Part shown: one piece after another, positions 1 through 64,000 of the stretch
How positions within the stretch are numbered: position 1 is the stretch's first letter
Layout: each line of letters starts with the position of its first letter
Source: Arthrobacter citreus
GTDB taxonomy: Bacteria > Actinomycetota > Actinomycetes > Actinomycetales > Micrococcaceae
Assembly (NCBI RefSeq): GCF_038405225.1
Contig: NZ_CP151657.1
Coordinates: forward strand, 3,410,001 to 3,474,000
Direction of reading: 5' to 3'
Length of the DNA: 64,000 nt
Program-made: the position numbers and the translations under genes
Notes under the pieces: model-generated
Told to the model about the DNA's origin: nothing
The model's input: the letters and a program-made list of their open reading frames with translations, nothing else
The model's database searches: none

Positions 1-118
1 GATGAGCGCCTATGAACGCAAGATTGTCCACGACGCCGTTGCGGACCTGGGACTCGTCAGCGAGTCCGAGGGCGAAGGGGAAGAGCGCCACATAGTGGTG
101 TCGCTGCCTGAATCGTAG
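1..118 (+). CDS. jag: C-terminal end of Jag/KhpB-type R3H RNA-binding protein (partial)
   Basis: The window opens inside a plus-strand reading frame whose last codons read MSAYERKIVHDAV and then a Ser/Glu-rich tail ending in VVSLPES before TAG at 116-118. The phrase around ERKIVHDAV, followed by SESEGEG, is typical of the R3H single-strand nucleic-acid-binding domain that ends Jag/KhpB proteins. Jag normally lies between yidC and rsmG near oriC, and rsmG follows here after 47 bp, so the context agrees. The N-terminal domains are outside the window. Only about 38 residues are visible, so the call rests on the motif plus gene order. Confidence 0.8.
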   Translation, partial: MSAYERKIVHDAVADLGLVSESEGEGEERHIVVSLPES

Positions 119-165
119 GGCACATTCGTAGCTGGAAAACTGCACCGCAGACAAGGAATTACCAC

Positions 166-798
166 GTGGTTGAAACAACGCCCGCTGAACGCACGGCGGC
201 GGAAAAGATTTTTGGTTCCCGGCTTGAACTGGCCGAGCGCTACGTAGAACACCTGGCGACGTCCGGCATGGAACGCGGACTGTTGGGCCCGCGGGAGGTT
301 CCCAGGCTGTGGAGCCGGCACGTCTTGAACTGCGCCGTCGTGGCTGACCTGATTGACGAAAACGCACGGGTGGCCGACGTCGGCAGCGGCGCCGGCCTGC
401 CCGGGCTTTGCCTGGCGATTGCCCGCCCGGATCTGCAGCTGACCCTCATTGAACCGCTCGAGCGCCGGGTGATCTGGCTTAATGAGGTCGTTGAGGATCT
501 GGGCCTGGAAAATGTCACTGTGATCCGCGGACGCGCCGAGCAGGTTATCGACGACGTCGAGGCGGATGTTGTCACGGCCCGCGCGGTTTCCGCCCTGGGC
601 TCGCTGGCCGGACTGACGATTCCCCTGTTGAAGGGGAAGGGCGTGGTGCTGGCCATCAAGGGCCGAAGCGCGGAAGAAGAGATACAAAAGGCAGCCAAAG
701 CCATCCGCAAGCTTGGGGGCAGGGAAACCTCGATCCTGACCGCGGGTGAGGGTCTGCTTGAGGAGCACACGACGGTGGTCCGCATCCGCGTCGGGTAG
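166..798 (+). CDS. rsmG: 16S rRNA (guanine(527)-N7)-methyltransferase RsmG
   Basis: This 210-residue protein is the expected length for RsmG (GidB), which methylates N7 of G527 in 16S rRNA using S-adenosylmethionine in the 530 loop of the small subunit. The family phrase RLWSRHVLNC is at residues 48-57 and the SAM-binding loop VADVGSGAGLPG at 69-80, followed by the acidic residue of IEP that contacts the ribose. Translation starts at GTG 166, preceded by AAGGAA at 153-158. It lies between jag and parA, the standard arrangement beside actinobacterial origins. Loss of RsmG in other bacteria gives low-level streptomycin resistance. No irregularity is seen. Confidence 0.97.
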   Translation: MVETTPAERTAAEKIFGSRLELAERYVEHLATSGMERGLLGPREVPRLWSRHVLNCAVVADLIDENARVADVGSGAGLPGLCLAIARPDLQLTLIEPLERRVIWLNEVVEDLGLENVTVIRGRAEQVIDDVEADVVTARAVSALGSLAGLTIPLLKGKGVVLAIKGRSAEEEIQKAAKAIRKLGGRETSILTAGEGLLEEHTTVVRIRVG

Positions 799-809
799 CG
801 GGCATGATC

Positions 810-818
810 TTATGCACA
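810..818 (+). promoter_or_regulatory. DnaA-box-like nonamer upstream of parA
   Basis: TTATGCACA differs from the consensus DnaA box TTATCCACA at one position. It lies in the short rsmG-parA gap. Isolated single-mismatch boxes are common by chance, so DnaA control of parAB is only a possibility. Confidence 0.3.
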
Positions 819-881
819 CACCGGGTGTGATCCGGGATATTTGCCGGGCACCGGATAGGCTAGATGAACTGATGCCTATGT

Positions 882-2234
882 TTGGAAAGTGAGCCTGTCC
901 AGGTGAGTGCGCGCCGTGATTCCGCTGCAAAACGGATTCCACCCTTTGCAGCGTTGGGTTCTGCCCTCTCGGCACAGTTCTCCAGGATTCAACCCCAAAT
1001 GTTTGCAAACAACCAAACAGCGGTTCCGGCTGCTCAGCCTGAGCCGGTTCCGCAAGCGATAGAAGCTCCGATGGACAAAGCTGTTGTTCCCGAGCAGGTT
1101 GTCCCGGGGACCGTCCATCCGGAATCTGCTGCGGCAGGCTCAGTTAAGGTGGAGTCCGTTCCTCCGGCGCCTGCCCCAGTCGAGCTTCACACTGCGACGC
1201 CGGCACCTGATACGGCACAAACCGTTCCACGTGAAACATTGGACAGCGTTTTCACCCTGCCCGCAGCTGATGAAGCTGCCGGCCCCGAGGCTATCGAAGG
1301 TGGTGTATCTGACTCGGCGGTCGTGCCGTCGACGTCGGTGGACGTTATGGACCTAATGGACGAAAGCACTCCCCTTGCCCGGGAACTGGCACATGAAAAC
1401 CGCCGGCGTGAGAAATTACGCGGACGTGTTCTGCCGCGGCCCGCTGAAACCCGGATAATGACGGTCAGCAACCAAAAAGGCGGTGTCGGGAAGACGACCA
1501 CCACTGTTAACCTGGCGGCGGCTCTGGCCAGCGCCGGACTTAACGTGCTCGTCATCGACATTGACCCGCAGGGCAATGCCTCCACCGCACTCGGAATTGA
1601 TCACCACGCCGAGGTGGAGAGCATCTACGACGTTCTCATTGACGATCTGCCGCTGGCGAATGTTGTGGCTCAGTGCCCGGATATCTCGAATCTGATCTGT
1701 GCTCCCGCCACCATCCACCTGGCCGGCGCTGAAATTGAGCTGGTCTCCCTGGTGGCCAGGGAACAGCGGCTGCGGAGGGCGATTGATACATACGCCGCTG
1801 AGCGGGAGCGGCGTGGCGAGGAAAGGCTCGACTACATCTTCATTGACTGCCCCCCGAGTCTGGGGTTGCTGACCGTCAATGCTTTTGTTGCCGCCAAGGA
1901 AGTCCTCATCCCCATCCAGTGTGAGTACTACGCCCTGGAGGGGTTGAGCCAGCTGCTGAAGAACATTGAGATGATCCAGAAGCACCTGAACGCCGACTTG
2001 GTTGTCTCCACAATTCTCTTGACCATGTACGACGGCAGAACCAACCTCGCGGCCCAGGTCGCCGCGGAAGTTCGGGAGCACTTCCCGGAGCAGGTGCTTG
2101 GCGCTGTGGTTCCCCGGTCGGTGCGGATCTCTGAAGCGCCCAGCTATCAGCAGACAGTTCTGACGTACGACCCGTCATCCAGCGGTGCGCTTTCCTATCT
2201 GGAAGCCGCCGCCGAGATTGCCCAGCGCGGCTAG
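882..2234 (+). CDS. parA: chromosome-partitioning ATPase ParA (Soj) with long N-terminal extension
   Basis: ParA is a deviant Walker ATPase that binds DNA nonspecifically as an ATP dimer and moves ParB-parS complexes. The ATPase core begins near residue 190: RIMTVSNQKGGVGKTTTT contains the deviant P-loop with its signature lysine (KGGVGKT, 199-205), followed by VIDIDPQGN (224-232) and Walker B FIDCPPSLG. The core is about 260 residues, normal for Soj. The first 190 residues are low-complexity, rich in Pro, Ala and Glu, and probably disordered. The start is uncertain: TTG 882, GTG 903 and ATG 999 are in frame and none has a good Shine-Dalgarno. A parS-like sequence lies inside the extension and encodes VPRET (residues 115-119). 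parB follows 98 bp downstream. Confidence 0.96.
   Translation: MESEPVQVSARRDSAAKRIPPFAALGSALSAQFSRIQPQMFANNQTAVPAAQPEPVPQAIEAPMDKAVVPEQVVPGTVHPESAAAGSVKVESVPPAPAPVELHTATPAPDTAQTVPRETLDSVFTLPAADEAAGPEAIEGGVSDSAVVPSTSVDVMDLMDESTPLARELAHENRRREKLRGRVLPRPAETRIMTVSNQKGGVGKTTTTVNLAAALASAGLNVLVIDIDPQGNASTALGIDHHAEVESIYDVLIDDLPLANVVAQCPDISNLICAPATIHLAGAEIELVSLVAREQRLRRAIDTYAAERERRGEERLDYIFIDCPPSLGLLTVNAFVAAKEVLIPIQCEYYALEGLSQLLKNIEMIQKHLNADLVVSTILLTMYDGRTNLAAQVAAEVREHFPEQVLGAVVPRSVRISEAPSYQQTVLTYDPSSSGALSYLEAAAEIAQRG
1223..1238 (+). other. parS-like site inside parA
   Basis: GTTCCACGTGAAAC at 1224-1237 differs from the palindromic parS core GTTTCACGTGAAAC at one base. It lies in the disordered N-terminal coding region of parA and should be a ParB nucleation site, probably weaker than perfect sites. 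Confidence 0.75.
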
Positions 2235-2332
2235 ACACCCGTCATGCCCTGCGCAGTTATTGGCGTTCTGAATCGTAGAATACAGTCACAATCAATCCAT
2301 GCCGCTTGTGTGCATAAGGGAAGGACATACCC

Positions 2333-3691
2333 ATGACCGAAAAGCGTCGTGGTTTGGGAAGAGGCCTGGGAGCTTTGATTCCCAGCAGCGCAGAATCAGA
2401 GGCGGCGTCTTCCGCATCCTCAGCGCCGGCTCGTGCCGGCCGTCCCGTCGATGTCTTTTTCCCGTCCGCCAGCGACACGGTGACCCCCTCCCGTCCTGTG
2501 ACCGGCGCCCGTCGTGGTTCCGGCATCAATAAGGATGCTTTGCGTGGTCCCTCGCACTCCTCAACAGGCGGAACTTCACCGCGTGGCCCGCGGCAGGCGC
2601 CGGTTCCGGGCCTGGAAGCGGACGTCGCCGAACCGGCCGCCGCCGGCACTGCTGCTGAAGATGCTGCGGAGCGCTCTGCGGACCGTGGTGGCGCTGCCAA
2701 GCGTCAGTCCAAGGGCAACGGCAAGAAGGCCCCCCAAGGCGCCCAGAAGGCCGCCGCGGACGCCGGGGATGTCTCGGTGGAGGCAGACGCGCAGCCTGCC
2801 GGCCCGGAGCAAGACCTCGGAGTCACTGATGGTTCGGGTGAAGCCGCTGTTTCACGTGAAACACTGGTCGAGGTTCCCGGAGCGACATTCGCCGAGATTC
2901 CTGTCGACTCCATTCATCCGAACCGCAAACAGCCACGTTCTGTCTTCAACGAAGAAGACATGGCCGAGTTGGTGCACTCTATCCGGGAGATCGGTGTTCT
3001 GCAGCCGATCGTGGTGCGCCCCTCGCCTGAAGATGATCCGGAACATCCCTATGAACTCGTTATGGGTGAGCGCCGTTGGCGCGCCAGCAGGGAAGCCGGG
3101 CTGGAAGCGGTCCCGGCCATCATTCGGTCGACGCAGGACGTCGACCTGCTGCGCGACGCGCTTCTCGAGAACCTTCACCGCAGCCAGCTGAATCCCTTGG
3201 AAGAAGCCGCGGCTTATCAGCAGCTGCTCGACGATTTTGAATGCTCCCATGAGGAGCTGGCGGACCGTATTGGCAGGTCTCGGCCGCAGGTAACCAACAC
3301 ACTTCGGTTGATGAAGCTCCCGCCACTGGTTCAGCGCCGCCTAGCAGCGGGTATTCTGTCTGCCGGCCACTCCCGTGCGCTGCTCGGCCTGGCGGACGCT
3401 GCTGAAATGGAAAAGCTGGCCCAGCGGATTGTGGCTGAGGGGCTATCCGTTCGGGCGACGGAAGAAATCGTCTCCATGAGTGAGGGCCTGCGGCGTCCCC
3501 CGAAGGAGACCAAGCCGAAGGTTGGAGCGCGTCACGAAAGGCTGGATTACCTGGCGACGTCGTTGTCGGACCGGTTGGATACCAATGTGAAGATTACTCT
3601 GGGTGCTCGCAAGGGTAAGGTGAGCATCGAGTTTGCCAGCGTGGATGATCTAAACCGGATTATGGGCGTCCTGGCTCCGCCTGCCAGCTAG
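2333..3691 (+). CDS. parB: chromosome-partitioning protein ParB (Spo0J)
   Basis: ParB is the parS-binding CTPase clamp that spreads around the origin and loads SMC. Residues 4-17 ([14 protein letters not shown]) are the conserved ParA-contacting tail. A low-complexity linker runs to about residue 180. The CTP-binding domain follows ([17 protein letters not shown], then GERRWRA at 245-251), then the helix-turn-helix region around [18 protein letters not shown], and a C-terminal dimerisation domain. The 452-residue length exceeds the usual 300-350 because of the linker. ATG 2333 has AAGGA at 2321-2325. A perfect 16-bp parS palindrome lies inside the linker and encodes VSRET (173-177). The parS array begins just downstream. 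Confidence 0.97.
2848..2863 (+). other. parS site inside parB (perfect 16-bp palindrome)
   Basis: TGTTTCACGTGAAACA is a perfect match to the bacterial consensus parS including both flanking bases, the only full 16-bp match in the window. It lies in the linker-coding part of parB. Confidence 0.93.
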
Positions 3692-3766
3692 GTCGTAATG
3701 CTCCGCTGAGCTTCCTATGGTCATTACAGCAGGCCAGTGAAATCCATACCTGCTTTGTTAGGTAGG

Positions 3767-3806
3767 AGGTGGTTCATGTTCCACGTGAAACATGAACCAC
3801 CTTTTC
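3767..3806 (+). terminator. terminator-like hairpin after parB with parS at its centre
   Basis: Bases 3767-3802 form a 36-bp palindrome with one mismatch: AGGTGGTTCATGTTCCAC against its near-exact complement, followed by TTTT at 3802-3805. The centre of the palindrome is itself a parS-like site. As RNA it would fold into a strong hairpin suited to ending parAB transcription; as DNA it would bind ParB. Confidence 0.65.
3777..3792 (+). other. parS-like site in the parB terminator palindrome
   Basis: TGTTCCACGTGAAACA has one mismatch to consensus parS, in the left arm. It is the centre of the larger 36-bp palindrome. Confidence 0.8.
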
Positions 3807-4025
3807 TGACATAGGGATTTGGTGCTTCGTCGAGCCCTATAGCCCTGATGCAGGTAGGGAGCCCGGATCTGGGGCAGCTGAGCAGCGGCGTTTTTCTCTT
3901 GTGGGACCCTGGTGGACTCGAGTCATGCAAATTCTGGCCGATTGGGCACGCATATAAGAGTTGAGTCACGCTGTTCGCTTGGTATTTCGAGTTCCGGAGA
4001 ATGCCCTTCGACTCACCGGGCGCAA

Positions 4026-4041
4026 CGTTTCACGTGAAACG
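4026..4041 (+). other. parS site
   Basis: The 14-bp core GTTTCACGTGAAAC is perfect at 4027-4040, flanked by C and G so that the palindrome extends to 16 bp. It lies 249 bp after the previous site. Confidence 0.92.
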
Positions 4042-4278
4042 ACGTTGGTTCACTGGTCATCCCTCCTATTGCCCAAGTTTTTCGCCTATCTACCTGATTT
4101 CGGCGGGCACGACCGCCCATAGCCTCGTAGAAGCACTTGCTCCAGGGGCCCTGCGTATGGCCAGCTTGAGGTCGACACGCCCTGGACCCGCTCGCGACCG
4201 ATAGTGAGTCTGAGCACTCCAGTCCAACCTCGTCGTGTTCCATAGTTGTGTCATCGACAGCGGGCTTAGTTCCAAGTA

Positions 4279-4294
4279 TGTTTCACGTGGAACA
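4279..4294 (+). other. parS-like site
   Basis: TGTTTCACGTGGAACA has one mismatch in the right arm. It is 253 bp from the previous site, in noncoding DNA. Confidence 0.8.
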
Positions 4295-4550
4295 GCAGTG
4301 GCCTGAGCACTGGGACGACCACCTCGATGCTTCCTCCACTCCGTCAGCGCATTTCGACCTTCCGCTCCCGCGCGCTTACCGGACTAATTCTTTTACAGTC
4401 GTACTGCGGTACACCTTGAATAGAGTGACAATCGGTCTTTTCCTAGCGACCCCGTTGCGCTCACGTGCACATCTCAGTTCTATGGAGCTTGGACGTTTTT
4501 TGTTTCAAGGGTGCGCTGGTTCCTTTGGTACGCCTTCTGTGGGCAATGGC

Positions 4551-4566
4551 TGTTTCACGTGAAACG
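4551..4566 (+). other. parS site
   Basis: The core GTTTCACGTGAAAC is perfect at 4552-4565, 272 bp from the previous site. Confidence 0.92.
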
Positions 4567-4951
4567 ACTTCGGCCCGTCCAGGGCAAGTCCTCGGCCCTT
4601 GTAAGGGGCGGTGATTGTGGTTGCTATGTGCTCCAAAATACCTGGATAAGTTTCAACCGAGAACAGTACGCATGGGTGGCCTTCGGGCTCCACATGCCTG
4701 GACCTCGGGCAACCCGTGTTCCTATTTCGGGCTTGAATCAATGTCTCTGCACCAGACTGGGCACCACAAGACAAATGCAGGAGCGGTTCCGATAGGTTAG
4801 GAATGCACGAGACATGTGAGGTGTAGGTGCCTGGATACTCGGAATTCGAGGTCATCGTCGAGCGGGTACCCAATAGGCGTCAGTACGGTGGCACGTACCT
4901 GAGCGGTATGCTCTCTACAGGTTTGCTCCTGTTTGAATCTGCCAGACTAGA

Positions 4952-4967
4952 TGTTTCACGTGAAACT
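4952..4967 (+). other. parS site
   Basis: The core GTTTCACGTGAAAC is perfect at 4953-4966, 401 bp from the previous site. Confidence 0.92.
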
Positions 4968-5317
4968 GGTGCGGGAGGTTCGCCTGTAGATACCGGCCGG
5001 ACAGTGTATGGTCCGGCTTCGACGACAGGCGGACTTACTTCTAGTCCGTCTCGCCGGGTACTCCCTATGGCTCCTACGCCCAGCGATTCGTCGGCTCAAG
5101 GGCTCGGGTTGGAGGCGGCCAGACCTACGGTGTTCCGTCGTTTGGGCAGGCGTGAATGTTGTGCGTGGAGGTCGCGCGGTGACGCTACCGTGTCACGCGT
5201 TGTGTCGACTCCAAGGTCACTAAGCGCCCTCGGCGTGCGGTGTCGTGGAGCCACGAGGGTTCGTTGTTATCTCCTCCGTAAAACTACGCCGATAGGAAAC
5301 CGGATACCCGCCGGATC

Positions 5318-5333
5318 CGTTTCACGTGAAACA
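5318..5333 (+). other. parS site
   Basis: The core GTTTCACGTGAAAC is perfect at 5319-5332, 366 bp from the previous site. Confidence 0.92.
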
Positions 5334-5383
5334 CGCCTCCCGATTCAGGGCAATCTCTTTCAGATCCCACTGTGCCCGACGTG

Positions 5384-5423
5384 GCTAAGGCTCTGTCCTC
5401 AGCGCTAAGACTCTGTCCTCAGC
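5384..5423 (+). repeat. 20-bp tandem duplication in the parS region
   Basis: GCTAAGGCTCTGTCCTCAGC is followed at once by a copy with one change (G to A at the seventh base). It lies between two parS sites in noncoding DNA. No function is evident. Confidence 0.85.
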
Positions 5424-5524
5424 CCTGCATCCTGGTCGCTGTGCGCTTGTGAAGATGCTCTTCGTACCTTGACGGCAAGACGGGCCACTCAGTTGCTAGG
5501 TGGGGTGGCTGTGAGTGAGCGAGT

Positions 5525-5540
5525 CGTTTCACGGGAAACA
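5525..5540 (+). other. parS-like site, last of the array
   Basis: CGTTTCACGGGAAACA has one mismatch, in the central CACGTG. It is 207 bp after the previous site and is the last recognisable member of the array. Confidence 0.7.
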
Positions 5541-6597
5541 CAAGAAATACACCCGGCATAGCCGGCACCTGAGTGCAGGTTCGTGCGGATTGCGGAAAGC
5601 CGCCACCGCTAGGATCATGCGCCATCTGCGCGCACCTCAGACTCCCGGTCCCCGAACCGAATCAACCTTGCCCTGCCCAGCCTGACCGTGTCGTGACCAG
5701 TCAGCCCATGCACACCTTGCAGTGTCCAGCCAGCAAGTCGAAGCCCACCAGCGTCTGTCGGCGGCCGCGACCCCCGGCTGTGTTGATGGCCCGACGATAC
5801 GCTCAGGAGCTGCAGGCGGTCAGCGTGCCCGCCTACAGGAAATGGATTACCGCCTGCTGCTGGGAGACCCCGGCTAGACGGGTAGGGAGTCCACATAACT
5901 GCGGCAGCTTTGTTCTGCACCGTTGTGTTCGGCGCCTTCGTCCTGCCTGATCAAAGGAAACAAATCAGTACTCACCCCTTACGGAATCCGTGCACCTTTG
6001 GGGCATGCTCGACCGACCATGCGTTCGGCGTCGGTTGATGTCAGCTGCGGGGCGGTGGCAGCGGAGAAGAGGAGGAGGTGCGTTGCTTGCTCCCTTTTGT
6101 TGTATTCAGGTGTGGAGGTCCGGAAGGGGTGAAACGGTTCGAGCACCAAGCATTCCTGTTGCAGCATTTGGCAACGAACGGGGAACGCATACCCGTTATG
6201 TCTTCCCCCGAGCCATGCCCCTCAAATGGCACCAACGCCTTTCCTGACGCCGAACCGGCCTCCAGGAACCTACCAGCCCCGCTCTCTCGAGAACCCGGAG
6301 GATATTCGGAAGGCTCAGTAGGCTTCGACCATTCCGCAGGTGCCTCCCAATTAGCTGGAGGCACCGGCACGTGTGGTTGTCACCGATGTGGCCGGCCCAT
6401 CCAGGTCGTCAATGTTTTCAACTTCGACCCGCTCACTCCCTGGCCGCTGGTTGACTTGCAGGGCCACAAAATCTGGGCCCGCTGGGAACAGCGTGCCTGG
6501 ACCAGGACCGTCGATAGAACAGCCGGGCCCACCACGCAGCGGCACAGGAAAAGGTCGGGTGGAGCAGGCATGCATGGCCCCTGCCTGAAGGCCGGAT

Positions 6598-7851
6598 TCA
6601 GTTGGCCAGTGATGCCCTCTCCGTCGTCGGCTGCAGCCGGCGGGTGGGGCTCACCCATACTCCGGTTGTCGCTCTGGTCCACGCCTGGACCAGCGTGATA
6701 AGGCAGACTCCGGCATCCAGGAGGCGGATCAAGGGGAACGCCAAACCCCACAGCAGCAGCACCGGCCGCCGAAGGACGGTGGCAGCGAATACCGTCAGGA
6801 GGAAATCAGGCAGCACTACGCCAATAAGTAGGTCGACGGGGCGCAGCAGGGATACGTCGGTCAGCTGCGACAGGATGACGATGGGGACAGCCAAAATAAG
6901 GACAAGACTCGCGGAGATCAACTCAACAATGTGGATCAGGAGCACCGCCCAGAATCGGCCCCTGTGCAGTCCGTGCCTGCGGACCGTTTGCCAGAAGCCC
7001 AAGCTCCATCGGCGAACCTGGCGCACGTACTCCTTGAGATTGTCGGGATCCTGGGTATAGGCGAGAGCGGCCGAGGGGTGGAATTCGATCCTCCCGAGCT
7101 TCTTGGCATGGACCTCAAACGTCATGTTGAAGTCCTCAATGAGCAGTCCCGGGGCCGCGACGTCGATTTCGGACAGGACCCTCGTTCTGTACATGCTGGC
7201 GAAGCCGGGCACAATGTTCACCACGTTCGCCCGTTCCGAAGCCTGCCCGTATTTAATCAATACCTGCACGGCAGCATAAAGGCGCTCCCGGTATCCGAGG
7301 AGAATGCGGCCAATGATCCCGTGCCCTCCGCCGGGTGGAAGAGACACGGCCCGCCCGGCCACGGCAACAACGTCGGGCGCCGCAAACAGGGGCAGCCCTG
7401 TTTCCAGGTAATCCGGCGCGAGCCGGGTGTCGGCGTCCAACAGGAGCACCACTTCGTAGTTGGAGGCGAGATCAAAGTGATCGATCCCCGCGGCCAAAGC
7501 CCCGGCCTTTCCGCGGTTGGGTGACAGCTCAAGGCAGTTCACTCCCGCACGCAGCGCAATCTCAGCTGTGGCATCGCTTGAACCGTCCGAGATGACATGG
7601 ATGTTTGATGCCGGCACCAGCGTCAACGCGGAGGAGATGGTTTCGGAAATAACCAGCTCCTCGTTATGCGCAGCGATGAGCACCGCAACCTGGCCGGGCA
7701 CCACGGTGTTCCTCCCGAGGCGGGCCAGGTGTTCAGGGGCGGACTTGTTCTGCCATTCCCCGACCCGGCGCAGCAGTCCGATGGTCGCCCAAAAGGGCGT
7801 GCTGATGCCAAGTATCAGCAGCAAGATGACCAGTATGGCCCATGGTTCCAT
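6598..7851 (-). CDS. membrane-bound family 2 glycosyltransferase, exopolysaccharide synthase (PgaC/IcaA-like)
   Basis: The 417-residue protein has the architecture of processive membrane glycosyltransferases that polymerise and export polysaccharides such as poly-N-acetylglucosamine. An N-terminal membrane helix spans residues 4-27. The GT2 catalytic domain shows the nucleotide-binding start VAVLIAAHNEE, the metal-binding DAD (139-141), an acidic ED pair (239-240) and the processivity motif QVRRW (278-282). Two or three further membrane segments lie beyond residue 300. Start ATG 7851 follows GGGGGTAGGTA. It ends a minus-strand operon with a lipoprotein, a polysaccharide deacetylase, an NDP-sugar epimerase and an NDP-sugar dehydrogenase. 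The polymer is unknown; a hexosamine or uronic-acid polymer fits the neighbours. Confidence 0.85.
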   Translation of the reverse strand: MEPWAILVILLLILGISTPFWATIGLLRRVGEWQNKSAPEHLARLGRNTVVPGQVAVLIAAHNEELVISETISSALTLVPASNIHVISDGSSDATAEIALRAGVNCLELSPNRGKAGALAAGIDHFDLASNYEVVLLLDADTRLAPDYLETGLPLFAAPDVVAVAGRAVSLPPGGGHGIIGRILLGYRERLYAAVQVLIKYGQASERANVVNIVPGFASMYRTRVLSEIDVAAPGLLIEDFNMTFEVHAKKLGRIEFHPSAALAYTQDPDNLKEYVRQVRRWSLGFWQTVRRHGLHRGRFWAVLLIHIVELISASLVLILAVPIVILSQLTDVSLLRPVDLLIGVVLPDFLLTVFAATVLRRPVLLLWGLAFPLIRLLDAGVCLITLVQAWTRATTGVWVSPTRRLQPTTERASLAN

Positions 7852-7890
7852 TACCTACCCCCAAAAGGTGTTAAGTGGTCGTTCACGTCG

Positions 7891-8661
7891 CTAGCCATGC
7901 TGGACCTGCCTGGTGGTGACGATTTCCAGCCAGGGACCGTCAGGGACATCCTCATCGTCCACAAACTGCCAGCTGACCCGGTCATTGGCACCATTGAGTG
8001 ATTCGAAGCCAAGGCAGCCGTTGAGTGCCGGTGAAACATCCATGCCGGCACCGTTGTAATCGGTGTTGGCCGGTCTGGCATCGTTCTCGCTAAAGACATA
8101 GTTGTCGTCGTCGTAAAGAGTTGGCCCGGCGTCCTGGATCTGGCCGTAGCACTCGCGGTCGTCCTTGGTGATTCTCACCCAGCGGTTCTTCATGTAACTG
8201 AATTTCTGGTCCCGCTCCCGGCCCGCAAAACCCGGGTCGTTGGCCCAAGGAATGACGTAGCTTCTGATCGCAAAGGCACGGGGGTTATTGACGTCATCGA
8301 ACGGCAAATCCAGATAGAACGGGTTTTCCAGCGGAGTCATGTGCCGGGGCAGCCAGCTTTCGGCCTCGGTCCGTTCTTCAGTTTCACAGATTTCGTCGAC
8401 GATCCGTCCGTCGCAGCCGCCATAACTCTCCAACCAGAAACTGTCATAGGCGGAACGCACCTGGCTTCCGTCGGGAGCATCCGGGTCATGAATCTCTCCG
8501 ACCCAAAAGGTGGTTGCGACGATGTCCGTATGCCAGGGATATTTATCTTCCGCTGCTTCTTCATCGCCGGCATTGCCTGAACCGTTATTTGAAGCGCAGC
8601 CAACGCCGGTCAGGACCAGCGCGGTGACAATGGATGCCATCTGTTTCCTGCGTCTCGTCAT
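7891..8661 (-). CDS. secreted lipoprotein with a possible double-psi beta-barrel domain
   Basis: The 256-residue protein starts with a basic n-region, a hydrophobic stretch and a lipobox ending TGVGC (Cys22), so it should be lipid-anchored on the outer face of the membrane. A short acidic linker follows. The C-terminal half contains CYGQIQDAGP (171-180), then GAGMDVSPA (204-212) and a late Cys, an arrangement like double-psi beta-barrel proteins such as RlpA, expansins and GH45 enzymes. I do not recognise the exact family. Its ATG overlaps the TGA of the upstream deacetylase gene, indicating translational coupling and a shared role in polysaccharide modification or remodelling. No function is assigned. 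Confidence 0.7.
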   Translation of the reverse strand: MTRRRKQMASIVTALVLTGVGCASNNGSGNAGDEEAAEDKYPWHTDIVATTFWVGEIHDPDAPDGSQVRSAYDSFWLESYGGCDGRIVDEICETEERTEAESWLPRHMTPLENPFYLDLPFDDVNNPRAFAIRSYVIPWANDPGFAGRERDQKFSYMKNRWVRITKDDRECYGQIQDAGPTLYDDDNYVFSENDARPANTDYNGAGMDVSPALNGCLGFESLNGANDRVSWQFVDDEDVPDGPWLEIVTTRQVQHG

Positions 8662-10283
8662 CCGGCCCCGCTTCCTTTTCCTGGCTGGGCGGCTCCGCCG
8701 CTGGGCACAGGCTGGGTGGCCGGCACCGGCGGGGCGAACTCCGCGTCATACAGCCCGTAATCATCGCTGACGAGGAAACCCTCGTCGCTAAGGGCCAGAC
8801 CAAAACTGAGAGCGACGGCGCCGTCCGGCACCGGGGGAGTGGTCCATTCCGCGGACAAGAAATCGCTGCTGGGCTCAAGGAACGGACTGGCGACCCAGAA
8901 ATGCCACTCGCCCATTTCGTCCCGGTAGTGGACGCTGAACTGGGTGCGGACATCGGAGGTGTACGAAGCCCGGAGGGAGTACCGGCGCCCCTGCTCCACC
9001 GCCGGCGCGCAGGCGCCGAGATCCTGTTTCGATGCGAGCTTGGCGTCGCCGTCGTGGTGGCTCAACATGTTGGTGCGGGCGCCGATGGACCCATGGGCTC
9101 CAGGGGCCTTGCTGAATTCAGCCCGATTGGTGCCATACCCGGCTTGGATCCAGCAGGTGGGAGCCTTGTCGGTCCACTGCTCCAGATCGGGATTCTTGAT
9201 GGCATTTTCTCCGCGCGGGACAGGCTGGGCGGCAGGCCCCTCCACGGGTGGCAACAGTGGGCCGCCGATAACTTCCTGAACCGTCCGCACAACAGTGTTT
9301 TGAGTCGCTGTTCTCTCAGCGAGCCAAGTGGCGAACTCACTGAACAGCTGTTCATCAATGTCGATCCAGTCGCACTGATAGGGGCACAATCCATGGAAGG
9401 TGAGGATGACCCAGCCGCCCTCGGCCTCGGCGGAAGTGACGGCGTCCTGCAGATCGGCCAGGGTCCAGTCCCTTTCCACCTGCTGCGGTGCTTTCAGCAG
9501 GTTGGGCTCGTCGGGGCGCAGCGACTCGGTTTGCGGACAACCCGCGCAACCGTCACTGTACGTTCCGCCAAGGCCGCGTCCGGTGTTGTACCCGCATTCC
9601 TGGACGAGTGATGTCACCGCTGCGCCGGAGGCAAACGGATAGGCAAAATTGGTCACCTGGAAACCCATGGACAGCAGATTCTCCCGGTCCTGGCAGATCT
9701 CCCGTTTGGCCTCCTCCAGGCTCAGCGTGTCAATGTCCGGGTGGGAGAAGGTGTGGCCCGCGATCTCATGACCGGCCAGGGCAACCTCCTTGGCCTGCCG
9801 GAGGGTCAGGGATCCTGCTTCATCCAGCAGTCCGGAGTTCAGGTAGAAGGTTCCCTTGAGGCCGGCAGCGCTCAGTATCTGCGCCGCGGGTTCCTGTCCG
9901 CTGAACCCATCGTCAAAGGTGAGGGACACGACGGTCTGTCCCGGCGTGATGCCCATCGGCTCTGCCGGGATATAGGCAGGGACAGCGAGGGCTGCCGCCG
10001 CTTCGCGTTCGGCGGCGGCAGCTTCCCGGGCCAGGGTTTCCTCCTTTGCCACCCGCATTTTTTCCTCAGCCTCAAGGTCCCGGACCTCGACGACACCCCG
10101 GGTGCCGTCGTTGTCGGGACCCAGCCCCGCTGCGGCAAGCCATTGCCCGCCAAAGAGGAGAAAGGACACCGGCAGGGCCAGGACCAGCAGTGCAGCTGCG
10201 TTCTGCAGGGAGCGCTTCGGTTTCCGGTGCGCCGGGATGTGAGGCCCGCGGGGGGAATCGGATGAATCGTGCGTGGTACCCAT
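8658..10283 (-). CDS. membrane-anchored polysaccharide deacetylase (NodB/CE4 family)
   Basis: This 541-residue protein has one N-terminal membrane anchor (about 30-54), a charged, probably coiled-coil stretch rich in Glu and Ala (68-100), a CE4 deacetylase domain and a C-terminal beta-rich domain of about 180 residues that may bind carbohydrate. CE4 motif 1 is TFDDG (122-126) and motif 2 is HTFSHPD (177-183), so the metal-binding Asp and His residues are present. Such enzymes remove N-acetyl groups from polymeric N-acetylglucosamine outside the cell, as IcaB and PgaB do. It overlaps the following lipoprotein gene and shares an operon with the polymerising glycosyltransferase. Confidence 0.88.
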   Translation of the reverse strand: MGTTHDSSDSPRGPHIPAHRKPKRSLQNAAALLVLALPVSFLLFGGQWLAAAGLGPDNDGTRGVVEVRDLEAEEKMRVAKEETLAREAAAAEREAAAALAVPAYIPAEPMGITPGQTVVSLTFDDGFSGQEPAAQILSAAGLKGTFYLNSGLLDEAGSLTLRQAKEVALAGHEIAGHTFSHPDIDTLSLEEAKREICQDRENLLSMGFQVTNFAYPFASGAAVTSLVQECGYNTGRGLGGTYSDGCAGCPQTESLRPDEPNLLKAPQQVERDWTLADLQDAVTSAEAEGGWVILTFHGLCPYQCDWIDIDEQLFSEFATWLAERTATQNTVVRTVQEVIGGPLLPPVEGPAAQPVPRGENAIKNPDLEQWTDKAPTCWIQAGYGTNRAEFSKAPGAHGSIGARTNMLSHHDGDAKLASKQDLGACAPAVEQGRRYSLRASYTSDVRTQFSVHYRDEMGEWHFWVASPFLEPSSDFLSAEWTTPPVPDGAVALSFGLALSDEGFLVSDDYGLYDAEFAPPVPATQPVPSGGAAQPGKGSGAG

Positions 10284-10328
10284 GTATTGGTTCTTTCTAG
10301 ATTGGGCGGCCTGTCTGCGGCCGCCGTC

Positions 10329-11330
10329 CTATGCTCCGGCGAGTTGGGGTGAGCTGCTGTTTCGAACCATTCCCGCCGGGGAACCCGTGGCCACGTTCGT
10401 GATGATTTGATCAATGGTGGTGGTGGGGTTGAATCCCACCAGGTTGCGGGCCTTGGTGTTGTCCGGCACCCGGCGGCGCATGTCTTCGTAACCGGATGCG
10501 TAGGCCTGCTCGTAGGGGATGAGGCTGATGGTGCTCGGGCTGTCCAGGAGTTCCACGACCCGTTTGGCCAGATCCAGGATGGAAACCTCCTGAGTGCCGC
10601 CCAGGTTGAACGCCTTGCCATAGGCATCGGGGTGTTCGGCAAGGCGAACCAGTGCCGGCACCACGTCGGCAACGTAGGAGAAGCACCGGGTCTGCTGTCC
10701 GTCGCCGAAAACGGTCAAGGCTTCCCCGCGCTGTGCCTGGCCCACCAGGTTGGGCACCACCATGCCGTACCGTCCTGTCTGCCGGGGACCAACAGTGTTG
10801 AACAAACGGACGATCGCTGCCCGCAGCCCGTATTCCTTCCAATAGGCATAGGCGAAGGCTTCGTCAATGCCCTTGGCCGCGGCGTAGGTCCAGCGGGATT
10901 TCAGCGCCGAGCCCAGGATCCGGTCGGATTCTTCCGAGAGGGAATCCGAAGTATTCTTGCCGTACACCTCGGAGGTGGAGGCGAGCAGCAGGACGGCGCC
11001 GGCGGCAAGCGTGGCGTCCAGGACCACTTCGGTGCCGTGAATATTGGTCCGCAGGCTGGTGAGCGGGTCTTCAACGATGAGCTTTACGCCAACCGCGGCT
11101 GCCAGGTGAAAAACCCGGTCCGCGCCGGCGATCACGCTGTCGACGGCGCTGCGGTCCAGGATGGTGCCCTCGACAAAGCGGAAACGGGGGTGGTCCATCA
11201 CTCCGCAAAGGTTTTCGAGAGAACCGGTGGAGAGGTCGTCCAGGACGGCCACTTCGTCGCCCGCGGCGAGAAGATACTCGGTGAGATGGCTGCCAATGAA
11301 TCCGGCGCCGCCGGTTATAGCTGTTTTCAT
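10329..11330 (-). CDS. NAD-dependent NDP-sugar epimerase/dehydratase (extended SDR family)
   Basis: The 333-residue protein is an extended short-chain dehydrogenase. GGAGFIG (7-13) is the NAD-binding glycine motif, and Tyr149 with Lys153 (YAAAK) is the catalytic pair. It resembles UDP-glucuronate decarboxylases and UDP-glucose or UDP-hexuronate 4-epimerases, and sequence alone does not separate these. It sits 45 bp upstream of the deacetylase gene and 38 bp downstream of the NDP-sugar 6-dehydrogenase. The pair therefore probably makes a UDP-uronic acid or its epimer as a building block for the neighbouring polymerase. ATG 11330 is the natural start because the Rossmann strand begins at residue 2. 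Confidence 0.85.
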   Translation of the reverse strand: MKTAITGGAGFIGSHLTEYLLAAGDEVAVLDDLSTGSLENLCGVMDHPRFRFVEGTILDRSAVDSVIAGADRVFHLAAAVGVKLIVEDPLTSLRTNIHGTEVVLDATLAAGAVLLLASTSEVYGKNTSDSLSEESDRILGSALKSRWTYAAAKGIDEAFAYAYWKEYGLRAAIVRLFNTVGPRQTGRYGMVVPNLVGQAQRGEALTVFGDGQQTRCFSYVADVVPALVRLAEHPDAYGKAFNLGGTQEVSILDLAKRVVELLDSPSTISLIPYEQAYASGYEDMRRRVPDNTKARNLVGFNPTTTIDQIITNVATGSPAGMVRNSSSPQLAGA

Positions 11331-11368
11331 GTGTGGTTTTCCCCTATGAAGAAACGGTTTGGTGGAGG

Positions 11369-12730
11369 TTAGAGCGGCTGTGTGTTGGCCGCGGCCGGAA
11401 GTTTGTAGGTGGTGTCGAGCACGACCGGAACAGAGGCAAGCCAGCCCAGGTCGAAGCCGGTGTGGCCGGTGTGCATAATGACGAGATCGGGTGCGAAGGC
11501 CGCGGGGTCGGAGACTGATTCCAGCACGGTGTTTCCGCTGTGGATCCGACGGATCAGGGGATCGGTGTAGGCCACCGTTGCGCCCTCGTGCCTGAGTTCG
11601 GCCAGGATTTCCAGCGCCGGGGATTCACGCACGTCCTCCACGTCGGGCTTGTATGCGACGCCGGCAACCAGGACCCGGGCTCCCGAGAGTCCCTGCTGGC
11701 GGTCCGAAAGAATCTTCCGGGTCCGGTCCACCACATGCCGGGGCCGTGCCGCAATGTCCTGCATGGCCTGTTCGATGACAGGTGCATGCAGCCGGTTGCT
11801 GCGCAGCTGCCAGAGCAGGTAATGCGGATCGCAGGGAATGCAGTGGCCGCCCACACCGGGGCCAGGAGTGAAGCGCATGAAGCCAAACGGTTTCGTGTCC
11901 GCGGCATCGATGACGTCCATGACGGAAATGCCCAGGGCACCGCAGATGTCAGCAAACTCATTGGCCAGCGCGATGTTCACGGCCCGGAAGGTGTTCTCCA
12001 GCAGTTTGGTCATTTCCGCTGCCTCCGCGGTGGGAACCAAATGAACCTTGGGAACGTACTTGCCCAGCAGCAGTTCGGCGCGGTGGCCGCAGGCTGCAGT
12101 AATACCGCCCACCACCCGGGGAACCTCCTCCTGACTGAAGTCGCTGACGCCGGGGTTGATGCGCTCGGGGCTGAAGGCCACATGCACGTCGGTTCCCGTG
12201 CGCAGCCCCCGTTCCTCCAGGGGCTGTGCCAGGAGGTCCCGGGTACTGCCCACGTAGCTCGTGGACGTCAGCACCAGGAGCTGGCCCGGCACGGCATGGG
12301 CTACGACGCTGGCGCAGGCGCTGCGCAGGATGGAAAGGTCCGGCACCAGGTAGCTGTCCACTGGGGTGGGCACGGCGATGACGACGGCGGCGGCGGAGGC
12401 AAGGAGGGTGGAATCGGACGTCAGCGCGAATGCGGGGTCCTCAAGCGCACGTTCCAGCCGGTCGCGGTCGCCCTCCAGGAGGTCCGCCCGGCGGTCCCTG
12501 ATGATCTGCAGCCGCTGTTCGCTGACATCGAGTCCAAGGACCCGGTACCCGGCTTCCCGGAATGCCAGGGACGTCGGAAGCCCGACGTACCCCATGCCGA
12601 CAACGGCTACGTCGAAGTTGAAGCCGGGAGCAGCCGGCGGTGCGGCTTCAGCGGCGTCCAGGCCCTTCAGGCGGGAAATGGTGTTAACGGCAGTTTCCGG
12701 CAAATGGAAAGGTGCTTCTTGCAGAGTCAC
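11369..12730 (-). CDS. UDP-sugar 6-dehydrogenase (UDP-glucose/UDP-HexNAc dehydrogenase family)
   Basis: The 453-residue protein oxidises C6 of a nucleotide sugar to a uronic acid with two NAD molecules. The NAD-binding motif GMGYVGLP is at residues 45-52. The catalytic region reads GVGGHCIPCDP, with the predicted nucleophile Cys297. This form of the motif is more typical of UDP-N-acetylhexosamine dehydrogenases (WbpA/WecC type) than of plain UDP-glucose dehydrogenase, so a UDP-GlcNAc or UDP-ManNAc substrate is likely but unproven. About 35 residues precede the Rossmann fold. The start is GTG 12730 with AAGGGGGG a few bases upstream. It is the first gene of the exopolysaccharide operon. Confidence 0.87.
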   Translation of the reverse strand: MTLQEAPFHLPETAVNTISRLKGLDAAEAAPPAAPGFNFDVAVVGMGYVGLPTSLAFREAGYRVLGLDVSEQRLQIIRDRRADLLEGDRDRLERALEDPAFALTSDSTLLASAAAVVIAVPTPVDSYLVPDLSILRSACASVVAHAVPGQLLVLTSTSYVGSTRDLLAQPLEERGLRTGTDVHVAFSPERINPGVSDFSQEEVPRVVGGITAACGHRAELLLGKYVPKVHLVPTAEAAEMTKLLENTFRAVNIALANEFADICGALGISVMDVIDAADTKPFGFMRFTPGPGVGGHCIPCDPHYLLWQLRSNRLHAPVIEQAMQDIAARPRHVVDRTRKILSDRQQGLSGARVLVAGVAYKPDVEDVRESPALEILAELRHEGATVAYTDPLIRRIHSGNTVLESVSDPAAFAPDLVIMHTGHTGFDLGWLASVPVVLDTTYKLPAAANTQPL

Positions 12731-13090
12731 AGCCGGACCCCCCTTGTCTGGTCAAAGAAAAAATGGTCATCCATCGTGTGGATGACCCACACGAAGGTGC
12801 CGACCGGGGCCCTGCCGGTGGGCAGGGGCATATGCCGCTGGTTAGGGCAGTGGCAGGAAATTCAAACCTGGGCCCGGAGCACGGCAGATGATTGCTGCCC
12901 TGATGCTCCGCAGCCTCTGGCTAGACTTTGGTGTCCGAATCGACCAGTTCAGGCTAGGAAAGTGCCTGCTCAGGGGCACGCGTAACAGCTACTGGTTCTA
13001 CTGCCGGTAACTCTCGGCAGGACACCTAGCGCGGTCCTTGGGTGCTGGAAAAGACAAGTAGTGCGGAGCTGCGCGCGAATGCCTAATTGG

Positions 13091-13104
13091 TGTTCCCGGG
13101 AACA
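13091..13104. promoter_or_regulatory. perfect 14-bp palindrome, possible operator
   Basis: TGTTCCCGGGAACA is a perfect palindrome in noncoding DNA upstream of the exopolysaccharide operon. It resembles a dimeric repressor site, but no cognate regulator gene is adjacent. A chance 14-bp palindrome in 64 kb is not negligible. Confidence 0.35.
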
Positions 13105-13123
13105 AATACGGTGCACGTGAAAC

Positions 13124-13163
13124 AGCGGCGGCGGCACCTCCCGTAGGAGATGCCGCCGCCGCT
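13124..13163 (-). terminator. Rho-independent terminator of the trxB-trxA-cwlM unit
   Basis: An 18-bp inverted repeat with one mismatch (AGCGGCGGCGGCACCTCC at 13124-13141 with 13146-13163) encloses a 4-nt loop. On the minus strand it is followed by TGTTT. It lies 19 bp beyond the cwlM stop codon. Confidence 0.85.
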
Positions 13164-13182
13164 GTTGTTGGTTGGGGTATGG

Positions 13183-14394
13183 CTAGAGTCCGGCTACGCG
13201 CCGTTCCTCCGGCTCCTCCACGGGGTTGAAACGAATGACGTCGTCCAGGGCAAGAGTGCCCGTTGGCTGGTCTTCTTCCTCGAGCAGGTAGAGGCGCTGG
13301 ATGCCGATGACGATCGCATCGGCCACAGTCTGCCGAAACACCGGATCAGCGAGCCGCTCCGCGTCGCCGCGGTTACTCAGGTATCCCAGGTCCAAGCCCA
13401 CTGAGGGGATGCCGGGCAGCTTCAAGGTGTCCCAGGTCCGTCCGTGGACGCCCAGGCTGTCCAATCCCGTGCGCGCAGCCAGTTCCTTCATCAGGAGAAT
13501 GGCGGCACGGTGGCCAATGGGGGAACGTGCCTCGCCGGTGCCCGGCAGGCCCCAGTAAAACGCTGCGATGCCGGAGGCTGCTTCCTGGTTGAGCCAGTCA
13601 CAGTGGAGATCCAGGTTAAGGCTGGGGACCCGTTCGCCGTCGCGCTCCATCCCGTGGGACGTCTCTGCGTTGAACACGGAGGAACGCCTGACCACCCGGG
13701 CGCCGAATTCGTGCAGGATCCGTTCCACCCGCCGGCCGATGTCCGCTGCGACGAGGGCCTCCGTCAGCGGCTCCGACGTCAGGCGTTCGACGGCGTGGGG
13801 AGAGGCCAGTTCCGACATCCCGGTGCCGAGCGCGATCAAGCGTCCGCGCAGCGCCGCGGTGGAGCGGTCCAACCGCTCGTAATCACGCAGGGCAAAGGCC
13901 TGGCTCGGCGTGATGGCGCGGTTGACGCGGGACATGGCCCGCATGGTTGCCTCGTCACAGACTCCGGTGCCCGGGATTCCCAGATTCTGCTGCAGTTCGG
14001 CCACGGCATACCGGGTGCGCACGCTGAATTCGCCGTCGATGTGGCCATAGTAAAAACCCAGGTGGGAGAGGTGGCGCTGGAGCTCGGCAACATCATCACC
14101 GTGCGCCGGAGGTTCGCCTTCAACGAACGCCAGCGTGCGGTCCCCAAACCGGAACTGTGCGTCCGCCAGGGCGCGCTGAGTGTCCGGTCCGGCAACGCCG
14201 TCGACAATCAGTCCGCGGCTCTGTTGGAAGGAGCGCACGGCGGCGTCGACGTGGTCGTCAAAAAGGGTTGGGTTGTTAACGGAGTCCGGAGCCAGGTAAG
14301 ACATGGAGATGCCGGCACGCAGCAACGCTTCGCGAAGCGATACGACGTGCCGGCCGGCATCCATCCTCCGCAGGGTTTCTCCTGCCGAGTGCAT
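13183..14394 (-). CDS. cwlM: CwlM-like amidase-fold protein, probably a noncatalytic regulator of peptidoglycan synthesis
   Basis: At 403 residues this matches mycobacterial CwlM in length, domain order and position beside trxA-trxB and parAB. It has no signal peptide. Two PG_binding_1-type domains occupy about residues 15-80 and 97-157; an Amidase_3 fold spans about 182-370. The zinc site looks damaged: LIALGTGMSE (186-195) replaces the usual motif carrying the first His, and Asp335 in LDLGYLSN stands where the catalytic Glu is expected; Glu212 and His264 remain. In mycobacteria CwlM is a PknB substrate that activates MurA and also contacts MurJ. The acidic C-terminal tail holds Thr378 and Thr380 as candidate phosphosites. 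The start at 14394 lacks a strong Shine-Dalgarno. Confidence 0.82.
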   Translation of the reverse strand: MHSAGETLRRMDAGRHVVSLREALLRAGISMSYLAPDSVNNPTLFDDHVDAAVRSFQQSRGLIVDGVAGPDTQRALADAQFRFGDRTLAFVEGEPPAHGDDVAELQRHLSHLGFYYGHIDGEFSVRTRYAVAELQQNLGIPGTGVCDEATMRAMSRVNRAITPSQAFALRDYERLDRSTAALRGRLIALGTGMSELASPHAVERLTSEPLTEALVAADIGRRVERILHEFGARVVRRSSVFNAETSHGMERDGERVPSLNLDLHCDWLNQEAASGIAAFYWGLPGTGEARSPIGHRAAILLMKELAARTGLDSLGVHGRTWDTLKLPGIPSVGLDLGYLSNRGDAERLADPVFRQTVADAIVIGIQRLYLLEEEDQPTGTLALDDVIRFNPVEEPEERRVAGL

Positions 14395-14405
14395 GGTGTG
14401 TGTCT

Positions 14406-14732
14406 CTACTTCAGGAACGCCGCGAATTCCTGCTCCAGGACCTGCTTGGGCTTGGCGCCGATGGACGTTGCGGCCACCTCACCGCCCTGGAAGACATAAA
14501 CGGCGGGAATGGACGTGATGCCGTACTTGGCGGCGATGGCCGGGTTGTCATCAACGTTGACCTTCACCACGTCGACCTTGTCGGCGTACTGCGCCGCGAT
14601 GTCGTCGAGGATGGGGGACAGCATGCGGCAGGGGCCGCACCATTCCGCCCAGAAATCCACGATGACCGGCTTGTCGGCGGTGAGGACATCGGCGCCAAAG
14701 GAAGCGTCGGTTACATCTTTTGCGTTGCTCAT
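14406..14732 (-). CDS. trxA: thioredoxin
   Basis: This 108-residue protein is a typical single-domain thioredoxin with the redox motif WCGPCR (Cys32 and Cys35) and the conserved FWAEW lead-in. The cis-proline region reads GITSIPAVYVF. It receives electrons from the thioredoxin reductase encoded 25 bp upstream and reduces cytoplasmic disulfides. The stop codon is 11 bp before the cwlM start, so all three genes are likely cotranscribed. Confidence 0.97.
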   Translation of the reverse strand: MSNAKDVTDASFGADVLTADKPVIVDFWAEWCGPCRMLSPILDDIAAQYADKVDVVKVNVDDNPAIAAKYGITSIPAVYVFQGGEVAATSIGAKPKQVLEQEFAAFLK

Positions 14733-14757
14733 GTTGTGCTCCTAACAGGTTCTGGAA

Positions 14758-15783
14758 TTAGAGGGCTGCGTGTTCGGAAACGGCTTCGGCCGGCGGCGTG
14801 GGAACTTCCGCGGCGGTCTCGACGGCATCGCCGAGATCGGCCAGATAGTGCTCGACGTCGATGGCCGCCACACATCCCGAACCCGAGGCGGTGATCGCCT
14901 GGCGGTAGGTGGGGTCGATAACGTCGCCGGCGGCAAAGACGCCGGGCAGCGATGTCTTGGACGTGCGGCCGGCGACGGCGATGGTGCCTTCGCTGGTCAG
15001 TTCCAGCTGGTCCTTGACGAGGTCGGTGCGCGGGTCGTTGCCGATGGCGACAAAGACGCCCGTGACCGCGAGGTCGGACTCGGCGCCGTCAACGGTGCTG
15101 CGCAGGCGCAGGCCCGTCACCTTGTCCTCGCCGTGGATCCCCACGACCTCGGAATCCCAGACAAAGCGGATCTTTTCGTGGGACAGGGCACGGTCCTGCA
15201 TGATTTTGGACGCGCGCAGCGTGTTGCGGCGGTGGACCACGGTCACCGTGGAGGCGAACTTCGTCAGGAACAGGGCCTCCTCGAGGGCGGAATCGCCACC
15301 GCCGATGACGGCGATGTCTTGTCCCTTGAAGAAGAAGCCGTCGCAGGTGGCACACCAGCTGACGCCGCGGCCGGACAGACGCTTTTCGTCCTCCAGGCCC
15401 AGCTCACGGTAGGCCGAACCGGTGGAGATGATGACGGACCGGGCCAGGAAGGTTTCACCGGTGCCGATGGTCACCTTCTTGATGTCGCCTTCGAGCTCAA
15501 GGGCGGTTACATCCTCGAACAGGATTTCGGTGCCGAAGCGGGCAGCCTGCTTCTCGAACTGGGCCATGAGGTCCGGGCCCATGACGCCTTCGGGGAAGCC
15601 GGGGAAGTTCTCCACATCGGTGGTGTTCATCAGCTCACCGCCGGCCGTGACGGAGCTGGCGATCAGCAGCGGCTTGAGGTTGGCGCGGGCGGTGTACACA
15701 GCCGCGGTGTAACCGGACGGACCGGAACCGACAATGATGACGTCGCGGACGCCGTCGGCGGCTGCTGGGGTTTCGATGCTCAC
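14758..15783 (-). CDS. trxB: thioredoxin reductase
   Basis: The 341-residue flavoprotein transfers electrons from NADPH through FAD and an active-site disulfide to thioredoxin. The FAD-binding motif GSGPSGYTAA is near the N-terminus, the redox pair is CATC in WCATCDGFFF, and the NADPH motif GGGDSALEEA follows. The FAD-closing motif GVFAAGDV lies near the C-terminus. The length is slightly above the usual 310-320 because of a C-terminal tail of about 25 residues. GTG 15783 has an AGAGGAA Shine-Dalgarno. Confidence 0.97.
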   Translation of the reverse strand: MSIETPAAADGVRDVIIVGSGPSGYTAAVYTARANLKPLLIASSVTAGGELMNTTDVENFPGFPEGVMGPDLMAQFEKQAARFGTEILFEDVTALELEGDIKKVTIGTGETFLARSVIISTGSAYRELGLEDEKRLSGRGVSWCATCDGFFFKGQDIAVIGGGDSALEEALFLTKFASTVTVVHRRNTLRASKIMQDRALSHEKIRFVWDSEVVGIHGEDKVTGLRLRSTVDGAESDLAVTGVFVAIGNDPRTDLVKDQLELTSEGTIAVAGRTSKTSLPGVFAAGDVIDPTYRQAITASGSGCVAAIDVEHYLADLGDAVETAAEVPTPPAEAVSEHAAL

Positions 15784-15918
15784 GGTTAGGTGTTCCTCTT
15801 CCTGTTGAAAACTCTCTCGATCCGGCGGTAATCCTGGTGAATCCCGCTCAACCGGGATTCCGTTTGGTTACTCCGGGATCAGTGGGCACAACCGTTACGG
15901 GCTCCAGCTTATTCCGCA

Positions 15919-15948
15919 CGGTGCCGTGCCGGACACGGCAGGGCACCG
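15919..15948 (-). terminator. hairpin between the pseudokinase-like gene and trxB
   Basis: CGGTGCC at 15919-15925 pairs with GGCACCG at 15942-15948, with an inner GCCGTG/CACGGC stem. It lies 26 bp beyond the stop of the gene at 15974. There is no T-run, so termination is plausible but not certain. Confidence 0.4.
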
Positions 15949-15973
15949 CTCCGGGGAGCCGGAGACCGTAATC

Positions 15974-17545
15974 CTATGAGACTGCGATTTCCGCGATGCG
16001 CAGGCCCCACGGGTACTGGGCCTGAAGGCCACCGGTCAGGCGCGGCAGCTGCGTGAAGTTCACGATCACGTATTTGGCCGTTGCCGCTTCGCCGTCCACC
16101 TTGGGGACCTGGATGCTGGTGGTGGGACCGGTGAAACCGCTCTCGGCCACGGGGGTGGCCCCGTCCAGGCTTGGGGAATCGCTCAGGAGGACCGAGAAAC
16201 TGCCGCCGGTTCCGTTGAGCTGGCTGATGTCGATCTTGTTGATGGCTGATTCCTCCTCCAGCTCGACCACGAGCGCCAGGTTCGGCGCAAGGCCGCCGAA
16301 AGCGTCGTTGGCGTACACGTAGCTGGACCAATAGGTAGCCGGGTTGCCGTCCAGGATCTGGGGCAGCGCCCCGTCGTTTTCCGCGTCGAGCCCGGGATTT
16401 TCCGGAACCAGGCGGCTGACCCCGATGGGCGCCGCTGCGGGCGCTGCCGGCGCGGGAGCGTCTGAAGAGGGAGCCTCCGCGGGGGCGCTGACCGTTGGCG
16501 TGGGCTCGGCGACCGGCGCAGCAGTTTCCCCGCCAAGCTTGCCCAGGGTGTTGGCGGCGACGACGACGGCGGCCACCAGGACCACGGTCAGCACCGCGCC
16601 CACCAGGACGCGGCCCATGGTGCGGCGCCCGCCGCCGGCCTCGTCGTCGTCGTCGTAATCCTCGTAGGTCTCGTAATCTTCGTCATTGCCGCTGCCGGCG
16701 TCACCGGTGGCGGCACTTGAGGCAAGGGCGGATTTGGGAAAGTTTGAGGGCCGGCGCTCGGGGGCTTCTTCCTGGGCGCTGCGGGAGGGCGGAACGGATT
16801 CCCCGGTGTTTGTGCCGGCGGGTGCGTCCGAAACATAGTCGTCTTCGGTCCAGCGTGACACTTTGGGGGTTTGGCCGGTGGCCGGCGCCTTTGCCTGGCC
16901 TGAGAGGGGCCTGGCGGTGGGGGGCGGCGGCATGTTGGCGGCCCCCGTGGCTGCTTCGGCAGGTGCGTCCGCTGCGTCTCCGAACTCCAGGTCGCGGGCT
17001 GCGGCCGCTTCCTCGGCACCGGTGAGGGTCCCGCCGGCGCCGGCGGCGGCACCTGCACGGCCGAACTTGGGCAGTTTGGGGAGCGGGCGGCCGGAGATCA
17101 GCGGTTTCCGGGGAGCGCGTTCCACGGGCTCGTCAACGTACCGGTCCTCATCCTGGGTTTCCGGCTCGCGGGAGCGGGGCATCCCGAAAATTTCGGAGCC
17201 GAGCGTATCGGTGAAAAAGGGCTCGACAAAGGGCGCATCGCGTTCAATGACCAGGTCAAGCAGGTCCGCTGCGTTGGCATTGTTGGTCACGAGGTAGGTG
17301 CGGCCGTCGCTGACGCCGAGATCCAGGATCTGCACGTTGCTGGCCCGCTCGCCGGTGGCAATCTCGCGGGCGCTGGCACTGACCTGGGCGGTGTTTTCGG
17401 GTGCTGCGAGGAGGATACTCACGGCACGGTTCAGTACCTGGTCCACTCCGTCGAGGACCAGATCATTCTCCGCTGAGGCCAAAACCTGTGCGGTCACTTT
17501 GTAGCGGCCCCCAAGGGTTGAGCCTGCGTCTACCGGCTGTGGCAC
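15974..17545 (-). CDS. membrane protein with kinase-like N-lobe and extracellular F5/8C-like domain (MviN accessory domains as a separate gene)
   Basis: GTG 17545 is preferred because GGGAGGA lies just upstream; an in-frame TTG 24 bp further up is less likely. The 523-residue product has an N-terminal segment (LGGRYKVTAQ through LNRAVSILLA) resembling a protein-kinase N-lobe but without the glycine loop or the ATP-binding lysine. A long Pro/Ala/Glu-rich linker follows, then a single membrane helix (about 312-332), a Pro/Ala-rich spacer, and a C-terminal domain (about 377-523) with the feel of a discoidin-like sugar-binding beta-sandwich. Mycobacterial MviN carries a pseudokinase, a membrane helix and an extracellular sugar-binding-like domain fused to MurJ. 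Here they appear separately, 212 bp downstream of murJ. Partner proteins are not visible. Confidence 0.7.
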   Translation of the reverse strand: MPQPVDAGSTLGGRYKVTAQVLASAENDLVLDGVDQVLNRAVSILLAAPENTAQVSASAREIATGERASNVQILDLGVSDGRTYLVTNNANAADLLDLVIERDAPFVEPFFTDTLGSEIFGMPRSREPETQDEDRYVDEPVERAPRKPLISGRPLPKLPKFGRAGAAAGAGGTLTGAEEAAAARDLEFGDAADAPAEAATGAANMPPPPTARPLSGQAKAPATGQTPKVSRWTEDDYVSDAPAGTNTGESVPPSRSAQEEAPERRPSNFPKSALASSAATGDAGSGNDEDYETYEDYDDDDEAGGGRRTMGRVLVGAVLTVVLVAAVVVAANTLGKLGGETAAPVAEPTPTVSAPAEAPSSDAPAPAAPAAAPIGVSRLVPENPGLDAENDGALPQILDGNPATYWSSYVYANDAFGGLAPNLALVVELEEESAINKIDISQLNGTGGSFSVLLSDSPSLDGATPVAESGFTGPTTSIQVPKVDGEAATAKYVIVNFTQLPRLTGGLQAQYPWGLRIAEIAVS

Positions 17546-17757
17546 GTGTTCCTCCCATGGAAACGGCAATTGGTGCGTTAAATGTGCTGCGGACTGACTT
17601 GCTGCTGGTCTGATGGCTGCTGCTAATTAAACGACGAGACTCCATAGCATGCCTTATTACCCATGCTACCTGCGCCCAATGCCAAACCCTGAGTCGGCGC
17701 CCGCGTGCCTGTTACGCAGAAACCGCAGCTTGCCCGGTTCTGGTTCCGGTGACGCGG

Positions 17758-19428
17758 TTAGCTGCCCTGGCGGCGGACCTTGGCGAGGATCGGAGCGAGG
17801 AACGCATCCAGTTCCCGGACTTTCAGGGCGCGCAGCATGAAGTAGTACGACACGGCCATCAGCGAGCCGCAGATCAGCAGGGTGACCAGCGAGCCGAGCA
17901 GCGACTGCCAGGCGAATCCGTCAGCGGAGTAACCGCCCAGCAGCCCCAGCGCCGCGGATCCGGCGACGGCGCAGCCCAGGGCGGCAACCGTGATGCGAAC
18001 ATGCACATCGAAGATTCTGCCCGCACCGTAATGACCCAGTTTCCGGGTCAGGAAGATGTGGCTGATCAACACGCCCGCCACGTTGCCCAGGGAATAGGCG
18101 ACGGCCAGGCCGAAAATAATGCGGTTGGGCGGCAGGGCTGCGGCACCCAGCGCCAGGGCAACGCCGAAGACGGAGAGGATGATCTGCATGATCATGGGCG
18201 TTTTTCCGTCTTCATCCGCGTAAAAGGCGCGGTTCATCAGGAAGGTGGCGCTGAGGAAGGGAGCACTGACCGACAGCAGCACCAGGACCTGGCCCTGGAC
18301 GGCGGCGGAGGCCGTGGAACCGCCGCTGAGCCACATGCTGATGGGCCCGGCCAGCACCACAAGGACCGCGGAGCAGAAAACCGTCGCCACCCCGATGGCG
18401 CGCAGGCCGGAAGAGACGGCAGCCCGTACGGCGTCCAGGTTTTTCTCCGTGAAGGCCTGGGACATCTGGTTGAACAGCACCGTGGCCAGTGACAGCGTGA
18501 TGACGGAGTGCGGAATCATGTAGAACATGGACGCCGTCTCAAGGTTCAGCTGCCCCGCAATGACTTCGGGCGGATTCATTGCGGCATAAGCGGGGCGGGC
18601 GGCCGAGGCAATGGTGGCCACGTTCGTGTAGACAATGTAGGCGCCGTTGCCCACCAGCATGGTGATGATGGTCCACTTGGCCACTTTGCCGGTCTGCCGC
18701 AGGCCGATCCCGCGCATCCGCAGCGTGGGCCGCAGCCCCAGGTTGAGCTTCCGCAGGGGGATGAGCAGCACGGCGGCCTGCAGCACAATGCCCAGCGTGG
18801 TGCTTCCGGCCAACAGGACGGTGGCGGACGTGGTCCAGTTATCCGGCGAGAAGCTGTTCGTTTCCTGGCGGCCGATCAGCACGATGAACAGCACAATGCC
18901 GGCAATGGCAACAATGTTATTGACCACCGGCGCCCACATGTACGCCCCGAAGCGGCCGTTGGCGTTGAGCGTCTGGCCGATCACGGCGTACGCGCCGTAG
19001 AAGAAGATCTGCGGGAACAACCAATAGGCAAACGTTGTGGCCAGCGGGAGCTGGTCCTCCGTCAGCTGTGTCACCACCGGCAGGATCCAGGGCGCGGCAA
19101 GGGTTGCCGCCAGCGCCACGACGGCCAGCCCCAGCAGGCTCAGGGTCATGATGGCGGAGACGAACTCCCGCCCGCGGTCCGGCCGCTTGCTGGCCTTAAT
19201 AATCTGCGGGACCAGCACGGCATTGAAGATGCCGCCGGCGAGGAGCAGATAGATGAAGTTCGGCAGCACGTTCGAGGAACTGAAGATGTCCGACACCAAG
19301 CCGGTGTTGCCAATGGCAACAGCCAACAGTGCGGTCCGGACAAGGCCAAGGACACGGGAAAGGAGGGTTCCGGCTGCCATGACGGCGCTTGAGCGCGCAG
19401 TGCTGGGAGCAATAGTGTTTTCGGCCAT
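17758..19428 (-). CDS. murJ: lipid II flippase MurJ (MviN)
   Basis: The 556-residue polytopic protein belongs to the MurJ branch of the MOP exporter superfamily and moves lipid II across the membrane for peptidoglycan synthesis. About 14 hydrophobic segments are visible. The N-terminal region SAVMAAGTLLSRVLGLVRTA contains the family hallmark SRxxGxxR. It ends soon after the last helix with a short basic tail, without the pseudokinase extension of mycobacterial MviN. It lies 67 bp downstream of the NUDIX gene; the pseudokinase-like gene follows. ATG 19428 is preceded by AGGGA. Confidence 0.95.
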   Translation of the reverse strand: MAENTIAPSTARSSAVMAAGTLLSRVLGLVRTALLAVAIGNTGLVSDIFSSSNVLPNFIYLLLAGGIFNAVLVPQIIKASKRPDRGREFVSAIMTLSLLGLAVVALAATLAAPWILPVVTQLTEDQLPLATTFAYWLFPQIFFYGAYAVIGQTLNANGRFGAYMWAPVVNNIVAIAGIVLFIVLIGRQETNSFSPDNWTTSATVLLAGSTTLGIVLQAAVLLIPLRKLNLGLRPTLRMRGIGLRQTGKVAKWTIITMLVGNGAYIVYTNVATIASAARPAYAAMNPPEVIAGQLNLETASMFYMIPHSVITLSLATVLFNQMSQAFTEKNLDAVRAAVSSGLRAIGVATVFCSAVLVVLAGPISMWLSGGSTASAAVQGQVLVLLSVSAPFLSATFLMNRAFYADEDGKTPMIMQIILSVFGVALALGAAALPPNRIIFGLAVAYSLGNVAGVLISHIFLTRKLGHYGAGRIFDVHVRITVAALGCAVAGSAALGLLGGYSADGFAWQSLLGSLVTLLICGSLMAVSYYFMLRALKVRELDAFLAPILAKVRRQGS

Positions 19429-19495
19429 CGTGTCCCTATGCTCTCACTTCAACCGGGCAGTGATTAAACCGGCTGGCTCCGCGGGGAGGCGGAAG

Positions 19496-20026
19496 CTAGA
19501 GGTAACGGGGAAGGATTTCCCGGGCGAGATCGGCAATCCGCCGCTCGTTCGGAAAGGAGAGCCGTTTGCCCAGTTCCGCGAGGGGAACCCAGGCAACGTC
19601 CACAGCCTCGTGGTCCGGATCGTTCTCGATGGTGAGGTGCCCGCCGGTGGCTGCCAAGAGGAAATGGTGCACCGTCTTGTGCACGCGGTGGCCGCTGACG
19701 GTGAACCAATAGTCAATGCTTCCCAGTGCGGTCAGGATCCGGCCGTCAATGCCGGTTTCCTCGGCGATCTCCCGGATGGCTGCTTCCCGGCTGTCTTCCT
19801 CATTCTCGGGATGGCCCTTGGGCAGGCACCATTCAAGCCTGCCGCCGCGGTTGAGCCGGGCAATGATCGCCACCGGCAGGTCCGGAGAAGAGGAATCCAC
19901 CACAATGCCGCCCGCGGAAACCTCTTCCACAGTGGGAAGCGAGGCATGCACCGGATGCGCGCCGGCGCCGCCCATTGACGCCGTCAATGGGGTTCGCTTG
20001 GGTGCGCTCGGTACGGGATGGGCCAT
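19496..20026 (-). CDS. NUDIX hydrolase (MutT4-like)
   Basis: This 176-residue protein carries a complete NUDIX box from Gly71 to Ile93 (GHPENEE, then REIAEETGI), so the Mg-binding glutamates are intact. The position divergent from pcnA and upstream of murJ matches mycobacterial mutT4. The substrate is not predictable from sequence; oxidised or signalling nucleotides are possible. There is no Shine-Dalgarno. A -10-like TAGAGT ends six bases before ATG 20026, so the mRNA is probably leaderless. Confidence 0.88.
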   Translation of the reverse strand: MAHPVPSAPKRTPLTASMGGAGAHPVHASLPTVEEVSAGGIVVDSSSPDLPVAIIARLNRGGRLEWCLPKGHPENEEDSREAAIREIAEETGIDGRILTALGSIDYWFTVSGHRVHKTVHHFLLAATGGHLTIENDPDHEAVDVAWVPLAELGKRLSFPNERRIADLAREILPRYL

Positions 20027-20032
20027 AGGACC

Positions 20033-20038
20033 ACTCTA
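20033..20038 (-). promoter_or_regulatory. -10 element of a probable leaderless promoter (NUDIX gene)
   Basis: On the minus strand TAGAGT is followed by exactly 6 nt and then the ATG. The expected transcription start is the A of the start codon. No clear -35 element is seen. Confidence 0.45.
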
Positions 20039-20170
20039 ACGATCTTTGTCCGGGGATGATGACTGTCACGGGGCGGGCCGGAGAGGACGCGGCAAAGCCC
20101 GGCGTGTCCGGACCCCGGCGGGGGTCCGCTGTGCGTGCCGGGACCTTTTATCTGGCAGGCTTAAAGCACT

Positions 20171-21718
20171 ATGGCGCACCTTTTTGATAGTTCGGCCCTG
20201 AAGACCCCCCTGCCCCCCGTCGTCGCTGACCTCGGAGCCCTGTTCCGGGACGCCGGCTTCGAGCTCTCCCTTGTTGGCGGTCCCGTGCGCGATCTTTTCC
20301 TTGGCCGGGTGTCGCCGGACCTGGACTTCACCACGAATGCCCGCCCGGATGACATCATCAGCATCATCCGCCGCTGGTGCGACACGTACTGGGAAATCGG
20401 CCGCGCCTTCGGCACCATCGGCATGCGCAAGGACGGCTTCCAGATTGAGGTCACCACGTACCGCGCGGACGCGTACGACCCGGAGTCCCGGAAGCCCGAG
20501 GTGGCGTTCGGGGACAAGCTCGAAGATGATCTCTTCCGCCGTGACTTCACCATGAACGCGATGGCGCTGCGGCTGCCTTCCCTTGAACTGGTGGATCCCT
20601 TCGGAGGCCTGAAGGACCTTCAGGCTGGACTTGTCCGCACCCCCGGGGCGCCGTCGACATCCTTTTCCGACGATCCGCTGCGCATGATGCGCGCCGCCCG
20701 CTTCGCATCCCAGCTGGAAGTGGATGTGGCACCGGAGGTCTTCGACGCCATGAAGGACATGGCCGGGCGGATCACGATCATTTCCGCCGAGCGGGTGCGC
20801 GATGAACTCGTGAAGCTGATCAACGGCAAGGCGCCCTGGACCGGCATTGACCTGCTGGTGGAAAGCGGCATCGCGGAGCACGTCCTTCCCGAGGTGTCCG
20901 CGCTGAAACTCGAAATAGATGAGCACCACCGGCATAAGGACGTGTACCAGCACTCGCTGACGGTGCTGCGGCAGGCCTGCGGCCATGAGACCGGAGCCGA
21001 CGGCGATGTCCCGGCTCCGGACTTTGTCCTGCGGTTCGCTGCGCTGATGCACGACGTCGGAAAGCCCGCCACCCGCCGTTTTGAAGCCAACGGGTCCGTG
21101 AGCTTCCTGCACCACGACGCCGTCGGGTCCAAGCTCACGGCCAAACGGATGAAGGCCCTGCGCTTTGACAATGACACGGTCAAAGCGGTGTCCCGCCTGG
21201 TGGAGCTGCACATGCGCTTCTACGGCTACGGAGACGCCGGCTGGACGGATTCCGCCGTCCGCCGCTACGTCAACGACGCCGGACCCCTGCTGCAGCGGCT
21301 GCACCGGCTGACCCGCTCCGACGTCACCACCCGGAACCGCCGCAAGGCCGAACGCCTGGCCTTCGCCTATGACGACCTCGAGGCGCGGATCACCGCACTG
21401 GCCGAGCAGGAGGAGCTGGCCGCCATCCGCCCGGACCTGGACGGAGAAGCCATCATGGCGCTGCTGGATATCCGCCCGGGCCCGGTGGTTGGCCGCGCGT
21501 ACCGGTTCCTGCTGGAGGAACGCATGGAAAACGGTCCATCCACCGAAGCCGAAGCGGCGGCCCTGCTGCACAGCTGGTGGGCCGACCAGCCCGAAAGCCG
21601 GGAGAAATCCGGCAGCGCGGACATCCCCGCCAACCCTGCAGATGAAGCCATCCCTCACCGCGGTGACAAAATGGAGGCGGACGACAACCCGTCCACACCA
21701 CCGGAAGGAAGTAAATGA
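20171..21718 (+). CDS. pcnA: CCA tRNA nucleotidyltransferase
   Basis: The 515-residue enzyme adds or repairs the 3' CCA of tRNAs. The class II nucleotidyltransferase signature GGPVRDLFLG is at residues 36-45, followed by the metal-binding DLD (50-52). The RNA-binding head follows, and an HD-type domain with LMHDVGKPATR lies near residue 295. The last 60 residues are a low-complexity tail. It is divergent from the NUDIX gene, the same arrangement as mycobacterial mutT4-pcnA. The stop overlaps the next start (ATGA), so the phosphatase gene is translationally coupled. Mycobacteria use the symbol pcnA, others cca. Confidence 0.95.
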   Translation: MAHLFDSSALKTPLPPVVADLGALFRDAGFELSLVGGPVRDLFLGRVSPDLDFTTNARPDDIISIIRRWCDTYWEIGRAFGTIGMRKDGFQIEVTTYRADAYDPESRKPEVAFGDKLEDDLFRRDFTMNAMALRLPSLELVDPFGGLKDLQAGLVRTPGAPSTSFSDDPLRMMRAARFASQLEVDVAPEVFDAMKDMAGRITIISAERVRDELVKLINGKAPWTGIDLLVESGIAEHVLPEVSALKLEIDEHHRHKDVYQHSLTVLRQACGHETGADGDVPAPDFVLRFAALMHDVGKPATRRFEANGSVSFLHHDAVGSKLTAKRMKALRFDNDTVKAVSRLVELHMRFYGYGDAGWTDSAVRRYVNDAGPLLQRLHRLTRSDVTTRNRRKAERLAFAYDDLEARITALAEQEELAAIRPDLDGEAIMALLDIRPGPVVGRAYRFLLEERMENGPSTEAEAAALLHSWWADQPESREKSGSADIPANPADEAIPHRGDKMEADDNPSTPPEGSK

Positions 21719-22371
21719 GTGACGCTGAGGACTTCGGTCCGGCGGTTCCCGATACAACGCCGGCAGGAACCCGGCTCCCTCGTCTGTGGCTGCTGCGCCA
21801 CGGCGAAACGGAATGGTCCCGCGAGGGAAACTACACCGGCCTGACGGACATTCCGCTCACCGCCGAAGGTGAAGCCCAGGCCATCGCAGCGAAGGAAAAA
21901 ATTGGACAGGTCGATTTCGACCTGGTGCTGTCCTCACCGCTGATCCGTGCGCGGCGAACGGCCGAGTTGGTGGGCCACCCCAACCCGCGGATCCTTCCGC
22001 ACGCCCATGAGTGGGACTACGGAGACAACGAGGGCCGCAAGAGCACCCAGGTCCGCGCGGAAAACCCCGGCTACATCATCTGGAACGACGGCGTCCCCAA
22101 CGGAGAGACCCTTGACCAGGTGGCCGAGCGCGCTGACCGCATTGTCTCCCTGGTGCAGGCCGGCTGCGGAACTCCGATGGACCGCGATCCGGAGGCCGTC
22201 CCCGTGGAAAAAGTCCTCCTCGTGGCGCACGGCCACTTCCTGCGGATCCTGGCCGCCCGCTGGCTTGGGCTCCCCGCCGATCAGGGACGGCACTTTGTCC
22301 TCGGCACGGCTGCAGTCTGCACACTGGGCTGGGATAAGCACACGCCGGCGATAGTGCGCTGGAACTATTAG
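21715..22371 (+). CDS. histidine phosphatase family protein (phosphoglycerate mutase-like)
   Basis: The 218-residue protein has the histidine phosphatase signature LLRHGETEW, with the phospho-accepting His at residue 29. The second catalytic His is in LVAHGHF near residue 170, preceded by the expected acidic residues in HAHEWDYGDNEG. These enzymes hydrolyse small phosphoesters; the substrate cannot be told from sequence. The ATG lies within the stop of pcnA. The following AT-rich gap marks the end of this transcription unit. Confidence 0.9.
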   Translation: MSDAEDFGPAVPDTTPAGTRLPRLWLLRHGETEWSREGNYTGLTDIPLTAEGEAQAIAAKEKIGQVDFDLVLSSPLIRARRTAELVGHPNPRILPHAHEWDYGDNEGRKSTQVRAENPGYIIWNDGVPNGETLDQVAERADRIVSLVQAGCGTPMDRDPEAVPVEKVLLVAHGHFLRILAARWLGLPADQGRHFVLGTAAVCTLGWDKHTPAIVRWNY

Positions 22372-22598
22372 TAGAAAAGTATTTTAAATAGTTTCACCGA
22401 AATGCTTGGCATGGAGGTGATTCCTGTTGTATCTTTTTCCTGTGGCCGGGTTTCATCCGGGCTAGTTTCCAGTCGGCAGGGCCACACCAGCCAATGAAAA
22501 ACCTCCGGGCATCACAGTCCGGACATTCTTAGCCGGACCTGCGTCCCGCACGCCGGCTTGTCCGCAAGTCCACGCACTCTGGAAAGGGAGGTGGGGTT

Positions 22599-22778
22599 TT
22601 GAACAACCACGTATTCCTCACTGCCGCGACGGTTGCCTGCCCGCAGGCCGGCACGTCCATCCCTTCGACTGCACGGCCGGTTCTCCGGTCCGGACTGCGG
22701 ATGACGGGCATGGCCCGACGGCCGGATGCAGCAGGTTGGCGTTCCGGGATTGCCCGCGGCCTTGGCGGCCGCGGGTAG
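22599..22778 (+). CDS. possible small protein of 59 residues (doubtful)
   Basis: A TTG start at 22599 is preceded at 7-nt spacing by GGGAGG within AAAGGGAGGT, one of the strongest Shine-Dalgarno sequences in the window. The 59-codon product is rich in Arg, Gly and Ala, has no recognisable domain or membrane segment, and has amino-acid use like random high-GC DNA. It is listed because the initiation signal is so good; it may be fortuitous. Confidence 0.25.
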   Translation: MNNHVFLTAATVACPQAGTSIPSTARPVLRSGLRMTGMARRPDAAGWRSGIARGLGGRG

Positions 22779-22996
22779 CCTCGCCCGGCGCCGCTTCGCG
22801 GCCCACATCCGGTGACTGACGCCGTTCCGCGCTGCCCCACCGTTCCCCGACACCCCTGAAGCACTCCGGAATCACACAGCGGTTCTCCGGCAGTCTTCAG
22901 TGCACCGGCTTCCTGGCCGGGCGGGAACCGGGCCACGGCGGCAGGGGCCATCCGGCATACCCTCGGCATTCCTTTTCAAGTCCGGCACGCTTCGGC

Positions 22997-23028
22997 AATT
23001 ACCCGCTTAAATTTCACCGCGGGTAATT
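22997..23028. repeat. 10-bp perfect inverted repeat, possible operator or hairpin
   Basis: AATTACCCGC at 22997-23006 is repeated inverted as GCGGGTAATT at 23019-23028, with a 12-nt AT-rich spacer. It lies about 150 bp upstream of the small-protein gene at 23175. There is no T-run, so an operator is as likely as a terminator. Confidence 0.5.
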
Positions 23029-23174
23029 ACAGCCTTATTTGCCGCGCCTAAAGGGACAATTCAGCCGTAATTCCTGCCGGTTCCCCCTCCGCTTTTCCCG
23101 GGATTGTTTACTATTCCCTTCTCTTACTTTCGTGCACCCAAAAACAGGTGCGCCCCTTTCTTTCGGAGTTTATC

Positions 23175-23453
23175 GTGCGCTCTTTTAACCTGCCCCTGTC
23201 ACCTCCCCGTGAAGCATCCGGACTGCCGCAGACCCCAGCGCCAGCGCTGGCTTCCGCTCAGCCGGACCACCCGCCGTCGCCCCGTCCCGTCCCGGTGAAA
23301 CCACCCTCATCCTGGCGGAAGCTGGCGGCCGGCCTCAACCGCCTGCGTGCATCCTTCGCCCGCGCCGACGCCGTTCACCAGGCCCGGCTGGACAGTGCCT
23401 TGAACGGACCGGAACGTCACCTGCTGGTCCGCTACACCTCGTCCATCAAGTAA
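23175..23453 (+). CDS. small hypothetical protein, 92 residues
   Basis: GTG 23175 follows GGAG at good spacing (CGGAGTTTATC), favoured over an upstream in-frame ATG at 23148 that would put that Shine-Dalgarno inside the gene. The N-terminal half is Pro-rich and probably disordered. The C-terminal half (WRKLAAGLNRLRASFARAD, then LNGPERHLLVRY) is basic and helical and looks conserved rather than random. There is no membrane segment. A strong terminator follows 51 bp after the stop, supporting a separate transcription unit. I do not recognise the family. Confidence 0.6.
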   Translation: MRSFNLPLSPPREASGLPQTPAPALASAQPDHPPSPRPVPVKPPSSWRKLAAGLNRLRASFARADAVHQARLDSALNGPERHLLVRYTSSIK

Positions 23454-23504
23454 GACGGGAAGCACGACGGCAAGTCAGAGGGCTGTGTCCGGGAACAAAA
23501 CCGG

Positions 23505-23537
23505 GGGAGTTCGCGCTGTACTGCGCGAACTCCCTTT
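23505..23537 (+). terminator. Rho-independent terminator before mshA
   Basis: A perfect 12-bp stem (GGGAGTTCGCGC with GCGCGAACTCCC) encloses a 6-nt loop and is followed by TTT. It ends the transcript of the small protein at 23175. Confidence 0.9.
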
Positions 23538-23601
23538 GGCGTGCCGCCGCAGAGGTGATCAGGGCAACCGGCCCCGGAAACCATGCTCTGCCCCGAGGCG
23601 T

Positions 23602-23607
23602 TATAAA
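23602..23607 (+). promoter_or_regulatory. possible -10 element for mshA
   Basis: TATAAA lies 45 bp before the mshA start in otherwise GC-rich DNA. No matching -35 is seen at 16-18 bp. Confidence 0.35.
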
Positions 23608-23651
23608 GTCGTAAGGGATCCAAACTGCAGCCGGCCAAGAAGGGAGTGCTG

Positions 23652-24899
23652 TTGCTTCAGGTAAAGCGCGTGGCCATGCTCTCGCTGCATACGTCACCCC
23701 TGGAGCAGCCGGGCTCCGGCGATGCCGGCGGAATGAACGTCTACGTCCGCTCGGTGGCCGTTGAACTGGCCCGGTCCGGAGTGGAAGTGGAAATTTTCAC
23801 GCGTGCCTCCGACCCGCATCAGAAGCCCGTGGTGGAGCTTGCCCCCGGCGTGACCGTCCGGCATGTCAGTGCCGGGCCGCGCCGCAGGATTGCCAAGGAG
23901 GCGCTGCCCGGACTCGCCGCGGATCTGGCCTCCGGCGTCACTGACGTCCACCCCTTGTCCGGCGGCCGCCGCTTCGACGTTATCCATTCGCACTACTGGG
24001 TGTCCGGAATGGCCGGACTGGCCGTTGCCCGGGCCTGGGACCTGCCCCTGGTCCACACCATGCACACCATGGCGCGGGTGAAGAACCTGCGGCTCCAGCC
24101 CGGGGAGACGCCAGAACCCGGGGTGCGGATTGACGGGGAACAGGAGATTGTGGACGGTGCCACCCGGCTCATCGCCAATACCAGCACCGAGGCAGACGAG
24201 CTGGAAACCCTGTACGGAGCCGATCCCCTCGAGGTTGACGTTGTGGCTCCGGGCGTGGACCTGCAGATTTTCTCCAGCCGGAATCCCGATGCCGCCCGTG
24301 CCCGCCTTGGCGTGCCCCCGGAGGTTTTCCACGTGGTCTTCGCCGGGCGCATCCAGCGTATGAAGGGACCGCAGGTGCTGGTCCGGGCTGCGGCTGAACT
24401 GCATGCGCGCCGTCCGGATATTCCGCTGAAGATCAGCATCCTTGGCGCCGGCAGCGGGTCCGAGGTCCTTGACCTGCAGCCGCTGGTCGATTCCCTGGGC
24501 CTGCACGCCCAGGTGTCGCTGCATCCGCCGGTGGATGCCCCCGGGCTGGCTGAATGGTTCCGTGCAGCCGACGTGGTGGCGGTGCCGTCCTTCAGCGAGT
24601 CCTTCGGACTGGTCGCCCTGGAAGCGCAGGCCTGCGGAACACCCGTCCTGGCGGCTAACGTCGGTGGGCTGCCCAAGGCTGTTGGGCACGGCCGGACCGG
24701 GCTGCTGGTGGACGGGCACGACGCCGGCCGGTGGTCCGCCGAACTGGAAAAACTGTACGACGACGCCGGGCTGCGGCGGGCGCTGGGCTACGGCGCCGCC
24801 GAACACGCCGCGGCCTTCGGCTGGAAGCGCACCGCATCGCTTACCGCCCGAAGCTACCTGCAGGCCGCACGACAGTTCTCCGCGCAGTCCGTCCGCTGA
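23652..24899 (+). CDS. mshA: D-inositol-3-phosphate glycosyltransferase MshA
   Basis: This GT4 enzyme transfers N-acetylglucosamine from UDP-GlcNAc to 1D-myo-inositol 3-phosphate, the first step of mycothiol synthesis. The family N-terminus appears as LSLHTSPLEQPGSGDAGGMN, with the donor-site glycines and MNVYVR following. The acceptor region has HSHYWVSG and HTMHTMARVKN. The C-terminal Rossmann domain shows FAGRIQRMKGPQ and the retaining-GT4 ESFGLVALEAQACGTP motif. TTG 23652 is preferred because AAGGGAG (23639-23645) is 6 nt upstream; GTG 23646 directly abuts it. The product is about 415 residues. The inositol phosphate substrate is made by ino1, encoded convergently nearby. Confidence 0.88.
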   Translation: MLQVKRVAMLSLHTSPLEQPGSGDAGGMNVYVRSVAVELARSGVEVEIFTRASDPHQKPVVELAPGVTVRHVSAGPRRRIAKEALPGLAADLASGVTDVHPLSGGRRFDVIHSHYWVSGMAGLAVARAWDLPLVHTMHTMARVKNLRLQPGETPEPGVRIDGEQEIVDGATRLIANTSTEADELETLYGADPLEVDVVAPGVDLQIFSSRNPDAARARLGVPPEVFHVVFAGRIQRMKGPQVLVRAAAELHARRPDIPLKISILGAGSGSEVLDLQPLVDSLGLHAQVSLHPPVDAPGLAEWFRAADVVAVPSFSESFGLVALEAQACGTPVLAANVGGLPKAVGHGRTGLLVDGHDAGRWSAELEKLYDDAGLRRALGYGAAEHAAAFGWKRTASLTARSYLQAARQFSAQSVR

Positions 24900-24966
24900 T
24901 AGCTTGGACGGTATTCCACCAGTGCCGGTGGAGCACCGTAGGACGGGTACCGGAAGGACCGCATAG

Positions 24967-26652
24967 ATGCGCGCTGCCGCTGACATCTCCAGTGACTTGG
25001 AAATCTCCCGCCGGGCGGTGATGAAGCCCGTGACCGATGTTGCCCGGGCCGCCGGCATTCCCGAAGCGGCCCTGGAACTGTACGGCCGTTACAAAGCCAA
25101 GATCGACCCGCTGCTGGTGCCGCCCCGGAGCACCCTCGGGCAGGTGGTGCTGGTAACCGCCATGAGCCCCACCCCGGCCGGTGAGGGGAAGTCCACCGTC
25201 ACCGTGGGGCTGGGGGATGCGCTGGCAAAGGCGGGAGCCAGCACGGTCATCGCCCTGCGCGAGCCGTCACTGGGTCCGGTCCTGGGCCTGAAGGGCGGAG
25301 CCACCGGCGGCGGCTACTCCCAAGTGGTGCCGATGGAAGACATCAACCTGCACTTCACCGGGGACTTTCACGCCATTACCACGGCCAACAACGCCCTGAC
25401 TGCCCTGCTGGACAACCACATCCACCAGGGCAACGAACTGGGCATCGACCCGCGCCGGATCATCTTCCGGCGGGTGATGGACATGAATGACCGATCGCTG
25501 CGCAACATCGTGATCGGCCTGGGCGGACCCGCGGAGGGCACCCCGCGCCAGGACGGCTTTGACATCACGGTGGCATCGGAAATCATGGCCGTGTTCTGCC
25601 TGGCCCGGGATCTGGCCGACCTGAAGGAACGGCTGGCCCGGATCACCGTGGGGTACACCTACAACCGCAAGCCCGTGACGGTGCGGGACCTCGGCGTGGA
25701 GGGTGCCCTGGCGCTGCTGCTGAAGGATGCGGTCAAGCCGAACCTGGTGCAGACCCTTGCCGGCACGCCGGCCCTGATCCACGGTGGCCCGTTCGCCAAC
25801 ATTGCCCACGGCTGCAACTCAGTCATCGCCACGGAGCTGGCGCGCACCGTTGCCGACGTGGTGGTCACCGAGGCGGGTTTTGGTGCTGACCTGGGAGCCG
25901 AAAAGTACATGGACATCACGTCGCGGGCAGCTGACGTGGCGCCTGACGCCGTCGTGCTGGTGGCCACCATCAGGGCGCTGAAGATGCACGGCGGCGTGCC
26001 CAGGGATGAGCTGGGCAAGGCCAATCCGGAAGCGCTGGAGGCGGGCACCGCCAACCTGCGCCGGCATATTGCGAACATCCGCAAATTTGGCCTCGAGCCG
26101 GTGGTGGCCGTGAACGTCTTCAGCACCGACACTCCCGGGGAGATTGAGTGGCTGCTGGACTGGTGCGCCGCCGGGGGCGTGGCGGCAGCCGCCGCTGATG
26201 TGTGGGCCGCGGGCGGCGGCGGGGATGGCGGAGACGCCCTGGCCGCTCTGGTCCTGGCCGCCCTGGAAAAACCCGGAGACTTCCGGTACCTGTATCCGCT
26301 GGATCTGCCGGTGGAGGAAAAAATCCGCACCGTGGCCAGGGAAATTTACGGGGCCGACGACGTCGAATTCTCCCTCCCGGCGCTGCGCCGGTTGGAGGAG
26401 ATCAAGGCCGGGGGATGGGACGGGCTGCCGGTCTGCATGGCAAAGACCCAGTACTCGTTCTCGGATGACGCCTCCCTGCTTGGCGCTCCGACCGGATTCA
26501 CGCTGCACGTGCGGGACCTGATCCTCAAGACCGGGGCCGGCTTCGTGGTCGCGCTCACCGGAGCGGTGATGACCATGCCCGGGTTGCCCAAGGTGCCGGC
26601 GGCCCTGCGGATGGACGTCACGGCGGACGGCACGCCGCAGGGGCTCTCTTAG
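24967..26652 (+). CDS. fhs: formate-tetrahydrofolate ligase
   Basis: The 561-residue enzyme forms 10-formyltetrahydrofolate from formate, ATP and tetrahydrofolate in one-carbon metabolism. The ATP-binding loop [11 protein letters not shown] is at 67-77, followed by the family-specific [20 protein letters not shown] region and [11 protein letters not shown]. The C-terminal [10 protein letters not shown] is also typical. Length is normal. ATG 24967 follows GGAAGGACC. It is 67 bp downstream of mshA and could be cotranscribed with it. It ends at a strong hairpin shared with the convergent ino1 gene. Confidence 0.97.
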
Positions 26653-26691
26653 GCACGCCTCTCCGCCGCACCCGAACGAACCGCACGCGAA

Positions 26692-26739
26692 ATGGCAGCA
26701 GGTGTCCTTCCCGGCACTGGGAAGGACACCTGCTGCCAT
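26692..26739. terminator. bidirectional terminator hairpin between fhs and ino1
   Basis: A perfect 21-bp inverted repeat (26692-26712 with 26719-26739) encloses the loop GGCACT. It lies between two convergent genes. There is no long T-run, as is common in high-GC actinobacteria. Confidence 0.85.
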
Positions 26740-26785
26740 CTCGGCGGGCCCGAAGGCCCCGGAGGGGGCGGAGGGGCGGGAGCGG

Positions 26786-27871
26786 TTAGCGCTCGACCTC
26801 GCCGCGGATGAACTGCTCCACCTTTTCCTTGGCAATGTCATCGTTGTACTGCTCCGGCGGGCTCTTCATGAAATAGCTCGACGCCGAGAGGATGGGACCG
26901 CCGATGCCGCGGTCCAGCGCGATTTTGGCGGCACGGATGGCGTCGATAATGACGCCTGCGGAGTTGGGGGAGTCCCAGACCTCGAGCTTGTATTCCAGCG
27001 ACACCGGAGCATCGCCGAAGTTGCGGCCCTCCAACCGGACAAAGGCCCACTTGCGGTCATCCAGCCACGCCACGTAGTCCGAGGGACCGATGTGGACGTC
27101 GTCGGCCTTCAGGTCAGCTGACGTGTTGGAGGTGACGGCCTGGGTTTTGGAAATCTTCTTGGACTCCAGCCGCTCGCGCTCGAGCATGTTCTTGAAGTCC
27201 ATGTTTCCGCCGACATTGAGCTGATAGGTGCGGTCCAGGATGACACCGCGGTCCTCGAACAGCTTGGCCATCACCCGGTGCGTGATGGTGGCGCCGATCT
27301 GGCTCTTGATGTCGTCGCCGATGATGGGAACTCCGGCGGCCGTGAACTTGTCCGCCCATTCCTTGGTGCCGGCAATGAACACCGGCAGGGCGTTGACAAA
27401 ACCGACCCCGGCGTCGATGGCGCACTGGGCATAGAACTTGGCTGCCTGCTCGGAGCCGACGGGCAGGTAGCAGACCATGACGTCAACTTTGTTGTCCCGC
27501 AGTGCGGCGACCATGTCCACCGGTTCGGCATCGGATTCCACGATGGTTTCCCGGTAGTACTTGCCCAGGCCGTCGAGGGTATGGCCGCGCTGCACCAGGA
27601 CACCCGTTTCCGGGACGTCGGCAATTTTGATGGTGTTGTTCTCGCTGGCGCCAATCGCCTCGGCCAGATCGAGTCCAACCTTTTTGCCGTCGACGTCGAA
27701 GGCCGCCACGAACTGCACGTCATTGACGTGGTAGTCGCCGAACTTGACGTGCATGAGGCCGGGAACGGTCAACTCCGGGTCGGCGTCCCGGTAGTACTGG
27801 ACGCCCTGGACCAGGGAAGCTGCACAGTTTCCGACACCGACGATTGCGACCCGAATGGGGTTCTTTGCCAC
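26786..27871 (-). CDS. ino1: inositol-3-phosphate synthase
   Basis: The 361-residue protein matches the actinobacterial form of 1L-myo-inositol-1-phosphate synthase, which converts glucose 6-phosphate to inositol phosphate with NAD. The NAD-binding loop is GVGNCAASL (12-20). Later family motifs visible are [21 protein letters not shown] and LNVGGNMDF, containing substrate-binding Lys and Asn residues. Its product feeds MshA for mycothiol and also phosphatidylinositol lipids. Start ATG 27871 follows AAAGGAGAACC on the minus strand. The gene stands alone and is convergent with fhs. Confidence 0.95.
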
Positions 27872-28063
27872 GGTTCTCCTTTGAAGACAAAAATTTTCCC
27901 GTGCCGCTCCGGACGCGGCAGGACCGGCCCAGTCTACGGCCTCAAACCCGCGGTTATGTGTGTGGCATCACAAGCCCGGAAGGACGGGGGCCTGAGGTCC
28001 CATCCCCGGATGGTCCCGAACCCCGGGATCACGGTGAACCAAAAGGCGGAATAATGCCCGTGT

Positions 28064-28069
28064 TAGTTT
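28064..28069 (+). promoter_or_regulatory. -10 element of a probable leaderless promoter (58-residue membrane protein)
   Basis: TAGTTT is followed by 6 nt and then ATG 28076, the same spacing as other leaderless candidates in the window. No clear -35 is seen. Confidence 0.4.
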
Positions 28070-28075
28070 CGAGGT

Positions 28076-28252
28076 ATGAAACGCAAACCCGGAATGACGG
28101 TAATCCTGGTTGCCGCGCTGCTGATCCTCGCGTGGAATACGCCCATCCCGCCGGCTGTCGGCGTTCCTGCCGCAGTGGCCCTTTTCCTGGGAGTTTTCAT
28201 CCTCGTCGTGGTCCGGTCGGTTCAGCGCGTCCGGAGGGACCAGGCCCGCTAG
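28076..28252 (+). CDS. small membrane protein, 58 residues
   Basis: The frame encodes MKRKPGMTVILVAALLILAW, a proline-containing turn, a second hydrophobic stretch (VGVPAAVALFLGVFILVVV) and a basic tail. The two predicted membrane helices with positive ends look like a real small integral membrane protein. A TAGTTT -10 element six bases before the ATG suggests a leaderless mRNA. The family is not recognised. It lies between ino1 (divergent) and the GT87 gene, 49 bp upstream of the latter. Confidence 0.6.
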   Translation: MKRKPGMTVILVAALLILAWNTPIPPAVGVPAAVALFLGVFILVVVRSVQRVRRDQAR

Positions 28253-28301
28253 CCGCGCGGCTCGGCAGCGCGCGGCAGGCACCGGCGGCATACTGGTAGT
28301 C

Positions 28302-29792
28302 ATGGAGCCCAAGCCCAGGCGCCGGCCGCTGCGAATAGTGGTGCCCAGCCGCAACGATCCGCTGCTCAAGACCCTGACCGAGGGCATCGGCGGTCCCCTG
28401 GGACGGCACACGTCGCCGGGAATTGTCACCCCCGGGTTCTTCACCGTGGAACGGGTGCTGATTCTGCTCACCACCGTGGCCGCCCTGCTGGCGGTGCTGG
28501 TGAAAAATCCGTGCCGGGCCAATGGCTGGAGCACACCGGGCCACTTCTATCAGGCCTGCTATTCGGACTGGCCCGTGCTGTTCGACGAGCGGGGGCTGGC
28601 AGACGGCGTGTTTCCCTTCCTGACGCCGGGCTACGCGTTTGAGTACCCGGTGCTGCTGGGACTGCTCGCCGGAGCCGTTGCCCTGTTCGTTCCGGGCGAT
28701 GGTGTCACGCCGGAGCGTGCGCTGGCCTATTTCGACATTAACGCCGCCCTCGCGGTGCTGGCCTGGATCGCAACCGTCACCGCAACGCTGCGGATGACCA
28801 ACCGGCGGCCGTGGGACGCCGCCATGGTGGCGCTGGCCCCGGCCATGATCCTTTCCGTGTTCATCAACTGGGACGTCTGGGCCGTGCTCCTGGCTGCGCT
28901 GGGCATGCTGGCCTTTGCCCGCAGCAGGCCCGTCCTGGCCGGAGTCTGCCTGGGCCTTGGCACGGCGCTGAAGCTGTACCCGGTGCTGATCCTGGGAGCG
29001 GTGCTGGTCCTCGCCCTCCGCACGATGCGCCTGCGCCCGGCGTTCCAGGCGTTCGGCGGGGCGGCCGCGGCGTGGCTGGCGGTGAACGTTCCGTTCATGA
29101 TCTTCGATTTCACCGGCTGGAAGTTCTTCCTGGACTTCACCGGGGACCGTCCGGCGGGGTTCTCTTCGGGATGGTACGTCTGGAACATCATGGCCGGACG
29201 GATCGGCCGTGCGGAGGCCGGACCGGAGTTCATCAATTTCTGGGCCTACTTCCTGTTTGCCGCGGCGTGCGCCGGCATCGCCGTGCTGGCACTTGCGGCA
29301 CCCCGCCGGCCCCGGCTGGCGCAGCTGGCGTTCCTGATCGTGGCGGCCTTCGTGCTCACCAACAAGGTCTATTCACCCCAGTTTGTCCTGTGGCTTATCC
29401 CGCTCGTGGCCCTCGCCCGGCCCCGGTGGACCGACTTCCTGGTGTGGCAGTTCTTTGAGGTGATGCACTGGTGGGCGGTATGGATGTACCTGGGGGCGGT
29501 GACCTCCGGGGGAGAACCCCGGAACAACATTGACGCGGCGTACTATGCCTGGGCGGTGGCCGGACACATGGCGGCCACCGCCTGGCTCATGAGCCGGGTC
29601 ATCAGCGACATTCTTTTCCCCGCCGGAGATCCGGTCCGCCGGCTTGATGTCGACGACCCGCAGGGCGGCCCCTTTGACCATGCACCGGACCGGTTCCGGC
29701 TCGGGCACAGGATGCGGGCGGGCGGTTTCCGCTCCGCCCGCATCCGCTCGGGCGGCAACAAAAGCGCGGCACAGAAAGCAGGAAACCCATGA
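28302..29792 (+). CDS. GT87-family membrane glycosyltransferase (DUF2029)
   Basis: The 496-residue polytopic protein has about ten hydrophobic segments and the features of GT87 mannosyltransferase-like enzymes, which use polyprenyl-phosphate sugars at the outer face of the membrane. The first extracytoplasmic loop has CYSDWPVLFDERGL and a catalytic-type acidic region; FEYPVLLG, NWDVWAVLL and ALKLYPVL are recurrent family phrases. A homologous gene (Rv0051) lies between ponA1 and rpsF in mycobacteria, so the ancestral neighbourhood is shared; here about 14 kb separates it from rpsF. The acceptor is unknown. The stop overlaps the next start (ATGA). Confidence 0.82.
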   Translation: MEPKPRRRPLRIVVPSRNDPLLKTLTEGIGGPLGRHTSPGIVTPGFFTVERVLILLTTVAALLAVLVKNPCRANGWSTPGHFYQACYSDWPVLFDERGLADGVFPFLTPGYAFEYPVLLGLLAGAVALFVPGDGVTPERALAYFDINAALAVLAWIATVTATLRMTNRRPWDAAMVALAPAMILSVFINWDVWAVLLAALGMLAFARSRPVLAGVCLGLGTALKLYPVLILGAVLVLALRTMRLRPAFQAFGGAAAAWLAVNVPFMIFDFTGWKFFLDFTGDRPAGFSSGWYVWNIMAGRIGRAEAGPEFINFWAYFLFAAACAGIAVLALAAPRRPRLAQLAFLIVAAFVLTNKVYSPQFVLWLIPLVALARPRWTDFLVWQFFEVMHWWAVWMYLGAVTSGGEPRNNIDAAYYAWAVAGHMAATAWLMSRVISDILFPAGDPVRRLDVDDPQGGPFDHAPDRFRLGHRMRAGGFRSARIRSGGNKSAAQKAGNP

Positions 29793-31234
29793 CTGACGTT
29801 TCAGTGGTCGGAGCCGGGCCCAACGGGCTGGCCGCGGCGGTGATCATGGCCCGCGCCGGGCTGTCGGTGCGGGTGTTCGAAGCAGGACCCACGGCAGGCG
29901 GCGGGAGCCGGACCAAGGAACTGCTTGAACCGGGCCACCGGTACGACGTCTGTTCAGCGGTTCACCCCATGGCCCTGGCCTCGCCCTTTTTCCGCGAATT
30001 TGGCTTGGCGGACCGGATCCGGCTCACCGTTCCGGACATTTCCTACGCCCATCCCCTCGACGGCGGGGACGCCGGCCTGGCCTACCGGGATTTGGACCGC
30101 ACGGCCGCGGAGCTGGGGGCCGACGGCGGGGCCTTCCGCCGCCTGATGCTGCCCCTGACGGAGCGCAGCGAAGACATCACAAAGCTGCTCATGTCGCCGC
30201 TGGTGCGCGGGTACCGCGAGCCGGCGGCAGCGCTCGCCTTTGGCCGCGCCGCCCTGGAGCAGGGCACCCGGCTGTGGAACCGGCGGTTCAGCGGAGAAAA
30301 GGCCCCGGCGCTCCTGACCGGAGTGGCCGCGCACCCCGTGGGCCGCATGCCGTCGCTGCCTTCGGCCGGCGGCGGCCTGCTGCTGTCACTGCTGGCGCAC
30401 ACCGTGGGCTGGCCCATCCCGGAGGGCGGCTCGCAGGCCATCGCGGATGCCATGGTTCTGGACCTGCAGGCACATGGCGGGGAACTTGTGACCGGACACC
30501 GGGTGGCATCGCTGAAGGAAGTGCGCGATTCCAGGACCGTGCTGCTCGACGTTTCCCCGGCCACCCTCCTGGATCTGGCCGGTCCGGACCTGCCGCGCCC
30601 CTATGCTCGGGCGCTGGAGCACTTCCGTTACGGCAATGCCGCCTGCAAAGTGGACTTCATCCTTTCCGGTCCGGTGCCGTGGGCCAATGCTGAAGTCCAC
30701 CGGGCGGGCACCGTGCACCTGGGCGGCACCCGCGCCGAGCTGGCCCGGGCGGAGGCACAGGTGGCCGCCGGGCGGCACCCGGACCGGCCCTACGTCCTGC
30801 TGTCCCAGCCCAGCAGTTTTGATTCCTCCCGCGCACCGGCGGGCCGCCACGTCCTGTGGACCTACTGTCACGTTCCGGCCGGATCAACCCGGGATATGAC
30901 CGAAGCGGTCACCGCACAAATCGAGCGTTTTGCACCCGGCTTCCGGGACGTCGTCGTACGCTCCCAGGGAACGACGGCGGCGGACCTGGAGCGCTACAAC
31001 GAAAATTATGTGGGCGGAGACTTCGGGGGAGGGGCAGTAAACCTGTGGCAGATGGCGGCGCGGCCCATACCCGCGCTGAATCCCTGGCGGACGCCGCTGC
31101 CGGGGGTGTACCTGTGCTCGGCCTCCACTCCGCCCGGCCCCGGCGTTCATGGCATGGGAGGGCGCCACGCGGCGGAACTGGCACTGCGGCGTGACCACGG
31201 ACTGGCAGTTCCGGATCTCGGCCCGGGAACTTAA
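29789..31234 (+). CDS. FAD-dependent oxidoreductase, phytoene-desaturase/amine-oxidase superfamily
   Basis: The 481-residue protein begins with the dinucleotide-binding fold VVGAGPNGLAAA and continues with VFEAGPTAGGGSRTKEL, typical of CrtI-like NAD(P)/FAD proteins of the COG1233 type. The C-terminal FAD motif is partly recognisable in LPGVYLCSASTPPGPGVHGM. There is no membrane anchor. No carotenoid genes are nearby, so a carotenoid role is unsupported. Its ATG overlaps the stop of the GT87 gene, which implies coupled expression and perhaps action on a lipid or polyprenyl substrate. Confidence 0.8.
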   Translation: MTDVSVVGAGPNGLAAAVIMARAGLSVRVFEAGPTAGGGSRTKELLEPGHRYDVCSAVHPMALASPFFREFGLADRIRLTVPDISYAHPLDGGDAGLAYRDLDRTAAELGADGGAFRRLMLPLTERSEDITKLLMSPLVRGYREPAAALAFGRAALEQGTRLWNRRFSGEKAPALLTGVAAHPVGRMPSLPSAGGGLLLSLLAHTVGWPIPEGGSQAIADAMVLDLQAHGGELVTGHRVASLKEVRDSRTVLLDVSPATLLDLAGPDLPRPYARALEHFRYGNAACKVDFILSGPVPWANAEVHRAGTVHLGGTRAELARAEAQVAAGRHPDRPYVLLSQPSSFDSSRAPAGRHVLWTYCHVPAGSTRDMTEAVTAQIERFAPGFRDVVVRSQGTTAADLERYNENYVGGDFGGGAVNLWQMAARPIPALNPWRTPLPGVYLCSASTPPGPGVHGMGGRHAAELALRRDHGLAVPDLGPGT

Positions 31235-31335
31235 CCGCGGCCACAGCCGTGGACCCTCGCAGGGGATGGAGCGCGGGAGCTTGTATCTTTAAGTCCGACG
31301 CAAGGCGCTCAGGCTCTGCAGGGGGAATGGACAAC

Positions 31336-32643
31336 ATGGAAAACCAGGACAACGGGTTTTCGGGGAACCCGGAGACCCTTGATCTGCCTGCCGAGCCCGG
31401 CCGCCGGCACCCGCAGTGGTGGCTGGCGCTGCAGTCGGCGCTGATTGCCTATGGCTTGACCCTGGGGGCCGCGCTGGTGACCATGGCTCTCCTGGTCCTG
31501 GGGTTCTTCCTGGGCGGCACCGGAGCGCTGAACGGCATGAATGATTCCGCCGGAACCATGGGCGCCAGGCTTGACGGCCCCTCGGCGCTGCTGATCTATC
31601 CGTTTTTCCTCGCCGCCATGGCCCTGGGCGGAACACCTGTTTTGACGATATCCGCCGCCGGGTATGCCAACCTTCCGGCCCCGCTGGTCAGCATCTGGGT
31701 CGGTGCCCTTCCCCTGCTCCTGACAGCGGTTGCGCTCACTGCACTGTGGCGGCGGGGCCGCCGGGCCGAACGCAGGGAAGGGTTGGCTTCGGAGTGGCAC
31801 CGCTGGCTGTATTCGGCGCTGACCGGTCTGGGCCTGGCCGCGGTGTCCGTGCTCATGAGCCTGCTGATGTCACTGCGCGAGGACACCGAGGCCGGCGCCA
31901 TGTTCCTGACCGCGGCTTCACCGGGCCTGGTGGCCGGTGCCGTGCTGATGGGCACCCTGGCCACCTGGGCGGGGCGGAAAAACGGAACCGGAACCGCGCC
32001 GCGCTGGATAACGCGGATCGAACAGTTCCTGCCGGGAATCCGCACCGGGCTGCGGGTTGCGGGCGGCCATTACCTGGCTTATACGGCCGTGGCCGGAACC
32101 GCTCTGCTGGTCACAGGGCTGGTGAAGGGCGGCGTGGCCGTGGCCTTTGCTTCGCCGCTGTGGCTGCCCACCGCGGCGGGCTGGGCGTACGGGCTGGGTC
32201 ATCTGTCCGCCGTGAGTGAGCACGGGCTGCCCGCTGCCGCGAACCTTCCGGGTTCCATCGGGGACCTGCCGGCGTGGGCCAGCGCTGCGGCCGGGGTCCT
32301 GAGCCTCCTGCTGGCGGCGGCGGCATCCGTGGCGTGGTACCTGGCGCGGAACCGCCAGCCCCAGGTTCTTGCCCGGTTTTCCTCCTGGCTGACCCTGCCG
32401 GCGGCCTTTGGGCTTGCCGGGGCGGCCGTGTCCATTCTCAGCGTCCTCGTTACCGGCCAGACGTTTGCCGGCGGCGGGCGGGGAGTGGATCTTGGCGCCG
32501 CCGGACCGGTTCCCTGGACCTTCCTCGTGATGGCGGCGTGGGGTTTGGTGATCGAGGCCGGTGCCCGCACGATGGCAGGCCACGTGGCGCATCTCGTGCC
32601 GGCGCGGGTGTCCGCACGGCTGACCCGTTCCGCCGGCAACTGA
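31336..32643 (+). CDS. multi-pass membrane protein of unknown function
   Basis: The protein has about ten hydrophobic segments separated by short polar loops and no recognisable enzyme motif. I prefer ATG 31336 (MENQDNG, 435 residues), because GGGGGA at 31321-31326 then has 9-nt spacing; ATG 31327 and an upstream start at 31249 are alternatives. The N-terminal tail of about 30 residues is polar. It follows the FAD oxidoreductase by about 100 bp on the same strand. Function is not predicted. Confidence 0.75.
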   Translation: MENQDNGFSGNPETLDLPAEPGRRHPQWWLALQSALIAYGLTLGAALVTMALLVLGFFLGGTGALNGMNDSAGTMGARLDGPSALLIYPFFLAAMALGGTPVLTISAAGYANLPAPLVSIWVGALPLLLTAVALTALWRRGRRAERREGLASEWHRWLYSALTGLGLAAVSVLMSLLMSLREDTEAGAMFLTAASPGLVAGAVLMGTLATWAGRKNGTGTAPRWITRIEQFLPGIRTGLRVAGGHYLAYTAVAGTALLVTGLVKGGVAVAFASPLWLPTAAGWAYGLGHLSAVSEHGLPAAANLPGSIGDLPAWASAAAGVLSLLLAAAASVAWYLARNRQPQVLARFSSWLTLPAAFGLAGAAVSILSVLVTGQTFAGGGRGVDLGAAGPVPWTFLVMAAWGLVIEAGARTMAGHVAHLVPARVSARLTRSAGN

Positions 32644-32722
32644 GCACCCGGGCAGGGGAGGCACGGCTCAATCCCTTGCGCTCCCGGCCGGGCCGTGGGG
32701 AACTGGGAACAGGAGGTTTGCC

Positions 32723-32992
32723 ATGACCGAGCACCTGAACAATCACCACCGGGACACCCTGGACCGGATCCTGCGGCATCCCACGAGCTCAAACATTGAG
32801 TGGAAGGACGTGGTGTCCCTGCTGGATGCGGTGGCCGACACGACCCGGGAGCACAACGGCAAATACGAGGTCACCCTCGCCGGCCAGACGGATTTTCTGG
32901 AGCCGCCCCGGGGGAAAGACATAGACGAGCAGACGGTGGTGGATCTGCGGCGAATCCTGACCCGCGCCGGGTACACCCCGGACACCAAGTAG
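32723..32992 (+). CDS. small HicA-like protein, 89 residues
   Basis: ATG 32723 follows AGGAGG at good spacing. The sequence has a short N-terminal helix with RILRHPTSSNIEWKDV, a strand-rich middle (KYEVTLAGQTDFLEPP) and a C-terminal helix (VDLRRILTRAGYTP). This order resembles the dsRBD-like HicA fold, in larger variants in which SxNIxWxDV is common. The HicA catalytic His of the usual GSH motif is not evident, and no HicB partner is adjacent, so a toxin role is not supported. It is followed by an 18-bp tandem repeat. Confidence 0.55.
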   Translation: MTEHLNNHHRDTLDRILRHPTSSNIEWKDVVSLLDAVADTTREHNGKYEVTLAGQTDFLEPPRGKDIDEQTVVDLRRILTRAGYTPDTK

Positions 32993-33006
32993 GAGCTGCC
33001 CGGAAA

Positions 33007-33060
33007 CCCGGACAGCCGGGGCAACCCGGACAGCCGGGGCAGCCCGGACAGCCGGGGCAG
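33007..33060 (+). repeat. three tandem copies of an 18-bp repeat
   Basis: The unit CCCGGACAGCCGGGGCAG occurs three times (first copy ends in A) with a partial fourth. It lies between convergent genes. Each unit contains an internal CCCGG/CCGGG dyad, and with the following GGCAGCCCGGCGGCAGGCTGCC-like hairpin it could act as a terminator. It would encode Gly-Gln-Pro repeats but is outside any supported gene. Confidence 0.85.
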
Positions 33061-33109
33061 CCCGGCGGCAGGCTGCCCCGGCTCGTGTCCGTGTAGACCG
33101 GCGTGCGGA

Positions 33110-33430
33110 CTATTCGACGGTGAGTTCACCCATCCGAGACCAGTCCTCACCGTCGATCGTCGTGTTGATGATCTTGGGCGTCTCCACCAGTGCCTGCACC
33201 ATGTCCTTCATGGCCTGCTGGAAGTGGTCGCTCTGGACATGGGCGGCAGCGGCGTCGTCCTTGAAGGCCTCAACCAGGACAAACTCGTTGGGGTTTTCCA
33301 GGCTGCGGGACCAGTCGAACCACAGGTTGCCGGGCTCGGCACGGGTTGCGGCGGTGAAATCGGCGGTCAGCTCGGGCCAGCGGTCTGTCCATTCCGGCTT
33401 GACGTTGAATTTGACGGTTATGAAGATCAC
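33110..33430 (-). CDS. antibiotic biosynthesis monooxygenase (YgiN-like) domain protein
   Basis: The 106-residue protein is a single ABM/YgiN ferredoxin-like domain: MIFITVKFNVKPE, then NLWFDWSRSLENPNEFVLVEAF, HVQSDHFQQAM and a C-terminal strand. Such small dimers include quinol monooxygenases and aldehyde- or heme-handling proteins, so the substrate cannot be inferred. GTG 33430 has an AGGAG Shine-Dalgarno. It is monocistronic, with divergent ABC-F and convergent HicA-like neighbours. Confidence 0.85.
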   Translation of the reverse strand: MIFITVKFNVKPEWTDRWPELTADFTAATRAEPGNLWFDWSRSLENPNEFVLVEAFKDDAAAAHVQSDHFQQAMKDMVQALVETPKIINTTIDGEDWSRMGELTVE

Positions 33431-33545
33431 GGGTGCTCCTGATGGTTGGACCTAGTGCGGATCTTCATCGTAGGCAGATGGCGGCGGCCCCTGTCCATGC
33501 GGGCCCGGCATGCGGCGGCAGGCCACCGGATGGGAGGATGGGAGC

Positions 33546-35228
33546 GTGGCTCACCTCGACGTATCCAACATTGACTACTTCCTCTCCGACGGCCGGCAGC
33601 TGCTCAACGGCGTCAGCTTCAAGGTGGGGGACGGGCACAAGACTGCCCTGATCGGCCCCAACGGCACCGGAAAGACCACGCTGCTGCGGATTATCGCGGA
33701 GGACATCAAGGCCGATGAAGGCACGGTGTCCAAGTCCGGAACCATGGGCATCATGCGGCAGTTTGTGGGCCAGGTCCGCGATGACAGCACTGTCCGTGAC
33801 CTCCTGGTTTCGGCTGCTCCGCCCGCGCTCGCGGCCGCCGCCAAGGCCGTGGACGAGGCTGAACTGGCCATGATGGAGCACGACGACGAACCCACCCAGA
33901 TGCGCTACGCCACGGCCATCGCGGACTGGGGCGATGCCGGCGGCTACGAGCAGGAGACAGTCTGGGACGAAGTCACCATGGCCGCGCTCGGCATGCCCTT
34001 TGACCGGGCCCAGTACCGCAGGGCCTCCACCCTTTCCGGCGGAGAGCAGAAGCGCCTGGTCCTGGAGGCACTGTTCTCCGGCCCCGACGAGCTGCTGCTG
34101 CTCGATGAACCGGACAACTACCTGGACGTTCCCGGAAAGCGCTGGCTGGAAGCCAAACTGGCCGAATCCAAGAAGTCGGTGCTGTTCGTCAGCCACGACC
34201 GGGAGCTGCTGGATAACGCCGCCACCCGCATCGTCACCCTGGAGCCGGGCATCAACGGCGCCTCCGCCTGGATCCACGGCGGGGGTTTCAGCAGCTACGT
34301 CACGGCACGCGAGGACCGCAATGCCCGGTTCGAGGAACTGCGCCGCCGCTGGGACGAGGAGCACCTGAAGCTCAAGGAACTCGTCAACATGTACAAGAAC
34401 AAGGCGGCCTTCCGCTCCGACATGGCCAACCGCTACCAGGCCGCCCAGACCCGGCTGGCGAAGTTCCTCGAGGCGGGCCCGCCCGAAGCGCTGCCCATCG
34501 AACAGAACGTGAAGATGCGGCTGCGCGGCGGACGGACAGCCAAGCGCGCCGTCGTCGCGCAGAAGCTGGAACTGACCGGCCTCATGAAGCCCTTTAGCAC
34601 CGAAATCTGGTTCGGCGACCGGGTGGGTGTGCTCGGCTCCAACGGTTCCGGCAAGTCCCACTTCCTGCGGCTGCTGGCAGCCGGCGGCACCGATCCGGAG
34701 AAGGAACACGAACCGGTGTCCGAGGTGGAGATCGTGCCGGTCCCGCACGAGGGATCGGTGAAGCTCGGCGCCAGGATCCGGCCCGGCTTCTTCGCGCAGA
34801 CCATGATGCGCCCGGACCTGCTGGGCAAAACCCTGCTGGACATCCTGCACCGCGGTGATGACCACCGCTCAGGCCTTGGCCGCGAGGCCGCGGCCGGAGC
34901 CCTGGACCGTTACGGGCTGGCGGCCTCCTCGGAGCAGAAATACGATTCGTTGTCCGGCGGGCAGCAGGCCCGGCTGCAGATCCTGCTCCTGGAACTCTCC
35001 GGCGCCACGCTGCTGCTGCTCGATGAACCGACCGACAACCTGGACCTGCACTCGGCCGAGGCCCTGGAAAAGGCCATCGACGCCTTTGAAGGCACCGTGC
35101 TGGCCGTGACCCACGACCGCTGGTTCGCCCGCAGCTTCGACCGGTTCCTGGTGTTCGGCTCGGACGGAAAGGTCTACGAATCCGAGACCCCGGTCTGGGA
35201 TGAAAAGCGTGTGGTCCGCGCCCGGTAG
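33546..35228 (+). CDS. ABC-F family ATPase (ribosome-associated), first copy
   Basis: Two ABC domains are fused with no membrane segments, the ABC-F architecture of ribosome-acting translation factors and antibiotic-resistance proteins. Domain 1 has GPNGTGKTT and the signature LSGGEQKR with LLDEPDNYLD; domain 2 has GSNGSGKS, SGGQQARLQ and LLDEPTDNLD. The inter-domain linker contains the KLKELVNMYKNKAAFRSDM helical region. GTG 33546 follows GGGAGG at 8 nt, giving 560 residues; a longer upstream start is not needed. The second ABC-F gene at 48854 is more distant in sequence. Resistance versus housekeeping role is undetermined. Confidence 0.9.
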   Translation: MAHLDVSNIDYFLSDGRQLLNGVSFKVGDGHKTALIGPNGTGKTTLLRIIAEDIKADEGTVSKSGTMGIMRQFVGQVRDDSTVRDLLVSAAPPALAAAAKAVDEAELAMMEHDDEPTQMRYATAIADWGDAGGYEQETVWDEVTMAALGMPFDRAQYRRASTLSGGEQKRLVLEALFSGPDELLLLDEPDNYLDVPGKRWLEAKLAESKKSVLFVSHDRELLDNAATRIVTLEPGINGASAWIHGGGFSSYVTAREDRNARFEELRRRWDEEHLKLKELVNMYKNKAAFRSDMANRYQAAQTRLAKFLEAGPPEALPIEQNVKMRLRGGRTAKRAVVAQKLELTGLMKPFSTEIWFGDRVGVLGSNGSGKSHFLRLLAAGGTDPEKEHEPVSEVEIVPVPHEGSVKLGARIRPGFFAQTMMRPDLLGKTLLDILHRGDDHRSGLGREAAAGALDRYGLAASSEQKYDSLSGGQQARLQILLLELSGATLLLLDEPTDNLDLHSAEALEKAIDAFEGTVLAVTHDRWFARSFDRFLVFGSDGKVYESETPVWDEKRVVRAR

Positions 35229-35309
35229 ACCCCGGGTTGTTTCGCCCTGCGGGGCTGTATGAGAAGACCCGGTTTCCCTTTGCGGCGCCAACCCCTGCAC
35301 ACTATAGGC

Positions 35310-36500
35310 GTGAAGACCTCCCTGGACCGTGCCCTGATATCCGTCTTCGTGGTTTTTGGCCTCAACGGCCTCATTTTCGCCAGTTGGGCCGCCCGGATCC
35401 CGGCGGCCGCCGAATCCCTCGGCATTGGTGCCGCCGGGGTCGGGATCCTGCTGCTGTTTTCGGCCGTCGGATCCGTGTGTTCGCTGCCGCTGGCCGGATC
35501 CATCGCCCTGCGGATCGGCACCGCCGGTGCCGTGCGCGCCGGCGGGCTGGCGGCGTCGGCCGCATCGCTGATCATTGCCGCATCCCTGTTCTGGCCCAAC
35601 ATCCCGCTGGCAGCCGGCGGCCTGCTGCTGTTCGGCGCCGGCATTGGCCTCTGGGACGTGGCCATGAACCTGGAAGGCGCGGAAGTGGAACGGCACCTCG
35701 GACGCACCGTGATGCCCAAGTTCCACGCGGCCTTCAGCGGTGGCGCCTTTGTGGGCGCCATGCTCGGCGCGGTGCTCTCCGCGCTGGGAATCTCCCTGTC
35801 CCTGCACCTGCTGGGCATCGTGGTGGTCGCCGCGGGGCTGGTGCTGGCAGTGCCGCGCAATTTCCTGCCCGACCCGGTCCCGGTGCACGGCGACGGCGCA
35901 GCCGCCACCGCTCCCCGGTCGCGGTTCGCCGCGTGGAAGGAGGGACGCACGCTGCTGATCGGCGTCGTGGTCCTGGGCGCGGCCCTGACCGAGGGCGCAG
36001 CCAATGACTGGGTGGCAAAGGCCACCGTTGACGGGCTGGGAGCCAGCGAATCCGCGGGCGCCATCATGTTCGGCGTCTTCGTCGCGGCCATGACCGCCAC
36101 CCGCTGGATGGGAGGCCGTTTGATCGACCGGCTGGGACGGGTCCCGGCCCTGCGGATCTGCATGAGCGCCTCACTGGTGGGGCTGCTCCTCTTTGTCCTG
36201 GCGCCCAATCTGGTGCTGGCCGGCATTGGAGCGGTCCTGTGGGGGATCGGTGCGGCCCTGGGGTTCCCCATGGGAATGTCCGCCGCAGGCGAGGACCCGG
36301 CCCACGCGGCCAGCCGCGTCTCGGTGGTGTCAACCATTGGCTACACGGCGTTCTTTGTGGGTCCGCCGGTGCTGGGTTTCGTGGGCGAACTCTGGGGTGT
36401 CCGCAACGCGCTCCTGCTCGTGGGAGCGGCCATGCTGCTGTCCATCCTGGTGGCCCCTGCCGCAGCCGAACAGAAAAAGGTCTCCGAGGCGGCTTCCTAG
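35310..36500 (+). CDS. MFS transporter
   Basis: The protein of about 396 residues has some twelve hydrophobic segments and MFS features, including FASWAARIPAAAE after the first helix and GRLIDRLGRVPALR between helices 8 and 9. It resembles the YbjJ/inner-membrane MFS group. GTG 35310 is chosen because the first helix follows directly; an in-frame start at 35259 adds 17 residues. A promoter-like TTGCGG-17 bp-TATAGG (35280-35308) ends right at the GTG, so the true start might even be slightly downstream. The substrate is unknown. Confidence 0.8.
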   Translation: MKTSLDRALISVFVVFGLNGLIFASWAARIPAAAESLGIGAAGVGILLLFSAVGSVCSLPLAGSIALRIGTAGAVRAGGLAASAASLIIAASLFWPNIPLAAGGLLLFGAGIGLWDVAMNLEGAEVERHLGRTVMPKFHAAFSGGAFVGAMLGAVLSALGISLSLHLLGIVVVAAGLVLAVPRNFLPDPVPVHGDGAAATAPRSRFAAWKEGRTLLIGVVVLGAALTEGAANDWVAKATVDGLGASESAGAIMFGVFVAAMTATRWMGGRLIDRLGRVPALRICMSASLVGLLLFVLAPNLVLAGIGAVLWGIGAALGFPMGMSAAGEDPAHAASRVSVVSTIGYTAFFVGPPVLGFVGELWGVRNALLLVGAAMLLSILVAPAAAEQKKVSEAAS

Positions 36501-36660
36501 CCGCCGGAGTTCCGGGCCGCTTCCTGGGTGCCGCTTCGCCGCCGGGCAGCGGGGCCGCCGGGGCAGCGGGAGGCGGGCACGGCCGCGCGCTGGCGGTGGA
36601 TGAAAAACCAGCGGACCGGATGTGTCCGCAATGGGGCTACCGGGGCGGCGGTGGCGGGTC

Positions 36661-36666
36661 TATCTT
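36661..36666 (+). promoter_or_regulatory. -10 element of a probable leaderless promoter (ABC exporter ATPase)
   Basis: TATCTT is followed by exactly 6 nt and then ATG 36673. There is no Shine-Dalgarno for that ATG. The -35 region is not recognisable. Confidence 0.45.
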
Positions 36667-36672
36667 CGACCA

Positions 36673-37725
36673 ATGTTTAATTCACCAAGCCCTCCTGCCC
36701 AAAACCGCGGTTCCGGCTCGCCGCTGATCGAGGCGCGCGGAGTCAGCAAAGTCTACAAATCCAAGTCCGGGCCGGTTCACGCACTGGACGGCCTGAATAT
36801 TTCTGTTCCCGAAGGCACCGTCATGGCCCTGCTGGGTCCGAACGGGGCCGGAAAAACCACGGCCGTGAAGGTCCTGACCACCCTCATCAAGCCCGACGCC
36901 GGTGTCCTGACCATTGACGGCATCGACGTGCTGGACAGCCCCAAGGAAGTCCGCCGGATCATTGGTGTTTCCGGCCAGTATGCTGCGGTGGACGAGAACC
37001 TGACCGGTACTGAAAACCTGCGGATGGTGGGCCGGCTGTACCACCTCCCGGACCGGCAGGCCCGTGCCCGGGCCGCCGAGCTCATTGACATGTTTGAGCT
37101 GACCGAGGCCGGAAACCGGCCGGTCAAGGGATATTCCGGCGGCATGCGCCGGCGCCTGGACCTGGCCGGTGCGCTGGTTAACAGCCCCCGGGTACTGTTC
37201 CTCGACGAGCCGACCACCGGCCTTGACCCGCGCAGCCGACTCGCCCTGTGGCAGGTGATCAAGGGCCTGGTGGCCGGAGGCACCACGCTGCTGCTGACCA
37301 CGCAGTACCTGGAGGAAGCCGACCAGCTGGCGGACACCGTGGCGGTCATCGACCGCGGGGCCGTCATCGCCGAAGGCACCTCGGACCAGCTGAAGTCCCT
37401 GATTGGCGGCCACAGCGTGGCCGTGGCCCTGGTGGACGGAAACGACGCCGGGGCGGCGCAGGAGATCCTTGCCCGCCACGGTTCGGGCGAGCCGCACACC
37501 GCGGATGACGGCCGCACGCTGGAAGTCACCGTCCAGAACGGACCGGCCTCGCTGCAGCTCGTCCTGGCGGACCTGCAGGCGCGCGGGATAGAGCTGCACG
37601 ACGCCGGCATCCGCCGTCCAACCCTCGATGACGTGTTCCTGCAGCTGACCGGCCGCCCCGCCGAGGAGGATCCGGCAACCGGAGCCACCGAAGGCGCAGA
37701 AGACAAGGAAGGAGTCCGCCGATGA
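36673..37725 (+). CDS. ABC transporter ATP-binding protein, DrrA-like
   Basis: The 350-residue protein is a daunorubicin-resistance-type ABC ATPase. It has Walker A GPNGAGKTT, the signature YSGGMRRRLDLA, Walker B LFLDEPTTGLD and the H-loop replaced by LLTTQYLEEADQ, which is normal in DrrA. A C-terminal domain of about 100 residues follows the ATPase core. ATG 36673 has a -10 element six bases upstream, suggesting a leaderless mRNA; a longer frame from 36622 is less likely. It overlaps the permease gene by ATGA and begins a run of six ABC-exporter genes. The substrate is unknown; drug, lipid or glycolipid export is usual for the family. Confidence 0.9.
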   Translation: MFNSPSPPAQNRGSGSPLIEARGVSKVYKSKSGPVHALDGLNISVPEGTVMALLGPNGAGKTTAVKVLTTLIKPDAGVLTIDGIDVLDSPKEVRRIIGVSGQYAAVDENLTGTENLRMVGRLYHLPDRQARARAAELIDMFELTEAGNRPVKGYSGGMRRRLDLAGALVNSPRVLFLDEPTTGLDPRSRLALWQVIKGLVAGGTTLLLTTQYLEEADQLADTVAVIDRGAVIAEGTSDQLKSLIGGHSVAVALVDGNDAGAAQEILARHGSGEPHTADDGRTLEVTVQNGPASLQLVLADLQARGIELHDAGIRRPTLDDVFLQLTGRPAEEDPATGATEGAEDKEGVRR

Positions 37726-38567
37726 CCGCCGCAACCACCCGGCTGCCCGCTGCGGGGACCGGAGGAAAGTCAGCCGCAGCCAACTGGGCCGGGGACGGCT
37801 GGACCGTTACCTGGCGAAACCTGATCAAGATCAAGCGGTCTCCGGACATGATTATCTTCGCGGTCTTGCAGCCCATCATGTTTGTGCTGCTGTTCAGCCA
37901 GGTTTACGGAGGATCGATCTCCGTGGCCGGGACAGACTACACGCAGTACCTCATGGCCGGCATCTTTGCCCAGACAGTGGTCTTCGGATCCACGTTTTCC
38001 GGCGCAGCCATGGCGCAGGACCTCAAGGAAGGCATTGTGGACCGGTTCCGAACCCTGCCGATGAGTCCGTCCGCGGTGCTGATCGGGCGGACCAACTCCG
38101 ACCTGGTGCTCAACGCCATCTCCATGCTCATCATGATGGCAACGGGACTGCTGGTGGGCTGGCGGGTCAACACCTCCTTCTCCTCCTTCCTGGCGGCGGT
38201 TGGACTGCTGCTGCTTTTCTCCTACGCCTTCAGCTGGGTCATGGCCCTGCTCGGCATGACGGTCCGGACACCGGAAACGATCAACAATGCCTCCTTCATG
38301 ATCCTGTTTCCCATCACCTTCATTTCCAATGCGTTTGTGCAGAGCTCCACCCTGCCAACCCCGCTGCGGATCTTCGCTGAATGGAACCCGGTTTCCGCGC
38401 TGGTCCAGGCGGCCCGGGAGTTGTTCGGCAACCTTGGCAACACACCGGTTCCCGACACCTGGCCCATGCAGCATGCGGTGGCCACCGTGCTGATCGGATC
38501 GGTGGTGATGCTGCTCATTTTTGTTCCGCTTGCCGTGCGGAAGTTTGAGTCGGTGAGTTCCCGCTAG
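37722..38567 (+). CDS. ABC-2 type permease, DrrB-like
   Basis: The 281-residue protein has a cytoplasmic N-terminal segment and six membrane helices of the ABC-2 permease type. DLKEGIVDRFRTLPMSPSA is the family's amphipathic coupling motif between helices 2 and 3. It is translationally coupled to the preceding ATPase gene (ATGA overlap) and forms one exporter with it. Confidence 0.9.
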   Translation: MTAATTRLPAAGTGGKSAAANWAGDGWTVTWRNLIKIKRSPDMIIFAVLQPIMFVLLFSQVYGGSISVAGTDYTQYLMAGIFAQTVVFGSTFSGAAMAQDLKEGIVDRFRTLPMSPSAVLIGRTNSDLVLNAISMLIMMATGLLVGWRVNTSFSSFLAAVGLLLLFSYAFSWVMALLGMTVRTPETINNASFMILFPITFISNAFVQSSTLPTPLRIFAEWNPVSALVQAARELFGNLGNTPVPDTWPMQHAVATVLIGSVVMLLIFVPLAVRKFESVSSR

Positions 38568-38612
38568 GAACCCCAGGCCCCAAGATGGAGACACCAAGTG
38601 TGAGGACACACC

Positions 38613-39566
38613 ATGATTGAGGCACGCGAACTCACCAAGCGCTTTGGCGAGAAGACCGCCGTCGACGGCGTTACCTTTTCGGTCCCGCCGGGCAAGGTCA
38701 CCGGATTCCTTGGACCGAACGGTGCCGGAAAATCAACGACCATGAGGATGATTGTTGGGCTGGACCATCCCACCGGCGGAACGGTGACGGTCAACGGTAA
38801 GCCGTATGCCGGGCACCGGTCCCCCCTGCACGAGGTGGGTGCCCTGCTGGAGGCGAAGGCAGTCCACCCCAAACGCACTGCCTACAACCATCTACGGGCT
38901 CTCGCCGCCACCGAAGGCATTTCCTCCGCCCGCGTCAACGAGGTCATCGAACTCACGGGCCTTGGATCGGCGGCGCGGAAACGGGTCGGCGGGTATTCGC
39001 TGGGCATGGGGCAGCGGCTGGGCATCGCCGTCGCACTGCTGGGGGACCCGCACACCCTGATCCTGGATGAGCCCGTCAATGGACTGGATCCGGAAGGCGT
39101 GAAATGGGTACGCTTCCTGGTCCGGGGACTGGCAGCTGAAGGCCGTACCGTCTTCATCTCCTCCCACCTGATGAGCGAGATGGCGGTGACCGCCGATCAC
39201 CTGATCGTGATCGGCCGCGGCCGGATCCTGGCCGATGCCCCCATCGGGGATGTGCTGGCCGGGAGCCAGCAGGAGCGTGTCCTGGTGCGCACCGACGACG
39301 CTGCCGGCTTGGCTGCCGCCGTCGGCTCGCCCGGAGTGGAAGTGCGCCGACCGGCGGCGGATCAGCTGGAGATTCTGGGCCTGACGTCCAGGAGCATTGC
39401 GGAAACAGCAAGTTCCCGTGGAATCCTCCTGACGGAACTCACCCCGCAGCAGGTCTCCTTGGAGGACGCCTACATGGAGTTGACCGGCGGAGAGGTCGAG
39501 TACCAGTCACGCCACATCAACCCGTCATCCGATTCCCTCCCGGCCGAGGAAGGACAACAGGCATGA
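38613..39566 (+). CDS. ABC transporter ATP-binding protein, tandem paralogue 1
   Basis: The 317-residue ATPase of the BcrA/CcmA type has Walker A GPNGAGKSTT, the signature LGMGQRLGIA in place of LSGGQ, Walker B LILDEPVNGLD and ISSHLMSEM at the H-loop. The C-terminal arm carries a VRTDD segment. It is strikingly similar over its whole length to the ATPase at 40623, with shared runs such as LHEVGALL and YNHLRALAAT. Its gene overlaps that of its permease by ATGA. The substrate is unknown; antimicrobial-peptide or lipid export is typical for the group. Confidence 0.92.
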   Translation: MIEARELTKRFGEKTAVDGVTFSVPPGKVTGFLGPNGAGKSTTMRMIVGLDHPTGGTVTVNGKPYAGHRSPLHEVGALLEAKAVHPKRTAYNHLRALAATEGISSARVNEVIELTGLGSAARKRVGGYSLGMGQRLGIAVALLGDPHTLILDEPVNGLDPEGVKWVRFLVRGLAAEGRTVFISSHLMSEMAVTADHLIVIGRGRILADAPIGDVLAGSQQERVLVRTDDAAGLAAAVGSPGVEVRRPAADQLEILGLTSRSIAETASSRGILLTELTPQQVSLEDAYMELTGGEVEYQSRHINPSSDSLPAEEGQQA

Positions 39567-40417
39567 GTGCAGCAGCAGCCCCCGCCGCGCAGGAGCCCCG
39601 CACTTCCGGATCCCGCCGGATCACCTTTCCGCGCGTGCTGCGCTCCGAATTGATCAAGACCGCCACCGTGCCCTCCACCGTCATCCTGCTGGCAGTGAGC
39701 TTCGCGGTGATGGTTGGGCTCGGCGCCCTGGTTGCCTGGGGAACGGTACAGCTGGTGAATGACCCGGCGGCTGGCCCGCCCGGAGGTTTCGGCACATCAG
39801 CGCAGAGCCTGGCCCACGACATCCCGGCATCCGGGCTGCCCTTCGGCCAGCTGCTGATCGCCTCGCTGGCGGTGGTGCTGATTGGATCCGAGTACACCAC
39901 CGGCATGATCCGCTCCACCATGGTGGCCGTACCCACCCGCACGCCGGCGCTGCTGGCCAAGACCCTCGTGATTGCGGTCATTTCCTTCATCCTGGGCGTC
40001 CTGGCAGCCTTCGTCACTTATTTGGTGGCGCAGCCGATACTGTCCGGGTCCGGTCTGGATTTCGGGCTGGATGCGGAGGGGGTGCTGCCCTCCATCATCA
40101 ATACCGGCACGGTGCTGGCACTGATCGCGGTCATGGGCGTGGCCATCGGTGCCCTGCTGCGCAGCACGGCCGGGGGAGTGGTGACCCTGGTGGGAGCGCT
40201 TTTTGTGCTGCCAATTATTACCGGGCTGCTTTCAGGCCTGGCGGATTGGGTGGTGGACGCCGAACGCTTCCTGCCCAGCAGTGCCTCTTCGGCACTGGTG
40301 GCCACCCGGGTTGCCCCGGAGGCATTCAACCAGGCCGAAGGTGGTCTCATTCTTGCGGGCTGGGCCGTGGTGCTGCTGGCAGGCGCCGTCGTCGTTCTTA
40401 AGAAGCGGGACATCTGA
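39563..40417 (+). CDS. ABC transporter permease, tandem paralogue 1
   Basis: The 284-residue protein has six predicted membrane helices. A soluble N-terminal lead FPRVLRSELIKTATVPSTV and the loop IGSEYTTGMIRSTMVAVPTR between helices 2 and 3 are the family landmarks. It is paralogous to the permease at 41594, which shares FGQLLIASLAVVLI and the same loop. It is coupled to the ATPase gene upstream. Confidence 0.9.
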   Translation: MSAAAAPAAQEPRTSGSRRITFPRVLRSELIKTATVPSTVILLAVSFAVMVGLGALVAWGTVQLVNDPAAGPPGGFGTSAQSLAHDIPASGLPFGQLLIASLAVVLIGSEYTTGMIRSTMVAVPTRTPALLAKTLVIAVISFILGVLAAFVTYLVAQPILSGSGLDFGLDAEGVLPSIINTGTVLALIAVMGVAIGALLRSTAGGVVTLVGALFVLPIITGLLSGLADWVVDAERFLPSSASSALVATRVAPEAFNQAEGGLILAGWAVVLLAGAVVVLKKRDI

Positions 40418-40425
40418 CTACGTCG

Positions 40426-40473
40426 GACCGTGGCGGCGCACGCCTGGATAGAGACCGTGGCGGCGCACGCCTG
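40426..40473 (+). repeat. 21-bp direct repeat with 27-bp period
   Basis: GACCGTGGCGGCGCACGCCTG occurs at 40426-40446 and 40453-40473, each followed by a variable 6-nt tail. It lies just after the first cassette, between the tandem ABC cassettes. It may be a remnant of the duplication or part of a regulatory site. Confidence 0.85.
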
Positions 40474-40483
40474 AACAGAGTCA

Positions 40484-40516
40484 GGGTCCTCCCTGAGTCA
40501 TCCTGGGGGAGGACCC
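40484..40516 (+). terminator. hairpin between the tandem ABC cassettes
   Basis: GGGTCCTCCC at 40484-40493 pairs with GGGAGGACCC at 40507-40516 across a 13-nt loop. There is no T-run. It could end the first cassette transcript or serve as an attenuator for the second. Confidence 0.55.
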
Positions 40517-40622
40517 GGAAAAGTACCGAACTCATCCTCTGGGACGGTGTCTTCGATCGTGCTCTCCCCTAGGGTGGAGGAAGTCCCCCAGCTTTTACGT
40601 CCGCCCAAATGTAAGGATCACC

Positions 40623-41597
40623 ATGATCGAGGCACACGGCCTCTCGAAACGCTACGGCGCCAAAATTGCCGTTGACGACGTTTCCTTTACTGTCCAGCCG
40701 GGCAAGGTCACCGGCTTTCTTGGCCCAAACGGCGCCGGCAAATCAACCACCATGCGCATGATCGTGGGCCTGGACCGGCCCACAGGCGGTGCCGTCACTG
40801 TCAACGGAAAACCCTACAAACAGCACAAGGCACCCCTGCATGAAGTCGGTGCACTGCTCGATGCAAAGGCCGTGCACACCAAGCGCTCTGCGTACAACCA
40901 CCTGCGCGCGCTCGCCGCCACCCACGGCATCTCCAACAAGCGGGTCAACGAGGTCATCGAACTGACCGGGCTGGGTCCCGTGGCGAAGCGGCGGGTCGGC
41001 GGATTCTCCCTGGGCATGGGGCAGCGGCTGGGTATCGCCGTCGCACTTCTGGGGGACCCTCAGACGCTGATTTTCGACGAACCGGTTAACGGACTGGATC
41101 CGGAGGGGGTCCTCTGGGTCCGCAATCTGGCCAAGGGCCTGGCATCGGAGGGACGCACCGTTTTCCTCTCCTCGCACCTGATGAGCGAAATGGCCGTCAC
41201 TGCGGACCACCTGATCGTGATTGGGCGGGGCCGGATCATTGCAGACGCACCGATCAGAGAGATTATTGCCGGGCAGGACAAGATCCGCACGCTTGTGCGC
41301 ACGGACCAGCCGGAGGAACTGCGCCGGGCACTCGAGAACCGGGAAACCTCGTTTACACAGCTGGAACCGGACCTGCTGGAAATTACCGGCCGGGAACCAC
41401 GCAGCATTGCCGAGGCCGCCCTGGCCCGGCAGATCCTGATCTATGAACTGACTCCCCGCCAGTCCTCGCTTGAAGAGGCGTACATGGAGCTGACCCGGGA
41501 CCAGGTCGAATACCAGTCACAGGCCATCGAACAGCCCCAGGCACCGGCCCCCGCAGCCGAGGCCACCTTGACCAGCGGCGGAGGAAAGTCAGCATGA
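40623..41597 (+). CDS. ABC transporter ATP-binding protein, tandem paralogue 2
   Basis: The 324-residue ATPase has Walker A GPNGAGKSTT, the signature LGMGQRLGIA, Walker B LIFDEPVNGLD and LSSHLMSEM. It is clearly a duplicate of the ATPase at 38613, most divergent in the C-terminal 80 residues. ATG 40623 follows AAGGATCACC. A 205-bp gap with its own repeat and hairpin separates it from the first cassette, so it may be expressed independently. It overlaps its permease gene by ATGA. Confidence 0.92.
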   Translation: MIEAHGLSKRYGAKIAVDDVSFTVQPGKVTGFLGPNGAGKSTTMRMIVGLDRPTGGAVTVNGKPYKQHKAPLHEVGALLDAKAVHTKRSAYNHLRALAATHGISNKRVNEVIELTGLGPVAKRRVGGFSLGMGQRLGIAVALLGDPQTLIFDEPVNGLDPEGVLWVRNLAKGLASEGRTVFLSSHLMSEMAVTADHLIVIGRGRIIADAPIREIIAGQDKIRTLVRTDQPEELRRALENRETSFTQLEPDLLEITGREPRSIAEAALARQILIYELTPRQSSLEEAYMELTRDQVEYQSQAIEQPQAPAPAAEATLTSGGGKSA

Positions 41598-42472
41598 GCA
41601 TCCAGACAGCACCAACACCGGCTCCCACCCGGAGCCGGGACGGCTCGGGCCTGAGTTTCGGACGAATTCTGCGTTCGGAATGGATCAAGGTCACCACCGT
41701 TCCCTCCACCGTGATCCTCCTGGCCATCACCCTCATTGTCATGGTGGGGCTCAGCGCCCTCTATGCCTGGCAGATAGCAGTGTCGGTCGACTTCATGGCG
41801 GATGCTTCTCCTGAGATGCAGGCCCAGATGGGCGGCGGCATGGAGATGCTTCGTGAACAGGCGCTGATGGCACCTGCCAGTGGATACATCTTCGGCCAGC
41901 TGCTCATCGCCTCGCTGGCGGTTGTCCTGATCGCCTCGGAGTGGGGCACCGGCATGATCCGGTCCACCATGGTTGCCGTGCCCACCCGGATCCCTGCCCT
42001 GCTGGCCAAGAACCTGGTCATTGCCCTGATCGCGTTTATCCTCGGTGCCGGCGCGGCGTTCATCTCCTACTTCATTGCTCAGCCAATCCTCGGTGCCGAA
42101 GATCTGGACTTTGCGCTGACTGACGAGGGCGTACTGCGCTCCATCCTGAACACCGGAACCTATCTGGCGTTCATTGCCGTGATCTCCATGGCCATCGGCA
42201 CGCTCCTGCGCAACACCGCCGGTGGCGTCGTGACGGCCATCGGACTGTTCTTCGTCTTTCCCGTCATTATCGTGAACCTCATTCAGGGGCTCGCTGACTG
42301 GATTCCTGATGCCGCCCGCTTCCTGCCCACCAACGCCGGGGATCGAATGCTGATGTTCCCGGCCGAGACCGCCGGGCAGCTCAATCCGCTGGAAGGCGGC
42401 CTTGTCATGGCGGCCTGGGCCGTGGCGCTGCTCATCATCTCCCTGCTCGTGGCCAAACGCCGCGACGTCTAG
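41594..42472 (+). CDS. ABC transporter permease, tandem paralogue 2
   Basis: The 292-residue six-helix permease is paralogous to that at 39563. It begins with a soluble lead ending FGRILRSEWIKVTTVPSTV and has the loop IASEWGTGMIRSTMVAVPTR. The first extracellular loop is longer and rich in Met and Gln (MQAQMGGGMEM). It forms one exporter with the coupled ATPase. Confidence 0.9.
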   Translation: MSIQTAPTPAPTRSRDGSGLSFGRILRSEWIKVTTVPSTVILLAITLIVMVGLSALYAWQIAVSVDFMADASPEMQAQMGGGMEMLREQALMAPASGYIFGQLLIASLAVVLIASEWGTGMIRSTMVAVPTRIPALLAKNLVIALIAFILGAGAAFISYFIAQPILGAEDLDFALTDEGVLRSILNTGTYLAFIAVISMAIGTLLRNTAGGVVTAIGLFFVFPVIIVNLIQGLADWIPDAARFLPTNAGDRMLMFPAETAGQLNPLEGGLVMAAWAVALLIISLLVAKRRDV

Positions 42473-42546
42473 GGGCACACTCTTCGGGGACGGAGGCGGC
42501 GGAAGAACGGCCGCCGCGTCTGTCTCCGGATTCCTTTCAGGGCACG

Positions 42547-42578
42547 GAACTCCTCCACAGCGGGGAGTTCTTGTGTTT
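42547..42578 (+). terminator. Rho-independent terminator after the ABC cassettes
   Basis: GAACTCC at 42547-42553 pairs with GGAGTTC at 42564-42570 and is followed by TTGTGTTT. A second GC-rich dyad (GCGGCGG with CCGCCGC) lies about 40 bp upstream. Confidence 0.75.
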
Positions 42579-42647
42579 AATCCGTTGGCGCTCCACGGTT
42601 TCGGGCAGCCATTACGCGCGCAGAGCAGGCTCTGGTTGAATCGGAGT

Positions 42648-43922
42648 ATGCCTGATGCAATGGATCACATTCACGACCTCGGCGCCTTCGTCAGCGCCTC
42701 ACCCTCCAGCTTCCACGCGGCCCGCGAGGGCGCGCGCCGCCTCGCCGCCGCCGGATTCACCGAACTCGACGAAAGCCTGGACTGGCCGGCGGAGCCCGGA
42801 AAATACCTCGTCGTCCGGGACGGAGCCCTGATTGCGTGGATTGTTCCGCAGGGAGCCGGATCCGGAACAGGGTTCTCAATCCTGGGCACGCACACCGACT
42901 CGCCGTCCTTCAAACTCAAGCCGCGCCCCACCACCGGCCGGCTGGGCTGGCTCCAGGCCGGCGTCGAGGTTTACGGCGGGCCCCTGCTCAACTCCTGGCT
43001 GGACCGCGAGCTGCAGCTTGCCGGGCGTCTTGTCACACTGGACGGCGAGGAACACCTGGTGGAAACCGGGCCGCTGATGCGTTTTCCGCAGCTGGCCATC
43101 CATCTGGACCGGTCCGTCAATGAAGGACTAAAACTCGACAAGCAGCAGCACATGAACCCGGTGTGGGGGCTCGGGGATCCCTCCGCCGCTGACCTGCTGG
43201 AGCTGCTGGCCGCACGTGCCGGTCTGTCAGCGGACCAGGTCGGCGGATATGACATCGTGGCGGCGGATACGCAGGAACCCCGCACCTTCGGCGCCGACAG
43301 CGAATTTTTCGCGTCCGGCCGGCTGGATAACCTGTCCTCGGTGCATGCCGGTCTCACGGCGCTGATTGCCGCAGCCCAAACCAAGACGGACGGGTCGATC
43401 GCGGTGCTGGCTGCCTTCGACCACGAGGAGGTGGGCAGCGGCAGCCGCTCCGGCGCCGCCGGGCCGTTCCTCGAGGATGTGCTGAACCGGATTTCCGGCG
43501 GGCTGGGCGGATCCGCGCTGGACCGGCAGCGGGCCTTCGCGGGTTCGTTCTGCATTTCCGCCGACGCCGGCCACGCCGTGCACCCGAACTACGCCGAGCG
43601 CCACGACCCCGCCAACCATCCCGTGCTCAACGGTGGGCCGCTGCTCAAGATCAACGCCAATCAGCGGTACACCACAGACGCTCCCGGCGCGGCGCGCTGG
43701 GCCGGGTTGTGCCGGCAGGCCGGCATTCCGTACCAGGAGTTCGTTTCGCACAACTCCATGCCCTGCGGCTCCACCATTGGGCCGCTGACCGCCACCCGGC
43801 TGGGGATCCGGACAGTCGACGTCGGCATTCCGCTGCTGTCCATGCATTCGGCCCGCGAAATGGCCGGCGTGCAGGACCCCTTCCACCTGTCCCGGGTGAG
43901 CGAAGTGTTCTTTACCGGGTGA
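42648..43922 (+). CDS. M18 family aminopeptidase
   Basis: The 424-residue protein is an M18 aspartyl-aminopeptidase-type metallopeptidase. Zinc-site landmarks are GTHTDSPSFKLKP, the acidic pair in FDHEEVGSGS, DNLSSV and SADAGHAVHPNY. Near the C-terminus MPCGSTIGPLTAT and SMHSAREMAG are also family hallmarks. ATG 42648 is chosen because the conserved N-terminus starts here; the frame is open further upstream but that part overlaps the ABC permease gene in another frame. GGAG is only 2 nt from this ATG, so ATG 42660 is an alternative. Confidence 0.92.
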   Translation: MPDAMDHIHDLGAFVSASPSSFHAAREGARRLAAAGFTELDESLDWPAEPGKYLVVRDGALIAWIVPQGAGSGTGFSILGTHTDSPSFKLKPRPTTGRLGWLQAGVEVYGGPLLNSWLDRELQLAGRLVTLDGEEHLVETGPLMRFPQLAIHLDRSVNEGLKLDKQQHMNPVWGLGDPSAADLLELLAARAGLSADQVGGYDIVAADTQEPRTFGADSEFFASGRLDNLSSVHAGLTALIAAAQTKTDGSIAVLAAFDHEEVGSGSRSGAAGPFLEDVLNRISGGLGGSALDRQRAFAGSFCISADAGHAVHPNYAERHDPANHPVLNGGPLLKINANQRYTTDAPGAARWAGLCRQAGIPYQEFVSHNSMPCGSTIGPLTATRLGIRTVDVGIPLLSMHSAREMAGVQDPFHLSRVSEVFFTG

Positions 43923-44073
43923 TGCCCGGCCGGAAACCTGCCGATGTCCGGGACTACCACGTCCCGAGCACCTTCCGGCGTCCGGTAGACTAGCTAAGTC
44001 TGTGCTGTCGGCAATGCTGACGGCTTTCCCGCTGCCTGGTCACCCAGATCCGGCGGGATGACAACGCAAAAGA

Positions 44074-44118
44074 ACCTCCTGTTACGGAAATGCCGTGACC
44101 GTATAGCCCAAAGGAGGT
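44074..44118 (+). promoter_or_regulatory. rpsF leader hairpin that sequesters the Shine-Dalgarno (S6:S18 motif candidate)
   Basis: ACCTCCT (44074-44080) is the exact complement of AGGAGGT (44112-44118), the ribosome-binding site of rpsF. Between them GTTACGG (44081-44087) pairs with CCGTGAC (44093-44099) around a 5-nt loop, leaving CCGTATAGCCC largely unpaired on the 3' side. A CCG bulge beside a stem matches the known S6:S18-binding mRNA motif that mimics 16S rRNA. The likely role is feedback control of rpsF-ssb-rpsR-rplI translation. Confidence 0.65.
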
Positions 44119-44128
44119 GGGTTCACAA

Positions 44129-44482
44129 ATGCGTGCTTATGAACTGATGGTTATCATCGACCCCGAGGTAGAAGAGCGTACAGTCGAGCCTTCGCTCGAC
44201 AAGTTCCTCAATGTTGTCCGCAACGATGGTGGAACCATCGACAAGGTCGACATCTGGGGCCGTCGCCGCCTCGCCTACGAAATCCAGAAGAAGGCTGAAG
44301 GCATCTACGCAGTGGTTAACTTCACCGCGACGCCTGCAGCTGCCGCTGAGCTTGACCGCCAGCTGAGCCTCAACGAGACCATCATGCGCACCAAGATCAT
44401 CCGCCCGGAAGAGCAGAAGATCTCGAAGAAGGATGCCAAGAAGGCCGCTAAGGCTGAAGCTGCAAAGGTTTCCGCAGAGTAA
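44129..44482 (+). CDS. rpsF: 30S ribosomal protein S6 (bS6)
   Basis: The 117-residue protein begins [16 protein letters not shown] and contains [17 protein letters not shown], typical of bS6. It pairs with S18 on the 30S platform. ATG 44129 follows AAAGGAGGTG, the canonical site for this gene; the frame is open 12 bases further up at a GTG that lies within the Shine-Dalgarno. The C-terminal tail is Lys/Ala-rich. It is the first gene of the rpsF-ssb-rpsR-rplI operon, with an apparent autoregulatory leader. Confidence 0.97.
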
Positions 44483-44515
44483 TTTCTGCAAACCAAACCG
44501 AAATCAGGAGGCAAC

Positions 44516-45085
44516 ATGGCAGGCGAGACAACTATTACCGTCGTCGGCAACCTAACGAATGATCCGGAACTCCGGTTCACGCCGTCAGGTTCGGCAGTGG
44601 CTAACTTCACCATTGCCTCGACTCCGCGGACCTTCGACCGCACGTCAAATGACTGGAAGGACGGCGAAACGCTGTTCCTCCGTGCATCTGTCTGGCGCGA
44701 AGCCGCTGAGAACGTGGCCGAATCCCTGACCAAGGGGACGCGTGTTGTTTGCCAGGGCCGCCTGAAGTCGCGTTCGTATGAAACCAAAGAAGGCGAAAAG
44801 CGCACCGTTATGGAGCTTGAGGTCGACGAAATCGGCCCCTCGCTTCGGTACGCTTCCGCGAAGGTCACCCGCACCCAGCGCTCCGGCGGCGGTGGCGGCG
44901 GCTTTGGCGGTAACAGCGGAAACTCCGGAAACAGCGGCTTCGGCGGCAATTCCAACCCTGCATGGGGCGGAGGCCAGCAGCAGCAACAGGCTGCACCGGC
45001 CGAAGATCCCTGGGGCGCTCCCGCAGGCGGCGGCAACGCCGGCGGCTGGGGCAACGGACCGGACTCCAACGATCCGCCCTTCTAA
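44516..45085 (+). CDS. ssb: single-stranded DNA-binding protein
   Basis: The 189-residue protein has an OB-fold of about 110 residues ([21 protein letters not shown], then [20 protein letters not shown]), a Gly/Asn/Gln-rich flexible linker and a C-terminal tip DSNDPPF. The tip is the conserved acidic-hydrophobic tail that recruits replication and repair partners, slightly divergent from DDxPF. AGGAGG precedes ATG 44516. It lies between rpsF and rpsR as in most bacteria. Confidence 0.97.
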
Positions 45086-45186
45086 ATCTCCACCGAAGAG
45101 CGGCGCATCCCCTTTCGGGGAACGTGCCTCCCTTCACTCCTGCGCCCCCGGGCGCAACCTCAGACGGCATTCGCCGTCGAGCCCAT

Positions 45187-45206
45187 CCCGTGGAATGATC
45201 CACGGG
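45187..45206 (+). promoter_or_regulatory. hairpin in the ssb-rpsR gap
   Basis: CCCGTGG at 45187-45193 and CCACGGG at 45200-45206 form a perfect 7-bp stem with a 6-nt loop, 26 bp before rpsR. It may be an attenuator or RNA-processing site; there is no T-run. Confidence 0.4.
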
Positions 45207-45232
45207 CTCCACTAGACATAAGGAGCTCCACG

Positions 45233-45472
45233 ATGGCTAAGGCTGAACTTCGCAAGCCCAAACCAAAGTCCAATCCCTTGAAGGCCGCTGACATCACTGT
45301 CATCGACTACAAGGACGTAGCATTGCTGCGCAAGTTCATTTCCGACCGCGGAAAGATCCGCGCCCGTCGCGTAACTGGCGTAACCGTGCAGGAACAGCGC
45401 AAAATTGCACAGGCAATCAAGAATGCCCGTGAAGTTGCTCTCCTGCCGTACTCCGGCGCTGGCCGCGGCTAA
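45233..45472 (+). CDS. rpsR: 30S ribosomal protein S18 (bS18), zinc-free form
   Basis: The 79-residue protein has the S18 core [34 protein letters not shown] and [10 protein letters not shown]. It lacks the CxxC pair seen in the zinc-ribbon form of actinobacterial S18; [10 protein letters not shown] stands there instead. It is therefore the C-minus type, though it is in the operon position usually held by the main copy. AAGGAG precedes ATG 45233. It binds with S6 on the 30S platform. Confidence 0.96.
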
Positions 45473-45489
45473 GGAAAGGAACCTAACTC

Positions 45490-45939
45490 ATGGCAAAGCT
45501 CATTCTGACCCACGAAGTAACCGGTCTCGGCGCTGCCGGCGACGTCATTGAGGTAAAGGATGGTTACGCACGTAACTTCCTTCTGCCCCGTGGCTTCGCT
45601 CTGACCTGGACGAAGGGTGGCGAGAAGCAGGTTGAGTCCATCAAGGCTGCCCGCGCCGCCCGCGAGCACGCTTCCTTGGAAGATGCTCAGAAGCAGGCCG
45701 CTGCACTCTCCGCCAAGCCGGTCACGCTGGCCGTCAAGGCCGGCGAGTCCGGTCGCCTCTTCGGTACGGTCAAGGCCGCCGATGTTGCTGCTGCTGTCGA
45801 GGCTGCCGGCCTCGGCACCATCGACAAGCGCAAGGTTGAACTGCCGACTCACATCAAGTCGGTTGGTTCCTTCCAGGCCAACGTTCGTCTGCACGACGAC
45901 GTAGCTGCTGTCATCGACCTCAACGTCGTAGCCAGCTAG
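45490..45939 (+). CDS. rplI: 50S ribosomal protein L9 (bL9)
   Basis: The 149-residue protein shows the L9 N-domain [34 protein letters not shown], a long connecting helix and the C-domain with [15 protein letters not shown]. It binds domain V of 23S rRNA at the L1 stalk base. AAGGAACC precedes ATG 45490, 17 bp after rpsR. It is the last gene of the operon and is followed by a strong terminator. Confidence 0.97.
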
Positions 45940-45973
45940 CACGGCCACCAGCACGCCGTCAGGCGTGTGCCGA

Positions 45974-46006
45974 GCGCCCTCCGCCCTAGTGGCGGAGGGC
46001 GCTTTT
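45974..46006 (+). terminator. Rho-independent terminator of the rpsF operon
   Basis: A perfect 12-bp stem (GCGCCCTCCGCC with GGCGGAGGGCGC) encloses the loop CTAGT and is followed by TTTT. Confidence 0.95.
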
Positions 46007-46021
46007 GCGTCCTGGGACCGG

Positions 46022-46073
46022 CTGTGGATATCAACTGTGGATATCAACTGTGGATATCGACTGTGGAAATCGG
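46022..46073. repeat. four 13-bp tandem repeats, each containing a DnaA-box-like nonamer
   Basis: The unit CTGTGGATATCAA occurs twice exactly, then as CTGTGGATATCGA and CTGTGGAAATCGG, with no gaps. TGTGGATAT (46023, 46036, 46049) is one mismatch from the reverse-complement DnaA box TGTGGATAA; the fourth copy (46062) has two mismatches. A 13-bp period places the boxes about 1.2 helical turns apart, all in one orientation, as in DnaA filament-loading arrays. Confidence 0.85.
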
Positions 46074-46226
46074 CTGAAACCGGGGATAACCACGGCCCGT
46101 ATGTGCATTCCGGCCATCTGTCAACCTGCAAGTATGGGGTGAATGTTGAGAAAAAATACTCTCTATGCACAGGTGTGGACGAACGTTTCCCCTAGTCAGA
46201 GCGGTATTTGCTCAAAAATGAATAGT

Positions 46227-46304
46227 TTATCCACACCCTTATGCCCAACCTGTGCACAAGACACGCCCAGTTATGCACACCTTCTCCACAAGGGCTGTGG
46301 ATAA
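46227..46304. promoter_or_regulatory. DnaA-box cluster upstream of dnaB
   Basis: Perfect TTATCCACA lies at 46227-46235 and perfect TGTGGATAA at 46296-46304. Between them are TTATGCACA (46271-46279) and TTCTCCACA (46282-46290), each with one mismatch, and TGTGCACAA (46251-46259) with two. The cluster lies about 200 bp before the dnaB start and next to an AT-rich stretch. Confidence 0.8.
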
Positions 46305-46502
46305 CTCGTTTGGGAGCAGGGGGTTTGAGGGCTACGGTTGCGGGGGAATCCCTTCTGATCGAGTCCTTGCCACCGCTGGGACGGCGCCATTCCACACCGG
46401 CGGCCGCCGCACGCCAAAGTGTCACCGCGGCGGGATAGACCTGAATCAGCTGCCACCTGGCAGGGATCGCACCACAGCAGTACCTTGGGAAAGGGTTACA
46501 CA

Positions 46503-47885
46503 GTGTCGCTCATGCATACTGACGCACCGGCATCGAGCTCCAGCTCCGACTTCGCGCGCACACCGCCGCAGGACTTGGTTGCCGAGCAGTCGGTCCTGGG
46601 CGGCATGATGCTCTCCAAGGACGCCATCGCCGACGTAGTGGAGGTTCTCCGCGGCGTCGACTTCTACCGCCCGGCGCACGAATCGATTTTCGAAGCCATT
46701 ATCGACTTGTACGGCCGCGGTGAGCCCGCTGACGCCGTCACCATCTCCGATGAGCTGACCAAGCGCGGCGAAATCAGCCGCATCGGCGGGCCCGCCTATC
46801 TCCACACGCTCATCCAATCCGTGCCCACGGCTGCCAACGCCGGCTTCTACGCCGAAATTGTCCGGGAGCGCGCCGTCCTGCGGCGCCTGGTGGACGCGGG
46901 CACCAAGATCGTGCAGCTGGGTTACTCAGGCGACGGCATGGAGGTGGACGACATTGTCAACGCCGCCCAGGCCGAGGTGTTCGCCGTCGCGGAGCGCCGC
47001 ACCGCCGAGGACTATGTGCCCCTGAAGGACATCATCGAGGGCACCGTTGATGAAATCGAAGCTGCCCAGCACAAGGGCGAGGGCATGACCGGCGTGCCCA
47101 CCGGATTCTACGAACTCGATGAATTGACGCAGGGGCTCCACCCCGGACAGATGATCGTGATCGCCGCGCGGCCTGCAGTTGGTAAATCAACCTTCGCCCT
47201 GGACTTCGCCCGCTCGGCCGCCATCAAGAACAACATGACCACCGTCTTCTTCTCGCTGGAAATGGGCCGCAACGAGATTGCCATGCGCCTGCTCTCCGCC
47301 GAGGCCACCATTGCGCTGCAGGACTTGCGCAAGGGAACCATCAAGGATGAGCAGTGGGGCAGGATTGCCACCACCATGGGCCGCATGAACGAGGCGCCGC
47401 TGTTCATTGATGACAGCCCCAACATGTCCCTGATGGAAATCCGGGCCAAGTGCCGGCGGCTGAAACAGCGGCACGACCTAAAACTCGTGGTCCTCGACTA
47501 CCTCCAGCTGATGTCCTCCGGAAAAAAAGTGGAATCGCGCCAGCAGGAAGTCTCCGAGTTCTCCCGTGCCCTGAAACTGCTGGCCAAGGAACTTGAAGTC
47601 CCCGTTATCGCCCTGTCGCAGCTGAACCGCGGTTCGGAGCAGCGAACCGACAAGAAGCCCATGATTTCGGATCTTCGTGAATCCGGCTCCATCGAGCAGG
47701 ACGCCGACATGGTGATCCTGCTCCACCGCGAGGACATCTACGACAAGGAATCCCCGCGCGCCGGCGAGGCTGACGTGATTGTGGCCAAGCACCGTAACGG
47801 TCCCACCAAGACCATCACCGTGGGCTTCCAGGGCCATTACTCCCGCTTCTCCAACATGGCCGTTGAGGGCGGCTCGGGCTTCTAG
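46503..47885 (+). CDS. dnaB: replicative DNA helicase DnaB
   Basis: The 460-residue hexameric helicase unwinds DNA at the replication fork. GTG 46503 (VSLMHTDAPA) is chosen because GGAAAGGG lies 9 nt upstream. The N-domain shows QDLVAEQSVLGGMMLS and YRPAHESIFEAI. The RecA-like domain has the P-loop ARPAVGKST, FFSLEMG, the Walker B region LVVLDYLQLM, and SQLNRGSEQR with the arginine finger region. No intein interrupts it, unlike some actinobacterial dnaB genes. It lies after the S6-SSB-S18-L9 operon behind its own regulatory region. Confidence 0.97.
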   Translation: MSLMHTDAPASSSSSDFARTPPQDLVAEQSVLGGMMLSKDAIADVVEVLRGVDFYRPAHESIFEAIIDLYGRGEPADAVTISDELTKRGEISRIGGPAYLHTLIQSVPTAANAGFYAEIVRERAVLRRLVDAGTKIVQLGYSGDGMEVDDIVNAAQAEVFAVAERRTAEDYVPLKDIIEGTVDEIEAAQHKGEGMTGVPTGFYELDELTQGLHPGQMIVIAARPAVGKSTFALDFARSAAIKNNMTTVFFSLEMGRNEIAMRLLSAEATIALQDLRKGTIKDEQWGRIATTMGRMNEAPLFIDDSPNMSLMEIRAKCRRLKQRHDLKLVVLDYLQLMSSGKKVESRQQEVSEFSRALKLLAKELEVPVIALSQLNRGSEQRTDKKPMISDLRESGSIEQDADMVILLHREDIYDKESPRAGEADVIVAKHRNGPTKTITVGFQGHYSRFSNMAVEGGSGF

Positions 47886-48020
47886 TCCGGCGTCGCGCCC
47901 CGGGTTTCCCGGCGGCGCTTCGGGCCGGATGCTCCCGCCCACTAGAATTGGTACCGCCGGTCTGCGCCCACACGTCCTTCGCCAGCCGTCCCCCGACCAG
48001 TTCTTTCCAAGGAGTATTCC

Positions 48021-48659
48021 GTGCCCAAGTCCAAACCCCGCAAGAAGGCGGCAGCCAAGAAGAAGCAGGCCCGCCGCAGCGAGCACGAAACGAATCTGCT
48101 CTTCGGCAACACCCCCACCTTCGTCAGCGACGAGGGCGAGGAACTGCTCACGGCCCGCGGCTGGATCAGCGAGCGAAGCCAGCCCGGCGGAGCCGACCAG
48201 GGCGATGCCTGGTACTGGATGCCGTCACAGCTTCCCGCCTACCTGGAGGAGGGTGAGCCCGTCCCCACTTCCGTATACCCCTTGGAAACCGGATTTGTCA
48301 GCCAGCTGGCGACGGCGGATGGCTCGGTTCCCCCCGAGGCGCAGACCGAATACGCATCATTGGAAGAACTTGTCGCTGACCTTGACCGGCTGGAGGGTTA
48401 CCGCGTTCCCGGGGACTCCTGGACCGTGCTCGGCGGCGGACCGGGCCCAGATGAAACCCCGGACGATCTCATCGACAGCATCGCAGAGGAATGGGAACTG
48501 GTTGCCGAGCTGATCCACTTCCCCTACAGCGACGAGCCGGGACCGCGGTCCTTCGACGCCGTGGAACAGGCCTTCAGCGAGGGCAGGCTGACCGCGTACG
48601 CGTACCGCTCCGTCCTAGCCGGCCGGGGAATGCCGGTGCCGGACCCCTCAGGAGAGTGA
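48021..48659 (+). CDS. hypothetical protein with basic N-terminus, 212 residues
   Basis: GTG 48021 follows AAGGAG at good spacing. The protein begins with a Lys/Arg/Ala-rich stretch (KSKPRKKAAAKKKQARRS) that could bind nucleic acid, followed by an acidic globular part rich in Trp, Tyr, Glu and Pro. There is no signal peptide and no membrane segment. TAGAAT at 47943-47948 may be its -10 element. I do not recognise the family; similar uncharacterised proteins are expected in relatives because the frame has typical high-GC3 codon use. Confidence 0.8.
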   Translation: MPKSKPRKKAAAKKKQARRSEHETNLLFGNTPTFVSDEGEELLTARGWISERSQPGGADQGDAWYWMPSQLPAYLEEGEPVPTSVYPLETGFVSQLATADGSVPPEAQTEYASLEELVADLDRLEGYRVPGDSWTVLGGGPGPDETPDDLIDSIAEEWELVAELIHFPYSDEPGPRSFDAVEQAFSEGRLTAYAYRSVLAGRGMPVPDPSGE

Positions 48660-48853
48660 GCCGCACCCTCCGGCGGTGGCAGCTGATCCTTGTTGCCGTG
48701 GGGACGGGAAGAAACTAGCATCGGAACCATGCTGCTTTCCTGATTGATCCGCGCCCGCCCGAGGCCGGCCCCGGACCCCCTGCGTCAGTGCAGGCCGGTC
48801 ACGGTGCCCGATATGCCCGGCGGGCGGCAGTTTCCAGGACACCAGGAACCACC

Positions 48854-50608
<1,755 letters not shown>

Positions 50609-50651
50609 CGGTTCATCCTGCCGGTGCGCCGTCCTCCGCTGTGCTGCAGTA

Positions 50652-52637
50652 TCAGAGGCCGGAACCGCGCGTCGGCGTGGCGTCGTGGCTTCGGCTGGAC
50701 GCAAGCTGCCAGGGCACGCTGGCGACCATGATGCCGGGTTCAAAGTGCAGCCGGGCCTTAATGCGCAGCGCTGTTTGGTTGTGCACCAGCTGCTCCCACC
50801 AGCGCCCGACGACGTACTCGGGGATGTAGACGACAAACAGTTCGCGCGGGGCGGTCCGCCGGGCCTCCCTCAGGTAATTGAGGACGGGAGAGACTGTCTC
50901 CCGGTATGGCGAGGACAGCACGGTCAGCGGCACGGGGATCTGCATCCGCTCCCACTCCTCCATGACGCGTTCGGTGTCCTCCGGGTCAATGTCGACAATG
51001 ATGGCGTTCAGGCTGGATGGGCGTGACGCACGGGCATACGCCAGGGCCCGCAGGGCGGGCTTGTGGACCTTCGACACCAGGATCACGGCGTTGACCCGCG
51101 AGGGGAGGGCCAGGCCCTGGTGGTCGTCCTCCACGGAGAGCTCACGCGCCACCGAGTCATAATGCGCCCTGATGGTGAACATCATCAGGTACAGCCCGCC
51201 CATGGCCAGCAGGGCTATCCAAGCTCCATGCGTGAACTTGGTGACGAGGACAATCAGCAGCACCAGTGCCGTCATGCCGAACCCGACGGCGTTAATGGCC
51301 CGCGACCGCTGCATCCGGTGCCGCGCTTCGGGGATCCGCTCCGTCCGCAGCTTGGCGGTCCAGTGCCGGATCATGCCCAGCTGGCTGGCGGTAAAGGACA
51401 CAAAAACGCCAACGATGTACAGCTGGATCAGGCGGGTGACATCGGCGTCGAAGACAAAGATCAGCACCAGGGCTCCCAGTCCCAGGGCGATGATGCCGTT
51501 GCTGAACGCCAGGCGGTCGCCGCGGGTGCGCATCTGCCGGGGGAGGAAACCGTCCTTGGCCAGGATGGAGGCGAGCACCGGGAACCCGTTGAACGCGGTG
51601 TTCGAGGCGAACACCAGGATCAGCCCGGTGGCGGCCACCACGATGTAGAAGGGGATGCTGCCGTTGCCGAAGACCGTTTCCGCCAGCTGACTGATGACCG
51701 GATGCTGCACGTACTCGGGCCCCACGGGGCTGCCGTTGAGCGTCAGCTGGGTGGCCGGGTCCTGAACCACACGGACCTCGGTGGCGCTGGCCAGGGACAG
51801 GATTCCGGCCAGCATGGAGGCGGAAACGACGCCGAGCAGCAGCAGGGTTGTGGCCGCATTGGTGCTCTTGGGCTTGCGGAACGTCGGCACGCCGTTGCTG
51901 ATGGCCTCAACACCGGTCAGGGCAGCAGCGCCCGAGGAGAAGGCGCGCAGCAGCAGAAATGCTCCGGCCAGGCCCACCAGGCCGTCATCCAACCCTGACT
52001 CGGGGACCAGGTCAAAGGCCGCCGACGGCGAATCTGCGAGGTTTCCGGTAGCCGCCTGAAAGGCGCCAAAAGCGCACATGCCCAGCACTGACGCCATAAA
52101 CAGGTACGTGGGGACGGCAAACAGTGCGCCGGCTTCGCGGATGCCGCGGAGATTCACCAGGACCAGGACCGCCACCCCGACGGCGGCGATCGGAGCCTGC
52201 ATCCCATTGAGTCCAGGGACCGCGGTGACCAAGTAATGGGAGGCCGAGGACATGGACACCGCCACCGTGAGGACGTAATCGACCAGAAGGGCGGATGCGA
52301 CGGTCAAGCCCGCCGGTTTGCCCAGATTGCTGCTGGCAATCTCGTAATCCCCGCCGCCGGACGGATAGGCGTGCACATTCTGGCGGTAGGACGCCACCAC
52401 CGTCAGGAGGACCACCACGACAGCCAGGCCAACCCACGGCGAAAGGGTCACGGCGGTCACCCCGGCCAGGGCCAGAGTGAGCAGGATTTCGTCAGGAGCG
52501 TAAGCCGCTGAAGAGAGGGCATCGGACGCATATACGGGAAGGGCGATGCGCTTGGGGAGAAGTGTGCGCGAGAGCCGTTCATTGCCGTACGGACGCCCGA
52601 CAAGAATGCGCTTTAACGCATTGAAGAATGTGAGCAC
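50652..52637 (-). CDS. APC-superfamily permease, KimA-like potassium transporter
   Basis: The 661-residue protein has twelve membrane helices of the amino acid-polyamine-organocation fold and a cytoplasmic C-terminal domain of about 170 residues. LPKRIALPVYASDALSSAAYAPDE near the N-terminus and the C-terminal domain (SRVNAVILVSKVHKPALRALAYA) match the KimA/YdaO-type family, which includes high-affinity potassium importers regulated by c-di-AMP. GTG 52637 is preferred: relatives start about here, and a good promoter puts its transcription start at this codon. A GTG at 52709 would add 24 residues and overlap that promoter. It is divergent from the Rpf gene. Confidence 0.83.
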   Translation of the reverse strand: MLTFFNALKRILVGRPYGNERLSRTLLPKRIALPVYASDALSSAAYAPDEILLTLALAGVTAVTLSPWVGLAVVVVLLTVVASYRQNVHAYPSGGGDYEIASSNLGKPAGLTVASALLVDYVLTVAVSMSSASHYLVTAVPGLNGMQAPIAAVGVAVLVLVNLRGIREAGALFAVPTYLFMASVLGMCAFGAFQAATGNLADSPSAAFDLVPESGLDDGLVGLAGAFLLLRAFSSGAAALTGVEAISNGVPTFRKPKSTNAATTLLLLGVVSASMLAGILSLASATEVRVVQDPATQLTLNGSPVGPEYVQHPVISQLAETVFGNGSIPFYIVVAATGLILVFASNTAFNGFPVLASILAKDGFLPRQMRTRGDRLAFSNGIIALGLGALVLIFVFDADVTRLIQLYIVGVFVSFTASQLGMIRHWTAKLRTERIPEARHRMQRSRAINAVGFGMTALVLLIVLVTKFTHGAWIALLAMGGLYLMMFTIRAHYDSVARELSVEDDHQGLALPSRVNAVILVSKVHKPALRALAYARASRPSSLNAIIVDIDPEDTERVMEEWERMQIPVPLTVLSSPYRETVSPVLNYLREARRTAPRELFVVYIPEYVVGRWWEQLVHNQTALRIKARLHFEPGIMVASVPWQLASSRSHDATPTRGSGL

Positions 52638-52645
52638 GTGGACAA

Positions 52646-52674
52646 ACCCTAGACCCGGCTCCCGCGGCTGTCCA
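52646..52674 (-). promoter_or_regulatory. sigma-A-type promoter of the KimA-like permease, leaderless
   Basis: On the minus strand TGGACA (52669-52674) is followed by a 17-bp spacer and TAGGGT (52646-52651), with the GTG start 8 nt further on. No Shine-Dalgarno is needed for the leaderless model. Confidence 0.65.
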
Positions 52675-52800
52675 TAAGGCGGGGTTGTGCCGGATATGAC
52701 CTTTCGCACAACCGGACGCAGGCCTTATAGCAGATTGGCTTGTTCCAGCGGATTTCGAAACGGTAACGATTGAGTGTGATTCATACCAATTTGGATTCGC

Positions 52801-52830
52801 TTGAGGTTCCGGTGCCATGTCCCCTACGGT
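52801..52830 (+). promoter_or_regulatory. possible promoter of the Rpf gene
   Basis: TTGAGG and TACGGT are separated by 18 bp. Match to consensus is moderate (the -10 keeps TA and final T). Confidence 0.4.
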
Positions 52831-52967
52831 GGTTAACGGTTCGGAAAAGACCGAACCCCCAGTCGGACCAAATAGATGTCCGGCGACCAGGCTGGCACCG
52901 TTCCAGGTGCAGCCGCACGCTCGGTGCCTCGAGCCACCAAATGCCGTCACTTTGCCAGGCACCGTAA

Positions 52968-53828
<861 letters not shown>

Positions 53829-53881
53829 GCACCGGTCCTGCAACACCTCACGGACACCCGCTGAACCGCGGGTCCCGTCAA

Positions 53882-53920
53882 CAGGAAGGCACTGCGCCAC
53901 TATGGCGCAGTGCCTTCCTG
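53882..53920. terminator. terminator hairpin after the Rpf gene
   Basis: A perfect 17-bp stem (53882-53898 with 53904-53920) has the 5-nt loop ACTAT and is followed by CGTTT. It lies between convergent genes and could act in both directions. Confidence 0.88.
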
Positions 53921-53991
53921 CGTTTAAGGACCGTCTGCGTTGAGGGCCTGTCTTCCGGCCGGTTCCGGACCCTGGTCGGCTGCAGCGGCGG

Positions 53992-54285
53992 CTACCCTCC
54001 GGCGACGGATTGCAGGATCAGCACCTCTGCTCCCGGCGGAACGGTGCTGGCCAACCCGTCCAGGGTCCGCAGTTCCTCTCCGTCAATGTAAACGTTCACA
54101 TAGCGGCGCAGCTGGCCGGCCTCATCCCGGATGCGGCGCTCCAACCGGGGGTAGTCCAGCGCCAGCCCGTCCAGCAGCTGGGCTGCGGTGAGTTCCGCCC
54201 CGGCGGCACGCTCCAGTTCACGGTGCCCTTCGGCGGCGGCGGAAAGCGCCGCCGGCAGCACGAGGCGCACCGGTGGGGCAGCCAT
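53992..54285 (-). CDS. MoaD/ThiS-family ubiquitin-like sulfur carrier
   Basis: The 97-residue protein has a beta-grasp pattern and ends in SVAGG. The C-terminal Gly-Gly is the site that is adenylated and thiocarboxylated in MoaD, ThiS and CysO. NVYIDGEELRTLDGL and VPPGAEVLILQSVAGG are typical of the family. There is no molybdopterin, thiamine or cysteine synthesis gene nearby; instead it is coupled to a BNR-repeat protein whose TGA overlaps its ATG (TGATG). Which pathway it serves is unclear. Confidence 0.85.
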   Translation of the reverse strand: MAAPPVRLVLPAALSAAAEGHRELERAAGAELTAAQLLDGLALDYPRLERRIRDEAGQLRRYVNVYIDGEELRTLDGLASTVPPGAEVLILQSVAGG

Positions 54286-55388
54286 CAGGCCGGATCCGCT
54301 GCAACTATTCCGGCCCGGACACAGAGCACGTCCGGCAGGTTTCCGGCCACCAGGGAGAAGGTGTCGCCCTCATCCGCGCTGCCGAACACCTGGCCTCCGC
54401 GGGTGCCAAAATAAACACCGGCCGGTTCGCCGTTGTCCACGGCGGCGGCATCGCGGAGCACGGCATTAAAGTCAGTCTCGGGCAGGCCCCGGTCCTGGCG
54501 GATCCAGGTTTCGCCGGCATCGGTGCTGCGGTACACCGCGGGATGGCCGTCCGGCGGGATCCGCTCGCCATCAGCCTTCAGAGGAATGGTCCAGATGGTT
54601 CCGGGCCGGGTGGGGTGGGCCAGCATGACAAACCCGAAATCAGCCGGCAGCCCTTCGGCAATCGAGATCCAGGAGTCCCCGCCGTCGTCGGAGCGGTACA
54701 CGCCATGATGGTTCTGCACATAGAGCCGCCGCGGGTCGCCGGCGTCCCGGGCGGCTTTGTGCACGCACTGGCCGAACTCCGGGTTTGGATCCGGCAGGAA
54801 AGGTGCGGCGATGCCGTTGTTCCGGGGTGCCCAGGACGCGCCGCCGTCGTCCGTCCGGTACACGCCGGCCGTGCTGATCGCCACGTGCACGCTGTCATCG
54901 GCAGGGCTGGGCAGCACCGTGTGGGCTGCGGCGCCGCCGAAGCCGGCGCCCCATTCGCTGCGGTGCGGATGGTCCCAGAAGGGCTGGTTCATCTCAAAGT
55001 GCTCTCCGCCGTCGGTGGATTTCCACACCGAGATGGGTTCGGCGCCGGCCCACACCACCCCGGGCCGTTCCGCGCTGTCCGGCTGCAGCTGCCATACCCG
55101 GGCCAGCGCCTCGCCGGTGTCCTCCGGGAACCGCACGGCGCCGTCCTCGGGCTCGCTCCAGGTGGCGCCGAGATCATCGGAATGGACCACGCACGGCCCC
55201 CAGTGCCAACTCATGATGCCGGCGAGAATCCGCGGCGCAGCGCCGCGCGTGTCAATCGCCAGTGAGGCCACCTCTTCCATCAGGAAGTGCGGGCCGGTCA
55301 CGTTCCACGTCTGTCGGTCGGTGCTGTCGGCCAGCCACAGGCCCTTCTTGGTGCCGATGGCCAGGACGGCGGTGTCCCCGTTTTTCAT
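54285..55388 (-). CDS. BNR/sialidase-like beta-propeller protein
   Basis: The protein of about 367 residues is built of repeated blades with Asp-box motifs: SDDLGATWSEP, STDGGEHF, TDDGGASW, SDDGGDSW and STDAGETW. It has no signal peptide or membrane anchor. ATG 55388 is preferred because the first blade strand (TAVLAIGTKKGLWL) starts directly after it; an in-frame start at 55439 adds a non-conserved segment. Propellers of this type are often annotated as exo-alpha-sialidase, but catalytic residues are not evident and glycosidase activity is not supported. It is translationally coupled to the MoaD-like gene, a pairing seen in many actinobacteria. Confidence 0.8.
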   Translation of the reverse strand: MKNGDTAVLAIGTKKGLWLADSTDRQTWNVTGPHFLMEEVASLAIDTRGAAPRILAGIMSWHWGPCVVHSDDLGATWSEPEDGAVRFPEDTGEALARVWQLQPDSAERPGVVWAGAEPISVWKSTDGGEHFEMNQPFWDHPHRSEWGAGFGGAAAHTVLPSPADDSVHVAISTAGVYRTDDGGASWAPRNNGIAAPFLPDPNPEFGQCVHKAARDAGDPRRLYVQNHHGVYRSDDGGDSWISIAEGLPADFGFVMLAHPTRPGTIWTIPLKADGERIPPDGHPAVYRSTDAGETWIRQDRGLPETDFNAVLRDAAAVDNGEPAGVYFGTRGGQVFGSADEGDTFSLVAGNLPDVLCVRAGIVAADPA

Positions 55389-55524
55389 GCGAACATTCGA
55401 CCACGCTTTGGGTACCCGGACAAGGCCCGGCCGGCGCATCCGACATGGAAATACTGGCTTCGCTCCGGTAGGTATGGGGGATGATCTTTCTGTATTCGGG
55501 CTCCCGGCATTCAGGCTGTGCCCG

Positions 55525-56460
55525 GTGATCTACATTGACCCGCCGCTGTGGCCGGCGCACAACACCGTGTTTTCACATCTGGTGTCCGACACGTCGGTGG
55601 CTGAGCTGCACAGCTTTGCCGCGGATGCCGGGATAGCCTTCCGCGCGTTCGACCTGGACCACTACGACGTCCCGCTCAGCCGATACCGCGATCTGGTGGA
55701 GCGGGGAGCGGTGGAGGTCGACGGCGGCACCCTGGTGCGCCTGCTGATCCGCAGCGGGCTGCGGATCAAGGCGCGGGAGCGCAATGCATCCCTGGTGCAT
55801 CCCCTGCTCACCCGCTGGGATGCGCTGCTGCCGGGAAACCGGGAGCTGGGCGCGGAACTGCTGAACCGCTGGGGCGAACCGCACCGCCGCTACCATGACC
55901 GGCGCCACCTGCTGGCGGTCCTGGAAGCGGTGGAGCTGCTGTGGCCCCGTCCGCCGCGCGCGCTCCTTCTGGCGGCGTGGTTTCACGACGCCGTGTACCG
56001 GGGCGCGGCGGACGACGAGGAGCAGTCGGCGCGCCTGGCCTCCGTCCTCCTGGCCGAGGCCGGGATTCCGGTGACGGAAATCCGCGAAGTGGCGCGGCTC
56101 GTCCGGGTGACGGCGGCGCACGCCCCCGCGGCTGAGGATGCCGCAGGGCAGGTGCTGTGCGATGCGGACCTGTCCGTGCTGGCCCGGGAGCCCGCAGCCT
56201 ACGCGCGCTATCTGTCCGACGTGCGGCACGAGTACCGCCAGCTGGCCGATGCCGACTTTGCCGCTGGACGGCGGCGGGTGGTCCTGGGCCTGCTCGCCCT
56301 GGAACCGATCTTCTCCACTGCCGCCGCCCGGGACCGCTGGGAAGAGCCGGCACGGCGGAACCTGGCCTCCGAGCTCGCTGCCGTCCCAGCGGCCGCCCCC
56401 TCAGCCGGTGGCGGAGGGGAGCGGACCGGCGGTGATTCGGGGGCCGGAAAAAAGTCCTAG
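55525..56460 (+). CDS. DUF4031 domain fused to an HD-type phosphohydrolase-like domain
   Basis: The N-terminal 85 residues (VIYIDPPLWPAHNTVFSHLV, then ELHSFAADAG and FDLDHYDVP) are a DUF4031 domain. The rest (from LLNRWGEPHRRYHDRRHLLA through AAWFHDAVYRGAADDEEQSA and CDADLSVLA) has the His/Asp pattern of a small HD metal-dependent phosphohydrolase. GTG 55525 begins exactly at the conserved DUF4031 start; the frame is open much further upstream but that part lies opposite the BNR gene. The Ser/Gly-rich tail ends 11 bp before the next gene. Substrate unknown. Confidence 0.78.
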   Translation: MIYIDPPLWPAHNTVFSHLVSDTSVAELHSFAADAGIAFRAFDLDHYDVPLSRYRDLVERGAVEVDGGTLVRLLIRSGLRIKARERNASLVHPLLTRWDALLPGNRELGAELLNRWGEPHRRYHDRRHLLAVLEAVELLWPRPPRALLLAAWFHDAVYRGAADDEEQSARLASVLLAEAGIPVTEIREVARLVRVTAAHAPAAEDAAGQVLCDADLSVLAREPAAYARYLSDVRHEYRQLADADFAAGRRRVVLGLLALEPIFSTAAARDRWEEPARRNLASELAAVPAAAPSAGGGGERTGGDSGAGKKS

Positions 56461-56471
56461 AGTTCTACTGT

Positions 56472-57746
56472 GTGTATGGGACAGCAGGCGTGAGCGGCCG
56501 GCGCGAGCAGTGGACGGGACACGCCAGGGGCAGCCGCGGATACCGGGGGGTGCTCATTGGCCTGGCCGCCGCCGGCATGGCCACTTTTGCCCAGCTGTAT
56601 TCGCTGCAGGGAGTGCTTCCCGGACTGGCGGCCGATCTGGACATTTCCGCATCCTCGGCGGCCCTGACCGTTTCCGCGGCCACTCTGGGGCTGGCTGCGG
56701 CCGTGATTCCGTGGTCTGCGGCCGCTGACCGGTTTGGCCGGCTTCCCATAATGCGGGTGGCGATTCTTGCCGCCGTCGTGCTGGGCCTGGCGGTTCCGTT
56801 CAGTCCCAACCTGCCCGCGCTGCTGATCCTGCGTTTTATCGAAGGCGCAGCCATGGGCGGGATCCCCGCCGTCGCCCTGGCGTACCTGAGCGAGGAAGTG
56901 TCCCGGGTGCATGCCGCTGTTGCCGCCGGCAGTTACGTGTCCGGCACCACGATCGGCGGTTTGGCGGGGCGCATCGTCGCTGCTCCGCTGAGTGACGCCG
57001 CCAACTGGCGGATCGGCGTCGGGGCTGTCAGTCTCCTGGCCGCCGTGGCCGCCGTGGTGTTTATGCTGACCGCGCCCAAACAACAGGGTTTTCTGCCGCT
57101 GCGGCGGACGGATCCCGGCCCGGGCCTGGGCGGACGGCTGCTGGCCCAGCTGCGCAATCCGCGGCAGGTGGGCCTGTACCTGCAGGCTTTTTTGCTGATG
57201 GGCGGGTTTGTGGCCGTGTACAACTACCTGGGCTTCCGGCTGGGTGCGGCACCGTTTTCGCTGCCGCAGAGCCTCGCCAGTTTCCTGTTCCTGGCCTACC
57301 TGGCCGGCACCTGGTCCTCCCGCGCCGCCGGGAGCCTCGCCGGCCGGCTCTCGGGCCGCGGCGGCCGCCGAACCGTGCTGCTGTGTTCCATCGCCGTGAT
57401 GGCCGCCGGGCTGGCGCTGACGCTGGCCGCTTGGCTGCCCGCGGTCATCGCCGGACTGGTCGTGTTTACCGCCGGATTCTTTGCCGCGCACTCCATCGCC
57501 TCGGGCTGGGCCCCGTTCCTTGCCACCGAGGGGCGGGCCCAGGCCTCATCCCTGTACAACCTGTTCTACTACGCCGGTTCAAGCCTGCTCGGCTGGATCG
57601 GCGGATTTTTCTTCCAACTCTGGGGCTGGTCCGGGCTGAGCGCCTTTGTGGGAGTACTGCTTGCCGCTGCCGCAGCGGCGGCCGCCGCCGTGCTCACGCC
57701 CGAATCCGGACCGGCAGCGGCCAAGCCGGCCCTGGGAAAACCGTAG
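56472..57746 (+). CDS. MFS transporter (YnfM/arabinose-efflux-like)
   Basis: The protein of up to 424 residues has twelve predicted helices. The segment LYSLQGVLPGLAADLDISAS and the A-like motif AADRFGRLPIMRVAIL place it in the drug-efflux-like MFS group near YnfM. The start is uncertain: GTG 56472 or GTG 56490, both without a Shine-Dalgarno; TACTGT at 56466-56471 may be a -10 element. It is followed closely by the MATE gene on the same strand. Confidence 0.82.
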   Translation: MYGTAGVSGRREQWTGHARGSRGYRGVLIGLAAAGMATFAQLYSLQGVLPGLAADLDISASSAALTVSAATLGLAAAVIPWSAAADRFGRLPIMRVAILAAVVLGLAVPFSPNLPALLILRFIEGAAMGGIPAVALAYLSEEVSRVHAAVAAGSYVSGTTIGGLAGRIVAAPLSDAANWRIGVGAVSLLAAVAAVVFMLTAPKQQGFLPLRRTDPGPGLGGRLLAQLRNPRQVGLYLQAFLLMGGFVAVYNYLGFRLGAAPFSLPQSLASFLFLAYLAGTWSSRAAGSLAGRLSGRGGRRTVLLCSIAVMAAGLALTLAAWLPAVIAGLVVFTAGFFAAHSIASGWAPFLATEGRAQASSLYNLFYYAGSSLLGWIGGFFFQLWGWSGLSAFVGVLLAAAAAAAAAVLTPESGPAAAKPALGKP

Positions 57747-57749
57747 GCT
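57744..57749 (+). promoter_or_regulatory. -10 element of a probable leaderless promoter (MATE gene)
   Basis: TAGGCT is followed by 6 nt and then GTG 57756. It overlaps the last codon of the MFS gene. No clear -35 is seen, and cotranscription with the MFS gene is also possible. Confidence 0.35.
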
Positions 57750-57755
57750 GGTTCC

Positions 57756-59117
57756 GTGAGCACTTCTTCCTCCCAGGCCTCCACCCCGGCCCTGGGCCGG
57801 CGCATCCTGGCGCTGGCCGTTCCAGCGCTGGGCGCGCTCGTTGCCGAGCCGCTGTTCCTCATCGCCGACTCAGCCATTGTGGGGCACCTCGGCGTCAACC
57901 AGCTCGCCGGGGTGGGCCTGGCTTCCACGGTGCTGCAGACCGCCGTCGGCCTCATGGTGTTCCTGGCGTATTCCACCACCGGGACCGTGGCGCGTTACCT
58001 GGGCGGAAACCGGCACCGTGAGGCCGTGGCCGCCGGCCGGGACGGCATGGGCCTGGCACTGATCCTGGGTGTGGTGCTGTCCACCGCCGGCATTCTGGCC
58101 GCGCCGTGGCTGGCCTCGGCGCTGGGCGCAACCGGGGAGGTGCACCGGTATGCCGTGGATTATCTGCAGTATTCCATGCCGGGACTGACCGCCATGCTGG
58201 TGGTGCTGGCCGCCACCGGCGTGCTGCGCGGGCTGCAGGACACCCGCACGCCGCTGGCCGTGGCCGGTATCGGCTTCGCTGTGAACATTGGCCTGAACTA
58301 TCTGCTGGTCTACGGCTTCAACCTGTCGGTGGCCGGTTCGGCGCTGGGCACGAGCATCACCCAGTGGGGCATGGCCGCGGTGTACCTGGTGCTGGTGGGC
58401 CGGATGGCGCGGCGGGCCGGCGTGTCCCTGCGGCCTTCCCCGGCGGGGATCCTCGCCACCGCACACGTGGGTTCCTGGCTGATGCTGCGGACGCTCAGCC
58501 TGCGGCTGGCCGTCCTGGCCGCGGTGCTGGTGGCGACGGCGCAGGGGCCGCAGTCCCTGGCCGCGCACCAGCTGGTGATGACCGTCTTCACCTTCCTCGC
58601 CTTCGCCCTGGACGCCCTGGCGATCGCGGCCCAGGCGCTCATCGGCAAGGAACTGGGAGCCGGGAACCGCTCGCTGGCCCGGGAGCTGACCCGGCGCATG
58701 ATCCGCTGGGGTGTTGGCTTCGGCGTGATCACGGGGGTGCTGCTGGCTGCCGCAGCGCCTTTTGCCGGCTGGATTTTCACGCCCGACGCCGGGGTCCAGT
58801 CCGCGCTGACCGCCGGTTTGTGGGTGCTTGCGGTATCGCAGCCAATCTGCGGACTGGTGTTTGTGCTGGACGGCGTGCTCATTGGTGCCGGTGACGCGCG
58901 GTACCTGGCCCTGACCGGAGTGCTGAACCTGCTCGCTTACCTGCCGCTGCTGTGGTGGGTCCATGCTTCGGATCTGGAAGGGCCCGGCGGAATCGCCTGG
59001 CTGTGGGCGGCTTTTGCCCTGGGCTACATGGCGGCACGGGCAGCCACACTGACCTGGCGGATCCGGCAGGATGCCTGGATGGTCACCGGGGCGGCACCCC
59101 GGGCCGCAAGCGACTAA
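57756..59117 (+). CDS. MATE family efflux transporter (DinF-like)
   Basis: The 453-residue protein has twelve helices in two homologous halves. AVPALGALVAEPLFLIADSAIVGHLG is the DinF-branch MATE start, split here by its first loop, and AHQLVMTVFTFLAFALDALA marks the second half. Such proteins export cationic compounds or other organics using a proton or sodium gradient. GTG 57756 lies 10 bp after the MFS stop. The substrate is unknown. Confidence 0.88.
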   Translation: MSTSSSQASTPALGRRILALAVPALGALVAEPLFLIADSAIVGHLGVNQLAGVGLASTVLQTAVGLMVFLAYSTTGTVARYLGGNRHREAVAAGRDGMGLALILGVVLSTAGILAAPWLASALGATGEVHRYAVDYLQYSMPGLTAMLVVLAATGVLRGLQDTRTPLAVAGIGFAVNIGLNYLLVYGFNLSVAGSALGTSITQWGMAAVYLVLVGRMARRAGVSLRPSPAGILATAHVGSWLMLRTLSLRLAVLAAVLVATAQGPQSLAAHQLVMTVFTFLAFALDALAIAAQALIGKELGAGNRSLARELTRRMIRWGVGFGVITGVLLAAAAPFAGWIFTPDAGVQSALTAGLWVLAVSQPICGLVFVLDGVLIGAGDARYLALTGVLNLLAYLPLLWWVHASDLEGPGGIAWLWAAFALGYMAARAATLTWRIRQDAWMVTGAAPRAASD

Positions 59118-59173
59118 GCTGGTGGGTGGCCAACCGGCCATAGGACTCGTTATATGAAAGCGGAGGCTCAGCA

Positions 59174-59764
59174 GTGGGAGATTCGAACCACGGCACCCCG
59201 TGGGTACCCATCCTTCTGCGTTCAGCCACGGCGGCCGCATTCGGCATCCTGACCATCTTCTGGCAATCTCCGGGCGTTAACGTCCTGTCAGTCGCGGGTG
59301 GCCTGTACCTGCTGCTCACCGCCGCCGCCGTCTGGCGCATGGCCGCACTGGCCGGTGCAGGCCGGCAGGCGCAGGTCCGCGGCCTGCAGCTCCTCGAAGC
59401 CGCCGTTTACGCCGTGGCCGGCCTTGCAGTCCTGGCGCTGCGTTCCGCGGAGGCCTTCTGCGCCGCCGCCGGTGCCGCGTTTCTCGTGGGCGGTGTTGTG
59501 GAGCTTTACCTGTGGGGCAAGGCGCGGAATTCTTTCCTCCCCGCGCGGGACTGGCTGATCACCGGCGTGGTGAGCCTGGGAACGGCCGCGATCCTGGTGG
59601 CCGTCCAGGCCATGGGCCTTGGTGCGCACGCAATGCTGGGCGTCAGCGGCGGTGCGGCAATTATCGTTGCCGTTGTCCTGGCCACGTCCGGGTTGGGAGC
59701 CCGGTGGGACGCCCGGCAGCAGCCGGGATCACACCCTGCAGCGGCAGCCCGCGAAAAGCCGTAA
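59174..59764 (+). CDS. HdeD-like small integral membrane protein
   Basis: GTG 59174 follows GGAGG at usable spacing. The 196-residue protein has six hydrophobic segments arranged in three hairpins, as in the DUF308/HdeD family (WVPILLRSATAAAFGILTI near the start). A Pro/Ala/Arg-rich tail ends it. HdeD proteins are linked to acid resistance in enterobacteria, but no such role should be assumed here. TTATAT at 59150-59155 may be part of its promoter. Confidence 0.75.
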   Translation: MGDSNHGTPWVPILLRSATAAAFGILTIFWQSPGVNVLSVAGGLYLLLTAAAVWRMAALAGAGRQAQVRGLQLLEAAVYAVAGLAVLALRSAEAFCAAAGAAFLVGGVVELYLWGKARNSFLPARDWLITGVVSLGTAAILVAVQAMGLGAHAMLGVSGGAAIIVAVVLATSGLGARWDARQQPGSHPAAAAREKP

Positions 59765-59776
59765 ACTGAACAACTC

Positions 59777-59801
59777 CGGGTTCTACGTACTGTAGAACCC
59801 G
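59777..59801. promoter_or_regulatory. perfect 10-bp inverted repeat, operator or terminator
   Basis: CGGGTTCTAC at 59777-59786 and GTAGAACCCG at 59792-59801 flank the loop GTACT. It lies between two plus-strand genes, 30 bp before the start of the second. There is no T-run. It could end the HdeD-like transcript or bind a regulator of the next gene. Confidence 0.55.
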
Positions 59802-59831
59802 AGGACATCAACGCAGCAGGAGGAAAAGACA

Positions 59832-60251
59832 GTGGCGAACAGCTCATCCGGTGGGCCGCAGAAGCGGAACTCCGTGAAGGCCCCGCTCATTTTTTCAGCC
59901 GTGCTGGCGCTGATTGCGGGTGTTGCCACCTTGATCTTCGCCACCGGCGGCGCAGATAAGGAACTGCGCGTGGATCTGGCCTTGATTGCGGCCGGGATTG
60001 CCTTCATCGCTTCGCTGCTGATCTGCTCCCTGCTGCTGATGACGGAAAAGCCCAACCCGGACCACCTCAGCGAGGGGTCCGGCGTTAACCGCAGCTCAGC
60101 CAAGATTCCCGGCGGTGCGGGCAGCGTTGGAGGCGGCGCCTCGCCGCAGGCCGACAACGCCCCGCAGGCCGGCAGCGCCCCCTCACCTGCCCCGGGCAGC
60201 GCCCCGGACGCAGCCGGCGAGGGCTCCCGCCCCACGGACCCGACGGCCTGA
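59832..60251 (+). CDS. small membrane protein with two helices, 139 residues
   Basis: GTG 59832 follows AGGAGGAAAAGACA, a strong ribosome-binding site. The protein has a polar start, two membrane helices (about 17-36 and 46-72) and a long Gly/Ala/Pro/Ser-rich C-terminal tail that is probably disordered. No enzyme motif is present. The family is not recognised. It is the last plus-strand gene in the window. Confidence 0.75.
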   Translation: MANSSSGGPQKRNSVKAPLIFSAVLALIAGVATLIFATGGADKELRVDLALIAAGIAFIASLLICSLLLMTEKPNPDHLSEGSGVNRSSAKIPGGAGSVGGGASPQADNAPQAGSAPSPAPGSAPDAAGEGSRPTDPTA

Positions 60252-60285
60252 GCAGCCGGTCCGCGGGGCAGCAGAAACCGCGGAA

Positions 60286-60477
60286 TCAGTCGAAGATCTC
60301 CTTGCTGATATCCGTCGGGGCGTCGTACTGGCGCTCCGGCAGGTTTCCCAGCGCGTCCAACACCGACGAATCGGCCTTCGCGCCCTGGGCCTTCTGCACA
60401 ATGTCTTCCTTGGACGCCGGGTAGTCCAAGCCTCCCAGCGCCTTCTGAATGTCGATCGGGCTTGGTTTGTCAGCCAT
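60286..60477 (-). CDS. DUF2795 domain protein, 63 residues
   Basis: ATG 60477 follows AAGGAG at 5-nt spacing. The compact sequence PIDIQKALGGLDYPASKEDIV, split by a predicted turn, and NLPERQYDAPTDISKEIF are the hallmark of DUF2795, a small helical domain common in actinobacteria. Its function is unknown. It lies downstream of the glycosyltransferase gene by 35 bp and may be in the same transcript. Confidence 0.85.
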   Translation of the reverse strand: MADKPSPIDIQKALGGLDYPASKEDIVQKAQGAKADSSVLDALGNLPERQYDAPTDISKEIFD

Positions 60478-60512
60478 AGTGCTCCTTCGATTGGTGTGAT
60501 GACCGGCTGTGT

Positions 60513-61382
60513 TCACTGTCCGAACATTTGCTCGGCAGCGTCTGTGGAACGGTCCGGGACCGTTGTGGGTGATTCCAGGTGCACGGCGCCGGAGGGAACC
60601 AAACCCGCCCCGCCGTATTTCTCCATGACCCGCCACTGCGCGGCCACGTCTTCACCGGAGTGCCCCGGCGGCAGATCCTCCCAGAAGGTGAAGCCGCCGC
60701 AGTCCAGCAGCTTCCGGCGGTCAAAAAGCACGCATGCTCCCACCCAGGCCACTTTGTACAGCTCCCAGGAACCGGCGGGAACGTCCAGCCGTGCGGCCAG
60801 ATGGGCAAGATTCGCGGCGTTGTGCAGCGGCCAGCGGTCAAATCCCGGTGATCCCCGGCGGATCCGCTCCGGCTGGACCGGCCCGGACCAGGGTTCGAAG
60901 GCCTCCTGCTCCCCGGGACGGCGGTCCTGCAGGTATGACAGGCCCTGCACCGCGGCCCCAATAAACCCGCAGCCGGCCTCCGCCAACGCCCCGGCCATCC
61001 GCCGCAGCATGTCCGGCTCCAGCCAAACGTCATTGTCCAGATAGAGCACCAGCGGGGCACGGGCCATATCCAGCAGGTGCTGGCGCTGCTGGGCCATGCC
61101 GCGCACCGGCATGTTCCGTTCCAGCCGCACCGGCCGCCCCTGGGCACGGAGAACCCGGACCATCGCAGCCGCCGCGGGATGCTGCCAGGAGGGTTCCCCG
61201 GAACTTTGGTCACTGACCACCACGCCGAATCCTGGTTCGTCCTGGGCGGCCAGCCCGGCCAGGGTTACGGCGAATTCCGCCGCGCGGTTCCGGGTGGGGA
61301 TCAGGACCTGCAGGGGAACAGGCCGTCCGCCAGCGTCAGAATTGCCCGCAAGCCCCCATTCGCCGGACCACTTCCGGCTCAC
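60513..61382 (-). CDS. family 2 glycosyltransferase (soluble)
   Basis: The 289-residue protein is a GT-A fold glycosyltransferase: VLIPTRNRAAEFAVTL opens the nucleotide-binding fold, YLDNDVWLEPD holds the DxD-type metal site, and GGFTFWEDLPPGHSGEDV near residue 240 supplies the catalytic acidic pair. It has no membrane segments. GTG 61382 overlaps the stop of the HldE-like gene (GTGA), so the two are translationally coupled. With HldE-like and aldehyde dehydrogenase genes it belongs to a minus-strand glycan cluster extending beyond the window. Confidence 0.85.
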   Translation of the reverse strand: MSRKWSGEWGLAGNSDAGGRPVPLQVLIPTRNRAAEFAVTLAGLAAQDEPGFGVVVSDQSSGEPSWQHPAAAAMVRVLRAQGRPVRLERNMPVRGMAQQRQHLLDMARAPLVLYLDNDVWLEPDMLRRMAGALAEAGCGFIGAAVQGLSYLQDRRPGEQEAFEPWSGPVQPERIRRGSPGFDRWPLHNAANLAHLAARLDVPAGSWELYKVAWVGACVLFDRRKLLDCGGFTFWEDLPPGHSGEDVAAQWRVMEKYGGAGLVPSGAVHLESPTTVPDRSTDAAEQMFGQ

Positions 61383-62968
61383 GGTCCCGCCCCGGCTTCC
61401 TCCCCGCCTCCGCTCCCGGCTGGAGCCGGTCCCACCGGCTGCTGGGGGGCCGTGCTCTGCCGGGGGCGGACTGGATCCGGGCGGAGTGGGGACGCCTGGA
61501 TCCGCTCCACGACGGCGGTGGTGGAATGATCCGCCACGTAGTCCAGGATCCGCACCTGGCCGCCGAGGCCGCGCACCACCGGTGTTTCCTGCAGCATTTC
61601 GGGGGAGTAGTCCCCACCCTTGGCATAGATGTCCGGACGCAGCGCCTCGATCAGCGGAATCGGGGTGTCGGTGTCGAAGACCGTCACGTAGTCCACGCAG
61701 CTCAGCGCGGTAATGACTCCAGCGCGGTCGTGCACCGGATTGATGGGCCGGCCCGGCCCCTTGAGCCGGGTCACCGAGTCATCGCCGTTGAGCGCGACCA
61801 CCAGGATGTCGCCCAGGGCCTTGGCCTGCTGCAGGTATCGGGTATGCCCCCGGTGCAGCACGTCGAAGCACCCGTTGGTGAGCACGATCCGCTTGCCCGC
61901 CGCCCGGTCGGCCGCCACCCGGGCTGCCAGTTCCTCCGGCGTCAGCGCAGTGTCCGCCAGTGCGGTCAGGTGCAGCGCCAGGTCCGCCGAACTGCAGACC
62001 GAGGTGCCGGCCCGTTGAACCACAATATCCGCGGCATTCTGCGCCAGGTCAGCCGCGGTACTCAGCGGCAGCCCGGCTGCGCGGGCCAGCGTCAGGCAGG
62101 CCACAAAGGTATCCCCGGCCCCCGAGGCGTGTTTCTCCGAAGCGGGCCTTGCCCAGGTCCGGTGCACTGATCCGTCGCCGGTGAACAGGACGGTGCCCTC
62201 GCTGTCCAGCGTCACGACGGCGGACCCTGCACCGGCAGCGCGCAGCAGGTCCCGCCCGTACCCGGTGATCTGCCTGGCCCGGTCCGCCTGCGGCTGCAGC
62301 GTGATGCCGAGGAGGCGGGCTGCTTCCTGCGCGTTGGGCGTGACGATGTCGGCTCCCAATCCGGCCCATAGCCCGGGATCATGGGCGTCCACCACGGTGA
62401 GCACGCCGCCGCGCACCGCTTCCAGCGCCGCACGCACCGGCCCGTGCAGGAGCCCGGTTCCGTAGTCGCACACCACCACCGCGTCCGCGTCCTGCAGCCA
62501 GGCTGCCAGTGACGCTGCCAAATGCTCCTCCGCCTCGGCCGGGACAGGATTCCCGCCGTCGTCCATGCGCAGCAGAACCTGCTCCCCGGCCTGGACACGG
62601 TATTTGGTGGCCGTGCGGGCGGCGGGGTGCGAGTGCAGCTGCCGCAGGTCGATGCCTGCCTCCGCGAGGAGGCCGCGCAGCCGCTTGCCGGGCTCGTCCT
62701 CGCCCACGAGCCCGGCAAGCCGCACCCGGGCCCCGAGGGACTGCAGGTTCATGGCGGTGTTCGCCGCACCGCCGGGAGCGTAATCACGGCGGGAAATGTC
62801 AACCACTGGCGCGGGCGCCTCGCGGCAGAACCGGTCGGAGGTGCCGGACCACCAGCCGTCCAGCATGACATCACCAATCACCGCGATCCGCGGCGCGCCC
62901 TCGGCCAGCCGGCCGGGCAGCCACGGGGTCAGGCTGCGCAGCCCGGCCAGGTCCCCGGGGATGTTCAT
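61379..62968 (-). CDS. hldE: HldE-like bifunctional heptose 7-phosphate kinase / heptose 1-phosphate nucleotidyltransferase
   Basis: The 529-residue protein joins a PfkB-family sugar kinase (residues 25-330) and a cytidylyltransferase-fold domain (about 355-490). The kinase shows IGDVMLDGWWSG, the glycine-rich APGGAANTAMNL and the catalytic GAGDT. The transferase shows TNGCFDVLHRGHTRYL with the HxGH motif and GDDSVTRLKGPGRPI. This two-domain order is that of HldE, which makes ADP-heptose precursors. The Pro/Gly-rich tail of about 40 residues is extra. It overlaps both neighbours by 4 bp. In a Gram-positive it would feed a secreted heptose-containing glycan. Confidence 0.88.
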   Translation of the reverse strand: MNIPGDLAGLRSLTPWLPGRLAEGAPRIAVIGDVMLDGWWSGTSDRFCREAPAPVVDISRRDYAPGGAANTAMNLQSLGARVRLAGLVGEDEPGKRLRGLLAEAGIDLRQLHSHPAARTATKYRVQAGEQVLLRMDDGGNPVPAEAEEHLAASLAAWLQDADAVVVCDYGTGLLHGPVRAALEAVRGGVLTVVDAHDPGLWAGLGADIVTPNAQEAARLLGITLQPQADRARQITGYGRDLLRAAGAGSAVVTLDSEGTVLFTGDGSVHRTWARPASEKHASGAGDTFVACLTLARAAGLPLSTAADLAQNAADIVVQRAGTSVCSSADLALHLTALADTALTPEELAARVAADRAAGKRIVLTNGCFDVLHRGHTRYLQQAKALGDILVVALNGDDSVTRLKGPGRPINPVHDRAGVITALSCVDYVTVFDTDTPIPLIEALRPDIYAKGGDYSPEMLQETPVVRGLGGQVRILDYVADHSTTAVVERIQASPLRPDPVRPRQSTAPQQPVGPAPAGSGGGEEAGAGP

Positions 62969-64000
62969 GCGCGCCCCCGCACCCGTGGAATCCCTACGTG
63001 GACGACCTTGACCAGGCTGAACTCGTCCAGCAGTTCCGGGCCGTAGCCGAAACCGGCGCCGCTGTCCCCGCGGGGCTGGGCCGAACCGCCCGGAGCGCCG
63101 CCGAACACCGCGTTGATCTTCACGGTTCCCACCGGCAGCGCCGCCACGGCGCGGTGCGCCGAGTCAATCGACGGAGTAAGCACTGTGGCAGCCAGGCCGA
63201 ACCTGTCCCGAGCCGCCAGCGCCAGTCCGTCGTCGAAGCTGTCCACCACCTGCACCGGGGCCACCGGGCCGAAGGTCTCCTCGGTGAACACCGTCATGGT
63301 CTGGGAGCAGTTCAGCAGTACGGTGGCGGGATAGTGGGCGCCTGCTCCGGGAGGGATGACCCCGCCTTCGGCGAGCACCGCTCCGTTCCGTACGGCGTCC
63401 ACCACCTGCGCGTGCACCTCCGTCCGCAGCCGTTCATCAACCAGCGGCGCGAGCGGGGCGTCGCGGTTGCGGCGGCGGGCTTCGCGGACCAGGGCTTCGC
63501 AAAACGGGCCGGCCAGGTCCCGGTGCACGTAAATGCGCTCAACCGCGGTGCAGATCTGTCCGCTGTTGCTGAAGGCCCCCACGGCGGCCTGTTCGGCGGC
63601 CCACTCCGGGTCCACCCCGGCGTCGATCAGCAGCGGATCATTGCCGCCGTTTTCGCGGATGACGTGTGCGCCGGTCAGCGCCGCCGCACGGGTTATCCGG
63701 GCGCCGGAAGCGCTGGAGCCCACGTGCCCCAGCACGTCGACCCCGGTCTCCATGGTCAGCAGCATCCCGGTTTCGGCGCCTCCGGTGAGGGTTTCCAGGA
63801 CTCCCGGCGGAAAGCACGGTGACAGCAGGTCCCCGAGCAGGACTCCTGTGTGCGGGGAGCGTTCGCTGGGTTTGTGGATAACGGTGTTGCCCGTCACCAG
63901 GGCGGCGCCGATCAGGCCAGCGGCCACGGCCACCGGGTCATTCCACGGCGTCAGGAGTGCCGCCACGCCGCGGGGCTCCGCGACGGTGTAGTCCGCCGCC
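62965..64000 (-). CDS. aldehyde dehydrogenase family protein (5' end outside window)
   Basis: The frame enters from the right edge and continues to a TGA that overlaps the hldE start (ATGA). About 345 residues are visible. GVAALLTPWNDP is the usual LTPWN entry to the NAD site; RENGGNDPLLID stands where the catalytic-base Glu is expected, with Asn after it rather than Leu. SNSGQICTAVERIYVH holds the catalytic Cys, and EETFGPVAPV follows. The N-terminal part lies outside. Its role beside HldE is unclear; it may be an oxidation step for a sugar or aldehyde intermediate. Confidence 0.88.
   Translation of the reverse strand, partial: AADYTVAEPRGVAALLTPWNDPVAVAAGLIGAALVTGNTVIHKPSERSPHTGVLLGDLLSPCFPPGVLETLTGGAETGMLLTMETGVDVLGHVGSSASGARITRAAALTGAHVIRENGGNDPLLIDAGVDPEWAAEQAAVGAFSNSGQICTAVERIYVHRDLAGPFCEALVREARRRNRDAPLAPLVDERLRTEVHAQVVDAVRNGAVLAEGGVIPPGAGAHYPATVLLNCSQTMTVFTEETFGPVAPVQVVDSFDDGLALAARDRFGLAATVLTPSIDSAHRAVAALPVGTVKINAVFGGAPGGSAQPRGDSGAGFGYGPELLDEFSLVKVVHVGIPRVRGRA

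Follow-up and report, generated by a model that had tools for sequence, protein, structure and literature searches.

A conserved cluster of DnaA boxes beside a candidate dnaB promoter in Arthrobacter citreus and other Actinomycetes

The systems closest to the locus described here are those of the mycobacteria. According to the available part of PMC7738170, the five regions most strongly bound by DnaA in Mycobacterium tuberculosis include oriC, the Rv0010c-Rv0011c site, the region upstream of dnaB (Rv0057) and the rpmH-dnaA region, and homologues of the five were found by ChIP-seq in M. smegmatis. The same part of that paper reports that M. tuberculosis DnaA binds upstream of dnaB in vitro, that the homologous dnaB-upstream region was found in the M. 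smegmatis ChIP-seq data, and that a M. tuberculosis DnaA mutant showed both less binding upstream of dnaB and lower dnaB expression, which amounts to one correlation (PMC7738170). In Caulobacter crescentus, predicted DnaA boxes are present upstream of dnaB, which has been assigned to the DnaA regulon (PMC8203912, available part). The DnaA boxes of Arthrobacter citreus occur upstream of the same gene and in the same place as the DnaA-bound region of M. tuberculosis and its M. smegmatis homologue, although binding was measured in mycobacteria (PMC7738170, available part) and is predicted here. The A. citreus locus differs in carrying a 13-bp tandem array. C. crescentus belongs to a distant phylum, and the likeness in that case concerns the predicted boxes and the assignment of dnaB to the DnaA regulon (PMC8203912, available part). 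A DnaA-controlled dnaB promoter is of a kind already known. In the open-access literature searched, we found no account of a phased arrangement of the boxes at the dnaB gene of Actinomycetes.

The genome of A. citreus consists of a single contig of 3,882,960 bp, and the stretch analyzed (the window) covers the 64,000 nucleotides between positions 3410001 and 3474000, the dnaA gene lying just to the left of it. Positions given below without a contig name are those of the window. The genes around the rplI-dnaB gap (45940-46502) were identified by Pfam as those encoding S6, SSB, S18, L9, and DnaB. The rplI gene (45490-45939, plus strand), an open reading frame carrying the N- and C-terminal L9 domains, is the last one in the rpsF-ssb-rpsR-rplI series, and dnaB (46503-47885, plus strand), encoding the replicative helicase, carries the N- and C-terminal DnaB domains; its GTG start was picked by eye based on the ribosome-binding site. 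A perfect 13-bp hairpin followed by TTTT was detected at 45973-46003 (plus strand), both as an inverted repeat and in a terminator scan which yielded one terminator in the gap vs. 0.5 in shuffled sequences. Since this hairpin likely terminates the rplI operon, dnaB would need a promoter of its own. No match was found in the phage collection, and a phage origin of the gap was therefore rejected; likewise, the single Rfam match in the gap scored 18.9 bits vs. a threshold of 50, and the presence of a structured RNA was not retained.

The gap carries seven DnaA boxes, two exact ones and five with one mismatch. These seven boxes occupy 282 bp and account for half of the 14 boxes with no more than one mismatch in the window, where the mean number obtained in 100 shuffles was 4.2 and the largest 9: the clustering is beyond chance. 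Four of the seven lie next to dnaB: an exact box TTATCCACA at 46227-46235 (plus strand), the one-mismatch boxes TTATGCACA at 46271-46279 and TTCTCCACA at 46282-46290 (both plus strand), and a second exact box TTATCCACA at 46296-46304 (minus strand). The two exact and two one-mismatch boxes that the initial annotation had placed between 46227 and 46304 are thus all present. The other three belong to a distal array of four 13-bp tandem units (46022-46073, minus strand). The initial annotation had credited every unit with a DnaA-like nonamer; the four units are indeed there, but only three of them contain TGTGGATAT (ATATCCACA, one mismatch), the boxes starting at 46023, 46036, and 46049 on the minus strand, and the fourth is degenerate (TGTGGAAAT, two mismatches). 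A weak box TCGTCCACA, which differs by one mismatch from the actinobacterial TTGTCCACA, occurs at 46174-46182 (minus strand) in a register occupied by boxes in other genomes, 127 bp upstream of the candidate -35 element described below. The AT-rich stretch noted previously is real but moderate: the richest 60 bp of the gap (46182-46241) contain 60% AT, a value reached by 0.08% of the windows in the 464 kb around oriC, the best value at oriC being 65% (0.015% of the windows).

A candidate sigma-70-type promoter (46310-46338, plus strand) begins 5 bp after the last box, with a -35 element TTGGGA (46310-46315) and a -10 element TACGGT (46333-46338) separated by a 17-bp spacer. Its identification is based on phylogenetic footprinting, since the stricter consensus promoter scan of the gap yielded none. 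Alignments were carried out on 10 close relatives and 25 wider Micrococcaceae, leaving out loci L047, L063, L066, and L080; locus L002, which is too near the window, was also left out of the wider alignment, the promoter counts, and the phasing analysis. In the aligned rows, TANNGT is conserved at the position of the -10 element, and TTG is present 17 bp further upstream in most of them. The pattern TTG-N20-TANNGT was found in 26/29 Micrococcaceae upstream regions, vs. a mean of 0.4 and a maximum of 3 in shuffled sequences. The distance from the last box to the -35 element is exactly 5 bp in 15 of these 29 regions and exactly 19 bp in seven others, 22 in all; throughout the class, a promoter-like match was detected close to the last box in 35/79 cases vs. 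1.4 in shuffles. In the wider family, the box located 5 bp upstream of the -35 element is often degenerate. Two other conserved elements were observed upstream of the promoter. The block CCTGTGCACAAGACACGCC (46249-46267, plus strand) is exact in 20/25 aligned Micrococcaceae and in 21/29 Micrococcaceae in all; it includes a weak minus-strand box TTGTGCACA (46251-46259), which explains its conservation only partly. The motif TGTCAAC (46119-46125), a putative factor site located some 185 bp before the -35 element, is kept in 25/25 aligned Micrococcaceae.

The DnaA boxes are conserved with dnaB. The search for relatives based on RplI gave 594 matching stretches, 247 of which encode a relative, and the best 80 of these 247 were kept; 51 of these loci end before dnaB and were not counted. 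In all the 29 relatives reaching dnaB, at least three boxes occur within 500 bp upstream of this gene, vs. a box in only one of the 29 in a control stretch upstream of rplI. In 13 of the 29, rplI and dnaB are separated by 1.1-2.8 kb: the boxes adjoin dnaB, and the 400 bp that follow rplI are free of them in all 13. The fact that the boxes stay by dnaB where the two genes are apart indicates that the cluster belongs to dnaB, and the idea that it is part of the rplI operon was rejected. The stretch between -500 and -100 of the DnaB anchor was then examined in 90 of the 147 matching Actinomycetes genomes. These 90 genomes belong to 32 families; one or more boxes are present in 80 of them, from 27 families, and two or more in 58, and the other 10 genomes have no box in this stretch. 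The corresponding figures in the control stretch between -1000 and -600, which may include coding DNA, are 7/90 and 0/90. The boxes at -500 to -100 total 176 in the 90 genomes, whereas 200 scrambled motifs gave 2.8 hits on average; the most frequent of these motifs (73 hits) corresponds to the box moved by one base, and the next one gave 15 hits. In other classes of the same phylum, a box was found in 4/20 genomes. Same-strand box pairs 13 bp apart occur in 7/190 genomes, namely the window genome, those carrying loci L003, L034, L035, L040, and L042, and one distant genome; L002, which was counted outside these 190 genomes, also carries such pairs. The tandem repeats are a clade-specific addition. 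The initial annotation had proposed the presence of both boxes and repeats in the same gap of close relatives as a test of its reading: the boxes passed it throughout, and the repeats are confined to the closest relatives.

The positions of the boxes are also phased with respect to the promoter. The promoter pattern, which was chosen regardless of the boxes, matched in 136/190 genomes; after G209 and any -35 element overlapping a box had been dropped, 135/189 genomes remained, the other 54 having no usable promoter-like match. A box is located within 110 bp upstream of the promoter-like match in 117 of these 135 genomes and is absent from this stretch in 18. Plus-strand boxes occur about 7, 19, 30, 40, 51, 63, 74, 84, and 94 bp upstream of the -35 element and hardly between these positions, whereas minus-strand boxes are found mainly at 4-5 bp, with a minus-strand box at 4-6 bp in 51/135 genomes. 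The boxes in the window lie 5 (minus), 19, 30, and 74 bp (plus) upstream of the -35 element, and the weak sites 50 (minus), 62 (plus), and 127 bp (minus) upstream. In the 136-genome set, the period is 10.9 bp with an R of 0.835, a value as high as which was obtained in none of 500 uniform scans, and the 71 unique family-distance pairs in the 135-genome set gave the same period (R 0.834). When each family was represented by a single genome, the mean R was 0.871 and the lowest 0.757, the 99.9th percentile of the null distribution being 0.668 and its maximum 0.779. Fourteen families share one common phase (R 0.901, reached in none of 20,000 random phases); decoys consisting of scrambled or wrongly spaced hexamers showed no common phase (R 0.39-0.59), although each of them covers only 2 to 7 families. 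Since the families share ancestry, this phasing reflects a conserved layout and not 14 independent inventions. A step of about 11 bp fits one helical turn as well as the 9+2 spacing of adjacent DnaA sites, as in E. coli oriC. Among 285 promoter-near boxes, 281 lie 0-100 bp upstream of the -35 element, four overlap the stretch from the -35 element to the start site, and none is located downstream of the predicted promoter within 60 bp. As the boxes are upstream of the promoter or abut it and are nearly absent from it, the layout is activator-like.

Based on these data, we consider it probable that the gap is the regulatory region of dnaB, comprising its own promoter and a DnaA array, with DnaA most likely activating transcription. 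DnaA boxes exceeding chance expectation are present beside a footprint-predicted promoter, and they are conserved with the gene presumed to be regulated. The rplI operon would stop at the hairpin terminator, and dnaB would be transcribed from the sigma-70-type promoter with its -35 element at 46310-46315 and its -10 element at 46333-46338. DnaA would occupy the boxes at 46296, 46282, 46271, and 46227, and perhaps the weak sites between them, all on one face of the helix; bound on the face adjoining the RNA polymerase, it would most likely activate dnaB, so that the supply of helicase would track the level or the activity of DnaA. Additional DnaA is probably bound by the distal 13-bp tandem boxes, as a reservoir or a long-range helper. 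We infer that the promoter is used, in which direction DnaA regulates it, and what the distal array does. The initial annotation, which had suggested an ancillary origin, a titration locus like datA, or a DnaA-controlled dnaB promoter, is partly supported: the last of these suggestions finds good support in the class-wide conservation, the abutting promoter-like element, and the mycobacterial DnaA binding published in PMC7738170 (available part).

The boxes, and above all the 13-bp tandem array, might instead titrate or inactivate DnaA in the manner of datA or of a DnaA-box cluster, which would delay initiation. Several boxes are indeed present outside but near oriC, as in these systems, and clusters of DnaA boxes occur near oriC in Streptomyces, although no paper on Streptomyces clusters outside oriC was found in the open-access literature. 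The gap equals oriC in its number of boxes (seven each in 300 bp, with at most one mismatch), the proximity of the locus to oriC means that it is duplicated early, and the distal array is away from the core promoter. Unlike datA, however, the conserved boxes are locked in position to a promoter-like element, which titration does not need, and the 13-bp pairs are limited to the close relatives plus one distant genome. As the main role of the locus, titration is possible but doubtful; it could be a side effect of the array, for which the distal tandem repeats are the best candidate. Repression of dnaB by DnaA, instead of activation, seems rather unlikely. The autorepression of dnaA works through boxes at the dnaA promoter, which speaks for a similar effect here, but the predicted core promoter is overlapped by only 4/285 of the nearby boxes and the 60 bp downstream of it contain none, which fits poorly with repression. 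DnaA is known both as an activator and as a repressor (PMC8203912, available part), yet weaker DnaA binding accompanies lower dnaB expression in M. tuberculosis (PMC7738170, available part).

That the locus, some 50 kb away from oriC, is an ancillary replication origin is very improbable. Ordered boxes adjoin DNA with 60% AT, and there is a small local dip in the cumulative skew in the 10-kb bin holding dnaB. This dip (about 240 units, near 3456200, and partly recovering) remains within the other fluctuations of the curve, however, and the minimum of the cumulative GC skew over 464 kb is at C1:3387986, near oriC and crgA, with no turning point at the rplI-dnaB gap, in a genome where the skew is weak. 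A fork moving leftward from the gap would meet the ribosomal genes on that side head-on, a promoter would explain the ordered boxes, and no DnaA-trio run of at least four was found in the gap, nor is there one at oriC. The ancillary origin was therefore abandoned, being unsupported by the GC skew, the gene orientation, and the DnaA-trio search.

The locus was also considered in its genomic setting. The dnaA-dnaN gap was taken to be oriC; three exact boxes were found there at C1:3405506-3405669 and the identity of DnaN was confirmed. The oriC region lies to the left of the first base of the window, as initially proposed, at about 4.3 kb, which makes the distance to the rplI-dnaB gap about 50 kb rather than the 46 kb suggested. 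Exact boxes number 27 genome-wide, and 11 by direct count within the 464 kb around oriC. Only four places in these 464 kb reach a density of three boxes per 300 bp, namely the crgA-downstream gap, the rpmH-dnaA gap (four boxes), and oriC and the rplI-dnaB gap (seven boxes each). The pattern TTWTNCACA has 80 sites in the genome, with neighbours within 400 bp at three places only, downstream of crgA (four sites), at oriC (three), and in the rplI-dnaB gap (three). The oriC, rpmH-dnaA, and Rv0010c-Rv0011c regions bound in mycobacteria (PMC7738170, available part) match the three dense clusters other than that at dnaB. Within the 464 kb, no dense cluster corresponds to the fifth mycobacterial site (Rv3843c). 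We put forward with somewhat less than even confidence a broader reading, in which an Actinomycetes-wide DnaA array, locked to the promoter in steps of about 11 bp, would act as a feed-forward helicase switch within an ancient four-site DnaA circuit consisting of the dnaB array, the conserved crgA-downstream cluster, oriC, and the dnaA promoter. DnaA would assemble on double-stranded DNA abutting the RNA polymerase, and the switch would couple the synthesis of the helicase to the activity of the initiator. As for the dnaB locus itself, the present analysis extends a binding peak reported in mycobacteria to a testable rule of class-wide scope, on the way in which DnaA may control the amount of the helicase that it loads.

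The dense cluster in the rpmH-dnaA gap (L082:4220-4252, i.e., G000:C1:3407220-3407252) fits the autoregulation of dnaA. The cluster downstream of crgA is located in the crgA-rhomboid gap (L083:3878-4223, i.e., G000:C1:3390878-3391223), and since the two genes are convergent, it can be the promoter of neither. Of 147 matching Actinomycetes genomes, 70 were used; one or more boxes occur in the 500 bp downstream of crgA in 62 of these 70, vs. 0/30 upstream. The most frequent scrambled motif (58 hits) is again a one-base shift of the box, and the next one gave 13 hits. In position, this cluster matches the cryptic DnaA site of mycobacteria, Rv0010c-Rv0011c, Rv0011c being presumably crgA. The available part of PMC7738170 describes that site as having no obvious correspondence in other species; the present counts suggest that it has counterparts across the Actinomycetes.
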